In this document: piece by piece, positions 1-64,000 of the stretch
Position numbering within the stretch: position 1 is the stretch's first letter
Layout of the letters: each line of letters begins with the position of its first letter
Assembly: GCF_001423885.1 (NCBI RefSeq)
Contig: NZ_LMPP01000001.1
Coordinates: 1,217,543-1,281,542 of the forward strand
From: Rathayibacter sp. Leaf185
GTDB lineage: Bacteria > Actinomycetota > Actinomycetes > Actinomycetales > Microbacteriaceae
Direction: 5' to 3'
Length of the DNA stretch: 64,000 nt
Notes under the pieces: model-generated
Database searches by the model: none
Told to the model about the DNA's origin: nothing
The model's input: the letters and a program-made list of their open reading frames with translations, nothing else
Made by a program: the position numbers and the translations under genes

Positions 1-504
1 CGAGTCGACCAGGATCACGTCGACATCGTCATCGAGCAGCTCCTGCCACTGCCGACGCTGCCGTTCGATGTCGTCCCGGGCATCGTGCACCGTGACCTCG
101 TCACCGGCAGCCCGTGCATCGGCTTCCACCGCGGTGATGAAGGTGCCGTAGTACGCGTTGCCGAGGTCCGGCACCAGCACGCCCAGCCGCAGTGAGCGCG
201 GTCGGGCTCCGCGGGAGACCGCTCCGAAGACCGCGACCTGGGGGCCCAGCCAGAAGGTGCCGTCGACTCCGCGGGACAGGAGGCGTTCGGCGCTCAGCGT
301 CTCGCAGATGCGGTCGACGCTCGTCCGCGGGAGGTCGAGTTCTCGGGCGATGGCGGTCACGGTCGCCGGCTTCCGCCACTCCCCGAGGAGCGACAGCACC
401 GCGACAGCGTTCGTCACCGCGGGAGTCCTCGATCGCTCCCCCACCGCGTGCCTCTCCTCGTGCTCCCGTAGCCCGTCCGACCGGACGTCCCCATTGTCGC
501 CCAC
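1..504 (-). CDS. IclR-type winged helix fused to sugar-binding (PBP1/LacI-like) domain, transcriptional regulator (C-terminus beyond window)
   Basis: The minus-strand frame from a GTG at 504 stays open to the window edge (168 codons seen). Residues about 26-95 read as an IclR-style winged helix: TPAVTNAVAVLSLL, then LPRTSVDRICETL as recognition helix and a short wing. From about residue 105 the sequence changes to a periplasmic-binding-protein type 1 core (RLGVLVPDLGNAYYGTF), the effector domain usual in LacI regulators. It is divergent from the SIS/ABC sugar operon, so it probably controls that operon in response to the imported sugar (inference). The start is uncertain: another in-frame GTG lies 15 nt upstream. 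The fusion is unusual because IclR regulators normally carry a GAF-like effector domain. Confidence 0.75.
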   Translation of the reverse strand, partial: MGDNGDVRSDGLREHEERHAVGERSRTPAVTNAVAVLSLLGEWRKPATVTAIARELDLPRTSVDRICETLSAERLLSRGVDGTFWLGPQVAVFGAVSRGARPRSLRLGVLVPDLGNAYYGTFITAVEADARAAGDEVTVHDARDDIERQRRQWQELLDDDVDVILVDS

Positions 505-578
505 GAACGGGTTACCCACCAGTCGAACCTTTTGCCGATATATGGTGATAGCGTGATTTCTTGTCAAGGAGGACGTCC
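505..578. promoter_or_regulatory. Divergent promoter region between regulator and sugar operon
   Basis: This 74-bp spacer holds a locally AT-rich stretch (about 528-552, including GATATATGGTGATA) that is the likely promoter/operator for the two divergent transcripts. The only clear element is a strong ribosome-binding site, AAGGAGGA at 566-573, which serves the ATG at 579. I could not assign -35/-10 boxes with confidence. Confidence 0.4.
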
Positions 579-1172
579 ATGAACGCCAGCACTGCCCCGC
601 TCCCGGCCGGTGAGCATCGGCCCGCACCGCGGGAGGCGACGATCGCGCTGCGAGAGCTCGACGTCGCCGTCCACAGTGTGAGCGACGATGATCTCGACCG
701 GATCGCCGGCCGCATCCTGGAGGCCCGGACGATCATCGGCGCAGGCGCGGGCCGCGAGGGCCTGATGATGCGGGCCCTGGTCATGCGGCTGTTCCACGCC
801 GGAGTCAGCGCTCACGTCGTCGGCGACATGACCTGTCCCGCTGTCGGCGAGGGCGACCTGGCCATCCTGTCCCTCGGCCCCGGACGCCTGCCGACGATCG
901 AGACGCTCGCGCGGATAGCTCACGAGGCGGGTGCGCGGACGATGTGCCTCACGGCGGAGCCGGAACTCGTGCCGGAGGGCCTGTTCGACGACGTCGTCGT
1001 CATCGACGCGCAGACCATGGCGTCCGACTCCGGCTCCGTCTCGGTGCTCCCCATGGGCAGCGCGTTCGAGATCGCGCAGCTCATCCTCGTCGACCTCATC
1101 ACCAACCGCGTGCGCGCCGGTGTCGCCGAGAGCATCGGCGACATGCGCGCACGCCACACCAACCTCGAATGA
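579..1172 (+). CDS. SIS-domain sugar phosphate isomerase, 6-phospho-3-hexuloisomerase (HxlB/PHI) family
   Basis: A 197-aa protein starting at ATG 579 behind AAGGAGGA; an upstream in-frame TTG at 561 lies within the ribosome-binding region and is not needed. It has the SIS fold: TIIGAGAGREGLMMRAL near residues 50-66, then AHVVGDMTCPAVGEGDLAILSLGPG. The C-terminal RHTNLE closely matches the RHANLE ending of PHI proteins. PHI enzymes interconvert 3-hexulose 6-phosphate and fructose 6-phosphate in the cytosol. No hexulose-phosphate synthase is adjacent, so the true substrate is probably the phosphorylated form of the sugar imported by the downstream ABC system (inference). First gene of a five-gene operon. 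Confidence 0.8.
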   Translation: MNASTAPLPAGEHRPAPREATIALRELDVAVHSVSDDDLDRIAGRILEARTIIGAGAGREGLMMRALVMRLFHAGVSAHVVGDMTCPAVGEGDLAILSLGPGRLPTIETLARIAHEAGARTMCLTAEPELVPEGLFDDVVVIDAQTMASDSGSVSVLPMGSAFEIAQLILVDLITNRVRAGVAESIGDMRARHTNLE

Positions 1173-1251
1173 ACCTCCGGGCCGAGACGGCTCGCGAGCA
1201 TTTCCGCATCACCCACCACCCCGATCCCACAACGTTGTAAGGAGATCTCCC

Positions 1252-2277
1252 GTGATCAGACTCAAGAAGGTCCTTCCCGTGACCGCCCTCGCCGTCACCG
1301 CCGCCGCCGTTCTGGCGGGCTGCGGGTCGGGCGTCGGCGCCGATGCGAGCGGCAGCGCCTCGACGTCGTTCGTCAACATCGTCAAGCTGGCGGGCGGCGA
1401 CTGGTTCAACCGCATGGAGACGGGCAACCAGGAGTGGGCGGAGGACTCCGGCTTCACGGTCACCCAGACCGCGGGCGACGACTCCACTCCCGAGAAGCAG
1501 ATCGCCGTCATCAGCGACGTGATCCCGCAGCGCCCGGCCGCCATCACGGTCGTCCCGAACGCCCCGGAGAGCATCGAGGCCGTTCTCAAGCGTGCGCAGG
1601 ACGCCGGCATCGTCGTCGTCACCCACGAGGCCGCGGGCATCGAGAACACCGACCTCGACATCGAGGCGTTCAAGGACGAGGAGTACGGCGCGCACCAGAT
1701 GGACCTGCTCGCCTCGTGCATGGGCGACGAGGGCGGCTCCTACGCCCACTTCGTCGGCGGCCTGACCGTCACGAGCCACAACACCTGGGTGACGGCAGCG
1801 GCCGAACGCGCCGCCGCCGAGTATCCCGGTGTCACTCCGATCGGCGACCCGCTGTCGACGGACGAGAGCGCGGACACGGCCTACCAGCGCACCAAGGAGC
1901 TCCTCGCCACCTACCCCGACCTGCGCGGGATCCTCGGCTCGGCGTCGACCGACGTGGTCGGCGCGGGACGCGCGATCGCCGAGGCCGGTAAGGAGGACCA
2001 GGTCTGCGTGATCGGCACCTCGCTGCCCTCGATCGCCGGAGACCAGCTCACCACGGGCGCCATCGACACGATCACGTTCTGGGATCCGGCGCTGGCGGGC
2101 AAGGCGATGCTGACCATCGCCCAGCGCCTCGTCGACGGCGAGACCGTCGCCGCGGGTGACGACCTCGAGATCGAGGGCTACGACTCCCTCGTCCAGAGCG
2201 ACACCTCGGACACGACGTTCTACGGGACGGCCTGGGTCGACGTGACCGCGGAGAACGCGGCCGACTACCCGTTCTGA
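1252..2277 (+). CDS. Sugar ABC transporter substrate-binding lipoprotein
   Basis: A 341-aa protein starting at GTG 1252, with AAGGAG at 1239-1244. The N-terminus is a lipoprotein signal: KK, a hydrophobic stretch, then lipobox L-A-G-C with the lipidated Cys near residue 24. The mature part is a periplasmic-binding-protein type 1 domain of the RhaS/LsrB/RbsB class (FVNIVKLAGGDWFNRMETG, then GVTPIGDP). It should sit on the outer face of the membrane and deliver a sugar or autoinducer-like ligand to the permeases encoded at 3849-5956. The ligand cannot be named. An 80-nt gap separates it from the SIS gene and a 78-nt gap from the ATPase gene. Confidence 0.88.
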   Translation: MIRLKKVLPVTALAVTAAAVLAGCGSGVGADASGSASTSFVNIVKLAGGDWFNRMETGNQEWAEDSGFTVTQTAGDDSTPEKQIAVISDVIPQRPAAITVVPNAPESIEAVLKRAQDAGIVVVTHEAAGIENTDLDIEAFKDEEYGAHQMDLLASCMGDEGGSYAHFVGGLTVTSHNTWVTAAAERAAAEYPGVTPIGDPLSTDESADTAYQRTKELLATYPDLRGILGSASTDVVGAGRAIAEAGKEDQVCVIGTSLPSIAGDQLTTGAIDTITFWDPALAGKAMLTIAQRLVDGETVAAGDDLEIEGYDSLVQSDTSDTTFYGTAWVDVTAENAADYPF

Positions 2278-2355
2278 TCCATCCACCTCACCGAGAACAC
2301 AGCAGGTGCGGCCGTCCCGTTCGCGACGACGGCCGCACCAGGAGGGGCATGCACG

Positions 2356-3852
2356 ATGCCGAACACACCTGTGGTGCTGAGAGCCAGCGCCGTGAAGAAG
2401 TCCTACGGCGGTGTGCACGCCCTGTCCGGAGTCGACCTCGAGATCCGCGCGGGCGAGGTGCACTGCCTCGCCGGGGCCAACGGCTCCGGCAAGTCGACGC
2501 TCATCAAGATCTTGAGCGGAGTGGAGACCGCCGACGCGGGCGTGATCGAGATCGGCGGCGAGGAGGTCGGTCGTCTCAGCGTGATCGACGCCATCTCCCG
2601 CGGCATCCAGGTCATCTACCAGGACCTCTCGCTCTTCCCCAACCTCACGGTGGCCGAGAACATGGCGATGACCACACGCGTCGCAGGCGGGCGGAAGATC
2701 GTCTCCGCCTCCGCCGCCCGAGCGCTGACCGAGCGCGTCACCGCGCGTCTCGGACTGCAGATCGACCCCGATGCGCTCCTCGAGGAGCTCCCTGTCGCCC
2801 AGCGCCAGCTCGTCGCGATCTGCCGCGCGCTGGCCAACGACGTGAAGGTCCTCTTCATGGACGAGCCGACGACGGCGCTCACCTGGAACGAGGTCGAGAC
2901 GCTGTTCGGGGTCGTGCGGACCCTCAAGAGCGACGGGGTGTCGATCGTCTTCGTCAGTCACAAGACCGAGGAGGTCTTCGCCCTCTCGGACCGGATCACC
3001 GTCCTCCGCAACGGGCGGATGGTCGCCGCCGGCGACGCGACGGACTTCGACCGCGACTCGCTCGTCGAGGCGCTCATCGGCCGGCAGGAGCTCGAGGAGC
3101 GCATCGTCGCCGATCTGCCCGCGGACGTCCGTCCGGCACTCCGCGTGCAGAACCTCAGCGCGCCCGGCCTCTTCGAGGACGTCTCCTTCGACGTCTCGCC
3201 CGGCGAGATCGTGGGCCTGACGGGCATCATGGGTTCCGGCCGCAGCGAGGTGGCCGATGCCGTCTTCGGCATCATCCCCTTCACCCGCGGATCGGTCGAG
3301 GTCGACGGGCGCCGGGTCCGCAGCGGCTCGGTCGCCAGCGCGATGGACGCCGGTATCGCCTACGTCCCGGCCGACCGCCTCACGCAGGGCGTGTTCCTCG
3401 AGCAGCCGATCAGCCGCAACATGATCGCCTCGTCGATCTCACGGGTGACCAGCCGCCTCGGCTGGCTCCGCCCGAAGACGGTCGCCCGCCGCGTCGACGG
3501 CCTCGTGGCCGACCTCGAGCTCAAGATCGGCCAGCCGTCGGATCCCGTCTCGACCCTCTCCGGCGGCAACCAGCAGCGCGTCGTCCTGGCGAAGTGGCTC
3601 GCCACCGACCCCAAGGTGCTCGTCCTCAACGGCCCCACCGTCGGCGTCGACATCGGCTCGAAGTCGGCCATCCTCCAGATCCTGCGCGATCGCGCAGCGG
3701 CGGGGATGACCGTCCTCCTCATCTCGGACGACATCCCCGAGCTGGTGAGCGTGTGCCACCGCGTCCTCGTGGTGCGGCGCGGCCGACTCGTCGACGAGAT
3801 CACCTCGGACACCGTCACGGTCGAGGCCGTGCGAGAACGGAGCATCGCGTGA
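2356..3852 (+). CDS. Sugar ABC transporter ATP-binding protein (two NBDs, MglA/RbsA type)
   Basis: A 498-aa tandem ATPase from ATG 2356 with an AGGAGG site upstream. The first nucleotide-binding domain is complete: Walker A GANGSGKST (residues 40-48), Walker B VLFMDEPT and a VSH switch. The second is degenerate: its Walker A position reads TGIMGSGRSE with no Lys-Ser/Thr, and the Walker B region reads VLVLNGPTVGVD instead of the usual DEPT. It still keeps LSGGNQQ. A weakened second site is known in this CUT2 family. It energises the two permeases that follow. Its TGA overlaps the GTG of the first permease gene (GTGA), a sign of translational coupling. Confidence 0.9.
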   Translation: MPNTPVVLRASAVKKSYGGVHALSGVDLEIRAGEVHCLAGANGSGKSTLIKILSGVETADAGVIEIGGEEVGRLSVIDAISRGIQVIYQDLSLFPNLTVAENMAMTTRVAGGRKIVSASAARALTERVTARLGLQIDPDALLEELPVAQRQLVAICRALANDVKVLFMDEPTTALTWNEVETLFGVVRTLKSDGVSIVFVSHKTEEVFALSDRITVLRNGRMVAAGDATDFDRDSLVEALIGRQELEERIVADLPADVRPALRVQNLSAPGLFEDVSFDVSPGEIVGLTGIMGSGRSEVADAVFGIIPFTRGSVEVDGRRVRSGSVASAMDAGIAYVPADRLTQGVFLEQPISRNMIASSISRVTSRLGWLRPKTVARRVDGLVADLELKIGQPSDPVSTLSGGNQQRVVLAKWLATDPKVLVLNGPTVGVDIGSKSAILQILRDRAAAGMTVLLISDDIPELVSVCHRVLVVRRGRLVDEITSDTVTVEAVRERSIA

Positions 3853-4874
3853 GCGCCACGACCTTCCACGCGCCCAGCGCCCTGGCCCGCCTGCGCGGCC
3901 GCAACAACGAGGGCATCCTGCTCGGCATCATCGTGCTCGTCGTGCTGGTGATCGCCGTCATCAGCCCGGGCACGCTCAGCGTCGGCATGGCCGCCGACAT
4001 CCTCCGCGGGGCCGTCGTCAACATGGCGCTCGCGCTGGGGCTGCTGCTCGTGATCGTCTCGGGCGGCATCGACGTGTCCTTCACCGCGATCGCGATCTTC
4101 GCCGCCTACCTGACCGTCGTCGTGATGCAGTCGAGCGGGATCGACAACGCGCTCCTCGCGTTCGCCGGCGCCACCGCCGTGGGCGCGGTCGTCGGGATCC
4201 TCAACGCCGTCCTCGTCGCGGGCTTCCATCTGCAGACCCTCATCGCGACGCTCGGCACGCAGGGCATCGTGCGCGGCGCCCTGCTCGCCTTCGTCGGGGC
4301 CACCTACCTGTCGACCCTGCCCGGCTCCCTCGCCGCGGTCGGGAACGCACGGCTCGCGACCGTCGACGGGTCCGCGGTCAGCGTGCTCATCGTCCCCGTG
4401 GCGCTGCTCGCCGTCGGCCTCGCGCTGGTGCTGCGGAAGACCATGTTCGGGCGCTCGGTCTACGCGATCGGCGGAGCTCCCGAGTCGGCCCGTCGCGCGG
4501 GGATCCGCGTGGGTCGCGTGCAGACGATCATCTACATCGTCGCGGGCGCGCTGTCCGGATTCGCGGGGATGGTGCACGTCTCGCTCGTGGGCCACGCGTC
4601 GCCCTTCGAACTGGTCGGCACCGAGCTCAACGTCATCGCCGCGGTGGTGATCGGCGGAGCCGCCGACACCGGCGGTCGCGGATCGGTGCAGGGCGTCGCA
4701 CTCGGCGTGATCCTGCTCGCCCTCATCCAGAACTCGCTCGTGCGCCTCGGCATCCCGGGCTTCTGGCACACCCTCGTCGTCGGCCTCGTGATCCTCGCCG
4801 GCGTCGCCATCCAAGCGCAGACCCGCCGACTGCGGCAGGCGCGCTCCCGCGTTCTCGAAGGAGCGGTCGCATGA
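3849..4874 (+). CDS. Sugar ABC transporter permease 1 (CUT2/BPD_transp_2)
   Basis: A 341-aa polytopic membrane protein from GTG 3849, overlapping the ATPase stop by 4 nt. Multiple hydrophobic helices start near residue 24 (LLGIIVLVVLVIAVI). The family hallmark LVIVSGGIDVSFTAI is near residue 65, and the cytoplasmic coupling region YAIGGAPESARRAGI lies past the middle. CUT2 importers of ribose, rhamnose and AI-2 use this fold. It pairs with the second permease (4871-5956) to form the heteromeric channel. The N-terminal half of the long open frame upstream of 3849 is only a shadow of the ATPase gene. Confidence 0.88.
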   Translation: MSATTFHAPSALARLRGRNNEGILLGIIVLVVLVIAVISPGTLSVGMAADILRGAVVNMALALGLLLVIVSGGIDVSFTAIAIFAAYLTVVVMQSSGIDNALLAFAGATAVGAVVGILNAVLVAGFHLQTLIATLGTQGIVRGALLAFVGATYLSTLPGSLAAVGNARLATVDGSAVSVLIVPVALLAVGLALVLRKTMFGRSVYAIGGAPESARRAGIRVGRVQTIIYIVAGALSGFAGMVHVSLVGHASPFELVGTELNVIAAVVIGGAADTGGRGSVQGVALGVILLALIQNSLVRLGIPGFWHTLVVGLVILAGVAIQAQTRRLRQARSRVLEGAVA

Positions 4875-5956
4875 CCACCGAACGAACCGTCGAGCGGCCC
4901 GCCGGCCGCCTGTCCGGACCAGGCTTCCGCCGCGCGGTCGACTCCGCCGGGCACACCGGGAACCTCGGCATCCTGCTCGTCGTCGTCATCATCGTGTTCA
5001 GCCTCCTGAACCCGTCGATCTTCCCCACGGCACTGAACCTGCAGTCGATCGGGTACGCCGTCCCCGAGGTCGGGCTGCTGGCCCTCGCTGTCGCGATCAC
5101 GATGTCCAGCGGAGGGATCGACCTGTCGATCGTCGCCACCGCCAACCTCGCGGCTCTCGCGATGGCGACGACGTCGATCGCGCTCCTGCAGAGCGGAGCT
5201 CCCGATCCGACGGCCGCTGTCGCCGGCATCGCCGTGGCCGTCGTCGTCGGACTGGTCTGCGGTCTCGTCAACGGCCTGCTCGTCTCCCGCCTCCGGATCG
5301 CGCCGATCCTGGCGACGCTCGCGACCATGACGGTCTTCACGGGGGCCGCACTCGTGCTGACCCGCGGAGAGCCGGTCTACGGCCTCCCCGACACGATCCT
5401 CGATCTCGGCATCGCGACGATCGCCATCGTCCCGGTCACCTTCTGGCTCTTCGTGCTCGCCGTCGCCCTGCTGTGGGCGGTGATGAACCGCACGGGTCTC
5501 GGCCTGCGGATCATCCTCGTCGGAGCGAGCCCCGAGGCGGCCGACTACACCGGCATCCGACGCAGCCGTGTGCTGCTCAGCACCTACGCGACGAGCGGCG
5601 CCGTCGCCGCCATCGCCGGCGTGATGATGTCGGCGCGCTCGGCCAGCGCCACCGCCGACTACGGATCCTCCTACCTCCTGCTCGCGATCACGATCGCCGT
5701 GCTCGGTGGGACCAACCCCACCGGCGGCCGCGCGCCCATCGTCGGGGTCGGCATCGGCGCCCTGGTCCTGCAGTGCATCTCGAGCGGCTTCAACGGCCTG
5801 CAGATCAGCCCGTACATCTACCAGATCGTCCAGGGCCTGATCCTCGTCGTCGTCCTCGTGCTCGAGGTCCGGCGGGGCCGCCTCACCCGCTGGATCAAGG
5901 GGATCACCACGCGACCGTCCCGTGACGGCGAGGCACTGCGCACGGAGTCGCGCTGA
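4871..5956 (+). CDS. Sugar ABC transporter permease 2 (CUT2/BPD_transp_2)
   Basis: A 361-aa membrane protein starting at ATG 4871 in an ATGA overlap with permease 1. It shares the family layout: long first helix LGILLVVVIIVFSLL, the MSSGGIDLSIVATANLAAL motif, and IILVGASPEAADYTGI before the last helices. It has an extra hydrophilic N-terminus of about 30 residues and a basic tail. It is the last gene of the operon. The next gene downstream is convergent, and the 22-nt spacer shows no clear hairpin terminator. Confidence 0.88.
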   Translation: MTTERTVERPAGRLSGPGFRRAVDSAGHTGNLGILLVVVIIVFSLLNPSIFPTALNLQSIGYAVPEVGLLALAVAITMSSGGIDLSIVATANLAALAMATTSIALLQSGAPDPTAAVAGIAVAVVVGLVCGLVNGLLVSRLRIAPILATLATMTVFTGAALVLTRGEPVYGLPDTILDLGIATIAIVPVTFWLFVLAVALLWAVMNRTGLGLRIILVGASPEAADYTGIRRSRVLLSTYATSGAVAAIAGVMMSARSASATADYGSSYLLLAITIAVLGGTNPTGGRAPIVGVGIGALVLQCISSGFNGLQISPYIYQIVQGLILVVVLVLEVRRGRLTRWIKGITTRPSRDGEALRTESR

Positions 5957-5978
5957 CGCACCGTCCGGGCGTCCCCGC

Positions 5979-6935
5979 TCAGCCCCGCAGCGCGAGCAGC
6001 CAGGCGTACAGCGCCATCGACAGCAGGTAGCAGCCGGCGATGATCGCGTAGCCCGCGACGTACACGCGTGCAGGGCGGCCCCGCGCGGTCCACCAGCTGA
6101 AGCGCCGGAACGCCCACGGCACGAAGATCCAGCCGAGGAGCTGCGTCGACACGACGTTGCCGATGAACAGCGACAGCCAGAACGGCACGCCGTGCGCGGC
6201 GAACAGAGGGTCGGCGATGAAGTAGCCCCAGAGGAACACGATCGGGTAGAGCATCAGCAGCACCAGCAGATTGCTCTTGAACACCGGATCCGGCACCGGC
6301 TTGTCGCGGCCGGCCCAGAAGCCGAAGCCGTAGCTCGCCCGGGTCAGCGAGAGCTGCTGGTTGTAGGCCGCCCCGTCGGCGAGCAGCGCCGTGCGCTCCG
6401 GCGACTCGATCCAGCGGTTCAGGTCGGCCTCGGTGTCGAAGCTCAGCACGACGACCCAGTCGTCCTGCACACCCGGTATCGGACGCTCGACCCGGTGCCC
6501 GACGAAGCCCTCGAAGTGCGACTCCGCCGCCGAGATGCGGCGCTGCCACGCCAGGAACGCGGCCTCGTCCTCCGGTGCCACCCGGCTGGTGATCAGCACC
6601 GATGCCGCCTCGGAGGAGTGCCTCGTCTCCTCGGTGAACAGGTGTACCGAGTCGTTGCCGACGAGCACCCCGTCCATCTCCTCGAGGAGGGCCGCGCGCT
6701 CCGGGCTCTGGAGCCAGCTGCGCGCCGCGTCGCGGTCGCGGAAGCGCTCGACGACGATCCAGTCGACCTGGTGCGGAGGATCGGGGCGGAGGACCTCGCG
6801 GCCGAGGAAGCCGGGCCGGCCCTCGAGCCGCTCGCCGACCGACTCCTGCCACGCCTCGTACCGGGCGTAGTCGGCCTCGGCGAGGCGGCGGTGCGCGACC
6901 AGCGAGACGGGAGCCGAGGTGATGGCGTCCGTCAC
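5979..6935 (-). CDS. Tandem antibiotic-biosynthesis-monooxygenase (ABM)-like domains with C-terminal membrane region
   Basis: A 318-aa protein starting at GTG 6935. Residues about 9-95 and 110-190 are two ABM/dimeric alpha-beta-barrel repeats. Each has a W-VV--F---A----W--SPER pattern (WIVVERFRDRDAARSWLQSPER; WVVVLSFDTEADLNRWIESPER). From about residue 215 there are three to four hydrophobic helices (NLLVLLMLYPIVFLWGYF, LSLFIGNVVSTQLLGWIFV, YAIIAGCYLLSMALYAWLL). The barrels should face the cytosol. The family name does not establish an enzyme activity here. The start lies 3 nt downstream of the guanine deaminase stop, so the two are co-transcribed. Confidence 0.7.
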   Translation of the reverse strand: MTDAITSAPVSLVAHRRLAEADYARYEAWQESVGERLEGRPGFLGREVLRPDPPHQVDWIVVERFRDRDAARSWLQSPERAALLEEMDGVLVGNDSVHLFTEETRHSSEAASVLITSRVAPEDEAAFLAWQRRISAAESHFEGFVGHRVERPIPGVQDDWVVVLSFDTEADLNRWIESPERTALLADGAAYNQQLSLTRASYGFGFWAGRDKPVPDPVFKSNLLVLLMLYPIVFLWGYFIADPLFAAHGVPFWLSLFIGNVVSTQLLGWIFVPWAFRRFSWWTARGRPARVYVAGYAIIAGCYLLSMALYAWLLALRG

Positions 6936-6937
6936 CG

Positions 6938-8332
6938 TCAGGCCTTCTGGTAGGCGAGCTCGCCCATCACCCAGGTCTGGTCGACGGCGCGCTCGTCGCC
7001 GACCATCATGATCCCGAACAGCAGCTCGCGGACCGCGTCCTGCGTCAGCTCGCCGCCGTCGTGCGCGAGGCTCTGGTGCCAGGCGGAGGCGGGAGGCCCG
7101 GCCGTCCAGTCCAGCGCGACGAAGTCCGCCTCCTTGCCGATGTCGAAGCTGCCGACGAGATCATCGATGTAGAGCGCCTCCGCCCCGCCCTTCGTCACGG
7201 AGTAGAAGGCGCGGTAGGGCGAGAGCTTGTTGCGCTCGGACTCGGCGAGATCCATCTCGCTGGGCACGATGCTGCCGTCGAGGATCGTGTTGTTGAGCAT
7301 GCCCACCTTGTAGGCGTCCTCGAGCGAGTTGAGGAGGCTGAAGCGGTTGCCGCCGCCCATGTCGGTTCCGAGGCTGAGCAGTACGCGGTGCTCGGGGTCG
7401 GTCGCCCGGCCCAGGCGGAACAGGCCGGAGCCGAGGTAGAGGTTCGACGACGGGCAGAACGCGACGGACGCGCCCGACTGCGAGAAGCGCCGGAACTCGT
7501 CGTTCGAGAGCCAGACTCCGTGGCCGCCGGTGAACTTCGGGCCGACGAGGTCGTACTTCTCGTAGACGGCGAGGTAGTCGTGGCAGTCCTCGTGCAGCGC
7601 GAGCACGCCGTGGATCTCGGCCGGGTTCTCGGAGATGTGGGTGTTGATCCAGACGTCGGGGTGCTCCTCCTTGAGCCGCCGGCACGCGTCGAGCAGCTCC
7701 TCCGAGGCGCCGAAGCCGAAGCGGGGCGTGACGGCGTAGAGGCTGCGGCCGACCCTGTGATGCTTCTCGATGAGCGCCGTGCTGTCGGCGTAGAACTGCT
7801 CGGGAGTGTTCGCGAAGTAGTCGGGCACGTGGCGGTCGATGCCGGTGAGACCGCCGATCATGCGCATGTTGCGCTTGGCCGCCTCCTCGAAGAAGACCTC
7901 GTTGCAGGTGAGGCTGCCCGTGGTGAAGGTCTGAGCGGTGGTGGTTCCGGAGGCGAGCAGATTGTCGAAGAAGTGCGTCGTGCCCTCGAGCGCGTAGTCG
8001 CGGTCGGCGTACTTGTGCTCCTCCGGGAACACCCACTTCTGCAGCCACGGCAGAAGCTGCTCGCCGTACGCCCCGAGCACCCGCGTCTGCGGCAGGTGGA
8101 TGTGGCCGTCGATGAAGCCGGGCACGATGATCCGGTCGGGGATCTCGGTGACCGGCACGCCGGAGTGCTTGCTCGCCAGCTCGGCGTACGGGCCGAAGTC
8201 GACGATGATGCCGTCCTCGAGCACGAGCAGCCCGTCGGCGTGGAACCTGGTCGCCGCTTCCTCGTCGCCCACGTGCTTCCACGGGTCGTCGATGAAGTCG
8301 AGGAACGTGCCGCGGATCGCCGTCAGGGCCAC
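6938..8332 (-). CDS. guaD: Guanine deaminase
   Basis: A 464-aa amidohydrolase starting at GTG 8332 with GGGAG six bases upstream. It has the metal-binding HxH in PGFIDGHIHLPQ (residues about 69-80), GTTHFFDNLLASGTTTAQTF, the CPSSNLYLGSGLF segment and LSLGTDMGGGNRFSLL with the metal Asp. This pattern and length match GuaD, which converts guanine to xanthine and ammonia in purine catabolism. It is followed by the ABM/membrane gene in the same transcript. No xanthine dehydrogenase gene is adjacent. Confidence 0.88.
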   Translation of the reverse strand: MALTAIRGTFLDFIDDPWKHVGDEEAATRFHADGLLVLEDGIIVDFGPYAELASKHSGVPVTEIPDRIIVPGFIDGHIHLPQTRVLGAYGEQLLPWLQKWVFPEEHKYADRDYALEGTTHFFDNLLASGTTTAQTFTTGSLTCNEVFFEEAAKRNMRMIGGLTGIDRHVPDYFANTPEQFYADSTALIEKHHRVGRSLYAVTPRFGFGASEELLDACRRLKEEHPDVWINTHISENPAEIHGVLALHEDCHDYLAVYEKYDLVGPKFTGGHGVWLSNDEFRRFSQSGASVAFCPSSNLYLGSGLFRLGRATDPEHRVLLSLGTDMGGGNRFSLLNSLEDAYKVGMLNNTILDGSIVPSEMDLAESERNKLSPYRAFYSVTKGGAEALYIDDLVGSFDIGKEADFVALDWTAGPPASAWHQSLAHDGGELTQDAVRELLFGIMMVGDERAVDQTWVMGELAYQKA

Positions 8333-8734
8333 TGTGTACTCCCGGGGAGGTGCTCCCGCGCGAGGGCGCGGGGTATCGGCCTCAGCGTGACAGGGTGCTG
8401 GCGCGGCGTGGACCCCCCGTTAAGGCTCGAAGTCCCCTCCGGCGAGCTCTACCGAGTGCTTCTCGGAGGGTGTGACGGCGCGTAATTTACTCCATGGCTC
8501 GGCAGCGCTCGTAGGGCATCGACCGTGCTACCCAAAGGAGATCGCCGGCCACGCCATCGGACGAGTTCTATTCGACGTCTCAGCTGGCGATACCACCCAG
8601 GGTGCGCAAGGTCCGACGCTGATCGCGGGTCAGCTGAGGTGGGGACGCCCCATGATCACCTGTCCAGGCCAGCACAAACCTTCGAGCTGGCCCCACACCC
8701 AGGAGGAGTTGCGTGATGCGGGTACCCTTTCGCC
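8333..8734. other. 402-bp region without a supported gene
   Basis: The first half must contain the guaD promoter (minus strand) and the second half the promoter for the gene at 8735. The segment from about 8470 on is visibly poorer in G+C than the surroundings, like the gene that follows. The sequence GGGTACCCT ends seven bases before the ATG at 8735. TACCCT could be a -10 box giving a leaderless or near-leaderless transcript, because no ribosome-binding site precedes that ATG. No RNA gene or clear hairpin was recognised. Confidence 0.5.
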
Positions 8735-10513
8735 ATGCAGCTAGATGATCCAGTTTGGTACGTCGCCTACGGCTCGAATATGGAGCTGTCCGGGATGCGG
8801 CACTATCTCACCGATCCGACCGGCGAACGCCACTTGGCGCACGCCACCGAGGAATTGGAAGGTGTGAACCTTCCATCCGAATGGGTCGACATTCCGCACG
8901 AACTGTATTTTGCCGGCGCCTCGAAGACATGGAAGGGCCCTGTCGCTTTCGTGTCTCTTACCGGCGCTACCGGATCTAAACGGGCGAGAGGACGCTCCTA
9001 CCTCATCAGTGTGCGTCAAATGTTCCAGATCGCCGGGCGCGAGAACGGCCTCGATCAAATCCCCGATCCAATCAATACACTGGATATTTCAATCGGAGCA
9101 TGGGCCCCATTGCCGGTCGGATTGGACAGCGACGGATACAAAGGAAAATACAATGCGCTTCTGCGCTTGCCCGACGGTCCTGACTCGCGACCCGCCTACA
9201 CGCTGACAACCTCGCGATTGCTCGAGATGTCGCCACCGTCCGCGGCTTACCTCGACCGAGTGCGAGCCGGACTGACGCTGGATCCTAGCCAATCCGATAA
9301 CATCCCTGATCCGCTCACCCTAGGACTTGGTTGGAACGGGTCCCTGATTAATGCACGACCCGAGCGCTCCGTCAGATGGAGCGGGCTCTTAACGACATCG
9401 ACGCAATCACGTGGCGTCACTTCCGTCACGATACCGAAGCGTTACAGCGGCGCGGCGGCCTCCGTCAACATGGCTCAGGGGACTCTTTACGCAGGTCTTG
9501 CCGAAGTGTCCGTCTGGGTATTTTTCGAGGATACGAATGACGCAACCATTAGTCCGCAGGCATATCGGAGGCTGAAGAAACTTTACCCTGAACTCGACCC
9601 AACCCAGCGGCCTCTGGCCGTCGAGATTGAATACATCCGTCCCTTCAAGCGGGAGAACGGAGCTTCAGAGGACCTTCCGGACAGCGATGTCATACACGTC
9701 CCGATAGCCGTCGCTACTGATATCGGGAAGTGGGCGCTGCTGATCAGTGAGGGAGTGGTCGGTCCTGTCCGAGTTGTCGCCAGAAAGTCCGTTTCAGATG
9801 ATAATATAAGGGTCGCTTACGCCGCCCGAACCCTGTTCGCCTACGACAAGGCACGCGACATTCAGGTGCAGAGCATGCGGGCGGCGCCCGCCAACTGGGC
9901 GGAGAGGCTGCTCACTCCTTTCCGAACCGCCGGCGAATGGCTCTTCGGCGCTCCGGCTATGGCTCTTCGAGCTACTGAGGCCTTGGTCGGCGACGAGGGA
10001 CGACCCGTTATCCGGGTCGATCCCGGAGCTCTCGACTTCATCGGAGTGGAATCGGGCGGGACCGTCGTCGTCACCTGGGGGACGCGAAGCGTGCACGCGC
10101 GGGTGCTTCTACAGAGTGAACTCACCAGAGCCAGGATGGAGGAGCAGTTCTCCGAGACTACTGGCCAGCAGGTGCGTGCGTCCACGCCGTCGGCGCACGT
10201 CGAGTCCCGGCTAAGGACCCCCGCGCACCTCCGCGTCTGGGTGTCGCCGACGGTCCGGCAGGCGCTCAACATTCCGTCGGACACGGTCGTCCGCGTACGT
10301 CGGAGCGTGCCGCATCTTTTGGTCATGAACTCCTCGCGCTTGGCCCTGTCGATCGCCGCTCTCATCGTCGGGGGTCTCGCAGTACCGAATGTGCACTTCG
10401 GTCTGTGGCTGGTCCTAAGCGCGGCGCTGTTGATGCTGACCCTCGCGCCTCTTCGCCTGCGGCACACCCGAACGGGCCAAAGCCGCGCCTATCGACGATC
10501 GAGCCGGGACTGA
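8735..10513 (+). CDS. Orphan 592-aa protein: gamma-glutamylcyclotransferase-like N-terminus, C-terminal membrane helices
   Basis: It starts at ATG 8735. The N-terminus WYVAYGSNMELSGMRHYL carries the YGSN signature of the gamma-glutamylcyclotransferase (GGCT/AIG2-like) fold. Residues about 55-230 continue as a GGCT-sized domain (FAGASKTWKGPVAFVSL, YLISVRQMFQIA). The middle (about 275-370) is unrecognised. Residues about 430-530 are barrel-like beta segments (VIRVDPGALDFIGVESGGTVVV ... ALNIPSDTVVRVRR). Two hydrophobic helices close the protein (ALSIAALIVGGLAVPNV; LWLVLSAALLMLTLAPL). Codon use (ATA, TTA, AAT and AGT present) and lower G+C differ from the neighbours, suggesting transfer. Function is unknown; the catalytic Glu of GGCT was not located with confidence. 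Confidence 0.7.
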   Translation: MQLDDPVWYVAYGSNMELSGMRHYLTDPTGERHLAHATEELEGVNLPSEWVDIPHELYFAGASKTWKGPVAFVSLTGATGSKRARGRSYLISVRQMFQIAGRENGLDQIPDPINTLDISIGAWAPLPVGLDSDGYKGKYNALLRLPDGPDSRPAYTLTTSRLLEMSPPSAAYLDRVRAGLTLDPSQSDNIPDPLTLGLGWNGSLINARPERSVRWSGLLTTSTQSRGVTSVTIPKRYSGAAASVNMAQGTLYAGLAEVSVWVFFEDTNDATISPQAYRRLKKLYPELDPTQRPLAVEIEYIRPFKRENGASEDLPDSDVIHVPIAVATDIGKWALLISEGVVGPVRVVARKSVSDDNIRVAYAARTLFAYDKARDIQVQSMRAAPANWAERLLTPFRTAGEWLFGAPAMALRATEALVGDEGRPVIRVDPGALDFIGVESGGTVVVTWGTRSVHARVLLQSELTRARMEEQFSETTGQQVRASTPSAHVESRLRTPAHLRVWVSPTVRQALNIPSDTVVRVRRSVPHLLVMNSSRLALSIAALIVGGLAVPNVHFGLWLVLSAALLMLTLAPLRLRHTRTGQSRAYRRSSRD

Positions 10514-10761
10514 GACGGCCCGGCCGGGAAACCTGGCCCACGACACCTGAGGTTGCGTGCGTTCTAAGCGGACGGGTTGAGGCGTGTGGCGTTGTGGATG
10601 AAACTTCCAGTTATGGCTGCAGCTGCCCGCCGAGGTCCTTCCCGACCTCACCGTGTTAGCTGATCAAGTCGGTCACAGCGTCGGATGCGATCACTGGTCG
10701 AGACCTGCACAGCGTCGTACCCATCGACCGTCGGAACTGGTTCCATCGTTTAGCTGAGCCG

Positions 10762-11259
10762 TCACTCCGGCATTGAGAAGTCGGCGAAGTCGAACCCCGG
10801 CGACACCATGCAGCTCACCACCGCGTCCTCCGCCGACGGCAGCGTCCGCTGCCACACGTCCGCCGGCACGAGCGCCTGCACCGGCAGCCCCTCCACAGCC
10901 GACCCCAGCACCACCGTCTCGCCGTCCACCGGCTCCGCTCCGAGGCCGCCGTACTGCAGCGCCACCCGTCCGGGCCCGTTCCAGATCCACGTCTCGGCCG
11001 ACGACACCCGGTGCCAGGCCGAGCACTCTCCCGCCGGCAGCAGGAAGACGATCAGCGTCGCGGCCGGACGCTCGCGCGAGGAGCCGTCCGGGTCACGAAG
11101 CGTCACCCGCTCGGGCGACGTCCACGTCCGCCGATACCAGCCGCCCTCCGGATGCGGCTCCAGCCCCATCGACACCGCGAGCTCGGGCCGGCGTACGCGC
11201 TCGAGCACCCGTCCGTCGACGCTCAGCCGGTCGACCAGCTCGTTCATCAGCTCTGCCAT
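10762..11259 (-). CDS. Cupin_5 (DUF985) family protein
   Basis: A 165-aa protein from ATG 11259 with GGGGGAG five bases upstream. The segment SMGLEPHPEGGWYRRTW is the diagnostic start of DUF985/Cupin_5 proteins. It is followed by TLIVFLLPAGECSAWHRVSSAETWIW (cupin motif 1 with His and Glu), VPADVWQRTLP and the SCMVSPGFDFADF ending. The fold is a small cytosolic beta-barrel; biochemical activity is not established for most members. It overlaps the amidohydrolase gene by 13 nt and is the last gene of the seven-gene ECF operon, so it may act on the same substrate pool (inference). Confidence 0.85.
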   Translation of the reverse strand: MAELMNELVDRLSVDGRVLERVRRPELAVSMGLEPHPEGGWYRRTWTSPERVTLRDPDGSSRERPAATLIVFLLPAGECSAWHRVSSAETWIWNGPGRVALQYGGLGAEPVDGETVVLGSAVEGLPVQALVPADVWQRTLPSAEDAVVSCMVSPGFDFADFSMPE

Positions 11260-12503
11260 CGGATCTCCCCCGAGATGATCGTGGCGAGGGCGGTTCCCTC
11301 GCCGGATTCGACGATCGCGGCGACCACGTCGTCAGGAGCAGCACCGGAGACACCCAGCACCGCGAAGTCGGCCAGCAGTCCCGGCACCAGCGTGCCGAAC
11401 GACTCCGCCTCCCCCATCGCCACGGCCCCGCCGAGCGTCGCCGCCGTCAGCAGCCGCCGGTGCAGATCGTGCTCTGCGTACCCCTGCGAGCGCGCGATCC
11501 GGTACAACTCCGCCACGTCGCCCAGCAGGTCGAGTGACGGAGTCGATGACAGCGAGTCCGTGCCCACCGCGATCGCGTTGCCCTCGCGCAGGTAGTCGGC
11601 GACCGGAGCCTCGTCGAGGCCGATCACCGCGTTCGAGCGCGGACAGAGCGCGACCGAGGTGCCGGTGCGCCGCAGCGTCGCCCGGTCGTCCGCGTCGACG
11701 TAGATCCCGTGCGCGATGTGCACATCGTCGCCCAGCGCACCGATCGTCTCGGCGTAGGCGACCGGCCGCAGGGCGCTGCCGCCGTTGCGCAGCAGGTGGA
11801 AGCCGTCGTAGCCCCAGCGCCGCCACTGCTCAGCGAGGTCACCGCGGCCGTGCATCGTGTACTCCGCCTCCCACGCCGACTCGGCGAGGTGCAGGTGCCG
11901 GCGCACGCCGAGCTCCTGCGACAGCGGGGTCAGGTCACTCAAGACAGGCGTGTCGAGCGAGTACGGCGCGTGCGGCGAGAGGCCGATGCGGGTGACTCCG
12001 GAGGTGCGCACCAGCTCCGCGGTGATCGCGCGCCCGCTCCCCCGCCAGTCGTCCTCGAGGAGGCTCATCAGCTCCCAGTAGGCGATCCCGTGCACCCCGC
12101 CCGCCTCGAGCACGCCCAGCGCGCCGAGGTCGGTGACGATGTCGGCGATGGCCGTGGTGCCGGTCGAGACCGCGATCTCGAGGCCGTCGGCGGCCGAGGC
12201 GCCCCAGTCGTGCGGCTGCTCGTAGACGATCTGGAACGCGCGCGACCAGTCCTCGAAGCCGTCGTAGCGCCCGGCGCCCACCGACGCCATGCAGGTGTAC
12301 TGGAGGTGCGAGTGCGCGTTGACGAGGCCCGGCACGATCGCGCCGTCCCACTCCGTCACCGTCGCGTCGGGGTCGAGCGCGCGCAGCTCGTCGCCCGTGC
12401 CGACCGCGACGATCCGCTCTCCGCGCACGAGCACGCCTCCGCGGTGGATCGGCTCGCCGAGCACGGGCACCACCCACGGAGCAAGGTGCAGCACCGCGCT
12501 CAC
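11247..12503 (-). CDS. COG0402-type amidohydrolase, putative nucleoside/thioether nucleoside deaminase
   Basis: A 418-aa protein starting at GTG 12503, which overlaps the EcfT stop in GTGA. The long open frame extending upstream to 13199 is a shadow of EcfT. Motifs: PGLVNAHSHLQYTCMAS (HxH metal ligands, residues about 63-75), SPHAPYSLDTPVL, HLHLAESAWE (third His), AHGIYVD (fourth His), VALCPRSNAVIG and VGTDSLSSTPSLDLL (metal Asp). This order is that of the SAH/MTA/5-deoxyadenosine deaminase and chlorohydrolase group. The substrate cannot be read from sequence. Co-location with an adenosylhomocysteinase-like gene suggests a purine-ring deaminase (inference). Confidence 0.82.
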   Translation of the reverse strand: MSAVLHLAPWVVPVLGEPIHRGGVLVRGERIVAVGTGDELRALDPDATVTEWDGAIVPGLVNAHSHLQYTCMASVGAGRYDGFEDWSRAFQIVYEQPHDWGASAADGLEIAVSTGTTAIADIVTDLGALGVLEAGGVHGIAYWELMSLLEDDWRGSGRAITAELVRTSGVTRIGLSPHAPYSLDTPVLSDLTPLSQELGVRRHLHLAESAWEAEYTMHGRGDLAEQWRRWGYDGFHLLRNGGSALRPVAYAETIGALGDDVHIAHGIYVDADDRATLRRTGTSVALCPRSNAVIGLDEAPVADYLREGNAIAVGTDSLSSTPSLDLLGDVAELYRIARSQGYAEHDLHRRLLTAATLGGAVAMGEAESFGTLVPGLLADFAVLGVSGAAPDDVVAAIVESGEGTALATIISGEIRWQS

Positions 12504-13318
12504 GGCAGCCACGCCGAGGGCATGACGCCGGCGATGCTCGCGACGCTCGCGGCCGCGGCCAGCAGCACCGCGCCTCCGGTGACGACCCAGTCGGTCGGGG
12601 TGTACCGGATCTCGCGCAGCCACGTGCGCTTGGCCGTGCCGAAGCCGCGCAGGTCGAGCGCGTCGACCGTGTCCTCGGCATCGACGAACGAGGTGATCGT
12701 CACCGGCACCATCAGCGGCGCGATCTCGCGGAGGCGTCGCACCGGATTCCGCGTCGCCGACCGCTCGTAGCCGCGCAGGCGCTGCGCCGCGGCCGTCTCC
12801 TGCAGGTTCGCCGCCGCGCTCGGCAGGAACTTGAAGGTGAGGTCGATGCCGTACGCGAAGCGCGCCGGCAGCCCGAGCCGCGCGAACGCGACCGCCAGAT
12901 CGCCCGGGCGGATCGCGAACGCCAGCGGGAAGCCGACCGCGACCAGGGTGATGAAGCGCAGCAGCAGGTTCACCGCGTACGACACCGCCCCCTCCGTGAT
13001 CGGCAGCCCGATCAGCGGCACGGTGAGCAGGGTCGCGCCGGGATCGCCCGGGCTCGTGGCTCCGACGATCAGTCCGTTGATCCCCGCGAAGACCACGACG
13101 AACACGGCGACGACCGCCCAGTTCGTCCGGACCTCGCGGAACGGGATCCGCGCGCTGAAGTAGTACGCCAGCGCTACGACGAGCAGCGCCGCCATCCACC
13201 GCAGATCGCGCACCTGGCTCGCGGCGATGACGAACATCACCGGGACCAGGATCAGCACGCGCGGATCCCGGCGCCCGAGGAAGGAGTCACCGCCGAGATA
13301 TCGAGGCGATACCTCCAT
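12500..13318 (-). CDS. ECF transporter transmembrane component (EcfT/CbiQ family)
   Basis: A 272-aa membrane protein from ATG 13318. It has about five hydrophobic helices (VLILVPVMFVIAAS, WMAALLVVALAYYF, WAVVAVFVVVFAGINGLIV and others). Two coupling motifs that contact the ATPases can be seen: AAAQRLRGYE in the cytoplasmic region and ALDLRGFG closer to the C-terminus, corresponding to the Ala-Arg-Gly motifs of EcfT. It begins 12 nt after the S-component stop and ends in a GTGA overlap with the amidohydrolase. It forms the energy-coupling scaffold of the importer encoded at 12500-15567. Confidence 0.88.
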   Translation of the reverse strand: MEVSPRYLGGDSFLGRRDPRVLILVPVMFVIAASQVRDLRWMAALLVVALAYYFSARIPFREVRTNWAVVAVFVVVFAGINGLIVGATSPGDPGATLLTVPLIGLPITEGAVSYAVNLLLRFITLVAVGFPLAFAIRPGDLAVAFARLGLPARFAYGIDLTFKFLPSAAANLQETAAAQRLRGYERSATRNPVRRLREIAPLMVPVTITSFVDAEDTVDALDLRGFGTAKRTWLREIRYTPTDWVVTGGAVLLAAAASVASIAGVMPSAWLP

Positions 13319-13330
13319 CTCGCGCGCCCG

Positions 13331-13897
13331 TCAGCGTCCGGCGAGGTTCTGGAGCGGCTTCCAGACCCGATCGAGCACGGGGACGAGGATCACCGCGGTG
13401 ATGCCGGTCGCGAGGATCGCGAGCAGGTAGGAGCCGAAGAACCAGTACTCGAAGGTCTGGCCGAGGAGCACCCAGTCGGTGATCGTGAAGAGCAGGCCCA
13501 CGACGACGGCACTGACCGCGATCGCGGCGGCCCAGACGACCTGACGGCCGGTGGTGCGCGGCTCCTTCGCGTAGTAGCCGATCAGGCCCGCGAGCAGGCC
13601 GACGAGACCGTTCGCGATGCTCCAGTTCCAGTAGGTGAGGAACCCGTATCCCATGATCTGGTCGACGATCGCGTTGCCGACGGCGCCGGTGAAGAAGCCG
13701 GCGACCGGTCCGAAGCGCAGGCCCACGAAGGGGATGATCGCGATCGCGGGCCGGATCGAGATCATCGTGCCGGGGATCACGAAGCTCAGGGCGCCGAGTG
13801 CGCCGTAGAGGGCGGCGCCGACGGCACCGAAGACGATGGTGCGCGACGAGACGGCCCAGGGGCCCGTCTTCGAGGCGGTCGTGGAGGAGGCGGTCAC
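13331..13897 (-). CDS. ECF transporter S component, substrate unknown
   Basis: A 188-aa protein from GTG 13897 (GTGA overlap with the ATPase stop). Six hydrophobic segments are visible, beginning TIVFGAVGAALYGALGALSFVIPG. IRPAIAIIPFVGLRFGPVAGFFTGAVGNAIVD is the typical S-component stretch with conserved Gly and Asn. Later helices include GLVGLLAGLIGYYAK and SYLLAILATGITAVILVPV. S components bind the transported vitamin, metal or nucleobase-like compound. This one is in a dedicated (group I) ECF operon with its own EcfA and EcfT, so its ligand should be the substrate of the co-encoded enzymes. Confidence 0.85.
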   Translation of the reverse strand: MTASSTTASKTGPWAVSSRTIVFGAVGAALYGALGALSFVIPGTMISIRPAIAIIPFVGLRFGPVAGFFTGAVGNAIVDQIMGYGFLTYWNWSIANGLVGLLAGLIGYYAKEPRTTGRQVVWAAAIAVSAVVVGLLFTITDWVLLGQTFEYWFFGSYLLAILATGITAVILVPVLDRVWKPLQNLAGR

Positions 13898-15567
13898 GGG
13901 TGCGTCCTTTCGAGGGGGGTCTCCTCGGCACGGCGGAGGCGCCGAGCGAGGTCGAGCGGGCGGGGGAGGCGTCCGCTCGGGGGTCCGTGGCGCCGGGCGG
14001 CGCGCACGAAGTCGGTCTCGCGGAGCACCGCACGGGGCTGCTCCGCCTCGGCGCCCGGCACGTGCCAGAGGCCGGAGTCGTTCACGATCTCGGCCGGAGT
14101 CGCGTCCGCGATGATCCCGCCGCCGTCGACGACCACGATGCGGTCGGCCCGCGCGAGCGCCATGTCGATGTCGTGGGTGATGAAGTACACGCTGTCGATC
14201 CCGTCGATCGCCCAGACGGCGTCGAGGAAGTGGCGCGACGACCTCTCGTCCTGCCCGGCCGTCGGCTCGTCGAGGATGAGCGTCCGCGGCTGCAGTGTGA
14301 GCGCGAGTGCAACGGCGAGCCGGCGCTGCTGCCCGAACGAGAGCGTGCGCGGGGGGCGCGTGAGGATGTCGGGCACGTCGTCGAGCGAGACGGCACGCAG
14401 TGCGGCGGCCGCGATCGCCGGGATCTCCTCCTCCGGGACCCCGAGATTGCGGGGACCGAAGGCGAGCTCGGCCTCGACCGACTCGCTGAAGAGCGCCTGC
14501 CCGGGGTTCTGAAAGAGGTAGCCGCAGGTCGAGACGAGCTCGGCCGCGCTCAGCTCGTGCACCGGCCGCGCGTCGATCAGCACGCGGCCGCGGCGCGGGG
14601 CGACCAGCCCGACGGCGGCGCGCATCAGCGTCGACTTGCCCGCGCCGTTCCGGCCGAGGATTGCGACGCGCTCGCCCGCCTCGAAGCGGCGGTCGACGGC
14701 GGCGACGATGGTGCGGGCGCCGTAGCCGAGCTCCGCGCCCTCGAAGTGGAGGCGCGCGACGTCGCCCGGCAGAGTCGGCGCGGTCTCGCCCACCGCCTCC
14801 TCCGCGCCGTGATCGCGCGCGAGGAGCGCCGAGAACGGCAGCTTCACCGACTCCGGAGACGCCACCTCGAGGAACCCGGCGACGTCGCCCGAGAAGACGA
14901 CCCGCCCCTCCTCGAGGTACACCACCCGGTCGGGAGCGAGCGCGAGCACCTCGTCGACCCGGTGCTCGACGATCACGGCGGCACCGCCTCCGTCGACGTA
15001 GTCGCGCACCGCCCGCAGCAGCACGTCGGCCGCGTCGGGATCGAGGTTCGCCAGCGGCTCGTCGATCACGATCACGCGCGGCTCGAGCACCAGGATCCCT
15101 GCGAAGGCGACCAGCTGCAGCTGCCCGCCCGAGAGCTCGTGCGGCGGAGTCTGCAAGAGGGGAGTCAGCCCGAGCCGCTCGGCGACACGGTGGGCGCGTT
15201 CGCGGATCTCCGCGGGCGCGGTCCCGCGGTTCTCGAGGCCGAACGCGATCTCGGCGAGCACGCTGTGGCCCACCACCTGCTTCGACGGGTCCTGGAGGAG
15301 GGTGCCCACCACCTCCGAGATGTCGCGCAGCGCGAGCGGAGTCGCCTCGCGCCCCTCGATCTCGATGCGGCCGGTCACCTCGCCCCGGTACGAGCGCGGG
15401 ACCAGACCGTTGAGCACGCGCAGCAGGGTGCTCTTGCCGCAGCCGGAGGGGCCGGCGACCAGCACGATCTCGCCGCTCGACACCGAGAACGTCGCGTCGA
15501 CCAGCGACGGCCGCTGGGCGTTGCGGTAGGTCACCCCGACGCCCTCGAGGCGGAGCAGCTCGGTCAC
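13894..15567 (-). CDS. ECF transporter ATPase, two fused nucleotide-binding domains
   Basis: A 557-aa protein starting at GTG 15567 in a GTGA overlap with the hydrolase-like gene. Domain 1: Walker A AGPSGCGKST (about 33-42), signature ELSGGQLQL, Walker B VIVIDEPLANLD. Domain 2 from about residue 285: Walker A GRNGAGKST, Q-loop GYLFQNPGQALF, signature TLSFGQQRRLAVA, Walker B LILDEPTAGQD, and switch FITHDID. Both domains look competent; domain 2 has SFGQQ instead of SGGQ. EcfA and EcfA' are fused into one chain, as in many actinobacterial ECF systems. It is peripheral on the cytoplasmic side and binds EcfT. Confidence 0.9.
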   Translation of the reverse strand: MTELLRLEGVGVTYRNAQRPSLVDATFSVSSGEIVLVAGPSGCGKSTLLRVLNGLVPRSYRGEVTGRIEIEGREATPLALRDISEVVGTLLQDPSKQVVGHSVLAEIAFGLENRGTAPAEIRERAHRVAERLGLTPLLQTPPHELSGGQLQLVAFAGILVLEPRVIVIDEPLANLDPDAADVLLRAVRDYVDGGGAAVIVEHRVDEVLALAPDRVVYLEEGRVVFSGDVAGFLEVASPESVKLPFSALLARDHGAEEAVGETAPTLPGDVARLHFEGAELGYGARTIVAAVDRRFEAGERVAILGRNGAGKSTLMRAAVGLVAPRRGRVLIDARPVHELSAAELVSTCGYLFQNPGQALFSESVEAELAFGPRNLGVPEEEIPAIAAAALRAVSLDDVPDILTRPPRTLSFGQQRRLAVALALTLQPRTLILDEPTAGQDERSSRHFLDAVWAIDGIDSVYFITHDIDMALARADRIVVVDGGGIIADATPAEIVNDSGLWHVPGAEAEQPRAVLRETDFVRAARRHGPPSGRLPRPLDLARRLRRAEETPLERTHP

Positions 15568-16844
15568 GAGCGCGCTCCGTCCCGCTGCGGAGCGGCGCGG
15601 CGGCCGGTCGACGTCCAGCTGCCGAGGAACTCCTGCTGCGCGACGCTCGGGCGGTCGATCGCGACGCCGAGCGACGCCAGCTTGATGCGCGCGACGCGGT
15701 CGTCGACCTCGGGAGGCAGCAGGTGCACCGCGGGCGCCAAGCTCCCCGACTCGCGCGCCAGCACGTCGATCGCGGCGGCCTGCACCCCGAACGACAGATC
15801 CATGATCTCGATCGGGTTGCCCTCGCCGGCCGTGCAGTTGATGCAGCCGCCGTCGTCGAGGACGACGATCGAGCGGCCGTTCGGCAGCCGGAAGCTCTCG
15901 AGCGCGTGCCCGATGCTCTCGCGGGTCGCGCCCGCGGCGAGCGCCGCGTCGATCGCGATCTCCTGAGCGACGCCGCCCGAGACGGCCACGGCCGCACCCT
16001 CGGGCAGCGCCAGGAGGTGCTCGACGTCGATCGTGTGCGCGATCCCGGTCGCCGAGATCAGCAGATCCGCCGTCGAGGCAGCGCTCTCGAGGGTGTCGAC
16101 GTCGTAGCCGGCGAAGACGGCCTCGAGGGCGCGCACCGAGTCGACCTCCGAGATCGTCACCCGGGCGCCGAGCGCGCGGGCGTGCTGCGCGACTCCGCGG
16201 CCCACCGGCCCGAAGCCCGCGACGACGACGTGAGCGCGGTCGAGCGGAGTCGCCAGGAGATCGAGCATCGTGAGGAGCGTCGACTGCCCCGTGCCGTGCC
16301 GGTTGTCGAACAGCGTCTTGCAGCGCGCGTCGTTGACCGCGAGCACGGGGATGCGCAGCGCGCCCTCGCGCTCCATCACCCGGAGGGGACGGAGACCGCT
16401 GGTGGTCTCCTCCGTCGCCCCGCGCAGTCTGTCGAACACGGCGGGCCGGTCGGTGTGCGCGAGCCGGGTCACGGAGGAGCCGTCGTCGACGAGGATGTCG
16501 AGCTGCTGATCGAGCAGCGCGAGCGCGAAACCGCGGTCGTCGGCGGCGGTCGCGTCGGAGCGCGCGAAGACGGCGATCCCGGCATGCTGCAGTGCCGCAG
16601 CCGTGTCGTCGTGGGTGTTGGAGGCTCCGCACATCACGCTCACGTCGGCGCCCGCCGCGGCGAGCTCCAGCGCCAGGGTCGCGGTCTTGGGCTCCAGCAC
16701 CAGGACGAGCCCGATGCGCAGACCCCGCACGCTGCCGCTCTCGCGCAGCTGCCCGGCGACTCCGCGGGTCACCGGCATGAAGCGGGAGGCCCACTCGATC
16801 TTGTCCCGGCCCTGCTGCCAGAGCGACGCGTCGCGGATGCTCAT
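15564..16844 (-). CDS. Adenosylhomocysteinase-like NAD-dependent hydrolase with altered active site
   Basis: A 426-aa protein from ATG 16844, overlapping the upstream gene in ATGA. It follows the archaeal/Thermotoga-type S-adenosylhomocysteine hydrolase layout: GRDKIEWASRFMPV, CGASNTHDD, LVDDGSSV, GATEETTSGLRPL, LAVNDARCKTLFDN (catalytic Lys and Asp kept), HGTGQST, then the NAD site VVAGFGPVGRGVAQHARALGARVTISEVD. Two positions stand out: the LHLEAKTA motif reads LVLEPKTA, so the active-site His is Val, and the GHFD motif reads GVAQ. It is therefore probably not an ordinary SAH hydrolase. The operon partners suggest a related nucleoside thioether (inference). Confidence 0.8.
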   Translation of the reverse strand: MSIRDASLWQQGRDKIEWASRFMPVTRGVAGQLRESGSVRGLRIGLVLVLEPKTATLALELAAAGADVSVMCGASNTHDDTAAALQHAGIAVFARSDATAADDRGFALALLDQQLDILVDDGSSVTRLAHTDRPAVFDRLRGATEETTSGLRPLRVMEREGALRIPVLAVNDARCKTLFDNRHGTGQSTLLTMLDLLATPLDRAHVVVAGFGPVGRGVAQHARALGARVTISEVDSVRALEAVFAGYDVDTLESAASTADLLISATGIAHTIDVEHLLALPEGAAVAVSGGVAQEIAIDAALAAGATRESIGHALESFRLPNGRSIVVLDDGGCINCTAGEGNPIEIMDLSFGVQAAAIDVLARESGSLAPAVHLLPPEVDDRVARIKLASLGVAIDRPSVAQQEFLGSWTSTGRRAAPQRDGARS

Positions 16845-17533
16845 CGGAGGAGCTCCTCGGCGAGGGCGCGGTCGGCGCGGCGGTGCAGATCGTCGGGCGA
16901 TGCCGCCGGGTCCTCCGCGGTGGCCCGGTGCAGGGCTCGCGCGAATCTCGCGGTGAGGGCCTCGCGGGTGCGGCGGGCCGACCCGTCGGCGATCTCGCGC
17001 GCGACGAGCACGAAGGCCTCGCGGTCGGCCTCGGTCAGCCGCGCGATACCGGGGCGTCCGGAGGAGGGATCGGTGAGCGCGACGACCGCCGGTTCGGTCT
17101 CGGCCGCGTCGACGAGGAGGAGGGGACCGCCGGTGCCGAGGGCACGCGCGGTGATGGGCTCGGCGAGCTCCCCCGTCGCGAAGGCGAGGACCGCGTCGCC
17201 GAGGCGAGGCGCCTCCGTGCTCGCGATGGCCACGCCGCGCTGCGCGAACTCGACCAGCGCCACCGGATCGTCGCCGACGACGACCACGCGTGCGCCCACC
17301 GCCCCGAGACGGGTGGCGAGCTCGGAGGCGAGGGGTCCGGTGCCGAGGACCGCGATGCGGGTCTGCGCGAACGAGAGGTTGCTCGCGCTCGCGGTCGCCC
17401 GCACGACGGCCTGCGCCCAGGCGGTGCGCGAGACGGCCGTGACCACGCGCGAGACGGAGGCGTCCGCGAGCGGGGCGGCGTCCAGGAGCGCGCGCTCGCG
17501 CTCGCGGCGCGGCGGGGTGAGGGTGGCGGTCAT
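16841..17533 (-). CDS. Rossmann-fold protein resembling an adenosylhomocysteinase NAD domain
   Basis: A 230-aa protein from ATG 17533 with TGGAG upstream; first gene of the seven-gene operon. Residues about 50-115 (NLSFAQTRIAVLGTGPLASELATRLGAVGARVVVVGDDPVALVEF) follow the dinucleotide-binding section of SAH hydrolases: a glycine-rich loop, then GA-V-V--DPV--LE. There is no recognisable substrate domain, and the C-terminal 60 residues are Ala/Arg-rich helix. It may pair with the adjacent hydrolase-like protein, which starts in its ATGA overlap. No function can be assigned. Confidence 0.65.
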   Translation of the reverse strand: MTATLTPPRRERERALLDAAPLADASVSRVVTAVSRTAWAQAVVRATASASNLSFAQTRIAVLGTGPLASELATRLGAVGARVVVVGDDPVALVEFAQRGVAIASTEAPRLGDAVLAFATGELAEPITARALGTGGPLLLVDAAETEPAVVALTDPSSGRPGIARLTEADREAFVLVAREIADGSARRTREALTARFARALHRATAEDPAASPDDLHRRADRALAEELLR

Positions 17534-17574
17534 CGGCGCTCCAGGAGTCGGGGCCCGCGCTCGTGGTCGGCGCG

Positions 17575-17602
17575 ATGGTCTAAGCGGTTAGCGTGTGACC
17601 AT
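17575..17602. promoter_or_regulatory. Nested inverted repeat upstream of the ECF operon, candidate operator
   Basis: ATGGTC (17575-17580) and GACCAT (17597-17602) form the outer arms. CTAA (17580-17583) and TTAG (17588-17591) form an inner symmetric pair around GCGG. It lies 42 nt upstream of the first gene start on the minus strand, where a repressor site would be expected. No cognate regulator is adjacent. Confidence 0.35.
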
Positions 17603-17690
17603 AGTCGCGTCGTATTTCGGTGGCACGCTCGTTTATTACGACGACGTGAAACATTCGGCGAGGGCAGGGAGCGGCCCGGCACCGACCTTC

Positions 17691-17726
17691 TGGTCGAGCA
17701 GCCCCGTAGGGGCGCATCGAGACCCA
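17691..17726. repeat. Dispersed intergenic palindromic repeat, copy A
   Basis: Arms GGTCGA...TCGAGACC flank an inner GCCCC-GTA-GGGGC. Related copies occur at 44999-45035 and 47898-47936, all in gene-free spacers. It looks like a REP-type element of this genome. Confidence 0.6.
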
Positions 17727-17773
17727 CCTCACTGCGGACGTCGGTCTTCCGCTCGACGGGACCCCCTCACGCA

Positions 17774-17813
17774 GCGATGCGCCGGACCCCCTCTCGGGGA
17801 GCCGGCGCATCGC
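17774..17813 (-). terminator. Hairpin terminator of the ice-binding-type gene
   Basis: A perfect 12-bp stem, GCGATGCGCCGG (17774-17785) with CCGGCGCATCGC (17802-17813). The 16-nt loop can itself pair CCCC with GGGG. It lies 17 nt after the stop codon of the gene at 17831. There is no U-tract, as is common in actinobacteria. Confidence 0.75.
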
Positions 17814-17830
17814 CTCCGTCGGATCTGCGA

Positions 17831-19603
17831 TCAGCTCTTCAGGTGCTTCTCACGTCCTCGGTGCTGGGCGAGGAGCAGCATCCCCGCGCCGGCGAGCAGG
17901 ACCAGGAGAGCGGCCGAGCCCGTCATCGCCATCGCCGCGCCGTCGGTGCCGGTCGAGGCGAGACTCGCCTGCGGTCCCTGCGGTCCGTGTCCGCCGCGAA
18001 CGGGGACGGTCGGCGACGGCGAATCGGAGGGTCGGGTCGTCGGCACGGGTGCCACAGCCGTCGGAGTGCTGGTCGGCGTCGGCGTCACGGTCGGCGTGGC
18101 GGTCGGCGTCGGCGTTGCCGTCGGTGTCACGGTGGGCCGCGGCGTCGGGGTCACCGTGGGCGTCGCGGTCGGGGTGACCGTGGGAGTCGCGGTGGGCGTG
18201 ACGGTCGGAGTCACGGTCGGCGTGACCGTCGGCGTGACGGTAGGCGTCACGGTCGGAGTGACGGTAGGCGTCACCGTAGGCGTGACGGTAGGCGTCACGG
18301 TCGGGGTGACCGTGGGCGTCACCGTCGGGGTGACCGTCGGAGTAACGGTCGGCGTGACCGTCGGCGTCACGGTCGGGGTGACCGTGGGCGTCACCGTCGG
18401 GGTGGCGGTAGGCGTCACGGTCGGGGTGACAGTGGGCGTCACGGTCGGGGTGACCGTGGGCGTCACCGTCGGAGTGACGGTAGGCGTCACGGTCGGGGTG
18501 ACCGTGGGCGTCACCGTCGGGGTAACGGTAGGCGTCACCGTCGGGGTGACCGTCGGCGTCACGGTCGGGGTGACCGTCGGCGTCACCGTCGGGGTGACCG
18601 TCGGGGTGACCGTCGGGGTGACCGTCGGCGTGACAGTCGGCGTCACCGTCGGAGTGACAGTAGGCGTCACCGTCGGCGTCACGGTCGGGGTGACAGTAGG
18701 CGTCACCGTCGGAGTGACCGTCGGCGTCACGGTCGGAGCGACCGTCGGCGTCACGGTCGGCGTCACCGTCGGAGTGACAGTAGGCGTCACCGTCGGCGTC
18801 ACCGTCGGAGTCACGGTAGGCGTCACGGTCGGCTCCGGCGCCGCCGTGCAGGCGGAGGTCCGGAAGAGGTTGTTGTCGAGAGTCACCGCACCGTTCCTCG
18901 CGAGCGCGCGCCCGTCGACGGTGGTGCTCGTCGTCACGGTGATCGAGGCCAGCGCCAGGATCGAGCCCGAGAAGCTCGAGCCGGTGCCGAGTGTCGCCGA
19001 GCTGCCGATCTGCCAGAACACATTGCACGCCTGCGCCCCGTTGACGAGCGAGACCGAGCTGGCGGTCGCCGTCGTCAGAGCGCTCGCCACCTGGAAGACG
19101 AAGATCGATCCGGGCACGTTCTGCGCATCGAGGGTCACGGTTCCGGTGATCCCGATCGGTCCCGAGGACTTGTAGACGCCCGGCAGGAACGTCCGTCCGA
19201 CGAGATCGCCGGCGATGTCGTCATCGGGCGCCTGGGAGGCGAGCTGGTCGTAGGCGATGACGAGGTCGGACTGCGCCTGGATCGCGACCGCGTCCGCGGC
19301 GTGCGTCGTCCCGTTCACGACACCGGGCGGGAACCCGGTGATGGCCGTGCCCGGGCTGACGCCCAGATCGTCCGGCAGCACGGTCTGCCCGGTGTTGGTC
19401 ACGGTCGAGCCGCCCAGCACCGAGAAGGCGCCCGCGGTGCCGAGGTCCGGCTTCGTGGCCGCCTGAGCGGGCGAGCCGACGATGAAGCCGACGGCGAGGA
19501 CGGCGATCCCTGCGGTCGCCGCGACGGCACCCCTCGCTCGGTGCACTAGCCGCCGGCGCTCACTGGCGCGATCGGACGGGTGACGTTCGGACATGTGCGG
19601 CAT
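17831..19603 (-). CDS. Ice-binding-like (DUF3494) surface protein with long Thr-Pro repeat and LASTG sorting signal
   Basis: A 590-aa protein. Residues 1-48 are a signal peptide (RRR, then GAVAATAGIAVLAVGFIVG and cleavage near AQAA). Residues about 50-255 are the DUF3494/ice-binding beta-helix domain (DLGTAGAFSVLGGSTVTNTG, ADAVAIQAQSDLVIAYDQLAS, GRTFLPGVYKSSGPIGITGTVTLD, FVFQVASALTT, GSSFSGSILALASITV). Residues about 260-515 are a low-complexity stalk of TPTV units. The C-terminus is a cell-wall sorting signal: LASTG (548-552), a hydrophobic helix and a basic tail. The class E sortase at 62022 could anchor it. DUF3494 proteins can bind ice or act in adhesion; which applies is not shown. Start is ATG 19603 or ATG 19594. 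Confidence 0.85.
   Translation of the reverse strand: MPHMSERHPSDRASERRRLVHRARGAVAATAGIAVLAVGFIVGSPAQAATKPDLGTAGAFSVLGGSTVTNTGQTVLPDDLGVSPGTAITGFPPGVVNGTTHAADAVAIQAQSDLVIAYDQLASQAPDDDIAGDLVGRTFLPGVYKSSGPIGITGTVTLDAQNVPGSIFVFQVASALTTATASSVSLVNGAQACNVFWQIGSSATLGTGSSFSGSILALASITVTTSTTVDGRALARNGAVTLDNNLFRTSACTAAPEPTVTPTVTPTVTPTVTPTVTPTVTPTVTPTVAPTVTPTVTPTVTPTVTPTVTPTVTPTVTPTVTPTVTPTVTPTVTPTVTPTVTPTVTPTVTPTVTPTVTPTVTPTVTPTVTPTVTPTVTPTVTPTVTPTVTPTVTPTVTPTATPTVTPTVTPTVTPTVTPTVTPTVTPTVTPTVTPTVTPTVTPTVTPTVTPTVTPTVTPTVTPTVTPTVTPTATPTVTPTATPTVTPTPRPTVTPTATPTPTATPTVTPTPTSTPTAVAPVPTTRPSDSPSPTVPVRGGHGPQGPQASLASTGTDGAAMAMTGSAALLVLLAGAGMLLLAQHRGREKHLKS
18062..18831 (-). repeat. Tandem 12-bp repeat encoding Thr-Pro-Thr-Val
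   Basis: About 770 bp of imperfect 12-nt repeats, (T)P-T-V-T-P on the coding strand and GTSACSGTMGGS-like on the plus strand. Third positions vary, so the peptide is more uniform than the DNA. Occasional TPTA and TPRP units occur toward the gene's 3-prime end. It is a likely site of slippage and length variation between strains. Confidence 0.9.
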
Positions 19604-19829
19604 GCAAGGCCAGCGATCTGCTCACGTCAGCGTGAGCCCGTACACCCGAGATGAGTGGATCGCAGAGTAAGCGCCCACAGGTTCCGAGGTACAGGAACAT
19701 CAGCCCGACACCTGTTCGATATCCGCGGCTTTCCGCCGGTTCGCGATGAGAAGTGACTCTTTCGGGGGGTCTGTCGCGATGCTCCCGCACCCCGCTCCTC
19801 CGCCTCGACCCGTGTCCTAGGCTGACCGG

Positions 19830-20828
19830 ATGTCCCCCCGGCCCCGGCGCCCGACCCTCGCCGATGTCGCGCGCGCGGCGGGCACCTCGGCCACCGTCGT
19901 GAGCTACGTCGTCAACAACGGCCCGCGTCCGGTGTCGAACGAACTGCGCGCCCGCGTCGAGGACGCGATCTCCGAGCTCGGCTACCGCCGCAACTCCCTC
20001 GCCGAGGCCCTCAGTGTCGGCCGTTCCAGCCTCGTGGGCCTGCTCGTCCCCGACTCCTCCAACGCCTTCTTCGGCGAACTCGCGCGCCATGTCGAGCACG
20101 AGGCGCGCAGCCGTTCGCTGCTGACCCTGCTCGGCAACACCGAGTACGACCCGGAGGTGGAGCGCGGCTACGAGCGCACCTTCGCCGATCTCCGCACTGC
20201 CGGCACGCTCCTCGTGACCATCGACCCGGCGAGCGCCGCCGACTCCGCCCCCCGCGTCTTCATGCACTCCGCACCACCCACCGACGCCGAGCCGAGTGTC
20301 GTCTTCGACGACGCGCAGGGCGCCCGGGCGGCCGTCGAGCACCTGCTCGCGCACGGCTACGACGACGTGCACTGCGTGACCGGACCCGATGACTTCGGCC
20401 CGTCCGGACTCCGCGCCCGCTACTGGGCCGAGGCCGTCACCGAGGCCGGGCGCTCCGTCGACGCCCGCCTGCACCGCGTCCCGATGGACCGCGTCTCCGC
20501 CGAGCAGGAGCTGCGCCGCATCCTCCGCACCGAGCGCCCCCGCGCGGTCTTCGCCACCACCGACGAGCACGCACTCGCGCTCCTGCGTGCCGCGTCCCAG
20601 GAGCGGATCGACGTCCCCTCCGAGCTGGCGGTCGTCGGCTTCGACGGCATCCGCGAGGCGCTCCTCGGAGGCGTCCGCGTCACGACCGTCGCCGTCCCCG
20701 TCCGCGACATGGCCCGCATCGCCTTCGAGCTCCTCGATGAGTCCTTCACCGGCTCGGCTCCGCGCCACGTCCGCCTCCCCACGACCCTCGTCGTCGGCGA
20801 GACCTGCGGCTGCCCACCCACCCCCTGA
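19830..20828 (+). CDS. LacI-family transcriptional regulator
   Basis: A 332-aa protein from ATG 19830. Residues 8-55 form the LacI helix-turn-helix and hinge (PTLADVARAAGTSATVVSYVVNNG then LGYRRNSLAEAL). From about 62 the sugar-binding core follows: VGLLVPDSSNAFFGELARHVEHEA, TGPDDFGPSGLRARYWAEAV, AVFATTDEHALALL and VVGFDGIREALLGGVRVTTVAVP. The effector is unknown. It stands alone between divergent and convergent neighbours, so its target is not obvious; it could act on the divergent 19603 gene or on its own promoter. Confidence 0.9.
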   Translation: MSPRPRRPTLADVARAAGTSATVVSYVVNNGPRPVSNELRARVEDAISELGYRRNSLAEALSVGRSSLVGLLVPDSSNAFFGELARHVEHEARSRSLLTLLGNTEYDPEVERGYERTFADLRTAGTLLVTIDPASAADSAPRVFMHSAPPTDAEPSVVFDDAQGARAAVEHLLAHGYDDVHCVTGPDDFGPSGLRARYWAEAVTEAGRSVDARLHRVPMDRVSAEQELRRILRTERPRAVFATTDEHALALLRAASQERIDVPSELAVVGFDGIREALLGGVRVTTVAVPVRDMARIAFELLDESFTGSAPRHVRLPTTLVVGETCGCPPTP

Positions 20829-20841
20829 CCCGTCCGGCGAC

Positions 20842-20900
20842 GGAACCAGTTCTCGCCGAGACACCGCCCAGAACGCGGCACCTCGCCGAGAACTGGTTCC
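20842..20900. terminator. Long inverted repeat between convergent genes, probable bidirectional terminator
   Basis: Arms 20842-20860 and 20882-20900 (GGAACCAGTTCTCG...CGAGAACTGGTTCC) pair over 19 bp with one mismatch around a 21-nt loop. It begins 13 nt after the LacI stop. Both position and structure fit a terminator. Confidence 0.6.
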
Positions 20901-20942
20901 CCCGGCGCTGCCCACTCCTCGACGCACCTCCGACTCGAGGCA

Positions 20943-21021
20943 CCTTCGGCTCGCAGAAACACGTTCGGCTCGCGAAAACCGCCGATTCCCGCGAGCCGAA
21001 CTCGATTTCACGAGCCGAAGG
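20943..21021. repeat. Nested perfect inverted repeats
   Basis: The inner pair is GTTCGGCTCGCG (20963-20974) and CGCGAGCCGAAC (20990-21001). The outer pair is CCTTCGGCTCG (20943-20953) and CGAGCCGAAGG (21011-21021). All arms are variants of one TTCGGCTCG unit, present four times in alternating orientation. It lies between convergent genes and may terminate the LLM gene at 21085 or be a mobile REP-like element. Confidence 0.65.
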
Positions 21022-21084
21022 TCGTTCCGGAGGCGCTCCCCGCGCCGCCAGGGCCGCCCCGCATCAGCCGATGGGCTCCCCGCG

Positions 21085-21957
21085 TCAGCCGATGGCCGCG
21101 AGCCGCCCGATCACGCTCTCGCCCAGCTGCGCCACGTACCCCTCGGGGTCCGGGCCCTGCGGCGCCAGCTCGACCAGCGAGATCCCGAGCGCCGCGTACT
21201 CCTCCATCGCCCGCACGAATCCGTCGGGGTCGCCGATCGGGTCGCCGCCGCCGATGATCGTCTTCGTGATCGAGTCGTAGTCGCGCCCGAGATCGTCGCA
21301 GTGCCCGCGCAGCACGTCGAGCTTGTGCGCGATTCCCTCCGCCCCGATCGCGAACAGGTTGCAGGCGTCGCCGTACTCGGCGACCAGCCGCAGCGTCTTC
21401 TTCTCGCCGCTGCCCCCGATCAGGATCGGCGGGCCGGGCTGCTGGATCGGCTCCGGGTGGTTCAGCGTCTCGGCCAGCTGATAGTGCGTCCCGTCGAACG
21501 GGCCGTCGTTCTCGCTCCACATCTGCCGGCAGATCTGCAGCGTCTCCTCGAGCCGCTCGAACCGCTCCTTCAGCGCCGGGTACGGCACCCCGAGCCCGAG
21601 GTGCTCGCGCTCGTACCAGGCCGCACCGATCCCGAGCATCGCCCGCCCGCCCGACAGCACGTCGAGCGTCGTGACGATCTTCGCGAGCAGCCCCGGGTGC
21701 CGGTACGTCACTCCGGTCACGAGGAGCCCCAGACGGAGGCGCTCGGTGCGCCCCGCGACGAAGCCGAGCGAGGTGTACCCCTCGAGCATCGGGTCCTCGC
21801 TGGTGGCGAACTGCTCCATCTGGAAGTAGTGGTCCATCAGCGTGAACCACTCGCAGCCGATGTCCTCCGCCGTCTTCGCCGTGGCCCCGAGGATCGGAGC
21901 GATCCCTGCACTGCCGCCCGGCAGCGTGAAGTTCATGAAGTGGATTCCTACCTGCAT
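21085..21957 (-). CDS. LLM-class F420-dependent oxidoreductase
   Basis: A 290-aa protein from ATG 21957. It reads as a luciferase-like TIM barrel: VGIHFMNFTLPGG, EDIGCEWFTLMDHYFQM, RLRLGLLVTGVTYRHPGLLAKIVTTLDVLSGGRAMLGIGAAWYEREH (the family's core segment), then PPILIGGSGEKKTLRLVAEYGDACN. Actinobacterial members of this group use coenzyme F420 to reduce or oxidise small molecules. The substrate is unknown. It is a single gene, convergent with the LacI regulator and divergent from the membrane protein at 22120. Confidence 0.85.
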   Translation of the reverse strand: MQVGIHFMNFTLPGGSAGIAPILGATAKTAEDIGCEWFTLMDHYFQMEQFATSEDPMLEGYTSLGFVAGRTERLRLGLLVTGVTYRHPGLLAKIVTTLDVLSGGRAMLGIGAAWYEREHLGLGVPYPALKERFERLEETLQICRQMWSENDGPFDGTHYQLAETLNHPEPIQQPGPPILIGGSGEKKTLRLVAEYGDACNLFAIGAEGIAHKLDVLRGHCDDLGRDYDSITKTIIGGGDPIGDPDGFVRAMEEYAALGISLVELAPQGPDPEGYVAQLGESVIGRLAAIG

Positions 21958-22119
21958 GCGAGCTCCTGACGTCGGTGTCCTCCGAGCCTGTCACGCGCTC
22001 TCACGGCGACTCGACGACCTGAGAGCTTTCCCTGCCGACGGCCGGGCCTAGTCCGGACGACGGAACATCCAGCGTTGATGCGCTCGGCCGCTGAACCGAC
22101 GCGCCGGTACAGTCGCAGC

Positions 22120-22512
22120 ATGACCGCTCCGGATGCTGCGGCGCCCCTTCCACCGCCGGGTGCCGCTCCCATGCGGCCGCCCGCCTCCCGTGCGCGGATC
22201 GCGGACGTCACCGTCTCGGTGGTCCTCCTCGTGGCGGGCGTCATCGGGTTCGCGCTGCTCGCGATGGTCTCGCTCCTGCTGGCGATGGTCTCGGACGGCT
22301 GCTTCGATCAGTGCGACTACGGGCTCATGACGGTGGGCTGGTTCATCGCCCTCCTGGCGCCGCCGGTCGTCTTCATCGGCGCCACCGTGTGGACGCTCCT
22401 CCGCATCGCCCGGAGGAGGACGTCGTGGTGGATGCCGCTCCTCGGTGCCGTCCTGGCCCTCGCCATCTGGGGCGTCGGCGTCGGCATGATGCAGGCGAGC
22501 CTCGGCCGCTAG
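22120..22512 (+). CDS. Small membrane protein with two to three helices
   Basis: A 130-aa protein; I prefer ATG 22120 (MTAPDAAAP) over the in-frame TTG at 22075. A Pro/Ala-rich head is followed by VTVSVVLLVAGVIGFALLAMVSLLLAM, a Cys pair in DGCFDQCDYG, then LMTVGWFIALLAPPVVFIGATVWTLL and MPLLGAVLALAIWGVGVGMM. The layout resembles actinobacterial DUF6264-type proteins. No function can be inferred. The two Cys in the loop could form an extracytoplasmic disulfide. Confidence 0.7.
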   Translation: MTAPDAAAPLPPPGAAPMRPPASRARIADVTVSVVLLVAGVIGFALLAMVSLLLAMVSDGCFDQCDYGLMTVGWFIALLAPPVVFIGATVWTLLRIARRRTSWWMPLLGAVLALAIWGVGVGMMQASLGR

Positions 22513-22542
22513 GGACGAGGCGCCGTGTCGGTACCGCGCACC

Positions 22543-22770
22543 TCACACCGAGACGCGGAACCTGCGCCCCTGGAACCCCACGACGTCGCCGACGACCAGC
22601 TGCCGCCCGCGACGATCGTCGACCTCGCCGTTCACGGTGACGAGACCCTCCGCGACGGCCTCCTTCACCTCTCCACCCGAGTCGAGGATCCCCGCGAACT
22701 TGAGGAACTGACCGAGACGGATGGACTCGCCGTCGAGCGGGACGTCGTCGATCGGAGTCTGCGAAGCCAT
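22543..22770 (-). CDS. S4-domain RNA-binding protein (YbcJ type)
   Basis: A 75-aa protein that is almost entirely one S4 domain: IRLGQFLKFAGILDSGGEVKEAVAEGLVTVNGEVDDRRGRQLVVGDVV. This matches the small stand-alone YbcJ/RNA-binding S4 proteins of about 70 residues. It probably binds structured RNA or ribosomal particles; a specific role is not established. It converges with the 22120 gene and shows no operon link. Confidence 0.85.
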   Translation of the reverse strand: MASQTPIDDVPLDGESIRLGQFLKFAGILDSGGEVKEAVAEGLVTVNGEVDDRRGRQLVVGDVVGFQGRRFRVSV

Positions 22771-22826
22771 CCTGAAATGCTAGTCGCGGGGCGGGACGGA
22801 TCCACTCTCCTCCTCCCCCGCCGTGC

Positions 22827-22992
22827 CTAGAACAGCGTCACATCCCCGGTCGGCTTCTCGTCTCTCGTCAGGACGGAGAGGAACTTCTCGTTGACGAACA
22901 ACCTCTCGCGACCGACCTTGAGGTCCCTGACGACGCCGCGCTGGGCCAGCATTCCCAACTACTTCGCGGCGGTCTGCCGAGTGACACCGCAC
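22827..22992 (-). pseudogene. Fic-family C-terminal remnant with an in-frame stop
   Basis: Read on the minus strand, this encodes TRQTAAK-stop-LGMLAQRGVV, then RDLKVGRERLFVN and a normal TAG at 22827-22829. TRQTAxKYLxxLxxxGxLxxxKxGRExxYxN is the usual C-terminal winged-helix signature of Fic proteins. The Tyr codon is replaced by TAG at 22959-22961, and no Fic core is found upstream. It is a decayed gene end. A complete, different Fic gene is at 55709. Confidence 0.6.
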
Positions 22993-23023
22993 CGATGTGT
23001 AAACAAGAACGACAGGTTCGTCC

Positions 23024-23058
23024 GACGTGTCAAAAAAGACGGGGACTTTTTACACGTC
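23024..23058. terminator. A/T-rich inverted repeat downstream of dnaB
   Basis: GACGTGT-(C)AAAAAAG and CTTTTTACACGTC form a stem of about 13 bp with one bulge around GACGGGGA. It lies 45 nt after the dnaB stop and has A/T tracts on both sides, so it can terminate on either strand. It is unusual in this GC-rich genome and may derive from the inserted Fic region. Confidence 0.5.
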
Positions 23059-23102
23059 ATCGAAACGTGTTCGTCTCCTCAACTTACGGAACGAGCGTGG
23101 AG

Positions 23103-24488
23103 CTACACCGCCGGGATGTCGGCGAACCGCGAGAAGTGCCCGTGGAAGCCCACGGTCACCGTGCGGGTCGGTCCGTTGCGGTGCTTCGCCACGATCAGGT
23201 CGGCCTCGCCCGCGCGCGGGTTGTCCTTCTCGTAGGCGCTCTCGCGGTGCAGGAGGATCACCATGTCGGCGTCCTGCTCGATCGATCCCGACTCGCGGAG
23301 GTCGGAGATCGCGGGGAGCTTGTCGGCGCGCTGCTCAGGCCCTCGGTTCAGCTGCGACAGCGCGATGACCGGAACCTGCAGCTCCTTCGCCAGCAGCTTC
23401 AGCGCACGTGAGAACTCCGAGACCTCCTGCTGGCGGCTCTCGACCTTCTTGCCCGAGGTCATCAGCTGCAGGTAGTCGATGACGACCATCTTGAGCCCGA
23501 TGCGCTGCTTGAGCCGGCGGCACTTGGCGCGGATCTCGACGAGCGTGAGGTTCGGCGAGTCGTCGATGTAGAGCGGCGCGTCGTTGATCCGACCGCGGGT
23601 GGAGGCGATGGTCGTCCAGTCGCGCTGGTCGACCGTGCCCTTGCGCATGTGCTGCAGCGGCACCGAGGCCTCGGCCGACAGCAGGCGCATCGCGATCTCG
23701 CTGCGACCCATCTCGAGCGAGAAGAAGATCGTGGCCATGTTGTGCTTGATCGCGGCTGCTCGGGCGAAGTCGAGCGCGAGCGTCGACTTGCCGAGCGCGG
23801 GCCGCGCCGCGACGATGATCATCTGGCCGGGGTGGAAACCGTTGGTCAGGTCGTCGAGGTCGGCGAAGCCGGTGGGCACTCCGGTGAAGGCGCCGTCCTT
23901 GTGCGCGGCGGCCTCGATCTCGTCGATGGCCACGGTCACCGCGTCGGTCAGGGGGACGTAGTCCTCCGCCGTCTCGGACCCGGTGACGTTGTAGATCTCG
24001 GCCTGGGCGGTGTTGACCAGGTCGAGGACCTCGCCCTCGCCCTGGTAGCCCATCTGCACGATGCGCGTGCCCGCCTCGACGAGGCGGCGCAGCAGCGCCC
24101 GCTCGGCCACGATCGACGCGTAGTAGCCGGCGTTCGCCGCCGTCGGCACCATCGCCGTCAGCGAGTGCAGGTAGTCGGCGCCGCCCGCGCGCTGCAGCTC
24201 GCCCTGCTTGGTGAGCTCGTCGGTGACGGCGATGACGTCGGTGGGCTCGCCGTGCGAGTAGAGCGCGAGGATCGCCTCGAAGACGATCTCGTGCTTGGGG
24301 ATGTAGAAGTCGTTGGCCTTGACGCTCTCGACGACATCGGCGACGGCGTCCTTCGAGAGCAGCATGCCGCCGAGGGCCGACTGCTCGGCGAGCAGGTCGT
24401 GCGGAGGCGTCCGCTCGTTGGTCCGCGGAGCATCGCCCCGACCGTCTCGTCCGTCCGAGCCGGGTACCGCCAGGTGCGCGATAGTCAT
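23103..24488 (-). CDS. dnaB: Replicative DNA helicase DnaB
   Basis: A 461-aa protein from ATG 24488. The N-terminal domain begins PHDLLAEQSALGGMLLSKDAV. The RecA-like domain has FTGVPTGFADLDDLTNGFHPGQ, Walker A RPALGKST (229-236), FFSLEMGRSEIAMRLLS (H1a), MVVIDYLQLM (Walker B), VPVIALSQLNR, and DLRESGSIEQDADMVILLHR. Length is that of an intein-free DnaB; many actinobacterial dnaB genes carry inteins at the P-loop, and this one does not. It unwinds DNA at the fork as a hexamer. It is separated from rplI by a DnaA-box-bearing spacer and probably has its own promoter. Confidence 0.97.
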   Translation of the reverse strand: MTIAHLAVPGSDGRDGRGDAPRTNERTPPHDLLAEQSALGGMLLSKDAVADVVESVKANDFYIPKHEIVFEAILALYSHGEPTDVIAVTDELTKQGELQRAGGADYLHSLTAMVPTAANAGYYASIVAERALLRRLVEAGTRIVQMGYQGEGEVLDLVNTAQAEIYNVTGSETAEDYVPLTDAVTVAIDEIEAAAHKDGAFTGVPTGFADLDDLTNGFHPGQMIIVAARPALGKSTLALDFARAAAIKHNMATIFFSLEMGRSEIAMRLLSAEASVPLQHMRKGTVDQRDWTTIASTRGRINDAPLYIDDSPNLTLVEIRAKCRRLKQRIGLKMVVIDYLQLMTSGKKVESRQQEVSEFSRALKLLAKELQVPVIALSQLNRGPEQRADKLPAISDLRESGSIEQDADMVILLHRESAYEKDNPRAGEADLIVAKHRNGPTRTVTVGFHGHFSRFADIPAV

Positions 24489-24879
24489 GCCTTCGCCTCC
24501 TCCTGTCGGGTGCCTCGCAGAGCGGAGGAGTGCCTCCGCGATGCTGTCGGGTCCGGTCTACCAGCGACCTCCGACAACGCACGCGAACGCCCGTCCCGCT
24601 CCCCTCGCGGGGCGCTGCGCCACCCTACGGACCGCCGGGAGCCAGGGTCAAACCGGCCTGTGGAGAGCGCTGTGGACAACTCGCGGGAAACGCCGCATCC
24701 ACTGTGGGCAACATGTGGACAACCCTGTGGGAACGGGGTCGTTCCAGAAGTTTTTTAGTAGCCCTGATCAGGCCTTTCCCGCTCTCCACAGGTGTGTGTG
24801 GAAAAGAGTCTCCAGACCACATTGAAGGTTGACCGCCGGAAAGGGTGTATGTGGATGAAGCTGTGGAGAACGGAACGAC
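24489..24879. promoter_or_regulatory. dnaB upstream region with DnaA-box-like cluster, no gene
   Basis: No coding sequence is supported. Several actinobacterial DnaA-box matches occur: TGTGGACAA at 24671-24679 and 24714-24722 (both TTGTCCACA on the minus strand), TGTGGGCAA at 24703-24711, and a weaker TGTGGAAAA at 24797-24805. The cluster sits 180-320 bp upstream of dnaB. It could link dnaB transcription to DnaA levels or titrate DnaA (inference). Confidence 0.55.
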
Positions 24880-24925
24880 GAAGGGCGGTGCGGCAGGGCC
24901 CGGAAGCCCTGCTGCACCGCCCTTC
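24880..24925 (-). terminator. Terminator of the rpsF-ssb-rpsR-rplI operon
   Basis: GAAGGGCGGTGC-GCAGGGC and GCCCTGC-GCACCGCCCTTC form a stem of about 20 bp with one mismatch and a short loop. It starts 17 nt downstream of the rplI stop. No U-tract follows. Confidence 0.85.
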
Positions 24926-24942
24926 GCGGCGTTCTCGCGGCC

Positions 24943-25395
24943 TTACTTGGCCGCGACCACCTGCAGCTTCACGGTGGCCTGGATGTCGTCGCGGAGACGC
25001 ACCACGGCCTCGTGCTCGCCGACCGTCTTGATCGCGTTGGCGATCACGATCTTGCGCTTGTCGAGCTCGCCGAAGCCGGCCGCCGCCACCGCGTTCGCGA
25101 CGTCGGAGGTCTTGACCGAGCCGAAGAGACGGCCGTCCTTGCCGGCCTTGACCGTCAGCTTCACGCGGTTGGCCTCGAGGACCTGCTTGGTGTGCTGGGC
25201 CTCTTCGATGGTCTTGTGCTCACGAGCGGCACGAGCGGTCTTGATCTGCTCGACCTGCTTCTCGCCACCGCGGCTCCACGCGACGCCGAAGCCCTGCGGG
25301 ATGAGGTAGTTGCGGGCGTACCCGTTCTTGACGTCGACGACGTCACCGGCGGAGCCGAGACCGTCGACCTCGTGGGTCAGGATGACCTTGGACAT
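24943..25395 (-). CDS. rplI: 50S ribosomal protein L9
   Basis: A 150-aa protein from ATG 25395. The N-terminal rRNA-binding domain [36 protein letters not shown] is the L9 signature. It is followed by the long linker helix and the C-terminal domain ([19 protein letters not shown]). It binds 23S rRNA near the L1 stalk and helps keep the reading frame. Last gene of the rpsF-ssb-rpsR-rplI operon, 8 nt after rpsR. Confidence 0.98.
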
Positions 25396-25403
25396 ACCGT
25401 TAC

Positions 25404-25664
25404 CTACCTTCCGCTGCCGGCGTAGGGCAGGAGCGCCATCTCACGGGCGTTCTTGACGGCACGGGCGATGAGGCGCTGCTCCTGGACGGAGACGCCGGTG
25501 ATGCGACGGGCACGGATCTTCCCGCGCTCCGAGATGAACTTGCGAAGGGTCGGGACGTCCTTGTAGTCGATGACGCCCACGCGGACCGACTTCGCGGGGG
25601 CCGCGTTCTTCGCGCCCTTGCCGCGGATCGGCTTGCGGCGGTCGCCGCTGCTCTTTCCAGCCAT
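25404..25664 (-). CDS. rpsR: 30S ribosomal protein S18
   Basis: An 86-aa protein from ATG 25664. The segment [53 protein letters not shown] is the S18 core. The N-terminus ([17 protein letters not shown]) lacks the Cys residues of zinc-ribbon S18 forms, so this is the zinc-independent version. It binds S6 in the 30S platform. Located between ssb and rplI in the standard operon. Confidence 0.98.
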
Positions 25665-25766
25665 AGTGGTTTCCTTTGAGATTCTGGTTCGCCCCCTGAT
25701 CGGCCGGCGCTACAGCGCAGGGCGATCGAGGCGTGATTCAGGTGAGGGCGCGTCCGAGCCTGAGGC

Positions 25767-26342
25767 TCAGAACGGCGTCTCGTCGTTGTAGCTGCCCGGC
25801 GTGCTCCAGACGTCGCCACCGGCGGGTGCGCTCGGGGCCCACGGCTCCTCGGCCTGGCCACCGCGGTTGCCTCCCGCGTTGCCGCCGGAGCCTCCCTGGT
25901 TGCCGCCGCCGAAGCCGCCCTGGCTCGCGCCCTGACCGCCGCCGACCTGGCCGCGTCCGCCACCAGCTCCGCCGCCACCGCTCGCACGCGTGACCTGTGC
26001 GGTCGCGTAGCGCAGCGAGGGGCCGATCTCGTCGATCTCGAGCTCGATGCTGGTGCGCTTCTCGCCTTCCTTCGTCTCATACGAGCGCTGCTTCAGGCGG
26101 CCGGTCGCGACGACGCGGCTCCCCTTGGTCAGCGTTCCGGCGACGTTCTCGGCGAACTCGCGCCAGACGGAGGCCCGGAGGAACAGCGCTTCGCCGTCCT
26201 TCCAGTCGTTCGCCTGACGGTCGAAGGTGCGGGGCGTTGAGGCGATGGTGAAGTTCGCGACCGCGAGCCCGCCCTGCGTGTAGCGCAGCTCGGGGTCGGC
26301 CGTGAGGTTGCCCACCACGGTGATGATCGTCTCGCCGGCCAT
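25767..26342 (-). CDS. ssb: Single-stranded DNA-binding protein
   Basis: A 191-aa protein from ATG 26342. Residues 1-110 form the OB fold ([71 protein letters not shown]). Residues about 118-170 are a Gly/Gln/Asn-rich linker. The tip DETPF is the protein-interaction end. It coats ssDNA at forks and recruits repair proteins. Located 6 nt after rpsF, a classic coupling of replication and translation genes. Confidence 0.97.
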
Positions 26343-26347
26343 GAGCG

Positions 26348-26725
26348 CTACGCCTTGGGAGCGGCCGGAGCCTTGGCAGCCTTGCGGGCGGCCTTCTCGT
26401 CGGCGAGCTTCTTGGCGGCGGCGACCTGGGCGATGCCCTCTTCGGCACGCAGCACCTTGGTGCGCATGACGGCCTCCGACAGCTTCAGCTGACGGTCGAG
26501 CTCGTTCGCGGCGGCCGAGGTCGACGTGAAGTCGACGACGGCGTAGATGCCCTCGGACTTCTTGTTGATCTCGTACGCCAGACGACGGCGGCCCCAGACG
26601 TCGACCTTGTCGATGGATCCACCATCGGTGCGGATGACGTTGAGGAACTTGTCGAGACTCGGAGCGACGGTGCGCTCATCGATCTCGGGATCCAGGATGA
26701 CCATGAGTTCGTACTGATGCGTCAC
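26348..26725 (-). CDS. rpsF: 30S ribosomal protein S6
   Basis: A 125-aa protein. The start is set at GTG 26725 because AAGGAGGTG lies just upstream and the protein then begins [17 protein letters not shown], as in S6. Upstream codons in the same frame are not protein-like. Core: [27 protein letters not shown], then an Ala/Lys-rich tail. S6 pairs with S18 on 16S rRNA. First gene of the operon. A DnaA-box-like CGTGGACAA lies about 95 nt upstream. Confidence 0.96.
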
Positions 26726-26878
26726 TAACCCACCTCCTTCGGACTGAACGGCCACGGTATTTCCGTGACAGGAGGGTATGTAGCATCTGCCCACTCCCGC
26801 GGACGCGAGTGCGTCTGGTCGTGGACAACCTGACGACCCTACCATTCGAGGGCTTCGACGCGCCGGGATCCACCGAGA

Positions 26879-28306
26879 TCAGGCGCGCGAGGCCCACCAC
26901 TCCCGGAGCCGCCGCGCGGCCTCCTCCTCGCCGAGCGGGCCCTCCTCGAGCCGCAGCTCCAGCAGGAACCGGTACGCCTGTCCCACCTCGGGTCCGGGGG
27001 GCAGCGACAGGATCTCCATGATCCGGGTCCCGTCGAGGTCGGGCCGCTTCGAGGCGAGCTCCTCCCTCGAGGCGAGCTCCCCGATCCGGTGCTCGAGGTC
27101 GTCGTAGGCGTGCGCCAGCCTGTCGGCCTTGCGCCGGTTGCGCGTGGTGACGTCGGCGCGGGTAAGGATGTGCAGCCGCTCCAGCAGCGGCCCCGCGTCC
27201 GTGACGTAGCGGCGCACGGCGGAGTCTGTCCACGCCCCCTCCGTGTAGCCGAAGAACCGCAGGTGGAGCTCGATCAGCCGAGCCACCTCGGTGATCGTCT
27301 GCTTGTCGAGCTTGAGCTCGCGCAGCCTCCGCACCGCGAGCTTCGAGCCGACGATGTCGTGGTGGTAGAAGCTGACCGCGCCGCCCGGCTCCAGGCGCCG
27401 CGTCGCCGGCTTGCCGATGTCGTGCAGCAGCGCGGCCAGGCGCAGCACCACGTCCGGTGCGGCGCCGGGGTGGCGGGACTCCTCGAGCGCGATCGCCTGC
27501 TCGAGCACCGTCAGGCTGTGCACGTAGACGTCCTTGTGATGGTGGTGCTCGTCCTGCTCGAGCCGCAGGGCGGGCAGCTCGGGGAGGAAGTAACCGGCCA
27601 GACCGGTGTCGACCAGCAGCTCGAGCCCGGCCCGCGGTGCCCGGGTCGCGAGGAGCTTCCGCAGCTCCTCCTGCACCCGCTCGGCCGAGACGTCCCGGAT
27701 GCGGACCGCGAGCTCGGCCATGGCCCACTCGACCTCGTCGGTCGTCCGGAAGCCGAGCTGCGAGGTGAACCGCGCGGCGCGCAGCATCCTCAGCGGGTCG
27801 TCCCCGAACGACAGATCGGCCGAGGAGGGGGTGCGCAGGCGACCCGCCAGCAGGTCCTCCACTCCCCCCGACGGATCCACGAGCACCACCTCGGGCAGCC
27901 GGAGCGCCATGGCGTTGACCGTGAAGTCGCGGCGCACGAGATCGCCCTCGAGCGAATCGCCGAACTCCACCTCCGGCTTCCTGCTCACTCCGTCGTAGCT
28001 GTCGCTGCGGTAGGTGGTGATCTCGACGGTCTCGCCGGCGAGACGGGCGCCGATCGTCCCGAATGCGCGGCCGATGTCCCAGTGCGCCTCGGCGATCGGC
28101 GCGACGATGCTCACGATGTCGTCCGGACGCGCCGACGTCGTGAAGTCGAGATCGTGCACCCCGTGGCCGAGGAAGGCGTCGCGCACCGGTCCACCCACCA
28201 GGGCGAGCTCGTGTCCCCGGGCGGCGAACGCCTCCGCGAGGCGGGAGACCGTCGGCGTCGCGGCGAGGGCGCGGAGGGTCTCGAGAGCGGTCTGGACGCT
28301 GTGCAT
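26879..28306 (-). CDS. cca: CCA tRNA nucleotidyltransferase
   Basis: A 475-aa protein. I choose ATG 28306 because the preceding in-frame stretch to 28600 is not conserved-looking. Nucleotidyltransferase head: LALVGGPVRDAFLGHGVHDLDFTTSARPDD, with the DxD metal site. Then VEITTYRSD, LRRDFTVNAMAL and DDPLRMLRAARFTSQLGF. The C-terminal half holds an HD-type domain (LLHDIGKPATR). This is the actinobacterial PcnA/Cca arrangement, class II. It adds or repairs the 3-prime CCA end of tRNAs. Divergent from the DUF6049-murJ operon, as in other actinobacterial origin regions. Confidence 0.93.
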   Translation of the reverse strand: MHSVQTALETLRALAATPTVSRLAEAFAARGHELALVGGPVRDAFLGHGVHDLDFTTSARPDDIVSIVAPIAEAHWDIGRAFGTIGARLAGETVEITTYRSDSYDGVSRKPEVEFGDSLEGDLVRRDFTVNAMALRLPEVVLVDPSGGVEDLLAGRLRTPSSADLSFGDDPLRMLRAARFTSQLGFRTTDEVEWAMAELAVRIRDVSAERVQEELRKLLATRAPRAGLELLVDTGLAGYFLPELPALRLEQDEHHHHKDVYVHSLTVLEQAIALEESRHPGAAPDVVLRLAALLHDIGKPATRRLEPGGAVSFYHHDIVGSKLAVRRLRELKLDKQTITEVARLIELHLRFFGYTEGAWTDSAVRRYVTDAGPLLERLHILTRADVTTRNRRKADRLAHAYDDLEHRIGELASREELASKRPDLDGTRIMEILSLPPGPEVGQAYRFLLELRLEEGPLGEEEAARRLREWWASRA

Positions 28307-28441
28307 TCGCACGATCCTAGTCGGCGCCCATGACGCGCGACCGGCTCCGATCCGCGGAACGGCGCGGTAACCATATCCGGCAGTTACGACTCGGTGCACA
28401 CCCTCGGAGGACCCGCCCCTCGGCCGACGGGGGCCTGCCCG

Positions 28442-28469
28442 TAGAATCACCCGCATGGAGGCCGAGTGA
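28442..28469 (+). promoter_or_regulatory. Candidate -10 box and four-codon leader ORF before DUF6049
   Basis: TAGAAT (28442-28447) is a good -10 hexamer. Seven bases later is ATG-GAG-GCC-GAG-TGA (28455-28469), whose TGA overlaps the GTG start of the DUF6049 gene (GTGA). The same GGAGG also serves as that gene's ribosome-binding site. No matching -35 was found. The mini-ORF may be chance. Confidence 0.4.
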
Positions 28470-30688
28470 GTTCGATGCATCGGCGCGTCCTCACTCCTCC
28501 TGAACGCCCGCGACGACGGCGCGCAGTTCCGCAGCTCCTCCGCTCCACCGGCGCTGCCGCTCTGTCGATCGCTCTGATCGCCCTCGCGACTCCCGCCCAC
28601 GCAGAGACTCCTGAGGCGACTCCTCAGGCCTCGAGCAGCAGCGTCACGGCCACCGTCGGTGCCGCGAACGACGGCGTCCTCCTCCCCGGGCAGGACCTCC
28701 AGCTCTCGATCTCGGTCCGCAACGGCACCACGGAGTCGATCGACGGCGCCCGCGTCGAGGTCACGCTCGACTCCGGCACCCTCGACTCGCGCGACGAGCT
28801 CGACGACTGGCTCGACGGCGAGTCCGAGGACGAGGGCTCTCCGGCCGGCGACGGCGCCGACCTCCGCCTCCTCCCCTCCGGCTCAGCCCAGGTCACGCTG
28901 ACGATCCCCGCGGCCGCCATCCCCTTCTCGGCCGACCCCTCCGCACTCGGATCGCACGCCGTCGCCGTCACCGTGACGAGCCCCGGCGGCACGATCGCCA
29001 CCGCCCGCAATGCCGTCGAGCTCACCGACGGCGTCCCCGAGGAGCGCGAGACCGGCGTCAGCGTGCTCGTCCCGCTCACCGTGCCCGACACCTCCGACGG
29101 CCTCATCCCCGTCGAGACACTGCAGGACTACACGCAGAGCACGGGCACGCTCTCGCGTCAGCTCGACTCCGTCATCGGCCGCGCCGTGACCATCGGAGTC
29201 GATCCGCGCATCCTCGCGTCGATCCGGATCCTCGGCGACTCGGCTCCCGACTCCGCCCTGGCGTGGCTCGACCGGCTCGAGTCCGCGCCGAACGAGGTCT
29301 TCGCCCTGCCCTACGCCGATGCCGACGTCGCCGCGCAGGCGCAGTCGGGACTCTCCACGCTCCTGACGCCGACGTCGTTCGACTACGCGATCGACAGCAC
29401 CCTCTTCGCCGAGCCGGCGAGCACCGGGACTCCGAGCCCGGCGACCTCGGCCCCAGCACCCGAGCAGGGCGACGAGCTGCCGACCCGGCCGACGACGGAG
29501 TCGCTCACCGCCTTCGACTGGTCGCCCACCGTCGGCTCGCTCGCCTGGCCCGACGACCTCACCGTGCGGGGTGCCGACCTCGCCGTCTATGCCGCGAGCG
29601 GTATGAACCGCACCGTGATCTCGTCAGCGAACCTCGCGCTCCCCACCTCCGTCTCGACCGCGACGACCGCGAGCATCGACGGCCGCGACGTGGTGGTCGC
29701 CGACAGCGCGCTCTCGAGCGCTCTCGACGACGCGGTGGGATCGCCGACCGACTCCGAGTGGCGCGCCCGGATGACCACTGTCACCGCCGGGCTCGCCGCG
29801 GTGCAGCGCGACGGCGAGACTCCCGACATCGTCCTCGCGCTCGACCGCGGCGCGGCGATCGACGGCGCGCGGCTCTCGCAGACCCTCGACGCGATCGACG
29901 CCCTGCCCTGGGCCGAGGGCACCTCCCTCGCCGTCGCGCTGACCGTCCCCCAGACCCCGGGCGTCACCGTCGTCGACGCACCGGAGTCGGAGCAGCGGCT
30001 GGGGAGCGTCTCCGACCTGCTCACAGCCGCCGCCCGGGTCGAGGCGTTCTCGGCGGTCCTGACCGAGCCCGAGCTGCTGAGCGGCAAGCGGCGCAACGAC
30101 CTCATGGCGCTGCTCGCCGTCACCTGGCGCGAGGACGAGGCGGGCTGGGGCGAGGCCGTCGCGGCGAGCGCGGACCTCACCGTCTCGACGCTCTCCTCCG
30201 TCTCGATCGAGGCATCGGACAGCATCCTGCAGCTCTCGCACGACTCGAGCATCCCGGTCTACGTGCGCAACGACCTGCCGTGGCCGGTGTCCGTGCGCAT
30301 CCAGGCCTCGACCTCGAACGCGGTGCTCGACATCGACGAGGCCTCGGTCGAGCCCACCATGATCGACGCCCGCTCGCAGGGCCGCGTCCTCATCCCGGTG
30401 AAGGCCCGCGTCGGCAACGGCGAGACCAGCCTCCGGATGCAGCTCACCTCCCTCGACGGCACGGCCATCGGCACGCCGACGAGCGTGCTCACGAGCGTCC
30501 GCGCCGACTGGGAGACGGTCGGGACCCTCCTGCTCGGCATCGTGCTCGTCGTCGTCTTCGGCGCCGGCATCCTCCGCAACATCCGGCGCCGCCGCCGCGG
30601 TGACCCTGTCGAGGAGGAGGAGGACCCGAACGCACCGCTCGCGGTCCAGCCCGGCCTCGACGACGAACGAACGGACCCGCGTGGCTAG
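28466..30688 (+). CDS. DUF6049 family secreted/membrane-anchored protein
   Basis: A 740-aa protein from GTG 28466 with GGAGG 5 nt upstream. It has a signal peptide (arginine-rich start, AAALSIALIALATPAHA). An extracellular Ig-like segment follows (LPGQDLQLSISVRNGTTESIDGARVEVTLDSG). The middle is a large catalytic-looking but unassigned domain. A second beta-rich segment (IPVYVRNDLPWPVSVRIQAST) and one C-terminal helix (GTLLLGIVLVVVFGAGIL) precede an acidic cytoplasmic tail. Orthologs sit directly before murJ across actinobacteria (Rv3909 position), implying a role in envelope assembly. It overlaps murJ by 8 nt. Confidence 0.85.
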   Translation: MSSMHRRVLTPPERPRRRRAVPQLLRSTGAAALSIALIALATPAHAETPEATPQASSSSVTATVGAANDGVLLPGQDLQLSISVRNGTTESIDGARVEVTLDSGTLDSRDELDDWLDGESEDEGSPAGDGADLRLLPSGSAQVTLTIPAAAIPFSADPSALGSHAVAVTVTSPGGTIATARNAVELTDGVPEERETGVSVLVPLTVPDTSDGLIPVETLQDYTQSTGTLSRQLDSVIGRAVTIGVDPRILASIRILGDSAPDSALAWLDRLESAPNEVFALPYADADVAAQAQSGLSTLLTPTSFDYAIDSTLFAEPASTGTPSPATSAPAPEQGDELPTRPTTESLTAFDWSPTVGSLAWPDDLTVRGADLAVYAASGMNRTVISSANLALPTSVSTATTASIDGRDVVVADSALSSALDDAVGSPTDSEWRARMTTVTAGLAAVQRDGETPDIVLALDRGAAIDGARLSQTLDAIDALPWAEGTSLAVALTVPQTPGVTVVDAPESEQRLGSVSDLLTAAARVEAFSAVLTEPELLSGKRRNDLMALLAVTWREDEAGWGEAVAASADLTVSTLSSVSIEASDSILQLSHDSSIPVYVRNDLPWPVSVRIQASTSNAVLDIDEASVEPTMIDARSQGRVLIPVKARVGNGETSLRMQLTSLDGTAIGTPTSVLTSVRADWETVGTLLLGIVLVVVFGAGILRNIRRRRRGDPVEEEEDPNAPLAVQPGLDDERTDPRG

Positions 30689-32303
30689 CTTCTCCCTGGG
30701 ACGCGCGAGCGCCGTCCTCGCCTCCGGCACGATGGTCTCGCGAGTCCTCGGATTCGTGATGTCGCTGGTCTTCACGCAGACGATCGGTCTCGTGGGCCAG
30801 GGCGCGGACGCGTTCACCGTCGCGAACGGCCTCCCGAACACGATCTACGCGATCATCGCGGGAGGCGCGCTCAACGCGGTCCTCGTGCCGCAGATCGTCC
30901 GCGCCGGCCTGCAGGCGGACGGCGGGCAGCGCTACATCAACAAGCTGCTGACCCTCGCCCTCCTGGTCCTCCTCGGCGCGACGGTCGTCGCCACGCTCGC
31001 GGCTCCCCTTCTGGTGCAGCTGAACGCCGCTCAGTACGGCCCCGAGCAGACGCGACTCGCGGTCACCTTCGCGTACTGGTGCCTCCCCCAGGTCTTCTTC
31101 TACGGGCTCTACACCATCCTCGGCGAGGTCCTCAACGCCCGAGGTTCCTTCGGACCGTTCACCTGGACCCCCGTCGTCAACAACGTCGTGACGATCGGCG
31201 GCCTCTTCGCCTTCCAGGCGCTCTTCGGCTCGGACGGCCGCGGTGAGCGCCTGGCGACGGCGTGGACGCCCGAGATGATCGCCGTCCTCGCCGGATCCGC
31301 GACGCTCGGAGTCGCGCTGCAGGCGATCCTGCTCGTCTTCTTCTGGAGGCGCGTGGGCCTGCGCTACCGCCCCGACTTCTCGGTGCGCGGTGTCGGTCTC
31401 GGCCGAGCCGGCCGTATCGCCGGATGGACCTTCGCGACGCTGCTGCTGACGGTCGCCGCCGGCTTCATCGAGAACAGCACGGTGAGCGGGCCGTCCGGTG
31501 ACAACGCGTCGGCGACGGCACTGCAGAAGGCCTGGCTCGTCTTCATGCTCCCGCACTCGGTGATCGCGGTCTCGATCGCCACCGCCTACTACACGAAGAT
31601 GAGCGGTCACGCCTCGCGCAACGAGATGAAGGACTTCCGGAGCGACATCTCCACGTCCATCCGCATCGTCGGCCTGTTCCTCTTCTTCGCGGCCGCGGCG
31701 CTCGTCGTCTGCGCTGAGTCGTTCGCGACGATCTTCGCCCCCACCGACCCGGTCGCCGCCCAGCAGATGGCGATGATCATCATCGCGCACGTGATCGTGC
31801 TGCCCCTCTTCTCGACGCTGTCGATCGTGCAGCGCGCGTTCTACTCGCTCGACGACGGGCGCTCACCGTTCCTCTACACCGTCGTTCAGACGGTGATCAT
31901 CGTCTCGGGCTGCGGTATCGCCTTCCTCCTGCCCGAGGACTCGACCACGTTCTTCGTGGCGTTGTCGATCTCGGCCGGAGTCGCCGTGCAGGCGCTCCTG
32001 GCCTGCCTGATGCTCCGACGCAAGCTCGGCGGCTGGGGTGGGACGCGCATCGTGTTCCGCTTCGCGACCTACGCTGCCGCGACTCTTCCCGCGATCGGCG
32101 CCGGAGTGCTCGTGATGTTCTTCCTGGCGCCGTACCGACCCGACGCCACGGCGGACCGTTTCGCGATCCTGGCGGTGGCGCTCGGTTCGATGGTGCTCAC
32201 CGGGGTCGTCATGGCGGTCGTCTACTTCGGCGCACTCTGGCTGCTCCGGGTTCCGGAGCTGCGGAGGATGGCCGCCCCGCTCCTCCGCCGTCTCGGTCGC
32301 TGA
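30681..32303 (+). CDS. murJ: Lipid II flippase MurJ
   Basis: A 540-aa polytopic protein. The start is GTG 30681, inside the end of the previous gene (8-nt overlap). It matches MviN/MurJ: LGRASAVLASGTMVSRVLGFVMSLVFTQTIG, FTVANGLPNTIYAIIAGGALNAVLVPQIVRA, GEVLNARGSFGPFTWTPVVNNVV, MLPHSVIAVSIATAYYTKMS and VQRAFYSLDDGRSPF. About 14 membrane helices are visible. It flips lipid II outward for peptidoglycan synthesis. Unlike mycobacterial MurJ, no pseudokinase extension is fused at the C-terminus. Confidence 0.95.
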   Translation: MASFSLGRASAVLASGTMVSRVLGFVMSLVFTQTIGLVGQGADAFTVANGLPNTIYAIIAGGALNAVLVPQIVRAGLQADGGQRYINKLLTLALLVLLGATVVATLAAPLLVQLNAAQYGPEQTRLAVTFAYWCLPQVFFYGLYTILGEVLNARGSFGPFTWTPVVNNVVTIGGLFAFQALFGSDGRGERLATAWTPEMIAVLAGSATLGVALQAILLVFFWRRVGLRYRPDFSVRGVGLGRAGRIAGWTFATLLLTVAAGFIENSTVSGPSGDNASATALQKAWLVFMLPHSVIAVSIATAYYTKMSGHASRNEMKDFRSDISTSIRIVGLFLFFAAAALVVCAESFATIFAPTDPVAAQQMAMIIIAHVIVLPLFSTLSIVQRAFYSLDDGRSPFLYTVVQTVIIVSGCGIAFLLPEDSTTFFVALSISAGVAVQALLACLMLRRKLGGWGGTRIVFRFATYAAATLPAIGAGVLVMFFLAPYRPDATADRFAILAVALGSMVLTGVVMAVVYFGALWLLRVPELRRMAAPLLRRLGR

Positions 32304-32437
32304 GTCGCCCGCGCGTTCCTGAGCGCTCGGTGGCGCGCCTCTGAGACGTCGCCGAAGCGAGGTGCGAATGCCGGGTCGACGTGGAAGGGTGGGGGCGTCC
32401 TCCGGCAGAGCCGCCCTCCACCCGCCGACCGGAAGGC

Positions 32438-33142
32438 ATGATGCGCACCACCTTCATCCTGCTCCGCGTGATCGTCGCGATCGCCGTGCTGGCGGCGACC
32501 GTCACGAGCTTCGCCGACTCCTACGCCTTCTGGGTCGAGGCCCGCTTCCGCGACCGCACGACGCTGGTGGTGAACTTCTTCAGCTACATCACCGTCGAGA
32601 CCTGTCTGATCGCCGCGATCGTGCTGCTGATCGGCGCGGTCGTGCTCGCTCGGGGCGCGATCCCCGAGCCCCGCTGGTACGCCTGGCTGCGTGCCGGCAC
32701 CGTCAGCAGCATGGTGGTCATCGGAGTCGTCTACAACCTCCTCCTGCGCGGGACCGTGGTCACCGGCGCCGGCGCCCCCCAGGAGTGGACGAACGAGGTC
32801 ATGCACGTCGTCGCCCCACTCGCCCTGATCCTCGACTGGCTGTTCGCGCCGGGCCGTCGGCGACTCTCCTGGGCGGTGGTCCCCGGGATCCTGGTGTTCC
32901 CGGTCGCCTGGTTCGTCTACACGACGGTGCGCGCGCCGCTGGTCTACGACCAGATGAAGCACGAGCAGGTCTGGTACCCGTACCCCTTCCTCGACCCGCG
33001 CCTCGCCGACCCGCCGCTCATCCCCGGGGGGACGGTCGCCGTCGTGTTCTACGTCGTCGGGTTGACCGCCGTGTTCGGCGCGGTCGCCGCAGCGACGGTG
33101 TGGGTGTCGCGGCGCAGACGCCGCTTCGGCGCTACTCGATAA
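32438..33142 (+). CDS. Pr6Pr (FAR-17a/AIG1-like) six-helix membrane protein
   Basis: A 234-aa protein from ATG 32438 (ATG 32441 is equally possible; GGAAGG lies just upstream). Six hydrophobic helices are visible: FILLRVIVAIAVLAATVTS, NFFSYITVETCLIAAIVLLIGA, VSSMVVIGVVYNLLL, NEVMHVVAPLALILDWLF, VVPGILVFPVAWFVY and VVFYVVGLTAVFGAVAAATV. Conserved-looking polar residues include NEVMHV and the PYPFLDP loop. The fold resembles Pr6Pr/androgen-induced membrane hydrolases, but activity is unknown. It occupies the place where sigM lies in mycobacteria. Confidence 0.75.
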   Translation: MMRTTFILLRVIVAIAVLAATVTSFADSYAFWVEARFRDRTTLVVNFFSYITVETCLIAAIVLLIGAVVLARGAIPEPRWYAWLRAGTVSSMVVIGVVYNLLLRGTVVTGAGAPQEWTNEVMHVVAPLALILDWLFAPGRRRLSWAVVPGILVFPVAWFVYTTVRAPLVYDQMKHEQVWYPYPFLDPRLADPPLIPGGTVAVVFYVVGLTAVFGAVAAATVWVSRRRRRFGATR

Positions 33143-33229
33143 GAAGCCCAGGTCAGAGGATCTTTCGGCGAGTCGGCCACCGGCTCGTCCTCCCGACCCT
33201 GATCGCCACCCGAGTGCGCGGGGCCGTGC

Positions 33230-33255
33230 GGAATAGCCCCCACCTAGGATGTGTT
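33230..33255 (+). promoter_or_regulatory. SigR/SigH-type thiol-stress promoter of trxBA
   Basis: GGAAT (33230-33234) and GTT (33253-33255) are separated by exactly 18 bases. GGAAT-N18/19-GTT is the consensus of the actinobacterial redox sigma factors SigR (Streptomyces) and SigH (mycobacteria), whose classic target is trxBA. The trxB start is about 110 bp downstream. Confidence 0.7.
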
Positions 33256-33367
33256 GTAGACCTCGGAGCCGCGGACGGACCGAGCGACCGGTCCGCGCCC
33301 CGCAGATCACCCACAGGTGGTCCGACACCGTCCCACCACCGCTCAGCACAGACCTCGAGGAGTTGCC

Positions 33368-34342
33368 GTGCGCGACATCGTCATCATCGGATCCGGCCCC
33401 GCCGGCTGGACCGCCGCCATCTACGCGGCACGCGCCGAGCTGCACCCGGTGGTCGTGGCGTCCTCCGTCGAGATCGGCGGCGACCTGATGAACACCACCG
33501 ACGTCGAGAACTTCCCCGGTTTCGCCGACGGCATCATGGGTCCCGAGCTGATGATGGCGATGCAGGCGCAGGCCGAGAAGTTCGGTGCCGAGACGTTCTA
33601 CGACGACGTCACCTCGCTCGATCTCGAGGGCGAGGTCAAGACGGTCCACCTCGGGTCCGGCGAGAGCATCGAGGCCAAGACCGTCGTGGTCGCGACCGGC
33701 TCCGCGTACCGCAAGCTCGGTCTGCACGACGAGGAGCGCCTGTCGGGACACGGTGTCTCATGGTGTGCCACCTGCGACGGCTTCTTCTTCAAGGGCAAGA
33801 CCATCGCCGTGGTGGGCGGCGGCGACTCCGCGATGGAGGAGGCGACCTTCCTCACCAAGCACGCGGCGAAGGTCTACATCATCCACCGCAAGGACACGCT
33901 CCGCGCCTCGAAGGTCATGCAGAAGCGCGCCTTCGACAACGAGAAGATCGAGTTCGTCTACAACTCCGAGGTCATCGGAATCACCGGTGAGAGCCACGTC
34001 AACGGAGTGAAGCTGCGCGACACGGTCGACGGCACCGAGTCGCGCCTCGAGCTCGACGGCCTCTTCATCGCGATCGGCAACGACCCGCGCACGCACATCG
34101 TGCACGGCAAGCTCGACCTCACCACCGAGGGCAACATCTCGGTCGTCGGCCGCTCCTCGCAGACCTCTGTGGCCGGCGTCTTCGCGGCAGGCGACGTGAT
34201 CGACCCGACCTACCGTCAGGCCGTCACCGCAGCCGCCTCCGGGACGGTCGCCGCCCTCGACGCGGAGCACTACCTCGCCGCGCTCGCCGACGGCACCGCG
34301 TCGACCGAGGGCACGCCACACGCCGAGTTACTCGCCCTCTGA
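33368..34342 (+). CDS. trxB: Thioredoxin-disulfide reductase
   Basis: A 324-aa flavoenzyme. The start is GTG 33368 (VRDIVIIGSGPAG) with GAGGAG at 33357-33362. FAD site: IVIIGSGPAGWTAAIYAARAEL. Redox motif: WCATCDG (C133 and C136). NADPH site: IAVVGGGDSAMEEATFL. C-terminal: VFAAGDVIDPTYRQAVTAAASG. It uses NADPH to reduce the thioredoxin encoded 58 nt downstream. Likely induced by disulfide stress through the promoter at 33230. Confidence 0.97.
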   Translation: MRDIVIIGSGPAGWTAAIYAARAELHPVVVASSVEIGGDLMNTTDVENFPGFADGIMGPELMMAMQAQAEKFGAETFYDDVTSLDLEGEVKTVHLGSGESIEAKTVVVATGSAYRKLGLHDEERLSGHGVSWCATCDGFFFKGKTIAVVGGGDSAMEEATFLTKHAAKVYIIHRKDTLRASKVMQKRAFDNEKIEFVYNSEVIGITGESHVNGVKLRDTVDGTESRLELDGLFIAIGNDPRTHIVHGKLDLTTEGNISVVGRSSQTSVAGVFAAGDVIDPTYRQAVTAAASGTVAALDAEHYLAALADGTASTEGTPHAELLAL

Positions 34343-34400
34343 TCGTCTAGTCACCCACCACTGGAGCCGGCACGACCGGCCCACGAAGGAGAATATCGCC

Positions 34401-34724
34401 ATGTCCACCGCGAAGAGCGTCACCGACGCGTCGTTCCAGGCCGACGTCCTCGACTCCGAGAAGACCGTCCTGGTCGACTTCTGGGCCGAGTGGTGCGGCC
34501 CCTGCCGCATGGTCTCGCCGATCCTCGACCAGATCTCGGCCGAGCACGGCGAGAAGATCGAGATCGTCAAGCTCAACGTCGACGAGAACCCGCAGACCGC
34601 CGCCAAGTACCAGATCACCTCGATCCCGGCGATGAAGGTCTACCAGAAGGGTGAGGTCGTCAAGACCGTCATCGGCGCCAAGCCGAAGCCGGCTCTCGAG
34701 GCCGACCTCGCCGCCTTCCTCTGA
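34401..34724 (+). CDS. trxA: Thioredoxin
   Basis: A 107-aa protein from ATG 34401 with AAGGAG upstream. LVDFWAEWCGPCRM contains the active-site C32-G-P-C35, and ITSIPAMKVY has the cis-Pro. It is a standard cytosolic thioredoxin, donor for ribonucleotide reductase and other reductases. Co-transcribed with trxB and closed by the terminator at 34739. Confidence 0.97.
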   Translation: MSTAKSVTDASFQADVLDSEKTVLVDFWAEWCGPCRMVSPILDQISAEHGEKIEIVKLNVDENPQTAAKYQITSIPAMKVYQKGEVVKTVIGAKPKPALEADLAAFL

Positions 34725-34738
34725 TCCTCTGATCAGCA

Positions 34739-34778
34739 CACGAAGCCCCTGCGCCCTCCGGGTCGCGGGGGCTTCGTG
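34739..34778 (+). terminator. Terminator after trxBA
   Basis: CACGAAGCCCC (34739-34749) pairs with GGGGCTTCGTG (34768-34778), an 11-bp perfect stem 14 nt past the trxA stop. parS site 1 follows 10 nt later. Confidence 0.85.
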
Positions 34779-34788
34779 CATCCGGCGG

Positions 34789-34804
34789 CGTTTCACGTGA
34801 AACG
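34789..34804. other. parS: parS site 1
   Basis: GTTTCACGTGAAAC is the invariant 14-bp core of the bacterial parS palindrome, flanked here by C and G instead of T and A. ParB should nucleate here. It is located in the trxA-aminotransferase spacer. Confidence 0.9.
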
Positions 34805-35020
34805 GTGGAGGCTCGTACCACTCGCGGCTCCCCCTCCGCCCTCGCTGAGGGAGCAGCGCGCAGCGCGTATGGAGATTCCCGCACCCCCTTACGCGCTGCC
34901 CGATCCACCCACCACCGACTGGCTCCCCCTTCCCCGCCCACTCCCCGACCCGGCCGGTACAGTGGACAGACCCGGGCCTTCCTCCCGGCCTCCCCGTCCT
35001 CCGAGCGAAGCGACCCCATC

Positions 35021-36325
35021 GTGACCAACCGCGGAACCAATCTCGACCCCTGGTACGACTCCTACGCGGAGCGCACGGCCGGCCTGGCCGCCAGCGAGGT
35101 CCGAGCCCTGTTCGCCGTAGCGTCACGCCCCGAGGTCGTCTCTCTGGCCGGAGGAATGCCCTTCGTCGCCGCACTCCCTCAGGACCTCGTGACCGGCGCC
35201 ATCGAGTCGGTCATGCGCGAGCAGGGCCCTGTTGCCCTCCAGTACGGCTCCGGTCAGGGAGTCCCCGTCCTGCGCGAGCAGATCCTCGAGGTCATGGCGC
35301 TCGAGGGGATCTCGGCCAGCGCCGACGACGTCGTCGTCACCACCGGCTCGCAGCACGCTCTCGAGCTCGTCTCCAAGCTGTTCCTCGACCCCGGCGACGT
35401 GGTGCTGTCGGAGGGGCCGAGCTATGTCACGGCGATGGTCATCTTCCGCTCGTACCAGGCGCAGATCGAGCACATCGCCATGGACGAGCACGGACTGATC
35501 CCCGCCGCCCTCCGCGAGCACATCACTCGCGTGCGCGCCGCCGGCAAGACGATCAAGTTCCTGTACACGATCCCCACCTTCCACAACCCGGCCGGAGTGA
35601 CGCTCTCCTGGGAGCGCCGCGTCGAGATCCTCGAGATCTGCAAGTCCGAGGGGATCCTCGTCCTCGAGGACAACCCGTACGGTCTCCTGTACTTCGAGGA
35701 GGTCCCGCCGAAGGCGATGCGCTCCCTCGAGGAGGACGGCGTCATCTACCTCGGGACGTTCTCCAAGACGCTGGCGCCCGGATTCCGGGTCGGCTGGGCA
35801 CTCGCACCCCACGCGATACGTGAACGTCTGATCCTTGCCAACGAGGCCGCTGTGCTGAGCCCGTCCTCGTTCAGTCAGCTGGTCATCTCGAAGTACCTCG
35901 AGACGGCCGACTGGCGCGGTCAGATCGACACCTTCCGCGGCGTCTATCGCGAGCGCAAGGAGGCGATGATCCGCGGGCTGCAGACCCACCTCCCGTCGCT
36001 CTCGTGGACCAACCCCAACGGCGGCTTCTACGTCTGGCTCACGCTTCCCGACAACCTCGACTCGAAGGCGATGCTCCCGCGCGCCGTCAAAGAGCTCGTC
36101 GCCTACACGCCCGGCACGGCCTTCTACGGCAACGGCGATGGGCGCCAGAACATCCGGCTCTCGTTCTGCTACCCGACGCCCGAGCGGATCGGCGACGGCA
36201 TCCGTCGCCTCGCCACGGTGATCAACGGCGAGCTCGACCTCCTGTCGACTTTCGCCGGCACCGGGTCCATGGCCTCCATCGACGTGGAGCAGCGCGACAG
36301 CGCCCTTCCGCCGAACATCGCCTGA
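35021..36325 (+). CDS. PLP-dependent aminotransferase (fold type I, 2-aminoadipate/MocR-core type)
   Basis: A 434-aa protein. The open frame extends up to 34805, but the conserved start is GTG 35021 (VTNRGTNLDPWYDSYAERTAGL). Features: VVSLAGGMPFVAALP, ALQYGSGQGVPVLREQI, TTGSQHALELVSKLFLDPGDVVLSEGPSYV, TIPTFHNPAGVTLSWERR (Asn and Pro lining PLP), LEDNPYGLLYF, and YLGTFSKTLAPGFRVGW with the Schiff-base Lys. No DNA-binding head is fused. It acts on an unknown amino acid in the cytosol. It pairs with the ligase gene 42 nt downstream. Confidence 0.88.
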   Translation: MTNRGTNLDPWYDSYAERTAGLAASEVRALFAVASRPEVVSLAGGMPFVAALPQDLVTGAIESVMREQGPVALQYGSGQGVPVLREQILEVMALEGISASADDVVVTTGSQHALELVSKLFLDPGDVVLSEGPSYVTAMVIFRSYQAQIEHIAMDEHGLIPAALREHITRVRAAGKTIKFLYTIPTFHNPAGVTLSWERRVEILEICKSEGILVLEDNPYGLLYFEEVPPKAMRSLEEDGVIYLGTFSKTLAPGFRVGWALAPHAIRERLILANEAAVLSPSSFSQLVISKYLETADWRGQIDTFRGVYRERKEAMIRGLQTHLPSLSWTNPNGGFYVWLTLPDNLDSKAMLPRAVKELVAYTPGTAFYGNGDGRQNIRLSFCYPTPERIGDGIRRLATVINGELDLLSTFAGTGSMASIDVEQRDSALPPNIA

Positions 36326-36367
36326 CCTGCCCGCCTCCGCTAAGCTCGATTCACAAAAGGCCTGGTC

Positions 36368-37336
36368 ATGACTGATTTCTCTGTCCTCGATCGCACTCTC
36401 GACATCGTCGTGATCAGCGGAGGGATCAGCCACGAGCGCGACGTGTCGCTCCGGTCGGGCCGCCGCGTGGCCGATCGACTCTCGGCGATGGGTCACCGGG
36501 TCTCGATGCGCGAGCCCGACGCCGGGCTCCTCTCCTTCCTCCTCGAGCACCGACCCGACGTCGTCTGGCCGGCGGTACACGGGGCCAGTGGCGAGGACGG
36601 CGCTCTGCTCGGACTCCTCGAGGCTGCGGGTTTCGACTACGTCGGTTCGCGCACGGATGCGGCGCGGCTCGCCTGGTTCAAGCCGACGGCCAAGACACTC
36701 GTCGGCCGTGCCGGCTTGTCGACCCCGCGGTCAGTGACCCTCCCCCGAGAGACATTCCGTGAGCTCGGTGCGGCAGGCATCCTCGGTCAGGTCGAGGCAC
36801 ACCTCCCGGGTCCCCTCGTGGTGAAGCCGGCGCAGGGCGGATCTGCGCAGGGCGTCAGTATCGTGTCGGAGTCCGACCAGCTCCCCCGCGCGATGGTCGA
36901 GGCCTACACCTACGGTGAGGTCGTGCTCATCGAGCAGTTCATCGTCGGTACCGAGGTCGCCGTAGGAGTCCTCGACCTGGGTGACGGCGCCTTCGCCCTG
37001 CCTCCGGTCGAGATCGAGCCCGTCGAGGGCCGATACACCTTCGAGGCACGCTACAACGCAGGCGAGACGCGCTTCTACACCCCGGCACGTCTGGACGAGG
37101 CTGTTCTCGCGGAGGTCTCCCGTGTCGCTGTGGCCGTTCACGAACTCCTCGGACTCCGTCACCTCTCGCGGATCGACTTCATCGTGGACGCCGCCGGCCT
37201 CCCCTGGTTCTTCGACGCGAACGTGCTTCCCGGGATGACCGAGACCTCCACGGTCCCCCAGGCGATCGAGGCGTCCGGCCGCTACCTCGGCGATGTCTAC
37301 TCCAACCTCGCCAAGCTCGCTGCCTCCTCCCACTGA
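36368..37336 (+). CDS. D-alanine--D-alanine ligase family ATP-grasp enzyme
   Basis: A 322-aa protein from ATG 36368. Domains: IVVISGGISHERDVSLRSGRRV (N-terminal Ddl signature), VVWPAVHGASGEDGALLGLLEAAGFDYVGS, LVVKPAQGGSAQGVSIV (ATP-grasp glycine loop), VVLIEQFIVGTEVAVGVL, RIDFIVDAAGLPWFFDANVLPGMTETS (metal and product end). Shorter than many Ddl enzymes (about 350) and with FDAN where Ddl usually has LEVN, so it may be a Ddl paralog joining other amino acids. It lies next to parS site 2 and the aminotransferase. Confidence 0.8.
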   Translation: MTDFSVLDRTLDIVVISGGISHERDVSLRSGRRVADRLSAMGHRVSMREPDAGLLSFLLEHRPDVVWPAVHGASGEDGALLGLLEAAGFDYVGSRTDAARLAWFKPTAKTLVGRAGLSTPRSVTLPRETFRELGAAGILGQVEAHLPGPLVVKPAQGGSAQGVSIVSESDQLPRAMVEAYTYGEVVLIEQFIVGTEVAVGVLDLGDGAFALPPVEIEPVEGRYTFEARYNAGETRFYTPARLDEAVLAEVSRVAVAVHELLGLRHLSRIDFIVDAAGLPWFFDANVLPGMTETSTVPQAIEASGRYLGDVYSNLAKLAASSH

Positions 37337-37347
37337 CCTCCTGCCGA

Positions 37348-37363
37348 TGTTTCACGTGAAACA
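37348..37363. other. parS: parS site 2
   Basis: A perfect 16-bp parS palindrome, TGTTTCACGTGAAACA, 12 bp after the ligase stop. Confidence 0.97.
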
Positions 37364-37884
37364 TCGAGTAGGACGCAGCACGTGGCGCGATCGGTTGTCC
37401 CGTCGCGTTCCGCGAGGTATCGCCGCGTCGGAGGCATCGCGCCCTCGATTCCGTGGGCGGGAAGCCGCTGTTCGTCGAAGGAGCGTCTCGCTCGCGGCAG
37501 TCCTTCGCTGTCACTGAGCGTGCAGGGGCGTAGAGCTACCCGTGAACTGCACACGCGCTGGCGAACGGACCGGCGTGCTGTCGTATGTCGACTGCGAGGG
37601 ACGTTCTCGACAGACCAGGCCATCATCGGCGTTCGCCTCCGCCGAGCAGGATCCGGCGTATCGGAAGACTCGGCGCGGGCTGATTGCGGCCGCATCCCCT
37701 GCTGATCGAATCACCATGCATCGGCGTATCCAGACCGACCGCGTTCAGTGAATCATGGCGCTGATCGGCTGTTGTAGGAGCGGCCGATCGCGAAACGCTT
37801 CGCGGGCAACTCGATCAACGCTGGCGGCTCCGCGCGCAGAAGAGCGAGCTGGTGACCGGACCGGAGCACTGGATACGCTTGTGA

Positions 37885-37900
37885 TGTTTCACGTGAAACA
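37885..37900. other. parS: parS site 3
   Basis: A second perfect 16-bp TGTTTCACGTGAAACA, 7 bp from the parB stop codon. Confidence 0.97.
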
Positions 37901-37906
37901 TCGAGG

Positions 37907-38875
37907 CTACGGGGCCAGCGAGACCTCGGTAGGCTCGCCGATCTCCGCAAGGATGCGATTGAGGTCCTGAATGCTGGCGAAATCGATGACCATCTGCCCC
38001 TTCCGGGCGCCGAGGGTCACCTTCACGCGGGTATTGAGACGGTCTCCGAGATGATCCGCGACCGAGCTCAGGTGCCCGACGTGTCCCCCCTGCTCCTCCG
38101 GTGCGTCTCGCTTCGTCGCGCGCGGTGCCTTCATCTGCGCCGCGGCCGCCTCCGCAGCCCGCACCGACAGGTCCTCGTTCACGATCTTGTCGGCGAGACG
38201 CCGCATCGCATCGACGTTCTCGAGCGAGAGCACTGCACGCGCATGACCAGCACTGAGAACGCCCGCAGCGACGCGCGCCTGCACATCAGCCGGAAGTCTC
38301 AGCAGACGGAGCGTATTCGAGATCTGCGGACGCGACCGCCCGAGACGTGCCGCCAGTGCTTCCTGCGTGATGCCGAAGTCGCTCAGGAGCTGTTGATACG
38401 CGGACGCCTCTTCGAGCGGGTTGAGCTCCGCGCGGTGCAGATTCTCGAGGAGCGCATCCCGCAGCATGTTCTCGTCGGCGGTGTCCTTGACGACCGCAGG
38501 AATCGTGTCCAGACCAGCGGCCTTGGAGGCTCGGAACCGACGCTCCCCCATCACCAGCTCGTACTTCGCAGCGCCGCGGCCCTGGATCGGGCGCACCACG
38601 ATCGGCTGCAGCACTCCGTACTCGCTGATGCTGTGGATCAGTTCGGCCAGATCGTCCTGATCGAACACCGAGCGCGGCTGTGCAGCGTTCGGGATGATCT
38701 CGCCGAGGGGCAGGCGGGCGAGCCGCGCTCCGGGAACCTCGAGCAGTGCGTCCGACTCCGACGTACCTGCGTTCTGGTCGGGGAAGAACACGTCTACCGG
38801 CCGGGCACGGGTGTCGTCTCCGGTGGGGATCAGTGCGCCGATGCCTCGGCCCAGTCCGGTTCGCTTGGCAGCCAT
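37907..38875 (-). CDS. parB: Chromosome partitioning protein ParB (CTPase, parS-binding)
   Basis: A 322-aa protein from ATG 38875. N-terminus: AAKRTGLGRGIGALIP. ParB/CTP core: IIPNAAQPRSVFDQDDLAELIHSISEYGVLQPIVVRP, ELVMGERRFRASKAAGLDTIPAVV (GERR motif), and ENLHRAELNPLEEASAYQQLLSDF. HTH: ITQEALAARLGRSRPQISNTLRLL. C-terminal dimerisation domain: HVGHLSSVADHLGDRLNTRVKVTL. It loads on the four parS sites nearby and spreads as a clamp. Its ATG shares one base with the parA stop (TGATG). Confidence 0.97.
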   Translation of the reverse strand: MAAKRTGLGRGIGALIPTGDDTRARPVDVFFPDQNAGTSESDALLEVPGARLARLPLGEIIPNAAQPRSVFDQDDLAELIHSISEYGVLQPIVVRPIQGRGAAKYELVMGERRFRASKAAGLDTIPAVVKDTADENMLRDALLENLHRAELNPLEEASAYQQLLSDFGITQEALAARLGRSRPQISNTLRLLRLPADVQARVAAGVLSAGHARAVLSLENVDAMRRLADKIVNEDLSVRAAEAAAAQMKAPRATKRDAPEEQGGHVGHLSSVADHLGDRLNTRVKVTLGARKGQMVIDFASIQDLNRILAEIGEPTEVSLAP

Positions 38876-39819
38876 CAGCGGGCCTCCCCTTCGGTCGCGG
38901 TCTCTGTTGTCGATCGTGCACCTCGTCGGGCGATCTCGGCAGCCGCCTCCAGATAGGCCAGCGAGCCCGACGACTGCGGGTCGTAGCTGATGACGCTCTG
39001 CCCGTAGCTCGGCGCCTCCGAGATGCGCACATTACGCGGGATCACGGCCTTGAGCACCTCCTTCGGGAAGTGCTCGCGCACCTCCGCTGCGACCTGGTGC
39101 GACAGGTTCGTGCGTCCGTCGAACATCGTCAGGAGGATCGTCGAGACCCCGAGATTCGGGTTGAGGTGCCGCTCGATCAGATCGATGTTCTTCAACAGCT
39201 GACTCAGCCCCTCCAGCGCGTAGTACTCGCACTGAATCGGGATCAGCACTTCACGCGCGGCGACGAAGGCATTGATCGTCAGAAGGCCGAGCGACGGCGG
39301 GCAGTCGATGAACACGTAGTCGAACGGCTCGTCCATCGCCTCAAGCATGCGGTCGAGTGCGCGACGGAGCCGCTGCTCGCGAGCGACGAGCGACACCAGC
39401 TCGATCTCGGCGCCGGCGAGATGGATCGTTGCCGGTACCCCGTAGAGCGTGTCGAACTCCGGGCTCTTCTGCACGACGTCGGCGAGTGGGGTGTCGTTGA
39501 CGATCACGTCGTAGACACTCGTCGTTTCAGCGCGGTGTTCGATACCGAGCGCGGTGGAGGCATTGCCCTGGGGATCCAGATCGATCACCAGCACCTTCGC
39601 CGCGCCGCGCGCGAGCCCGGCCGCCAGGTTGACCGTGGTCGTCGTCTTGCCGACCCCACCCTTCTGGTTCGAGATCGTGATCACGCGCGTCGACTCCGGC
39701 TTCGGCAGCGGCTGTGCGTTCAGCAACGCGCGGCGACGGGTCATTTCGGCGATCTCGCGAGCGAGGGGAGTCGAGGAGTCGAATCCGCCGGGCAGTCCAG
39801 CAGGATCGGGATGTTTCAC
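38875..39819 (-). CDS. parA: Chromosome partitioning ATPase ParA
   Basis: A 314-aa protein from GTG 39819; an internal ATG (MTRRRALLNAQ) is an alternative start that would leave parS site 4 untranslated. Deviant Walker A: NQKGGVGKTTTTVNLAAGL. Then VLVIDLDPQGNASTALGI, YDVIVND, FDYVFIDCPPSLGLLTINAF and VLIPIQCEYYALEGLSQLL. It positions ParB-parS complexes along the nucleoid. It is followed by parB in the same transcript. The GTG lies at the centre of parS site 4. Confidence 0.97.
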   Translation of the reverse strand: MKHPDPAGLPGGFDSSTPLAREIAEMTRRRALLNAQPLPKPESTRVITISNQKGGVGKTTTTVNLAAGLARGAAKVLVIDLDPQGNASTALGIEHRAETTSVYDVIVNDTPLADVVQKSPEFDTLYGVPATIHLAGAEIELVSLVAREQRLRRALDRMLEAMDEPFDYVFIDCPPSLGLLTINAFVAAREVLIPIQCEYYALEGLSQLLKNIDLIERHLNPNLGVSTILLTMFDGRTNLSHQVAAEVREHFPKEVLKAVIPRNVRISEAPSYGQSVISYDPQSSGSLAYLEAAAEIARRGARSTTETATEGEAR

Positions 39820-39827
39820 GTGAAACC
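39812..39827. other. parS: parS site 4, overlapping the parA start codon
   Basis: TGTTTCACGTGAAAC matches 15 of 16 consensus positions. On the minus strand the GTG of parA (39819-39817) is in its centre. ParB bound here could limit parAB expression (inference). Confidence 0.93.
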
Positions 39828-39908
39828 TTCGCTCGGCAGTTCAGTCAGAGGGAGTACCGCGACGACCGGCGCCAGGAATCCAGATGATCTCTACGGCTGC
39901 CGAGGCGA

Positions 39909-40538
39909 TCAACCCACTGTAGCTCGGACCACTCTCGTCACCTCGGAGAGCACGCCGTCACCCAGGACGATGACCTCCGGCGGCGACAGCCGGAAGCGCC
40001 GGATCTGCTTCTCCGCAGCCCCGATCTCCTTCTCCGCGTTGATCCCCTTCAGGAGCACGAGCTCGCCCCCGCGGCGCACCAGCGGCGCGGTCAATGGGAT
40101 CAGTTTCGACAGAGCGCTCACCGCTCGTGCCGTGACCTGATCGAGCGGCTCGTCGAGCTTCGCCTCCTCCGCCCGAGCGCGGAGAACTGAGACATTGTCG
40201 AGTTCCAGCTCGTCGACCTGCTCCTGCAGCCAGACGACCCGGCGCTCCATCGGCTCGATCAGCACGAAGCGCACGTCGGGCCGCAGGATGCCCAGGACGA
40301 CCCCGGGGAGGCCCGCACCGCTTCCCACGTCGCCGACGAGCCCAGGGCGCAGCAGAGGGGCGACCAGGGCGCTGTTGAGCACGTGCCTGGTCCACAGGCG
40401 CGGCAGCTCGAGGGGCCCGATGAGACCGCGCTCCTCGCCCTGCTCGGCCAGTGACGCCGTGAAGCGCCGAAGAACCTCGAGGCGGTCGCCTGCGATCGTC
40501 TCCGCGGCCGCGGGTTCCGGCTCGAGAGTCGGCTCCAC
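39909..40538 (-). CDS. rsmG: 16S rRNA (guanine(527)-N7)-methyltransferase RsmG
   Basis: A 209-aa protein from GTG 40538. LWTRHVLNSALVAPLL, then the SAM site VGDVGSGAGLPGVVLGIL, FVLIEPMERRVVWLQEQVDEL, TARAVSALSKLIPLTAPLVRRGGELVLLKG. These are the GidB/RsmG hallmarks and the length is normal. It methylates G527 of 16S rRNA; loss gives low-level streptomycin resistance in other bacteria. It follows the jag gene by 5 nt. Confidence 0.95.
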   Translation of the reverse strand: MEPTLEPEPAAAETIAGDRLEVLRRFTASLAEQGEERGLIGPLELPRLWTRHVLNSALVAPLLRPGLVGDVGSGAGLPGVVLGILRPDVRFVLIEPMERRVVWLQEQVDELELDNVSVLRARAEEAKLDEPLDQVTARAVSALSKLIPLTAPLVRRGGELVLLKGINAEKEIGAAEKQIRRFRLSPPEVIVLGDGVLSEVTRVVRATVG

Positions 40539-40543
40539 GACAG

Positions 40544-41089
40544 TCAGCCGCGCGTGATGACGGTGTGCCGCTCGCGGGCTTCGCCACGCGACTCCGACAC
40601 GAAGCCGCGCTCGCCCACCATGTCGTGCACGAGCTTGCGCTCGTAGGACGACATCGGAGGCAGGGACGCCGACGTGGCGCCCTCCTCGATGCGCTCGATC
40701 GCGCGGTCGACCAGCTGCGCCAGCTCGGCTTCACGCGCGTCACGCGAACCGCCGATGTCGAGGATGAGGCGCGAGAAAGCACCCGTCTTCGTCTGCACCG
40801 CGAGGCGCGTGAGCTCCTGCAGAGCCTGCACGGCGTCGGGGCGCGAGAGCACACGGAGGTTGGTGTCGCCCGACGCCGTGACCGACAGGTACACGCGGCC
40901 GTTGCGCACCTCGATGTCGATGTCGCCGTCGAGATCGCAGATGTCGAGGAACTCCTCGATGTAGTCGGCCGCGACGTCGCCCTCGTCCTCGAGCTGCGAA
41001 AGAGTCGACTCGGGAGCGCCCTCGGGCTGCTCGGCGGGCACTGCTGCGAGCTCGGACTCGTCGGTGAAGGTCTGCGTCGGATCGGTCAT
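40544..41089 (-). CDS. jag: Jag/KhpB-type R3H-KH RNA-binding protein
   Basis: A 181-aa protein. The start is ATG 41089 (MTDPTQTFTDESELAA), not the earlier in-frame codons. An acidic head is followed by the KH-like part DYIEEFLDICDLDGDIDIEVRNGRVYLSVTASGDTNL and the R3H domain RLILDIGGSRDAREAELAQLVDRAIERIEEG, PMSSYERKLVHDMV. This is the short actinobacterial form lacking the Jag-N domain. It is linked to YidC function and cell-wall control in other species. Located between yidC and rsmG. Confidence 0.92.
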   Translation of the reverse strand: MTDPTQTFTDESELAAVPAEQPEGAPESTLSQLEDEGDVAADYIEEFLDICDLDGDIDIEVRNGRVYLSVTASGDTNLRVLSRPDAVQALQELTRLAVQTKTGAFSRLILDIGGSRDAREAELAQLVDRAIERIEEGATSASLPPMSSYERKLVHDMVGERGFVSESRGEARERHTVITRG

Positions 41090-41099
41090 GTCGGTGCTT

Positions 41100-42056
41100 C
41101 TACTTTCCGGCTTGCTTCTTGGCGCGGCTCTTGCTGACGGGCTGCTGACGCTGTATCGCCTTCTTCTCGACGAGGGTGGTCTCGCCGGCGACATTGGTCT
41201 CCTCGACGAGCTTCCCCTTGCGGCGCAGGCGCTCCTCGCGGGCCTTGGCGGCCTCGCTGCCCGGGGTGGGCATGTTCCTGATGACGATGAACTGCTGGAC
41301 CATCGTCCAGACGTTCGAGGTGAGCCAGTAGAACATCACGCCGAGCGGGAAGGCGAAGCCGGAGAAGGCGAACACCAGCGGGAGGATGTAGAGCAGGATG
41401 CGCTGCTGCTTGAACGTCGGCGAGGCCTTCGCCTCGGGGGACATGTTCTTCGAGACGATCTGCAGCTGAGTGATGAACTGCGACGCGGTCATCAGGACCA
41501 CCATGATGACGGCGATCACCACGACGAGCTCCTGGCCGCCCTCCTGGAGCGCGCCCTGGATCGACTGGTGCAGCGGGGCGATGCCGAAGAGGTTGGCCTC
41601 ACCGAACTGGCGCGCGAGGTTCGCATCGAGAGGTCCGACGCCGCGCTCGCTGCGCTGCGCGTCGTTCAGCACCGAGAAGAGGCTGAAGAAGATCGGCATC
41701 TGGATCAGCAGAGGCAGGCACGAGGCGAGCGGATTGGTGCCCGTCCGCTTGTAGAGCTCCATGGTCTCGCGGGACATCGCCTCGCGGGAGAGCTGATCGC
41801 GCTTGCCCTTGTACTTGTCCTGGATCTTCTTCAGCTGCGGAGCGACCTCCATCATCCGGCGCTGGCTCTTGATCTGCTTGACGAAGATCGGGATCAGAGC
41901 CGCACGGATCACCAGCACGAGCCCGACGATCGACAGCACCCAGGTGATGCCCGCCGCCGCGTCGAGGCCGGTGAAGGTGAGCACCTGATGGAAGGCGACG
42001 AGGATCAGCTCGACCGCCCATTTGAGGGGCCAGAGAATCGTGCCGAGGAGGTCCAT
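41100..42056 (-). CDS. yidC: Membrane protein insertase YidC
   Basis: A 318-aa protein from ATG 42056. It has five core helices: first LGTILWPLKWAVELILVAFHQVL, then GLVLVIRAALIPIFVKQIKSQRRM (with the hydrophilic groove Arg), NPLASCLPLLIQMPIFFSLFSVL, LVVVIAVIMVVLMTASQFITQ and ILLYILPLVFAFSGFAFPLGVMFYWLTSNVWTM. The C-terminal tail is basic. It inserts proteins with or without SecYEG. Encoded 9 nt after yidD. Confidence 0.96.
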   Translation of the reverse strand: MDLLGTILWPLKWAVELILVAFHQVLTFTGLDAAAGITWVLSIVGLVLVIRAALIPIFVKQIKSQRRMMEVAPQLKKIQDKYKGKRDQLSREAMSRETMELYKRTGTNPLASCLPLLIQMPIFFSLFSVLNDAQRSERGVGPLDANLARQFGEANLFGIAPLHQSIQGALQEGGQELVVVIAVIMVVLMTASQFITQLQIVSKNMSPEAKASPTFKQQRILLYILPLVFAFSGFAFPLGVMFYWLTSNVWTMVQQFIVIRNMPTPGSEAAKAREERLRRKGKLVEETNVAGETTLVEKKAIQRQQPVSKSRAKKQAGK

Positions 42057-42065
42057 AGGAGGGGG

Positions 42066-42434
42066 TCAGTCCTTTCGAGGGCCGACGACGAATCCGAGTC
42101 GCGTCACAGCGAAGCGGTTTCGGCCGGGGGCCGGTCGGTGCAGGGGGATCGAGGTCGGTACGTCATCGACGCCGCCGGCCGCCCAGGGGTGGCAGCGGAG
42201 GAGCCGGCGGGCCGCGAGGACGATGCCGAGGACGAGCCCGTGGAGCTGGACCGCCTGCAGCGCGTACGCGGAGCACGAGGGGTAGTAGCGGCAGACGTCA
42301 CCGTAGAGAGGCGACACGACGGCGCGGTACACGAGGAGGAGCGCGATCCCGACGTTGCGGGGAATCAGGAGGACGCCCCAGCCGAGGCGCGAGGGCCACG
42401 ACGCGGACTGCACTGCAGCAGCGGCCGTGGTCAT
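42066..42434 (-). CDS. yidD: Membrane protein insertion efficiency factor YidD
   Basis: A 122-aa protein from ATG 42434 in an ATGA overlap with rnpA. The core IALLLVYRAVVSPLYGDVCRYYPSCSAYALQAVQLHGLVLGIVLAARRLLRCHPWAAGGVDDVP is the YidD signature with its three Cys. It is an amphipathic membrane-associated protein that assists YidC. The frame upstream to 42950 is a shadow of rnpA and rpmH. Confidence 0.96.
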   Translation of the reverse strand: MTTAAAAVQSASWPSRLGWGVLLIPRNVGIALLLVYRAVVSPLYGDVCRYYPSCSAYALQAVQLHGLVLGIVLAARRLLRCHPWAAGGVDDVPTSIPLHRPAPGRNRFAVTRLGFVVGPRKD

Positions 42435-42784
42435 GATCGGTCCTTCGCCGAGCGCGAGGTCCGGGCCATCGCAGCCACGACCTCCTCGCGGAGCGCCGGC
42501 CACGGTGCATCGGCGCTGCTCGGCAGCGCGCGGATCACGATCTCGGTCCCCGGCGCGGTGGTTCCGACCATCTCGAACGCCACCGCTTTGAGGCGGCGAC
42601 GAACGGTGTTGCGGGTGACAGCCGATCCCACGGTCTTGGCCACGATGAATCCGAACCGCGCAGGAGAGGACCCTGAGGTCTTCCGGACATACGTGACGGT
42701 GTGCGGTCCTGTGGACCGCACACCGCGACGGACGACTGTCCGGTACTCGCCTCCGTGGACGATGCGATTCGCTCTGGCCAGCAC
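42431..42784 (-). CDS. rnpA: Ribonuclease P protein component
   Basis: A 117-aa basic protein from GTG 42784. MLARANRIVHGGEYRTVVRRG is the N-terminal head, and RFGFIVAKTVGSAVTRNTVRRRLKAV contains the RNR motif that binds RNase P RNA. It matures the 5-prime ends of tRNAs. It lies 21 nt after rpmH. Confidence 0.96.
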   Translation of the reverse strand: MLARANRIVHGGEYRTVVRRGVRSTGPHTVTYVRKTSGSSPARFGFIVAKTVGSAVTRNTVRRRLKAVAFEMVGTTAPGTEIVIRALPSSADAPWPALREEVVAAMARTSRSAKDRS

Positions 42785-42805
42785 CGCTGGACGGTATCGC
42801 GCGCT

Positions 42806-42943
42806 CTACGCCGAGAGCTCGGTGCGGCCCTTGGCGCGACGAGCGCTCAGGATGCCGCGACCGGCACGCGTGCGCATGCGCAGACGGAAGCCGTGCTTCT
42901 TGGCACGACGACGGTTGTTCGGCTGGAAGGTGCGCTTGCTCAT
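42806..42943 (-). CDS. rpmH: 50S ribosomal protein L34
   Basis: A 45-aa protein from ATG 42943: [20 protein letters not shown], then [20 protein letters not shown] and TELSA. This is the full L34 sequence pattern. It is the first gene of the rpmH-rnpA-yidD-yidC-jag-rsmG run and is read from the promoter at 43088-43116. Confidence 0.98.
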
Positions 42944-43087
42944 AGTTCAATCTCCACGTACGTGTTCCGCGAGTGAGTCGGAGCCTCGCTGGGCTCCGGT
43001 CTCCCGGGAAGAGGGGGGTGCCCGAATCCGATTCGGCACGATCCGCGAGGACCGGGCGCGCGACCCCGGGCAGGCGTCAACTGATTA

Positions 43088-43116
43088 AAACTACGGCCTG
43101 CACTCCCGTCGGTCAA
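43088..43116 (-). promoter_or_regulatory. rpmH promoter
   Basis: On the minus strand, TTGACC (43116-43111) and TAGTTT (43093-43088) are 17 bases apart, a good housekeeping-sigma match. The rpmH ATG is about 145 bp downstream. Confidence 0.65.
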
Positions 43117-43169
43117 ATGTGGCGCGGGCGAAACCTCGATTCTGCACGCGTCACCGCGCCTTCCGCGCA

Positions 43170-43198
43170 TTGACACGCGGGTGTCGCTGTGGTGGATT
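43170..43198 (+). promoter_or_regulatory. Candidate dnaA promoter
   Basis: TTGACA (43170-43175), a 17-base spacer and TGGATT (43193-43198). It points toward dnaA with a leader of about 335 nt, and the DnaA boxes at 43240-43304 lie just downstream, which would allow autorepression. Confidence 0.45.
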
Positions 43199-43239
43199 TG
43201 TCTCCCATCGGCTCCGTTCGTTACCGTGTTGAGCCGCAG

Positions 43240-43304
43240 TTATCCACAGGCACGAACGGCCACGACCCGCGTCCGCGCTGGTATCGGCTCAGGCCCGTGG
43301 ATAA
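43240..43304. other. DnaA boxes upstream of dnaA
   Basis: TTATCCACA (43240-43248) is a perfect DnaA box. CGTGGATAA (43296-43304) is an 8/9 match in the opposite orientation. They are in the 598-bp rpmH-dnaA spacer, which otherwise holds only promoters and no supported gene. Confidence 0.75.
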
Positions 43305-43541
43305 CCCTGTGCATGGATCGAGCCCCGAACCGGTCGGTCAGCACGACGATGCGCAGCCCTGCGCCCGCCCGCGTCGAGCACGAGATCCGATCGGGAGCTC
43401 CGCGGCCGACGACCGCTCGGGCGTCGAGGACTCCCGCCGCGGCAGCAGGCACGGCGACATCGAGCACGGCGACGACAGGCACCGCGACACCACGAACCGG
43501 GCGAGACCCGGGATGCAGACAGCGACGAGGACCGAGGACAG

Positions 43542-44966
43542 ATGGCAGACGACACGTCGATGGTCGACGCGTGGAACGTGATCCTCGGGGCTCTGTCGCA
43601 GGACGAGCGGATCACCGCTCCCCTGTACGGCTTCGTCTCGCTGGTCGAGCCCAAGGGCATCATGGCCGGCACCTTCTATCTCGAGGTCCCCAACGAGTTC
43701 ACTCGCGGGATGCTCGAGCAGCGTGTCCGCGTCCCGCTCCTGAGCGCGATCGGCACTCTCGACGACTCGTTCGGCGTCACGACGTTCGCCTTCGTGGTCA
43801 ACCCCGACATCGAGCACGAGCCGATGACCTCGCCCTCGCAGTCGGAGTCGATGAACCCGTTCGAGCCGATCACCGGCGCCTCCGCGGCGATCACCCCGAC
43901 GCGCGTCGTCGAGGAGCTGCGGACGGTCCCCGCGACCGACACCCGCCTCAACCCCAAGTACAGCTTCGACAACTTCGTCATCGGAGGCTCCAACCGCTTC
44001 GCGCACGCCGCCGCGGTCGCCGTGGCCGAGGCCCCCGCGAAGGCCTACAACCCGCTGTTCGTCTACGGCGACTCCGGACTCGGCAAGACACACCTCCTGC
44101 ATGCCATCGGCCACTACGCGATGAGCCTCTACCCCGGGATCCGGGTGCGCTACGTCTCCTCCGAGGAGTTCACGAACGACTTCATCAACTCGATCGCGAA
44201 CAACCGCGGCAACGCCTTCCACGGGCGGTACCGCAACGTCGACATCCTCCTCATCGACGACATCCAGTTCCTGCAGGGCAAGGCCGAGACGCAGGAGGCG
44301 TTCTTCCACACCTTCAACCAGCTGCACGACCACAACAAGCAGGTCGTGATCACGTCGGATCTGCCGCCCAAGGCCCTCACCGGCTTCGAGGACCGCATGC
44401 GCTCGCGATTCGAATGGGGCCTGATCACGGATGTGCAGGCACCCGACCTGGAGACCCGCATCGCGATCCTCCGCAAGAAGGCCGTGAGCGAGAAGCTGCT
44501 GGTGCCCGACGACATCCTCGAGTTCATGGCGTCGAAGGTGTCGAGCAACATCCGCGAGCTCGAGGGGACGCTCATCCGCGTCACCGCCTTCGCGAGCCTG
44601 AACCGCACGCCGGTCGACATGTCGCTGGTGCAGACGGTGCTGAAGGACCTGATCACGCTCGACGAGGACAACGTCATCTCGCCGGTCGAGATCATCAACC
44701 ACACCGCCGACTACTTCAAGCTGACGGTCGACGACCTCTACGGCTCCTCGCGCTCGCAGGCGGTGGCCACGGCGCGCCAGATCGCGATGTACCTGTGCCG
44801 CGAGCTGACGAACCTGTCGCTGCCCAAGATCGGCCAGCTGTTCGGCAACCGCGACCACACCACCGTGATGTACGCCAACAAGAAGATCTCGGAGCTCATG
44901 AAGGAGCGCCGCAGCATCTACAACCAGGTCACCGAGCTGACCACCCGCATCAAGACGAACCGCTAG
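43542..44966 (+). CDS. dnaA: Chromosomal replication initiator DnaA
   Basis: A 474-aa protein from ATG 43542. Domain I is at residues 1-90 and a short Ser/Pro/Thr linker follows to about 130. The AAA+ domain has KYSFDNFVIGGSNRFAHAAA, Walker A GDSGLGKT (176-183), ILLIDDIQFLQGK (Walker B), VVITSDLPP and GLITDVQAPDLETR. Domain IV has ARQIAMYLCRELTNLSLPKIGQLFGNRDHTTVMYA, the box-binding signature. It binds the boxes on both sides of its gene and opens oriC. Confidence 0.98.
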   Translation: MADDTSMVDAWNVILGALSQDERITAPLYGFVSLVEPKGIMAGTFYLEVPNEFTRGMLEQRVRVPLLSAIGTLDDSFGVTTFAFVVNPDIEHEPMTSPSQSESMNPFEPITGASAAITPTRVVEELRTVPATDTRLNPKYSFDNFVIGGSNRFAHAAAVAVAEAPAKAYNPLFVYGDSGLGKTHLLHAIGHYAMSLYPGIRVRYVSSEEFTNDFINSIANNRGNAFHGRYRNVDILLIDDIQFLQGKAETQEAFFHTFNQLHDHNKQVVITSDLPPKALTGFEDRMRSRFEWGLITDVQAPDLETRIAILRKKAVSEKLLVPDDILEFMASKVSSNIRELEGTLIRVTAFASLNRTPVDMSLVQTVLKDLITLDEDNVISPVEIINHTADYFKLTVDDLYGSSRSQAVATARQIAMYLCRELTNLSLPKIGQLFGNRDHTTVMYANKKISELMKERRSIYNQVTELTTRIKTNR

Positions 44967-45465
44967 GGCGTCGGGCTGCCCGCCGCAGCCCACCGTGCTG
45001 ATCGAGTGGCCCGCGCAGCGGGCGTATCGACATCCCCCCGCTCAGAAGGCTTCGCCGCGCCGCGCGCGTTCGACGGATCGAACGATTCCGGACGATTTCC
45101 ACACGTGTGAGCAACCTGTGGATAACTGTGGACAACCGCCTCCGATCTGTGCGCCCGTCGGCCTCCCCTGTGGAATGACGAGGGGTCGCGCCGATCCATC
45201 CCCAGGGCGTCCACCGACGCGCTCACACCTCCTCCACAGAGCGAGGAGGTCCGCATCGCAGGCCGGAGTAGGGGCCTCGAGGGTTTTCCACAGTTTCCAC
45301 ACGTGTTAACACTGTTAACGCAGTTCTCTCTTTAATGAGGGGCGAACGACAACCTCTCCACAGGGCTCGGATCGGACGGCGGCCCGTTCCCGCATCCGGG
45401 CACGGCGAGGCTGACGAGTACGATGGGCGTCGGTCTTCGTCCACGACTCGTCAGGGGTGTAACTC
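44967..45465. other. oriC: Candidate replication origin oriC (dnaA-dnaN spacer)
   Basis: This 499-bp spacer has no gene. It holds DnaA boxes TGTGGATAA (45117-45125), TGTGGACAA (45127-45135), TTTTCCACA (45284-45292) and GTTTCCACA (45293-45301), with weaker CCACAG/CTGTGG matches around 45167, 45235 and 45357. Directly after the tandem boxes is an AT-rich stretch with GTTAAC twice (45305-45319) and TTCTCTCTTTAATGAGG, a plausible unwinding element. Repeat copy B occupies 44999-45035. Confidence 0.8.
44999..45035. repeat. Dispersed intergenic palindromic repeat, copy B
   Basis: TGATCGAGTGG, an inner CCCGCGCAGCGGG, then CGTATCGACATC: the same outline as copies A and C, here 33 nt after the dnaA stop. 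The inner hairpin may also terminate dnaA transcription. Confidence 0.6.
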
Positions 45466-46617
45466 GTGAGGTTCCAAGCCAACCGCGATGTCTTCAGCGA
45501 GGCGGTGTCCTTCGCGGTCAAGCTGCTTCCGCAGCGGACGACACTGCCGATCCTCTCGGGCGTCCTCATCGAGGCCACGACCGAGGGCCTCACCCTCTCG
45601 TCGTTCGACTACGAGGTCTCGGCGCAGACGAAGATCGCCGCCGACGTCGAGGAGACCGGCACTGTCCTCGTCTCGGGCCGGCTCCTCGCCGACATCGCGA
45701 ACCGTCTGCCCAACGCGCCCGTCCGCATCTCGACCGACGAGTCGCGCGTCTCCGTCTCGGCGGGTTCGGCTCACTTCACGCTGCTGCAGATGCCTGTCGA
45801 GGAGTATCCGAGCATCCCCGAGATCGACGCTTCCACCGGTCTCGTGCCGGCGGACGCGTTCTCTGCAGCGATCTCGCAGGTCGCCGTCGCCGCCTCGCGC
45901 GACGACGTCACTCCGGTCATCACCGGCGTGCAGCTCGAGATCACCGACAACACGATCGGACTCGTCGCGACCGACCGCTACCGCGTCGCCGTCCGCGAGA
46001 TCGACTGGGACAACGGCGACAACCCCGCACCCAGTCAGCCCCTGACCGCTCTCGTTCCCGCGCGCACACTGCAGGAGGTCGGCAAGACCTTCGGCCACTC
46101 GGGCACGGTGTCGGTCTCGATCACGAACCGCGACGAGCGCGAGCTGATCGCCTTCACCGCCGACCGCAAGACGGTGACGTCACTGCTGATCAAGGGCAAC
46201 TTCCCTCCCGTGAAGCGCCTCTTCCCCGCCTCCGTCGAGAACTACGCGGTCATGTCGACGAGCGACCTCATCGAGGCCACTCGTCGCGTATCGCTCGTGC
46301 TCGAGCGCGAGGCCGCTCTGCGCTTCAGCTTCAGCAGCGACGGCCTCACCCTCGAGGCCATCGGGTCGGAGCAGGCGCAGGCGTCCGAGACGATCGACGC
46401 GATCGTCACCGGGACCGACGTGGTCGTGTCGCTGAAGCCGCAGTTCCTGCTCGACGGGCTCGCCGCCGTGCACTCGGAGTTCGTGCGCATCGCCTTCACG
46501 AAGACCGAGAACCCCAACAAGCCCGGCCCCGTGCTGATCACCGCGCAGACGTCGCGCGACCAGCCGGGCACGGACAGCTACCGCTACCTGCTCCAGCCCA
46601 ACCTGCTGCTGCGCTGA
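45466..46617 (+). CDS. dnaN: DNA polymerase III subunit beta (sliding clamp)
   Basis: A 383-aa protein from GTG 45466 (VRFQANRDVFSEAVSFAVKLLPQRTTLPILSGVLIEA). The three-domain clamp pattern continues with LTLSSFDYEVSAQTKI, VTPVITGVQLEI, GLVATDRYRVAVREI, IKGNFPPVKRLFP and the terminal YRYLLQPNLLLR. It encircles DNA and tethers polymerase. It stands first in the dnaN-gnd-recF series. Confidence 0.98.
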   Translation: MRFQANRDVFSEAVSFAVKLLPQRTTLPILSGVLIEATTEGLTLSSFDYEVSAQTKIAADVEETGTVLVSGRLLADIANRLPNAPVRISTDESRVSVSAGSAHFTLLQMPVEEYPSIPEIDASTGLVPADAFSAAISQVAVAASRDDVTPVITGVQLEITDNTIGLVATDRYRVAVREIDWDNGDNPAPSQPLTALVPARTLQEVGKTFGHSGTVSVSITNRDERELIAFTADRKTVTSLLIKGNFPPVKRLFPASVENYAVMSTSDLIEATRRVSLVLEREAALRFSFSSDGLTLEAIGSEQAQASETIDAIVTGTDVVVSLKPQFLLDGLAAVHSEFVRIAFTKTENPNKPGPVLITAQTSRDQPGTDSYRYLLQPNLLLR

Positions 46618-46710
46618 CCGGCGCCGGCCACCCCTCCCTCGCACCGTCGCGACCGCACCGCTGCCGACGAGCGCCCGCCCGCCGGAGATCGAACTCCAGG
46701 AAGGTTCACC

Positions 46711-47598
46711 ATGCACATCGGACTCGTCGGACTCGGCAAGATGGGCGACAACATGCGCTCCCGCCTCCGTGAGAAGGGAGTGGAGGTGACCGGCTACGAC
46801 CGCAACCCGGACGTGTCGGACGCCGCCTCCCTCGACGAGATGATCGCCGCGATCCCCGCGCCCCGCGTGGTCTGGGTGATGGTCCCCGCCGGCGACATCA
46901 CGGATGCGGTCGTCAAGGACCTCTCCGAGAAGCTCAGCGAGGGCGACCTCGTCATCGACGGCGGCAACTCCCGCTTCACCGAGGACTTCAAGCACGACGC
47001 CCTGCTCAAGCCCAAGGGCATCCACTACATCGACGCCGGCGTCTCCGGTGGCGTGTGGGGCCTGCAGAACGGCTACGGCCTGATGGTGGGCGGCCCGAAG
47101 GAGCTCGTCGAGTACGCGATGCCCGTCTTCGACGCGCTGCGCCCCGAGGGCCCCCGCGAGGAGGGCTTCGTCCACGTCGGAGAGGTCGGAGCCGGCCACT
47201 ACGCGAAGATGGTCCACAACGGCATCGAGTACGCGCTGATGCAGGCGTTCGCCGAAGGCTACGAGCTGCTCGAGACCCGCGACGACATCATCAAGGACGT
47301 CACCGGCACCTTCAAGGCGTGGCAGCGCGGCACGGTCGTCCGATCCTGGCTCCTGGAGCTCCTCGTCCGCGCTCTCGAGCAGGACCCGGAGTTCAAGAAC
47401 ATCGAGGGCTTCGTCCAGGACTCCGGAGAGGGCCGCTGGACCATCGAGGAGGCGATCAACAACGCCGTCCCGGTGCCCACGATCAGCGCGTCGATCTTCG
47501 CCCGCTTCGTGTCGCGTCAGGAGGACTCCCCCGCGATGAAGGCGGTCGCAGCGCTCCGCAACCAGTTCGGCGGGCACAGTGTCAAAGCCGTCGATTGA
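46711..47598 (+). CDS. gnd: 6-phosphogluconate dehydrogenase, decarboxylating (short, GndA/NAD type)
   Basis: A 295-aa protein from ATG 46711 with AGGAAGG upstream. Rossmann start: MHIGLVGLGKMGDNMRSRLREKG. Then VIDGGNSRFTEDFKHD, IDAGVSGGVWGLQNGYGLMVGG and HYAKMVHNGIEYALMQAFAEGYELL with the catalytic Lys. The length of about 300 matches the short 6PGDH class, commonly NAD-dependent, not the 470-aa form. It makes ribulose 5-phosphate and CO2. Its place between dnaN and recF is a conserved actinobacterial oddity. Confidence 0.94.
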   Translation: MHIGLVGLGKMGDNMRSRLREKGVEVTGYDRNPDVSDAASLDEMIAAIPAPRVVWVMVPAGDITDAVVKDLSEKLSEGDLVIDGGNSRFTEDFKHDALLKPKGIHYIDAGVSGGVWGLQNGYGLMVGGPKELVEYAMPVFDALRPEGPREEGFVHVGEVGAGHYAKMVHNGIEYALMQAFAEGYELLETRDDIIKDVTGTFKAWQRGTVVRSWLLELLVRALEQDPEFKNIEGFVQDSGEGRWTIEEAINNAVPVPTISASIFARFVSRQEDSPAMKAVAALRNQFGGHSVKAVD

Positions 47599-47702
47599 GC
47601 TGCGCTCAATCGACGGGCTCGGCCGGTCCCTGCCCGGCCTCGCGGCGGTCGGCTTCTCGAAGCGGTAGCGCCGTGTAGAGCCGGTTGCGAACGGCGACCT
47701 GC

Positions 47703-47752
47703 GGCCCGCCGCCACCGTGAGGCACAGGATGCTCTCACGGTGGCGGCGGGCC
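47703..47752 (+). terminator. gnd terminator, perfect 19-bp hairpin
   Basis: GGCCCGCCGCCACCGTGAG (47703-47721) and its exact complement (47734-47752) surround a 12-nt loop. It starts about 105 nt after gnd. Confidence 0.8.
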
Positions 47753-47897
47753 TACGGCCGCCTGCTCCCTACGGCGGCTGCCGCGACTTCTTCCGGTGGT
47801 GAGCCTGCGGCCGCCAGCTTCTGAGGAGGCTGCCGCATCTTCAGTGCTGGAACCGGGCAGGAAAGTTCCGCGGGGGTGGCTCGTTTGCACTGCATGC

Positions 47898-47936
47898 TGG
47901 TCGAGCAGGCCGCGCAGAGGGCACATCGAGACCCAC
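47898..47936. repeat. Dispersed intergenic palindromic repeat, copy C
   Basis: TGGTCGAGCAGGCCGCGCAG then AGGGCACATCGAGACCCACC. It matches copy A at both ends and copy B in the CGCGCAG centre. It lies 50 nt before recF; the rest of the 386-bp gnd-recF spacer holds only the terminator and no gene. Confidence 0.6.
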
Positions 47937-47984
47937 CGGAGTCAGCAGGTCGCCGGGCGGCGGAGGAGTGGAGGAGGTGGCGGC

Positions 47985-49229
47985 GTGCAGGTGGTGCAGC
48001 TGGCGCTGAGCGACTTCCGGAACTACGCCTCCGTGGATGTGGAGCTGGTGCCGGGGCCGAACCTGTTCGTCGGGCGCAACGGGCAGGGCAAGACGAACCT
48101 CGTCGAGTCGCTCGGCTACCTCTCCACCCTCGGGTCGCACCGGGTCTCGACCGATCAGGCGCTCATCCGCGCGGGCCGCGACAGCGCGGTGATCCGGGCT
48201 CGGCTCCGCAACGCCGAGCGCGAGCTGCTCGCCGAGGTGCAGATCAACCGCTCCTCCCCCAACCGCGCGCAGATCAACCGCGGCGGCATCAAGCCGCGCG
48301 AGCTGCCCCGCTTCTTCTCGAGCGTGCTCTTCGCACCGGAGGATCTCCTCCTGATCCGCGGCGATCCCTCCGCCCGCCGCCGCTTCCTCGATCAGCTCGT
48401 CGTCCTCCGCTCCCCGCGGATGAGCGCGGTGCAGGCCGACTACGAGCGCGTGCTCCGGCAGCGCAACTCGCTGCTCAAGTCGGCTCGGGCGAGCGGGATC
48501 CGCGACACCTCGAAGCTCGGCACGCTCGACATCTGGGACGAGCGCCTGATCGCGCTCGGCTCCGAGATCATGCAGTCGCGTCTGACGCTCGTCGACGAGC
48601 TCAGCGGTCCGGTCCGCGGAGCCTACGAGGCGGTGGCCGGCGCCGACCAGCGGCCCCTCCTCCGCTCCCGGCTCAGCATCGAGGGGGCCGTCGACGACGA
48701 CGGCGAGCCGCTCGAGGCCGCCGACTCCCCCGCTGCACCCGACGGGCGGGCACTCGCCGACGGTTTCGCGACGGCGCTGGCCTCGGTGCGCCGCCGCGAG
48801 CTCGACCGCGGCGTCTCGCTCGTCGGCCCGCACCGGGACGACGTGCAGTTCGAGCTCAACGACCTGCCCGCCAAGGGCTACGCGAGCCACGGCGAGAGCT
48901 GGTCGTTCGCGCTCGCGCTCAAGCTCGGGGCCGCCGAGCTGCTCCGCCGCGACTCCCCCATGGGGGATCCGGTGCTGATGCTCGACGACGTCTTCGCCGA
49001 GCTGGATGCGCGCCGGCGCGAGCGTCTCGCCTCCGTGGTCGCCGACTACGAGCAGGTGCTGATCACGGCCGCGGTGCTCGACGACGTGCCGGCCGACCTG
49101 GCGGCGCACACCGTGCGCATCGAGGCGGGCAGCATCGTGGTCCCCGAGGAGCAGACCGGGCGGACCGAGAAGACCGAGCCCGACGCCGAGGAGCCGGAGT
49201 CCCCCGCCGAGGAGCCCGACCGTGGCTGA
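47985..49229 (+). CDS. recF: DNA replication/repair protein RecF
   Basis: A 414-aa SMC-like ATPase. The start is GTG 47985 (VQVVQLALSDFRNYASVDVEL); the open frame continues upstream to 47796 but is not conserved-looking. Walker A: GRNGQGKTNLVE (30-41). Then FFSSVLFAPEDLLLIRGDPSARRRFLDQLV, LVGPHRDDVQF, SHGESWSFALALKL (signature) and PVLMLDDVFAELDARRR (Walker B). The tail is unusually acidic and Pro-rich (last 30 residues). It loads RecA at gapped DNA. Confidence 0.96.
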   Translation: MQVVQLALSDFRNYASVDVELVPGPNLFVGRNGQGKTNLVESLGYLSTLGSHRVSTDQALIRAGRDSAVIRARLRNAERELLAEVQINRSSPNRAQINRGGIKPRELPRFFSSVLFAPEDLLLIRGDPSARRRFLDQLVVLRSPRMSAVQADYERVLRQRNSLLKSARASGIRDTSKLGTLDIWDERLIALGSEIMQSRLTLVDELSGPVRGAYEAVAGADQRPLLRSRLSIEGAVDDDGEPLEAADSPAAPDGRALADGFATALASVRRRELDRGVSLVGPHRDDVQFELNDLPAKGYASHGESWSFALALKLGAAELLRRDSPMGDPVLMLDDVFAELDARRRERLASVVADYEQVLITAAVLDDVPADLAAHTVRIEAGSIVVPEEQTGRTEKTEPDAEEPESPAEEPDRG

Positions 49230-49737
49230 CTCCGCGCGTCGCGGCGCCCCGGCCCCCGACTCCGAGGCATCCCGCGTCTACCGGCACCTCAAGGAGGTCT
49301 TCGGAGGCGACGGCCCGCGCCGCGTCCGCAGGACCGTCGAGCGCGCGGAGCCCCGGGGCGATGCCATCCCGTTCGGCAAGGGCCGCGACCCGCACGATCT
49401 CGGGGACGTCCTCGACGGGCTCACCAAGAAGCTCGGCTGGACCGCTCCTCTGGCGCAGGGCGACCTGATCTCGTCGTGGACCGCGATCGCGGGCGAGGAG
49501 ACGGCCAAGCACTCGACTCCGCTCGGTGTCGTCGACGGCGTGCTCACCGTCGCGTGCGAGTCGACGGCCTGGTCGACGCAGCTGCGGCTGATGAGGATCG
49601 AGATCATGAATCACATCGCGGTCAACTACTCCGACGCGGGCATCTCCGCGATCCGTTTCCAGGGCCCCGACGTCCCGAACTGGAAAAAGGGCCCCAGGTC
49701 GATTCCAGGGCGTGGTCCGCGCGATACCTACGGCTGA
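49222..49737 (+). CDS. DUF721 (DciA-like) protein
   Basis: A 171-aa protein from GTG 49222, overlapping recF by 8 nt. DUF721 core at residues 55-140: LGDVLDGLTKKLGWTAPLAQGDLISSWTAIAGEETAKHSTPLGVVDGVLTVACESTAWSTQLRLMRIEIM. This family includes DciA, the DnaB loader/operator of bacteria without DnaC. The recF-DUF721-gyrB order is standard in actinobacteria, so a replication role is likely (inference). Confidence 0.9.
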   Translation: MADSARRGAPAPDSEASRVYRHLKEVFGGDGPRRVRRTVERAEPRGDAIPFGKGRDPHDLGDVLDGLTKKLGWTAPLAQGDLISSWTAIAGEETAKHSTPLGVVDGVLTVACESTAWSTQLRLMRIEIMNHIAVNYSDAGISAIRFQGPDVPNWKKGPRSIPGRGPRDTYG

Positions 49738-49842
49738 GGACGCATTTTAGGTCGACCACGAGATGTTCGGCCGTCAGATCGCCGCTCAGCGCCTCGAGCC
49801 GACCCGGTTCCGAGGTAGAATGGAGGGCCGCCGAACCGTTAG

Positions 49843-52042
<2,200 letters not shown>

Positions 52043-52044
<2 letters not shown>

Positions 52045-52061
52045 GATCGCATCGCGATCTC
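52043..52061 (+). repeat. Small hairpin at the gyrB stop
   Basis: GAGATCGC-ATC-GCGATCTC, an 8-bp perfect stem with a 3-nt loop that begins within the TGA of gyrB. It may slow or partly end gyrB transcripts before gyrA, 200 bp on. Confidence 0.45.
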
Positions 52062-52262
52062 GGATGTCGAGAAAGGCGGCAGCCCCGCGGCACACGGCCG
52101 CGGAAAGCAACCACTTCGACAACGTGACGGCGGCCCTCAATGGGCCGCACCACCGACAAGAACACCGACACCGGCCCGCCGTCCACCACAACGACTGACA
52201 CCCAGCGCACTCGCCCTCGATGACCACCCGAGGCCCTGGCCCACCTGAGAAGACAGAGACTC

Positions 52263-54858
<2,596 letters not shown>

Positions 54859-54866
<8 letters not shown>

Positions 54867-55269
54867 CAGCGTCGCCGAGAAGCTCGCCAAGAAGTCCGCG
54901 AAGAGCCCGGCGGCGAAGCAGGTCCGACTCAAGCTCGTGTACGTCGACTTCTGGTCGTCCGTGAAGCTGTCGTTCCTGCTGGGGCTGACGCTCGCGATCA
55001 TCACGATCGTGGTCGTCTACCTCGTCTACACGGTGCTCGCGCAGACGGGCGTGTTCGACCAGGTCAATGGCCTGGTGCAGGACATCGCCGGCGCAGAGGC
55101 GTTCGACCTCAACACGATCATCTCGCTGCCCCAGATCATGGGCTTCGCGGTCGTCGTGGCGGTGCTGAACACGATCGTCACCACCGCCCTCGGAGCGATC
55201 GTGGCGCTGCTGTACAACCTCAGCGTCAAGATCACCGGCGGTCTGCTGGTCGGCTTCACCAACCAGTAG
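54859..55269 (+). CDS. DUF3566 membrane protein
   Basis: A 136-aa protein from ATG 54859. A basic Lys/Ala-rich head precedes [49 protein letters not shown], the DUF3566 signature. A second helix reads [37 protein letters not shown]. Homologs always follow gyrA in actinobacteria (Rv0007 position); work in corynebacteria and mycobacteria links the family to division or envelope processes, but the function here is unknown. Confidence 0.92.
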
Positions 55270-55334
55270 GGCGGCACGGAGCGGCCGATTGGGATTCTGA
55301 CGCAAGATCAGGTAACGTCTCCTCTGGCCATTTC

Positions 55335-55408
55335 GGGGGTATAGCTCAGGCGGTTAGAGCGCTTCACTGATAATGAAGAGGTCCCAGGTTCAAGTCCTGG
55401 TACCCCCA
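55335..55408 (+). tRNA. tRNA-Ile (anticodon GAT)
   Basis: A 74-nt cloverleaf: acceptor GGGGGTA/TACCCCC with discriminator A, D-arm GCTC..GAGC, anticodon stem CTTCA/TGAAG with loop CTGATAA (GAT), and TpsiC arm CCAGG-TTCAAGT-CCTGG. CCA is not encoded. Confidence 0.98.
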
Positions 55409-55421
55409 CTGTGCCGATTGT

Positions 55422-55526
55422 GATCGCCGCTCCTCGCGCGGCGATCCGCGGTCGGCTTGTCGAGGTGGCCCGTTCCCATGGAGCGGGTCGCGTCGGCTGC
55501 CGAGAATCGCTGGAACGCGATTCTCG
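55422..55526 (+). terminator. Two hairpins between the tRNA genes
   Basis: GATCGCCGC (55422-55430) pairs with GCGGCGATC (55438-55446). CGAGAATCGC (55501-55510) pairs with GCGATTCTCG (55517-55526), both perfect. They may process or terminate the tRNA-Ile transcript. The 168-bp spacer shows nothing else. Confidence 0.5.
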
Positions 55527-55576
55527 CCTCCCGCCTTCATCCGGCGGTAGAACCCTCCTGATCGGCTCGCTGATCC

Positions 55577-55649
55577 GGGGCCTTAGCTCAGTTGGTAGAG
55601 CGCCTGCTTTGCAAGCAGGATGTCGGGAGTTCGATTCTCCCAGGCTCCA
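55577..55649 (+). tRNA. tRNA-Ala (anticodon TGC)
   Basis: A 73-nt cloverleaf: acceptor GGGGCCT/AGGCTCC with one G-T pair, D-arm GCTC-AGTTGGTA-GAGC, anticodon stem CCTGC/GCAGG with TGC, and TpsiC arm GGGAG-TTCGATT-CTCCC. The Ile-Ala pair after gyrA is typical of the group. Confidence 0.98.
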
Positions 55650-55708
55650 CATAGTCCAGCAGCGCTCCGCGGCTGCCGTCGTGCCGGCTGATCGGTGAAC
55701 GCCGGCCG

Positions 55709-56926
55709 TCAGCGTCTCGGGCTGCGTCGCCTCGCACGTGCACCGAAGGCGTCGAGTGCCACCAGGACCTCCGTCGCCTGGAAGTAGCGGTTGCGGCGGC
55801 CCGTACCCCAGCGCGACAGTACCTCCGCCTCAACGAGAGTCCGGACGGAGGCGTCAGCAGCGGGGAAGCTGACCCCGAGTTCGCGGGCGACTATCGGCAC
55901 CGTCACGATGGGCTGTCGCAGCAGCATCCGCTTCAGTCGGTGTGCTGAGGAGTCACTGCGCGCGTGGATCACGTCGTCCCATCGGGATCCGATCCGTGTG
56001 ATGTCCTGCTCGAGGATGCGCCCGTTCGAGACAGCGGCGAACGCCGCCTCCGACATCGTCTCGACGATCGGCCGGACGTCTCCCTCCCGGTAGGAGCTCA
56101 GAGCGCGGAAGTACCGCTCCGTGTCCCCGAGGAGACCCGCGGAGACGGGGACGGTGACATTCCTCGTCACGCCGCTCGCGCGCAGCATGCCCTGCACAAG
56201 TGCTCTCCCGGTGCGACCGTTCCCGTCCGGGAAGGGGTGGATCGTCTCGAACTGCGCGTGCGCGACGGCGAGCTGGGCCATCAGCGGCAGATCGACTCGT
56301 CGCGCGAAGGCCATCACGTCGTCCATCAGAGCCGGAACACGATCGTGGTGGGGTGGGACGAAGGCGGCGGCGTGGGGCGAGAGCCCGCCACCGCCGATCC
56401 AGACCTGATCGTCACGCCACTGCCCGACGATGTCGGGGTTCGACTCCTCGAGAAGGGCCTTGTGCATCGTCAGGACAGCGGCCGTGTCGAGGTCGTGAGA
56501 CAGCGCGACCGCCGCCTCCATCGCTGCGACGTTGCGGACCACCAGCTTCGCATTCGCCGAAGTCGAGTCGCCGAGCTCCGCGAGCGCCACCTGCTTGGCC
56601 GAGGACGTGAGGTGCTCGACCTCGGAGCTCGAGGCGCTCTCGGTGCGGAGCAGGATCGAGGCGAACGGAGCGGCCAGAGAGCCGACTTCGGCGTCGAACC
56701 GGGTGAGCTCCCGTCCTGCGTCCTCGCTGAGTGCGACGAGTTCATCCGGCAGTGAGAGATCGAGCTCCGCGATGAAGGCCGGGACGGCCGCCTCGTACGG
56801 TCCGGCGGCAGCGAGGATCCTCCGGCGGGAGGCGACCTCGTCTCCGCTTCGCTGCCAGGGTCGTGACTCGAAGGTCGTGCGCGGCCACGCAGGCTGTCGC
56901 TGCTCCCCCTTGCCTTCCATCACCAT
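55709..56926 (-). CDS. Fic-family protein (AMPylase-like)
   Basis: A 405-aa protein from ATG 56926 or GTG/ATG codons just inside. The Fic core has HPFPDGNGRTGR (the complete HxFx(D/E)GNGRxxR motif, near residues 230-241), preceded by PHHDRVPALMDDVMAF. The N-terminal inhibitory helix reads SSSEVEHL: the inhibitory Glu is present but the usual following Gly/Asn is His. The C-terminus is a winged helix (VTVPIVARELGVSFPAADASVRTLVEAEVL). Enzymes of this class attach AMP to target proteins. No antitoxin gene is adjacent. Confidence 0.9.
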   Translation of the reverse strand: MVMEGKGEQRQPAWPRTTFESRPWQRSGDEVASRRRILAAAGPYEAAVPAFIAELDLSLPDELVALSEDAGRELTRFDAEVGSLAAPFASILLRTESASSSEVEHLTSSAKQVALAELGDSTSANAKLVVRNVAAMEAAVALSHDLDTAAVLTMHKALLEESNPDIVGQWRDDQVWIGGGGLSPHAAAFVPPHHDRVPALMDDVMAFARRVDLPLMAQLAVAHAQFETIHPFPDGNGRTGRALVQGMLRASGVTRNVTVPVSAGLLGDTERYFRALSSYREGDVRPIVETMSEAAFAAVSNGRILEQDITRIGSRWDDVIHARSDSSAHRLKRMLLRQPIVTVPIVARELGVSFPAADASVRTLVEAEVLSRWGTGRRNRYFQATEVLVALDAFGARARRRSPRR

Positions 56927-56997
56927 GCGGCCATGTTACTCAAGCTTGAAGATCTAAGCTTTAATAAGGCGCGGAACGATCTTGGAATGGCTCGGCG

Positions 56998-57516
56998 TCA
57001 GGCCGGCTGGCAGGCGAGGCCGAGGAAGTTCTCGACGGAGAGGGTCTCGGATGTGCCGTCGCGGATGTCGCCGACGATGATCTCGCCGACCGAGAGGGTG
57101 TCGAACTGGTCCGAGGTGAAGACCACCGGACGCACCGACATCGAGCGGCCGTCGGCGTAGGCGCCGAGCGAGTAGTCGATTCCCGGAGCGAAGCGGTCGA
57201 TCACGGTGTCGGCCGGCCACACGGTGCGGCCCACCAGATCCGTGGCACCGAGCTCGGTGACGGCCTCGGGGGAGACCCAGCGGGTGATCCTCCGCTGCCC
57301 GTCGCCGATGATCAGAGGAGCACGGTCCTCGGTGGCGAGGTCGAGTCCGTCCACGCTCCCCGAGCAGACCACGACGACCCCGAGGACCTGGCCGTACTGG
57401 CCGCCCCGTCCGATGCCGACGACGGCGCTCGAGACGGGCTCGGTCGCGCATCCGGACAGGGCGAGGGAGGCGAGCGTCGCGAGCGCGACTCCGGTGGCAG
57501 CGATGCCGTTGCGCAT
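56998..57516 (-). CDS. Putative lipoprotein
   Basis: A 172-aa protein. The start is ATG 57516 with GGGAGG just upstream; an earlier in-frame GTG at 57534 is less likely. Signal: MRNGIAATGVALATLASLALSGC, lipobox L-S-G-C. The mature part begins CATEPVSSAVVGIGRGGQYGQVLGVVVVCSGSVDGL and is beta-rich, ending LGLACQPA. Two or three more Cys could form a disulfide. No family recognised. Confidence 0.75.
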   Translation of the reverse strand: MRNGIAATGVALATLASLALSGCATEPVSSAVVGIGRGGQYGQVLGVVVVCSGSVDGLDLATEDRAPLIIGDGQRRITRWVSPEAVTELGATDLVGRTVWPADTVIDRFAPGIDYSLGAYADGRSMSVRPVVFTSDQFDTLSVGEIIVGDIRDGTSETLSVENFLGLACQPA

Positions 57517-57530
57517 GGGACCTCCCGAGG

Positions 57531-57803
57531 TCACCCTACGGCCGGGAGGGCGAGAGCCAGGGCGGAGAGTGCCTGGGGGAGCGACGGCGCTCCCTCGGCC
57601 CGGAACACGGCCGTTCCCTCCGCGTTGCGCACGATCACGGTCGGGGTGGAGCGGATGTCGGCGACCTCGGCCTCGGCGGGGTGGAACGCGACGTCCGACT
57701 CGCGGATCTCGGCCGACGGGACGAGCTCGGCTGCACGCTCGAGCACCGAGCGCGCGGCGTTGCAGGCGCCGCAGAAGGCGGAGGTGTACAGCTCGATGAT
57801 CAT
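57531..57803 (-). CDS. Thioredoxin-fold CGAC protein
   Basis: A 90-aa protein from ATG 57803. MIIELYTSAFCGACNAARSVLERAAEL has the CxxC active site (C11, C14), and IRSTPTVIV carries the cis-Pro. This is a small thioredoxin/glutaredoxin-like reductase of the cytosol. The redox partner is unknown. It lies 14 nt upstream of the lipoprotein gene and is probably co-transcribed. Confidence 0.82.
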   Translation of the reverse strand: MIIELYTSAFCGACNAARSVLERAAELVPSAEIRESDVAFHPAEAEVADIRSTPTVIVRNAEGTAVFRAEGAPSLPQALSALALALPAVG

Positions 57804-57846
57804 GGGAGGGCCAACGCCGTGCGCGACCCGGTGATTCCCGGGACGG

Positions 57847-58275
57847 TCAGCGGAGGAGCCACGCCTCGTTCATCCCGAGCGCCACGTCGACCAGTTCGAC
57901 GCGCTCGAGACCCTCGACCTCGGCGAGTGGGAACCAGGCGGCCGCGTCGGTGGAGCCGTCGACCTCGTGGGTGAGCTCGCCGCCGACGATACGGGCGCGG
58001 TAGACGACGCGGATCGCGTGCAGGGGCCCGGCCTCGGGCACGCTGCGGCGGTGCGCGGGGATCACGTGCGAGTCGACCCCGATCAGGGCCTCGAGCTCGG
58101 CGTGGAAGCCCGTCTCCTCGAAGATCTCGCGGACGGCGGCGTCGGCGGGCGACTCGCCCTCGTCGATCCCGCCGCCGGGAAGCGTCCACGCCTCCCACGG
58201 TCCCTGGCTCCAGTGAGCGAGGAGCATGCGGTCGCCGTCGATGATCACGCCGTACGCGGCGACCCGGATGTCCAT
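57847..58275 (-). CDS. Nudix hydrolase
   Basis: A 142-aa protein from ATG 58275. Nudix box: GGGIDEGESPADAAVREIFEETGF, with REIFEE supplying the metal-binding Glu residues. N-terminal strand DIRVAAYGVIIDGDRMLLAHW. The substrate is unknown. The mutT4-type Nudix gene expected next to cca is missing from this window's 28.4-kb locus; this gene is unrelated in position. Confidence 0.9.
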   Translation of the reverse strand: MDIRVAAYGVIIDGDRMLLAHWSQGPWEAWTLPGGGIDEGESPADAAVREIFEETGFHAELEALIGVDSHVIPAHRRSVPEAGPLHAIRVVYRARIVGGELTHEVDGSTDAAAWFPLAEVEGLERVELVDVALGMNEAWLLR

Positions 58276-58320
58276 CGGAGAAGCCTAACCCCGGAGCCGC
58301 GAGGTTCCGGACAGACGGAA

Positions 58321-58351
58321 GGACCGGACCTCGCGGGGCGAGATCCGGTCC
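58321..58351 (-). terminator. Terminator of the gene at 58365
   Basis: GGACCGGA-C-CTCGC and GCGAG-A-TCCGGTCC form a 14-bp stem with one mismatch and a tight loop, 14 nt after the stop. Confidence 0.8.
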
Positions 58352-58364
58352 GGGAGTCCGTCGA

Positions 58365-58925
58365 TCAGGAGGCGGTCGACGCGGGGGACTGCGCGGCGCT
58401 GGCCGGCTCGTCCTCGGCGACCCACAGCTCGTCGTCGGCGCGGAACGTCTGCCAGACGGCGTAGCCGATCCCGCCGACGGCGACGAGAGCGGCGCCGATC
58501 GCGAAGACCGTGCCGGCCTTGTTCTTCTTCTTCGGGGGAGTGGTCAGCTCCTCCCAGCGCGCCTTCGAGATCTCGGCGAGCTTCGCGCGGTTCTTCGAGT
58601 CCTTCGCGGCCTCGAACGCGGCCGCGGCGGTGCCGCCGACAGCGGCGAAGGTCGGCAGGACCTTGTGCTTGTAGGCGTCGCGAGCCGAGGAGTACGTGCC
58701 CTCGACCGCCGAGACGCCGTTGTCGTAGACCGGCCGCACGCGGGACTGGTACGTGTCCTTGACGAGGGGCACGACCTCCTTCTTCGCGTACTTGGTCGCG
58801 TGACGGCGGCTCTTCTCGAGAACAGAGGCGGCGTGCGCCAGCACTTCCTGCTGCTCGCTCCAGACCGCCTCGGCGTTCTTGCGGAGACGCTTGAGATCCT
58901 TCTTGTGCTTACGTGACAGACCCAC
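58365..58925 (-). CDS. Conserved actinobacterial helical protein with one membrane helix
   Basis: A 186-aa protein. I choose GTG 58925 because GGAGG lies 5 nt upstream; the ATG at 58937 overlaps that site. A very basic N-terminal helix (GLSRKHKKDLKRLRKNAEAVW) is followed by helical repeats of the apolipoprotein type (KEVVPLVKDTYQSRVRPVYDNGVSAVEGTYSSARDAYKHKVLPTFAAVG). A Lys-rich patch and one helix (GTVFAIGAALVAVGGIGYAVW) come before an acidic tail. Function unknown. Confidence 0.75.
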   Translation of the reverse strand: MGLSRKHKKDLKRLRKNAEAVWSEQQEVLAHAASVLEKSRRHATKYAKKEVVPLVKDTYQSRVRPVYDNGVSAVEGTYSSARDAYKHKVLPTFAAVGGTAAAAFEAAKDSKNRAKLAEISKARWEELTTPPKKKNKAGTVFAIGAALVAVGGIGYAVWQTFRADDELWVAEDEPASAAQSPASTAS

Positions 58926-59058
58926 TTGGTCCTCCATCGGCTACGAGCAGCGAACGCGTCAATACTGCCACTCATCGCGAGGCGTCCGCATCGCGCACCC
59001 AGCGCATTGACACCGGGCGTTGCGGAGCCCTACATACGCGCTGTGCGAGAATCCACCC

Positions 59059-59598
59059 ATGCCTTTGCACACCGCAGTTGCGACGTTCCACACCAACAAG
59101 GGCGACATCGTCGTCAACCTCTACGGGAATCACGCTCCCAAGACGGTCCGCAACTTCGTCGGTCTCGCGACCGGCGAGATCGAGTGGACCCACCCCGCCA
59201 CCGGCGCCAAGACCACCGAGCCGCTCTACAACGGCACCGTGTTCCACCGCGTCATCCCCGACTTCATGCTCCAGGGCGGCGACCCGCTCGGCCAGGGCAT
59301 CGGCGGCCCCGGCTTCCAGTTCGACGACGAGATCAGCCCTGAGCTGGACTTCACCGAGCCCTACATCCTCGCGATGGCCAACGCCGGCAAGCAGGCGGGC
59401 CGTGGCACGAACGGCTCGCAGTTCTTCATCACTGTCGCTCCGACGACGTGGCTGCAGGGCAAGCACACCATCTTCGGTGCCGTCGCCGACGAGGAGTCGA
59501 AGAAACTCGTGCAGTCGCTCTCGACCGTGGCGACCGACGGTCGCGACAAGCCGCTCGACGACGTCGTGATCGACAGCGTCGAGATCACCGAGGCCTGA
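59059..59598 (+). CDS. Cyclophilin-type peptidyl-prolyl cis-trans isomerase
   Basis: A 179-aa protein. The start is ATG 59059 (MPLHTAVATFHTNKGDIVVNLYGNHAPKTVRNF); the upstream in-frame codons to 59020 are not needed. Catalytic core: YNGTVFHRVIPDFMLQGGDP (Phe-His-Arg), LAMANAGKQAGRGTNGSQFFIT and WLQGKHTIFGAV. No signal peptide, so cytosolic. It catalyses proline isomerisation. Same place as ppiA in mycobacteria (Rv0009). Confidence 0.94.
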   Translation: MPLHTAVATFHTNKGDIVVNLYGNHAPKTVRNFVGLATGEIEWTHPATGAKTTEPLYNGTVFHRVIPDFMLQGGDPLGQGIGGPGFQFDDEISPELDFTEPYILAMANAGKQAGRGTNGSQFFITVAPTTWLQGKHTIFGAVADEESKKLVQSLSTVATDGRDKPLDDVVIDSVEITEA

Positions 59599-59622
59599 TC
59601 GCCTCGTCCATCACCATCCTCT

Positions 59623-59654
59623 CGAGGGCCGGGTCCGGAAGGGCCCGGCCCTCG
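59623..59654 (+). terminator. Terminator after the cyclophilin gene
   Basis: CGAGGGCCGGG (59623-59633) pairs with CCCGGCCCTCG (59644-59654), 11 bp perfect, followed by TTCTC. It lies just before the rhomboid gene. Confidence 0.85.
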
Positions 59655-59674
59655 TTCTCACCGGAGGCACGTCC

Positions 59675-60553
59675 GTGACCCAGGTCCCGCCGAGCAGCGC
59701 GTACGCCTGCTACCGCCACCCCGACCGGCAGAGCTTCGTGCGCTGCCAGCGCTGCGGCCGAACCATCTGCGGCGAGTGCCAGACTCCGGCCCCTGTCGGC
59801 GTGATCTGCCCCGACGACATGGCGCAGCAGCGCGCCTCCGCCCCGCGCACCCGCGGACCACTGCTCTCGCGTGTGCGTGCGATGACCCGGGCCGACCAGC
59901 CGACGGTCACCTACGCGATCATCGCCCTCTGCATCGTCGTATGGATCCTCGAGATCCTCCCGTTCGTGGGCAACACCGTCATCGGCGGGCTGCTCTACGC
60001 CCCCGCCTACACGCTCCCCGGCTTCGGTGCCGGGTTCGAGCCGTGGCGGATGCTGACCTCGGTGTTCCTGCACAGCACGTCCCTCTTCTTCGTCATCCCG
60101 TTCCACCTCGTGCTGAACATGTACACGCTGTGGGTGTTCGGCATGGCTCTCGAGCGGATGCTCGGCCGTGGGCGGTACCTCACCCTCTTCCTCCTGAGCG
60201 GCTTCGCGGGATCGGTCGGGGTGCTACTGCTGTCGAACCCGCTGACCCCGGTGCTCGGCGCCTCCGGAGCGATCTTCGGCCTGATGGGCGCGTACCTCGT
60301 GATCCTGCGCCACCTGGGCGGTCAGGCCTCGCAGCTGCTCGTGCTGGTCGGGCTCAACCTCGTCATCGGCTTCCTGCCCGGCATGAACGTCGCCTGGCAG
60401 GCGCACGTCGGCGGCCTGGTCGCCGGGGCGCTGATCGGGCTGGTCTACACGCGCACGCGGCAGAGGTCGCAGCGCCGCACCCAGAATCTCCTCGTCGGGC
60501 TGATCGGCGCAGGTCTCGTCGCGGTCACCGCGGCGGCGTACGTCCTCGCGTAG
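59675..60553 (+). CDS. Rhomboid family intramembrane serine protease with N-terminal zinc ribbon
   Basis: A 292-aa protein from GTG 59675 with CGGAGG upstream. Residues 12-50 form a B-box-like zinc module (CYRHPD, CQRCGRTICGEC, VICPDD). From about 78 there are six or seven helices. LVLNMYTLWVFG has the oxyanion Asn, GASGAIFGLMGAYLV the catalytic Ser, and AWQAHVGGLVAGALIG the catalytic His. It cleaves membrane proteins within the bilayer. The Cys/His head is common in actinobacterial rhomboids. Confidence 0.93.
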   Translation: MTQVPPSSAYACYRHPDRQSFVRCQRCGRTICGECQTPAPVGVICPDDMAQQRASAPRTRGPLLSRVRAMTRADQPTVTYAIIALCIVVWILEILPFVGNTVIGGLLYAPAYTLPGFGAGFEPWRMLTSVFLHSTSLFFVIPFHLVLNMYTLWVFGMALERMLGRGRYLTLFLLSGFAGSVGVLLLSNPLTPVLGASGAIFGLMGAYLVILRHLGGQASQLLVLVGLNLVIGFLPGMNVAWQAHVGGLVAGALIGLVYTRTRQRSQRRTQNLLVGLIGAGLVAVTAAAYVLA

Positions 60554-60829
60554 ACGCGCCGCAACTCCCGACACCTCCTGATTCGGTTACTCGTCACCGG
60601 GGCGGCTGCCCCGTCCACAACGGCTCTTCACAGCTGTGGACGGAGTTATCCACAGAGTTGTTAACACTGGGGAGAACTACGCCAGTGTGATTCGGACGCC
60701 GCGCGGGAGCAGGACGATCCGGGCTGCCGATCGGCAGTCGTGGCGCCGATGCGGCGCTGCGGCCGCTGCGAGTCTCCGTTCTGGGACGGCTCGGGAGTTC
60801 TCCACAGGAGTTTCCACACCTGGGGATAA
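60554..60829. other. Spacer with DnaA-box-like cluster
   Basis: No gene. TTATCCACA (60646-60654) is a perfect DnaA box. CAGCTGTGGACGG (about 60632), CTCCACAGG (about 60800) and TTTCCACA (about 60811) are weaker matches. The sequence GTTGTTAACACTGG (60658-60671) recalls the GTGTTAACACTG of the oriC candidate, and ACACTGG/CCAGTGT form a 7-bp inverted repeat there. Confidence 0.55.
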
Positions 60830-61639
60830 TTACACGCGTGTAGTTCCCGCGAGGAGCGCGATCACGACCGTCGCCTCCCGCTCGTCGTCGTAGCGGATCC
60901 GGGTCTCGAAGCCTGCGGTGGTGAAGGCTGCACCGCTCGCCTCCGCCTGCTCACGGCTCGACTCGATGACGACTCCGCCCCGAGGAGCCAGCCAGTCGCG
61001 CGACTCGAGCGCGATCCTCCTGTGCAGCTCGAGGCCGTCGGCGCCGCCGTCGAGCGACTCGACGGGCTCGTGCAGCCGGGCCTCGGGAGGCATCAGAGCG
61101 ATCGCCTCGGTGGGCACGTAGGGGGCGTTCACGACGACGAAGTCGATGCGGTGCCGGAACGAGTCGGGCAGCGCGGAGAAGAGGTCGCCCTCGTAGACGG
61201 GGGCGAGGCCGTCGAGAGTGCGGCGCGCGCAGGCGACGGCCGCAGGGGAGACGTCGGCGGCGAGCAGCCGGAGTCGCGGGCGCTCCTCGAGCAGGGAGCG
61301 GCCGATCGCGCCGGCTCCGCAGCAGAGGTCGAGAACGACGGCGGTGGGGGAGGGGAGGAGCGGGAGGGCCGCGTCGACGACGAACTCGGTGCGCACCCGC
61401 GGCACGAAGACACTGGGCATCACAGGAATGCGCAGCCCGCGGAAGGCGACCCAGCCGAGGATCTGCTCGAGCGGCTCGCCGGCCTCGCGCCGGCGCAGGA
61501 GCGCCTCGAGTGGCTCGTCATCGACGGCGGCCTCCTCGAGGAGGCCGGCCTCCTCCTCCGCGAAGACGCAGCCGACGGCGCGCAGCCTCGCCACCGACGA
61601 CGAACGCCCCGTCGGCGGGCCGGACGGGGCGTCGTTCAT
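60830..61639 (-). CDS. PrmC/HemK-like N5-glutamine methyltransferase homolog
   Basis: A 269-aa protein from ATG 61639. Helical head, then EPLEQILGWVAFRGLRIPVMPSVFVPRVRTEFVV (typical PrmC start of the catalytic domain) and SAM motif VLDLCCGAGAIGRSLL. The catalytic motif reads NAPYVPTEAIALMPPEAR, not NPPY. A true PrmC is normally elsewhere, next to prfA, so this is likely a paralog with another glutamine or other target. Encoded 13 nt after crgA. Confidence 0.82.
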   Translation of the reverse strand: MNDAPSGPPTGRSSSVARLRAVGCVFAEEEAGLLEEAAVDDEPLEALLRRREAGEPLEQILGWVAFRGLRIPVMPSVFVPRVRTEFVVDAALPLLPSPTAVVLDLCCGAGAIGRSLLEERPRLRLLAADVSPAAVACARRTLDGLAPVYEGDLFSALPDSFRHRIDFVVVNAPYVPTEAIALMPPEARLHEPVESLDGGADGLELHRRIALESRDWLAPRGGVVIESSREQAEASGAAFTTAGFETRIRYDDEREATVVIALLAGTTRV

Positions 61640-61652
61640 GAACGAGAGGGGA

Positions 61653-61895
61653 TCAGCGCCAGCGGGTCGTCATCAGGAAGCCGATGAACGCGATGCCGAA
61701 CCCGATCAGGATGTTGAGGTTGCCGAGATCGGGGATCGGCAGGACTCCCTGGCTCACGTAGAAGACGATGATCCAGGCGAGTCCGAGCAGCATGAAGCCG
61801 AACATCACCGGCTTGAACCAGACCGGGTTGGGAGTGGGCTCACCGGCACGGGCTTCTTCGCGCTCGGGCTTCGGGCTCTTCGTCGCTCGTGCCAT
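61653..61895 (-). CDS. crgA: Cell division protein CrgA
   Basis: An 80-aa protein from ATG 61895 (MARATKSPKPEREEARAG). Two helices: VWFKPVMFGFMLLGLAWIIVFYVSQGVLPIPDLGNLNILIGFGIAFIGFLMTTRWR is the CrgA/UPF0233 pattern. It binds FtsZ, FtsQ and penicillin-binding proteins at the septum in actinobacteria. First gene of a two-gene run with the methyltransferase homolog. Confidence 0.95.
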   Translation of the reverse strand: MARATKSPKPEREEARAGEPTPNPVWFKPVMFGFMLLGLAWIIVFYVSQGVLPIPDLGNLNILIGFGIAFIGFLMTTRWR

Positions 61896-62021
61896 GCCGA
61901 CCACTGTACCGGGCTAGGGCGGAGGACCGGGAGCGCGCGGCCTGAGGGGGACCTGTGGAGAGCTGTCCACAAGCCTTCACAGCCGGGTCCGCGGTTCACG
62001 GCCCCCGCTTAGACTCGGGGC

Positions 62022-62819
62022 ATGTCCGACCAGCCGCCCGGGGCAGCTCCCCTCCGCCCGCGCTCGACGCGCAGGCGCGTGCGTCCGCGAACCCGACTCT
62101 CGTTCTTCGGTGTTCTCGGCGAGCTGCTCACGACGGCGGGCGTTCTGGTCCTGCTCTTCCTCGGCTGGCAGCTGTGGTGGAACGACGCGGTGATCGCGGG
62201 GCAGCAGACCTCGGAGGCGGCAGAGCTGCGCGACAGCTGGGGCCCCTCCGATCCGGTCCCCGCGCCGACCGAGGCCGCCGAGGCGGCGCCGGCCGACTTC
62301 GGCACCCCGGTGGTCGCCTCGGCCGCCGCTCTCGACACCTCCTTCGGCAACCTCTACATCCCCCGCTACGGCGAGGGCTGGGTGCGGACGATCGCCGAGG
62401 GGATCGACGCCGCGAACGTCCTCGACGAGGGCAGCATCGGCCACTACCCCGGCACGCAGATGCCCGGCGAGGCCGGCAACTTCGCGCTCGCCGCCCATCG
62501 GAGCGCGTACGGGGGCGGGATGCACCTCATCGACGAGCTGCAGCTGGGCGACGCGATCTACATCGAGACGGCCGACGGCTGGTACACCTACCGGTTCCGC
62601 AACCTCGAATACGTGCAGCCGTCCGACGTGCAGGTGATCGACCCGGTGCCGTGGACGACGGACGTGGTGCCCACGGATCGGCTCATCACCCTGACGAGCT
62701 GCAATCCGCTCTACTCGACGGCCGAGCGCATCATCGCGTACGGCGTCTTCGACTCGTGGCAGCCCCGATCGGCCGGTCCTCCCGCTGAGATCGCGGCCTC
62801 GCTGGCACAGGAGGGCTGA
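62022..62819 (+). CDS. Class E sortase
   Basis: A 265-aa protein from ATG 62022. A basic head and one N-terminal helix (LGELLTTAGVLVLLFLGWQLW) anchor it. The sortase barrel includes GNLYIPRYGEGWVRTIAEG, GHYPGTQMPGEAGNFALAAHRSAYGGGMHLIDEL (catalytic His) and RLITLTSCNPLYSTAERIIAYG (catalytic Cys near 227, Arg after). Class E enzymes prefer LAxTG-type signals, which fits the LASTG protein at 17831. Followed by a 52-aa membrane peptide. Confidence 0.94.
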   Translation: MSDQPPGAAPLRPRSTRRRVRPRTRLSFFGVLGELLTTAGVLVLLFLGWQLWWNDAVIAGQQTSEAAELRDSWGPSDPVPAPTEAAEAAPADFGTPVVASAAALDTSFGNLYIPRYGEGWVRTIAEGIDAANVLDEGSIGHYPGTQMPGEAGNFALAAHRSAYGGGMHLIDELQLGDAIYIETADGWYTYRFRNLEYVQPSDVQVIDPVPWTTDVVPTDRLITLTSCNPLYSTAERIIAYGVFDSWQPRSAGPPAEIAASLAQEG

Positions 62820-62821
62820 TC

Positions 62822-62980
62822 GTGTACGCGGCGCTGTGGCGTGTCCTCCCCGGACCCTGGTGGGTCCGGCTGATCCTCCTGCTGGTGCTCCTCGTTCTCG
62901 TGCTCGCCGCACTGGCCGAGTGGGTGTTCCCGTGGGTGCAGTCGATCGTGCTCGATCAGAACGTCACCGTTCAGGAGTGA
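62822..62980 (+). CDS. Small single-helix membrane protein downstream of sortase
   Basis: A 52-aa protein from GTG 62822, 2 nt after the sortase stop and 22 nt before pabA. VYAALWRVLPGPWWVRLILL precedes the rest of the helix (LVLLVLVLAALAEWVFPW), and the end is QSIVLDQNVTVQE. Small proteins of this kind occur between sortase and pabA in related genomes. Function unknown; tight spacing suggests translational coupling. Confidence 0.75.
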   Translation: MYAALWRVLPGPWWVRLILLLVLLVLVLAALAEWVFPWVQSIVLDQNVTVQE

Positions 62981-63002
62981 GCGTGATCGGGGGTCGATCG
63001 GG

Positions 63003-63596
63003 ATGACCCGGATCCTCGTGATCGATCACTACGACAGCTTCGTCTTCACTCTGGTCGCGTATCTGCGTGAGCTCGGCGCCGAGGTGGAGCTCGTCGAGGC
63101 GGCAGACCTCGTCGTGGGCGATGTCGAGGTGCTCGACGGGGTCGACGGCGTGCTCCTCTCGCCGGGTCCGGGGCGGCCGGGCGATGTCGCAGCGTCGATC
63201 GCGCTCGTCCACCACGCTGTCGCCACCGGTCGCCCGCTGCTCGGAGTGTGCCTCGGTCATCAGGTGATCGCGCAGGCGCTCGGCGGCAGAGTGTCGGAGG
63301 CGCCGGAACTGGTCCACGGACGCACGTCGGCCGTCCTGCACCAGGGAGATCCGCTCTTCACCGGCCTCCCCTCGGGCTTCTCGGCCATGCGCTACCACTC
63401 GCTCGCCGTCGAGCGGGCGTCGTTGCCCGAAGCGCTCGTGGTCACCGCGGCCACGGCGGACGGCGTGGTGATGGGGCTCCGGCACCGCACCGCACCGGTC
63501 CTCGGCGTGCAGTTCCACCCCGAGTCGGTGCTCACCGACAACGGGCGCCGGCTCATCACGAACTGGCTCGTCGAGGTGGGCGAGAACATCACATGA
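63003..63596 (+). CDS. pabA: Glutamine amidotransferase, aminodeoxychorismate/anthranilate synthase component II
   Basis: A 197-aa protein from ATG 63003. Class I amidotransferase: ILVIDHYDSFVFTLVAYL, LLSPGPGRPGD, LLGVCLGHQVIAQALGG (catalytic Cys), SAMRYHSLAV, and VLGVQFHPESVLTDNGRRLITNWL (His and Glu). It supplies ammonia for p-aminobenzoate (folate) or anthranilate. The position near crgA fits the pabA annotation of actinobacteria. The partner PabB/TrpE gene is not in the window. Confidence 0.92.
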   Translation: MTRILVIDHYDSFVFTLVAYLRELGAEVELVEAADLVVGDVEVLDGVDGVLLSPGPGRPGDVAASIALVHHAVATGRPLLGVCLGHQVIAQALGGRVSEAPELVHGRTSAVLHQGDPLFTGLPSGFSAMRYHSLAVERASLPEALVVTAATADGVVMGLRHRTAPVLGVQFHPESVLTDNGRRLITNWLVEVGENIT

Positions 63597-63969
63597 TCTC
63601 TTCCCCTCAATGTCCGAGGAGGAGGGATTCTGCTTATCATCCGATGACTCGTCGGCTAATCCTTTCGATTCTCATCCGGCCTTTTCCGACGAGAGCAACG
63701 AGTCGTCCGCCCGCACGTTGTACCGCGAACGGGGGTAGGATATCCGCGTCAGGGTAGATGCGGATTGCGCCAGAAAAGCGCTATGCAGGTGGTGCAACCG
63801 AGATGGATCGGCGCCGTGACGGGGCTACACACATTTGCTCCCGAGTGAAGCCCCCCAAGGTGGTGTCGCGATATGACGGACAGTTGGCGGAGAGTAGAGC
63901 GCTCTCTCCATGCATAATCAAAGGGCGTCGACAGGGGGTCGAGCGCACACAGACTCTTCGGGAGATCGC
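63597..63969. other. Region without a supported gene, atypical composition
   Basis: About 370 bp with lower G+C than the rest. Open frames crossing it are shadows or lack starts. ATCCGATGACTCGTCGG resembles coding DNA only briefly. It includes AT-rich patches (63621-63680 and around 63912-63930) that could be promoters for the gene beginning at 63970. No hairpin terminator for pabA was clear. Confidence 0.4.
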
Positions 63970-64000
63970 ATGGTGGACTCGATTTCCTGGTCCTATTCGG
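63970..64000 (+). CDS. Possible 5-prime end of a gene running out of the window
   Basis: ATG-GTG-GAC-TCG-ATT-TCC-TGG-TCC begins at 63970 with GGGAG eight bases upstream. Only ten codons (MVDSISWSYS) are visible, so neither identity nor reality can be confirmed. Confidence 0.3.
   Translation, partial: MVDSISWSYS

Follow-up and report, generated by a model that had tools for sequence, protein, structure and literature searches.

A conserved deaminase and divergent adenosylhomocysteinase-like pair with interchangeable importers in Actinobacteria: a candidate route for uptake and processing of a modified purine nucleoside

Introduction

A precedent for a route in which a purine nucleoside is first deaminated and then cleaved is provided by the deaminase DadD together with S-inosylhomocysteine (SIH) hydrolase, as described in PMC10978960. 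In the same paper, the motif HxExK is the mark of SIH-preferring enzymes; its Lys forms a bond with the inosine C6 oxygen, its His is important in catalysis and a His-Phe pair acts as a molecular gate (PMC10978960). The locus described here shares with this route, found in Methanocaldococcus and Thermotoga, a COG0402 deaminase (here AH) and an adenosylhomocysteinase (AdoHcyase)-family protein with an E-x-K pair (here SAHL), and in three relatives of the locus an intact HxExK enzyme has been retained next to SAHL as well. In contrast to the DadD/SIH hydrolase route, both genes lie here in one operon with an importer, SAHL is without the catalytic His, the gate and the His of the GHP motif, and AH fails the curated MTA/SAH deaminase models.

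Compared with the S-adenosylhomocysteine (SAH) hydrolase family (PF05221/PF00670; 3x2e, 7r37 and 7r3a), SAHL shares full-length homology, the NAD domain and the residues of 3'-OH oxidation, but its catalytic and gate residues are replaced and a half-size AdoHcyase remnant precedes it. AH differs from the 5'-MTA/SAH/adenosine and aminofutalosine deaminases (4f0r/4f0s, 4gbd and 7lkk) in being only 17-27% identical to them and below the equivalog cut-offs. Self-contained ECF importers, whose A, T and S components share an operon, show the same adjacency of fused EcfA, EcfT and EcfS, whereas here the importer is linked to nucleoside-type enzymes and is substituted by ABC importers in 67 of the best 80 of 317 AH loci. 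The Bacillus subtilis ytmI-type sulfur-scavenging operon places an importer beside an NtaA-family flavin monooxygenase; this likeness is limited to the sugar-importer version of the AH-SAHL loci, and to our knowledge the ytmI-type operon has no AdoHcyase-like protein and no nucleoside deaminase. A search of the open-licence literature for the operon's terms in combination found no paper.

Results

In the window, by which we mean the whole 64-kb stretch of DNA that was analysed, seven genes run in a single direction on the minus strand from 17533 to 10762. This layout is as the sequence-only reading of the window had claimed, and the junctions agree with it as well: 4-base overlaps at four of six (ATGA for Ross/SAHL; GTGA for SAHL/EcfA, EcfA/EcfS and EcfT/AH), a 12-nt gap between EcfS and EcfT, and a 13-nt overlap between AH and the cupin gene. 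The genes are as follows.

16841..17533, minus strand: Ross, 230 aa, apparent degenerate AdoHcyase cofactor-binding domain without a catalytic domain (hhalign, NF004005)
15564..16844, minus strand: SAHL, 426 aa, divergent AdoHcyase paralogue (PF05221, 107 bits; PF00670, 101 bits; active-site columns; tree)
13894..15567, minus strand: EcfA-EcfA', 557 aa, GTG start, fused ECF ATPase (two ABC_tran stretches; TIGR04520, 323 bits, cut-off 315)
13331..13897, minus strand: EcfS, 188 aa, GTG start, substrate-binding S component (PF07155, 71 bits, above cut-off)
12500..13318, minus strand: EcfT, 272 aa, transmembrane component (PF02361, 77 bits, above cut-off)
11247..12503, minus strand: AH, 418 aa, GTG start, COG0402-type amidohydrolase, probable adenosine-type nucleoside deaminase (Amidohydro_1, 110 bits)
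10762..11259, minus strand: Cup5, 165 aa, Cupin_5/DUF985 protein, accessory (PF06172, 121.3 bits, cut-off 25)

Six of the family names proposed earlier were borne out by Pfam and NCBIfam, while the first gene, taken for a generic Rossmann protein, was reassigned after a match to the AdoHcyase cofactor domain. All of the A, T and S components of an ECF transporter are present, with TIGR04520, PF02361 and PF07155 above their cut-offs. Rfam at gathering scores returned two tRNAs only and no riboswitch in the 64-kb window, and a single cobalamin riboswitch among 14 relatives, about 7 kb from the operon of Nocardia fusca (L082); a promoter/terminator consensus scan of 10400-18000 found none.

The window is part of a 4.1-Mb genome, and the closest named relatives of this genome, by AH, belong to Rathayibacter. 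In a survey of this genus, SAHL (85-100% identity) and EcfS were present together in the identical 10 of 15 genomes; SAHL was split in two pieces in G553, and an eleventh genome, G542, gave an AdoHcyase match at 35% only. Among named genomes, all seven genes occur in Cryobacterium zongtaii (L074) and in the four records L070-L073 of Rathayibacter. The order Ross-SAHL-EcfA-EcfS-EcfT-AH-cupin was directly seen in L074 as well as in L033 and L034, the L070 and L071 contigs. A cupin-less set in otherwise identical order is carried by Mycolicibacterium porcinum (L075) and by two Nocardia species, N. sienata (L081) and N. fusca, the Ross label in these three coming from predicted-gene comparison and not from the stricter tblastn. 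The ECF-type set is therefore real and common to Microbacteriaceae, Nocardiaceae and Mycobacteriaceae. The expectation that the seven families co-occur in this order thus held in relatives, but as one version among several, with ECF in 8 of the 80 kept loci.

A common sample of 150 genomes from the window's family was searched with SAHL (clade threshold of at least 44% identity) and with AH (E 1e-60), and the rows were read by eye. The SAHL clade was found in 26 genomes (one as a fragment) and AH in 26, with both in 25 and neither in 123; the singles were G024, with a degenerate SAHL only, and G093, with AH only. Fisher's test gave 3e-26 for this co-occurrence, a statistic that ignores kinship. 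Since 25 of the 150 genomes hold both genes and two hold one only, AH and SAHL are the conserved core. An AH profile scan of a species-genome collection yielded 317 stretches, the best 80 of which were kept. Among these best 80 of 317 loci, SAHL was near AH in 73, always on the same strand (the loci without it were L078, L087, L088, L090, L099, L129 and L131). SAHL and AH are fused in one open frame in L046 and L047, from a single genus, and L108 shows the same signal. More distant relatives of AH gave 22 matches in a 396-genome phylum sample, and wide regions were compared for 12 of them. SAHL lay beside AH in one of these regions (L170), while none was found at E 1e-6 in the other 11 (AH identity 29-34%). 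The link thus seems to be a trait of the AH subfamily close to the window's protein.

The AH residues H64, H66, H205, E208, H265 and D316 were invariant in 40 sequences; the HxH, further His, Asp and Glu are presumably the metal site and catalytic Glu of COG0402-type deaminases. By predicted fold, the nearest neighbours of AH appeared to be adenosine, MTA and aminofutalosine deaminases (17-27% identity). The best NCBIfam score was that of 8-oxoguanine deaminase, at 140 bits far under the cut-off of 532, and the curated MTA/SAH and 5'-deoxyadenosine deaminase equivalogs scored below cut-off as well (NF012037, 62.6 against 779 bits; NF005557, 102.5 against 522 bits). As modelled, AH is a probable adenosine-type nucleoside deaminase.

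SAHL aligned with SAH hydrolases over nearly its full length (about 306 bits to the Thermotoga enzyme) and carries the NAD domain (PF00670, 101 bits). Active-site columns were read against the Thermotoga enzyme in 101 rows, made up of the window and 100 ORFs from 98 of 105 loci, some of these loci being one genome taken twice. Two rows have an intact HxExK (copy 1 of L042 and of L100) and the other 99 are SAHL; in the tree analysis the catalytic His was also present in copy 1 of L170. In 99 of 99 SAHL rows the catalytic His of HxTxE/HxExK is replaced by V, F, T, I or L. The His-Phe molecular gate is absent from them too, the gate His being G (98) or A (1) with no adjoining Phe, and the His of GHP is N (98) or D (1). 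By contrast with these losses, the Lys of E-x-K, K186 and D190 are invariant in all 101 rows, and the Glu of E-x-K, D131 and N191 are kept in 100, the exception being the degenerate L049; at position E156 the rows divide into 85 with E, 15 with Q and one with D. We take K186, D190 and D131 (rat/human numbering) to serve in 3'-OH oxidation. Judged by its active-site columns, SAHL falls outside the ordinary SAH and SIH hydrolases, since the catalytic His, the His-Phe gate and the third His are lost in 99 of 99 rows, and in view of the same losses the proposal that it cleaves a thioether by the known mechanism is not supported. With the E-x-K pair and the residues of 3'-OH oxidation kept but the catalytic and gate His gone, SAHL seems equipped for binding a hypoxanthine nucleoside and for oxidation at the 3'-OH, though not for 5' chemistry by the known route. 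The curated models divide over its label: NF004005 names it adenosylhomocysteinase (410 bits, cut-off 275), whereas TIGR00936 does not (359 bits, cut-off 497.6).

No second AdoHcyase match besides SAHL was found in the window genome, where LuxS is adjoined by a PNP_UDP_1-family gene, from its place a putative SAH nucleosidase. With LuxS and this neighbouring gene present, housekeeping SAH recycling was rejected as the role of SAHL, which is probably not needed for it.

The profile of Ross from 15 relatives aligned by hhalign with the cofactor domain of SAHL (probability 96.5, E 7e-10), and NF004005 matched its residues 41-121 (E 2.4e-5, 23 bits, below cut-off); Ross looks like a degenerate, shrunken AdoHcyase cofactor-binding domain. 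An intact AdoHcyase copy directly precedes SAHL in three loci, namely L042 from the window's family, L100 from an Acidimicrobiia MAG and L170 from a genome of another family. In a SAHL tree of 28 hand-chosen rows the three intact copies grouped as a clade separate from SAHL (100/100), and the SAHL proteins that accompany them branched early within SAHL. Ross sits where the intact copy does, either separate or fused to the SAHL N-terminus. When its profile was compared with five sets, intact AdoHcyase copy 1 scored best at 87.7, ahead of 82.5, 69.0, 56.7 and 53.6, which gives a slight lead to derivation of Ross from copy 1 rather than copy 2 (87.7 against 82.5). From the intact copies ahead of SAHL, the matching position of Ross and the top score of its profile against those copies, we infer that the ancestral operon held an intact and a divergent AdoHcyase, of which the intact copy later shrank to the cofactor domain.

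A second AdoHcyase clade was compared at 12 loci. Its members keep the His and the gate, while DNG stands in place of DDG, and GEN or AEN in place of FDN. Its neighbours include adenosine deaminase at 9 of 12 loci, a PTS IIB gene at 8 and a nucleoside hydrolase at 7, with none of these at three. Because adenosine deaminase adjoins it at 9 of 12 loci, this different AdoHcyase variant also travels with a purine deaminase.

The importer around the AH-SAHL core is interchangeable. The best 80 of 317 loci comprise 49 with an amino-acid-type ABC importer and 18 with a sugar-type one (67 in which ABC replaces ECF), 8 with ECF and 5 with none in reach. Across these classes of the best 80, SAHL is present in 49/49, 15/18, 8/8 and 1/5, and the cupin in 46/49, 0/18, 5/8 and 4/5. 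Sugar-type loci also carry an NtaA/DmoA-family flavin monooxygenase (14/18) and an inosine-uridine-type nucleoside hydrolase (14/18). In the tree of 28 chosen rows, the ECF-type SAHL sequences of Rathayibacter, Cryobacterium, Nocardia and Mycolicibacterium grouped together (90/92 support), as did the sugar-type sequences (100/100), and on this grouping SAHL phylogeny seems to follow importer type more than species.

The amino-acid-type binding protein was aligned in 70 rows (a reference and 69 of the 105 loci, some genomes entering twice), with S/T122 in 70, R127 in 70 and D211 in 68. From HisJ/LAO-like structures, we take these residues to hold alpha-amino and carboxyl groups. As the kept residues match such amino-acid-binding positions, the ligand of the amino-acid-type version probably carries, by analogy, an amino-acid end like that of SAH. 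For EcfS, a riboflavin/vitamin reading was rejected (NF010182, 69.3 bits, below the cut-off of 99). A phmmer search of EcfS against the PDB found nothing better than E 0.17, its predicted model was poor (pLDDT 53) and its alignment comprised 7 sequences.

Cupin_5 proteins are poorly understood. The PDB relatives of Cup5 are 1znp and 3loi/3lzz, the sequence of 3LZZ being that of 3loi. A GDP-bound state of 3LZZ is noted in PMC11594714, and a proposed isomerase role in nucleotide metabolism is cited in PMC8704077. By analogy, Cup5 might fit, weakly, a purine or sugar step.

Discussion

From gene families, order, linkage, active-site residues and fold neighbours, we propose, with a probability of roughly one in two, that the operon takes in a 5'-substituted purine nucleoside, deaminates it and then processes it with the help of NAD. 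An adenosine derivative would enter through the ECF importer, our leading guess being an SAH-like compound, and AH, going by its fold and family, would convert the adenine to hypoxanthine. SAHL would then bind the resulting hypoxanthine nucleoside through its E-x-K pair and oxidise the 3'-OH using bound NAD+ and the conserved Asp/Lys/Asp/Asn set, and the 3'-keto intermediate would let SAHL expel a group. Because SAHL is without the usual acid/base His, the expelled group would have to be easy-leaving, or located elsewhere than in SAH. Ross, as a reduced second AdoHcyase copy, may help the complex, and Cup5 probably acts on or holds the purine or sugar product. The import-then-deaminate-then-cleave scheme of the sequence-only reading thus survives in part: a link of the importer with a deaminase of purine-nucleoside type and an AdoHcyase-like protein is supported by the tight AH-SAHL linkage, the AH fold, E-x-K, the nucleoside hydrolases of the sugar-importer relatives and the residues for an alpha-amino-acid group in the amino-acid-type binding proteins.

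Among the alternatives, it is unlikely that SAHL is a non-catalytic regulatory or scaffolding subunit which arose by duplication of an SIH hydrolase and leaves all chemistry at the nucleoside to AH. The His residues missing from 99 of 99 rows, the intact AdoHcyase copy directly before SAHL in three loci and Ross as a further reduced copy would all fit a dead subunit, but such a subunit need not keep K186, D190 and D131 (101, 101 and 100 of 101 rows), and the intact copy stands beside SAHL in those three loci only.

We also doubt that the substrate is a non-nucleoside ring, for instance a vitamin-like heterocycle or a base that is oxidised or amino-substituted, with SAHL working outside nucleoside chemistry. 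Vitamins are the usual cargo of ECF importers, EcfS belongs to the broad riboflavin-type family PF07155, and 8-oxoguanine deaminase is the top NCBIfam score of AH; however, that score of 140 bits is far under the cut-off of 532, the fold neighbours of AH favour adenosine-type nucleoside deaminases, nucleoside hydrolases lie beside the core in 14 of 18 sugar-importer loci, and E-x-K is kept.

A bolder and improbable reading makes SAHL a new NAD-dependent nucleoside lyase of AdoHcyase fold, which would oxidise the 3'-OH of a deaminated imported nucleoside and expel a group from it without acid help. One such group could be methionine, if the substrate were a sulfonium nucleoside that stems from S-adenosylmethionine (SAM), and the absence of His from the pocket beside the sulfur position would suit this. 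If this were true, the operon would be the first route dedicated to the uptake and salvage of such nucleosides, and the second AdoHcyase clade, with its complementary active-site loss, would be a parallel invention.

Least probable of all is the canonical form of the route first suggested for this DNA, in which imported SAH (or MTA) is deaminated to S-inosylhomocysteine and cleaved by SAHL to inosine and homocysteine by the usual mechanism: the E-x-K pair, the intact HxExK enzyme beside SAHL and AH in L042, L100 and L170, the amino-acid-binding residues of the alternative importer and the DadD/SIH hydrolase precedent speak for it, but the residues described as catalytic or gating in PMC10978960 are absent from 99 of 99 SAHL rows, and the window genome, with no other AdoHcyase match, carries LuxS and nucleosidase-family genes for SAH recycling.

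At least one curated model (NF004005) calls SAHL an adenosylhomocysteinase despite the missing defining residues. Its tight pairing with a nucleoside-type deaminase across several actinobacterial families and three importer classes points to an undescribed uptake route for a modified purine nucleoside. If the ligand is SAH- or SAM-like, the operon would be dedicated to importing and recycling leftovers of the methyl cycle, and it would be an example of the AdoHcyase fold turned to new nucleoside chemistry.

Flanks of the operon

The seven-gene operon is bordered in the window by the following features.

8735-10513, plus strand: 592-aa open reading frame, convergent with the operon
17831-19603, minus strand: ice-binding-like protein (PF11999, 213 bits)
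19830-20828, plus strand: LacI-family regulator

The 592-aa product had no Pfam match at 1e-5. The ice-binding-like protein consists of the PF11999 part followed by a long tail of TVTP-type repeats, and at 18077-18832 a 24-bp unit is repeated in tandem roughly 32 times. Among the relatives, the region 3' of the Mycolicibacterium porcinum operon (L075:11274-16369) encodes an SsuD-like monooxygenase and dipeptide-type ABC genes, the latter assigned by eye, and a cobalamin riboswitch (L082:18685-18896; 104 bits) lies ~7 kb away from the Nocardia fusca operon.

AdoHcyase paralogues

SAHL, the divergent AdoHcyase paralogue of the operon, is the sole AdoHcyase-family match in the window genome, which also carries LuxS.

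G000:C1:1321794-1322908: LuxS and an adjoining PNP_UDP_1-family gene

A second divergent AdoHcyase clade (12 loci: L057-L066, L068 and L069) retains the His and the gate and shows D131N- and D190E-type changes; its members are adjoined by an adenosine deaminase in 9 of the 12 loci, by PTS IIB in 8/12 and by an IU nucleoside hydrolase in 7/12.

In L049, SAHL is degenerate and the same genome (G024) lacks a match to the operon's amidohydrolase at E 1e-60, which looks like decay. Directly upstream of SAHL in L042 (the window's family), L100 (an Acidimicrobiia MAG) and L170 (another family), we found an intact AdoHcyase copy with HxExK, the motif of SIH-preferring AdoHcyases, and this pairing of intact copy and SAHL is possibly the ancestral state.
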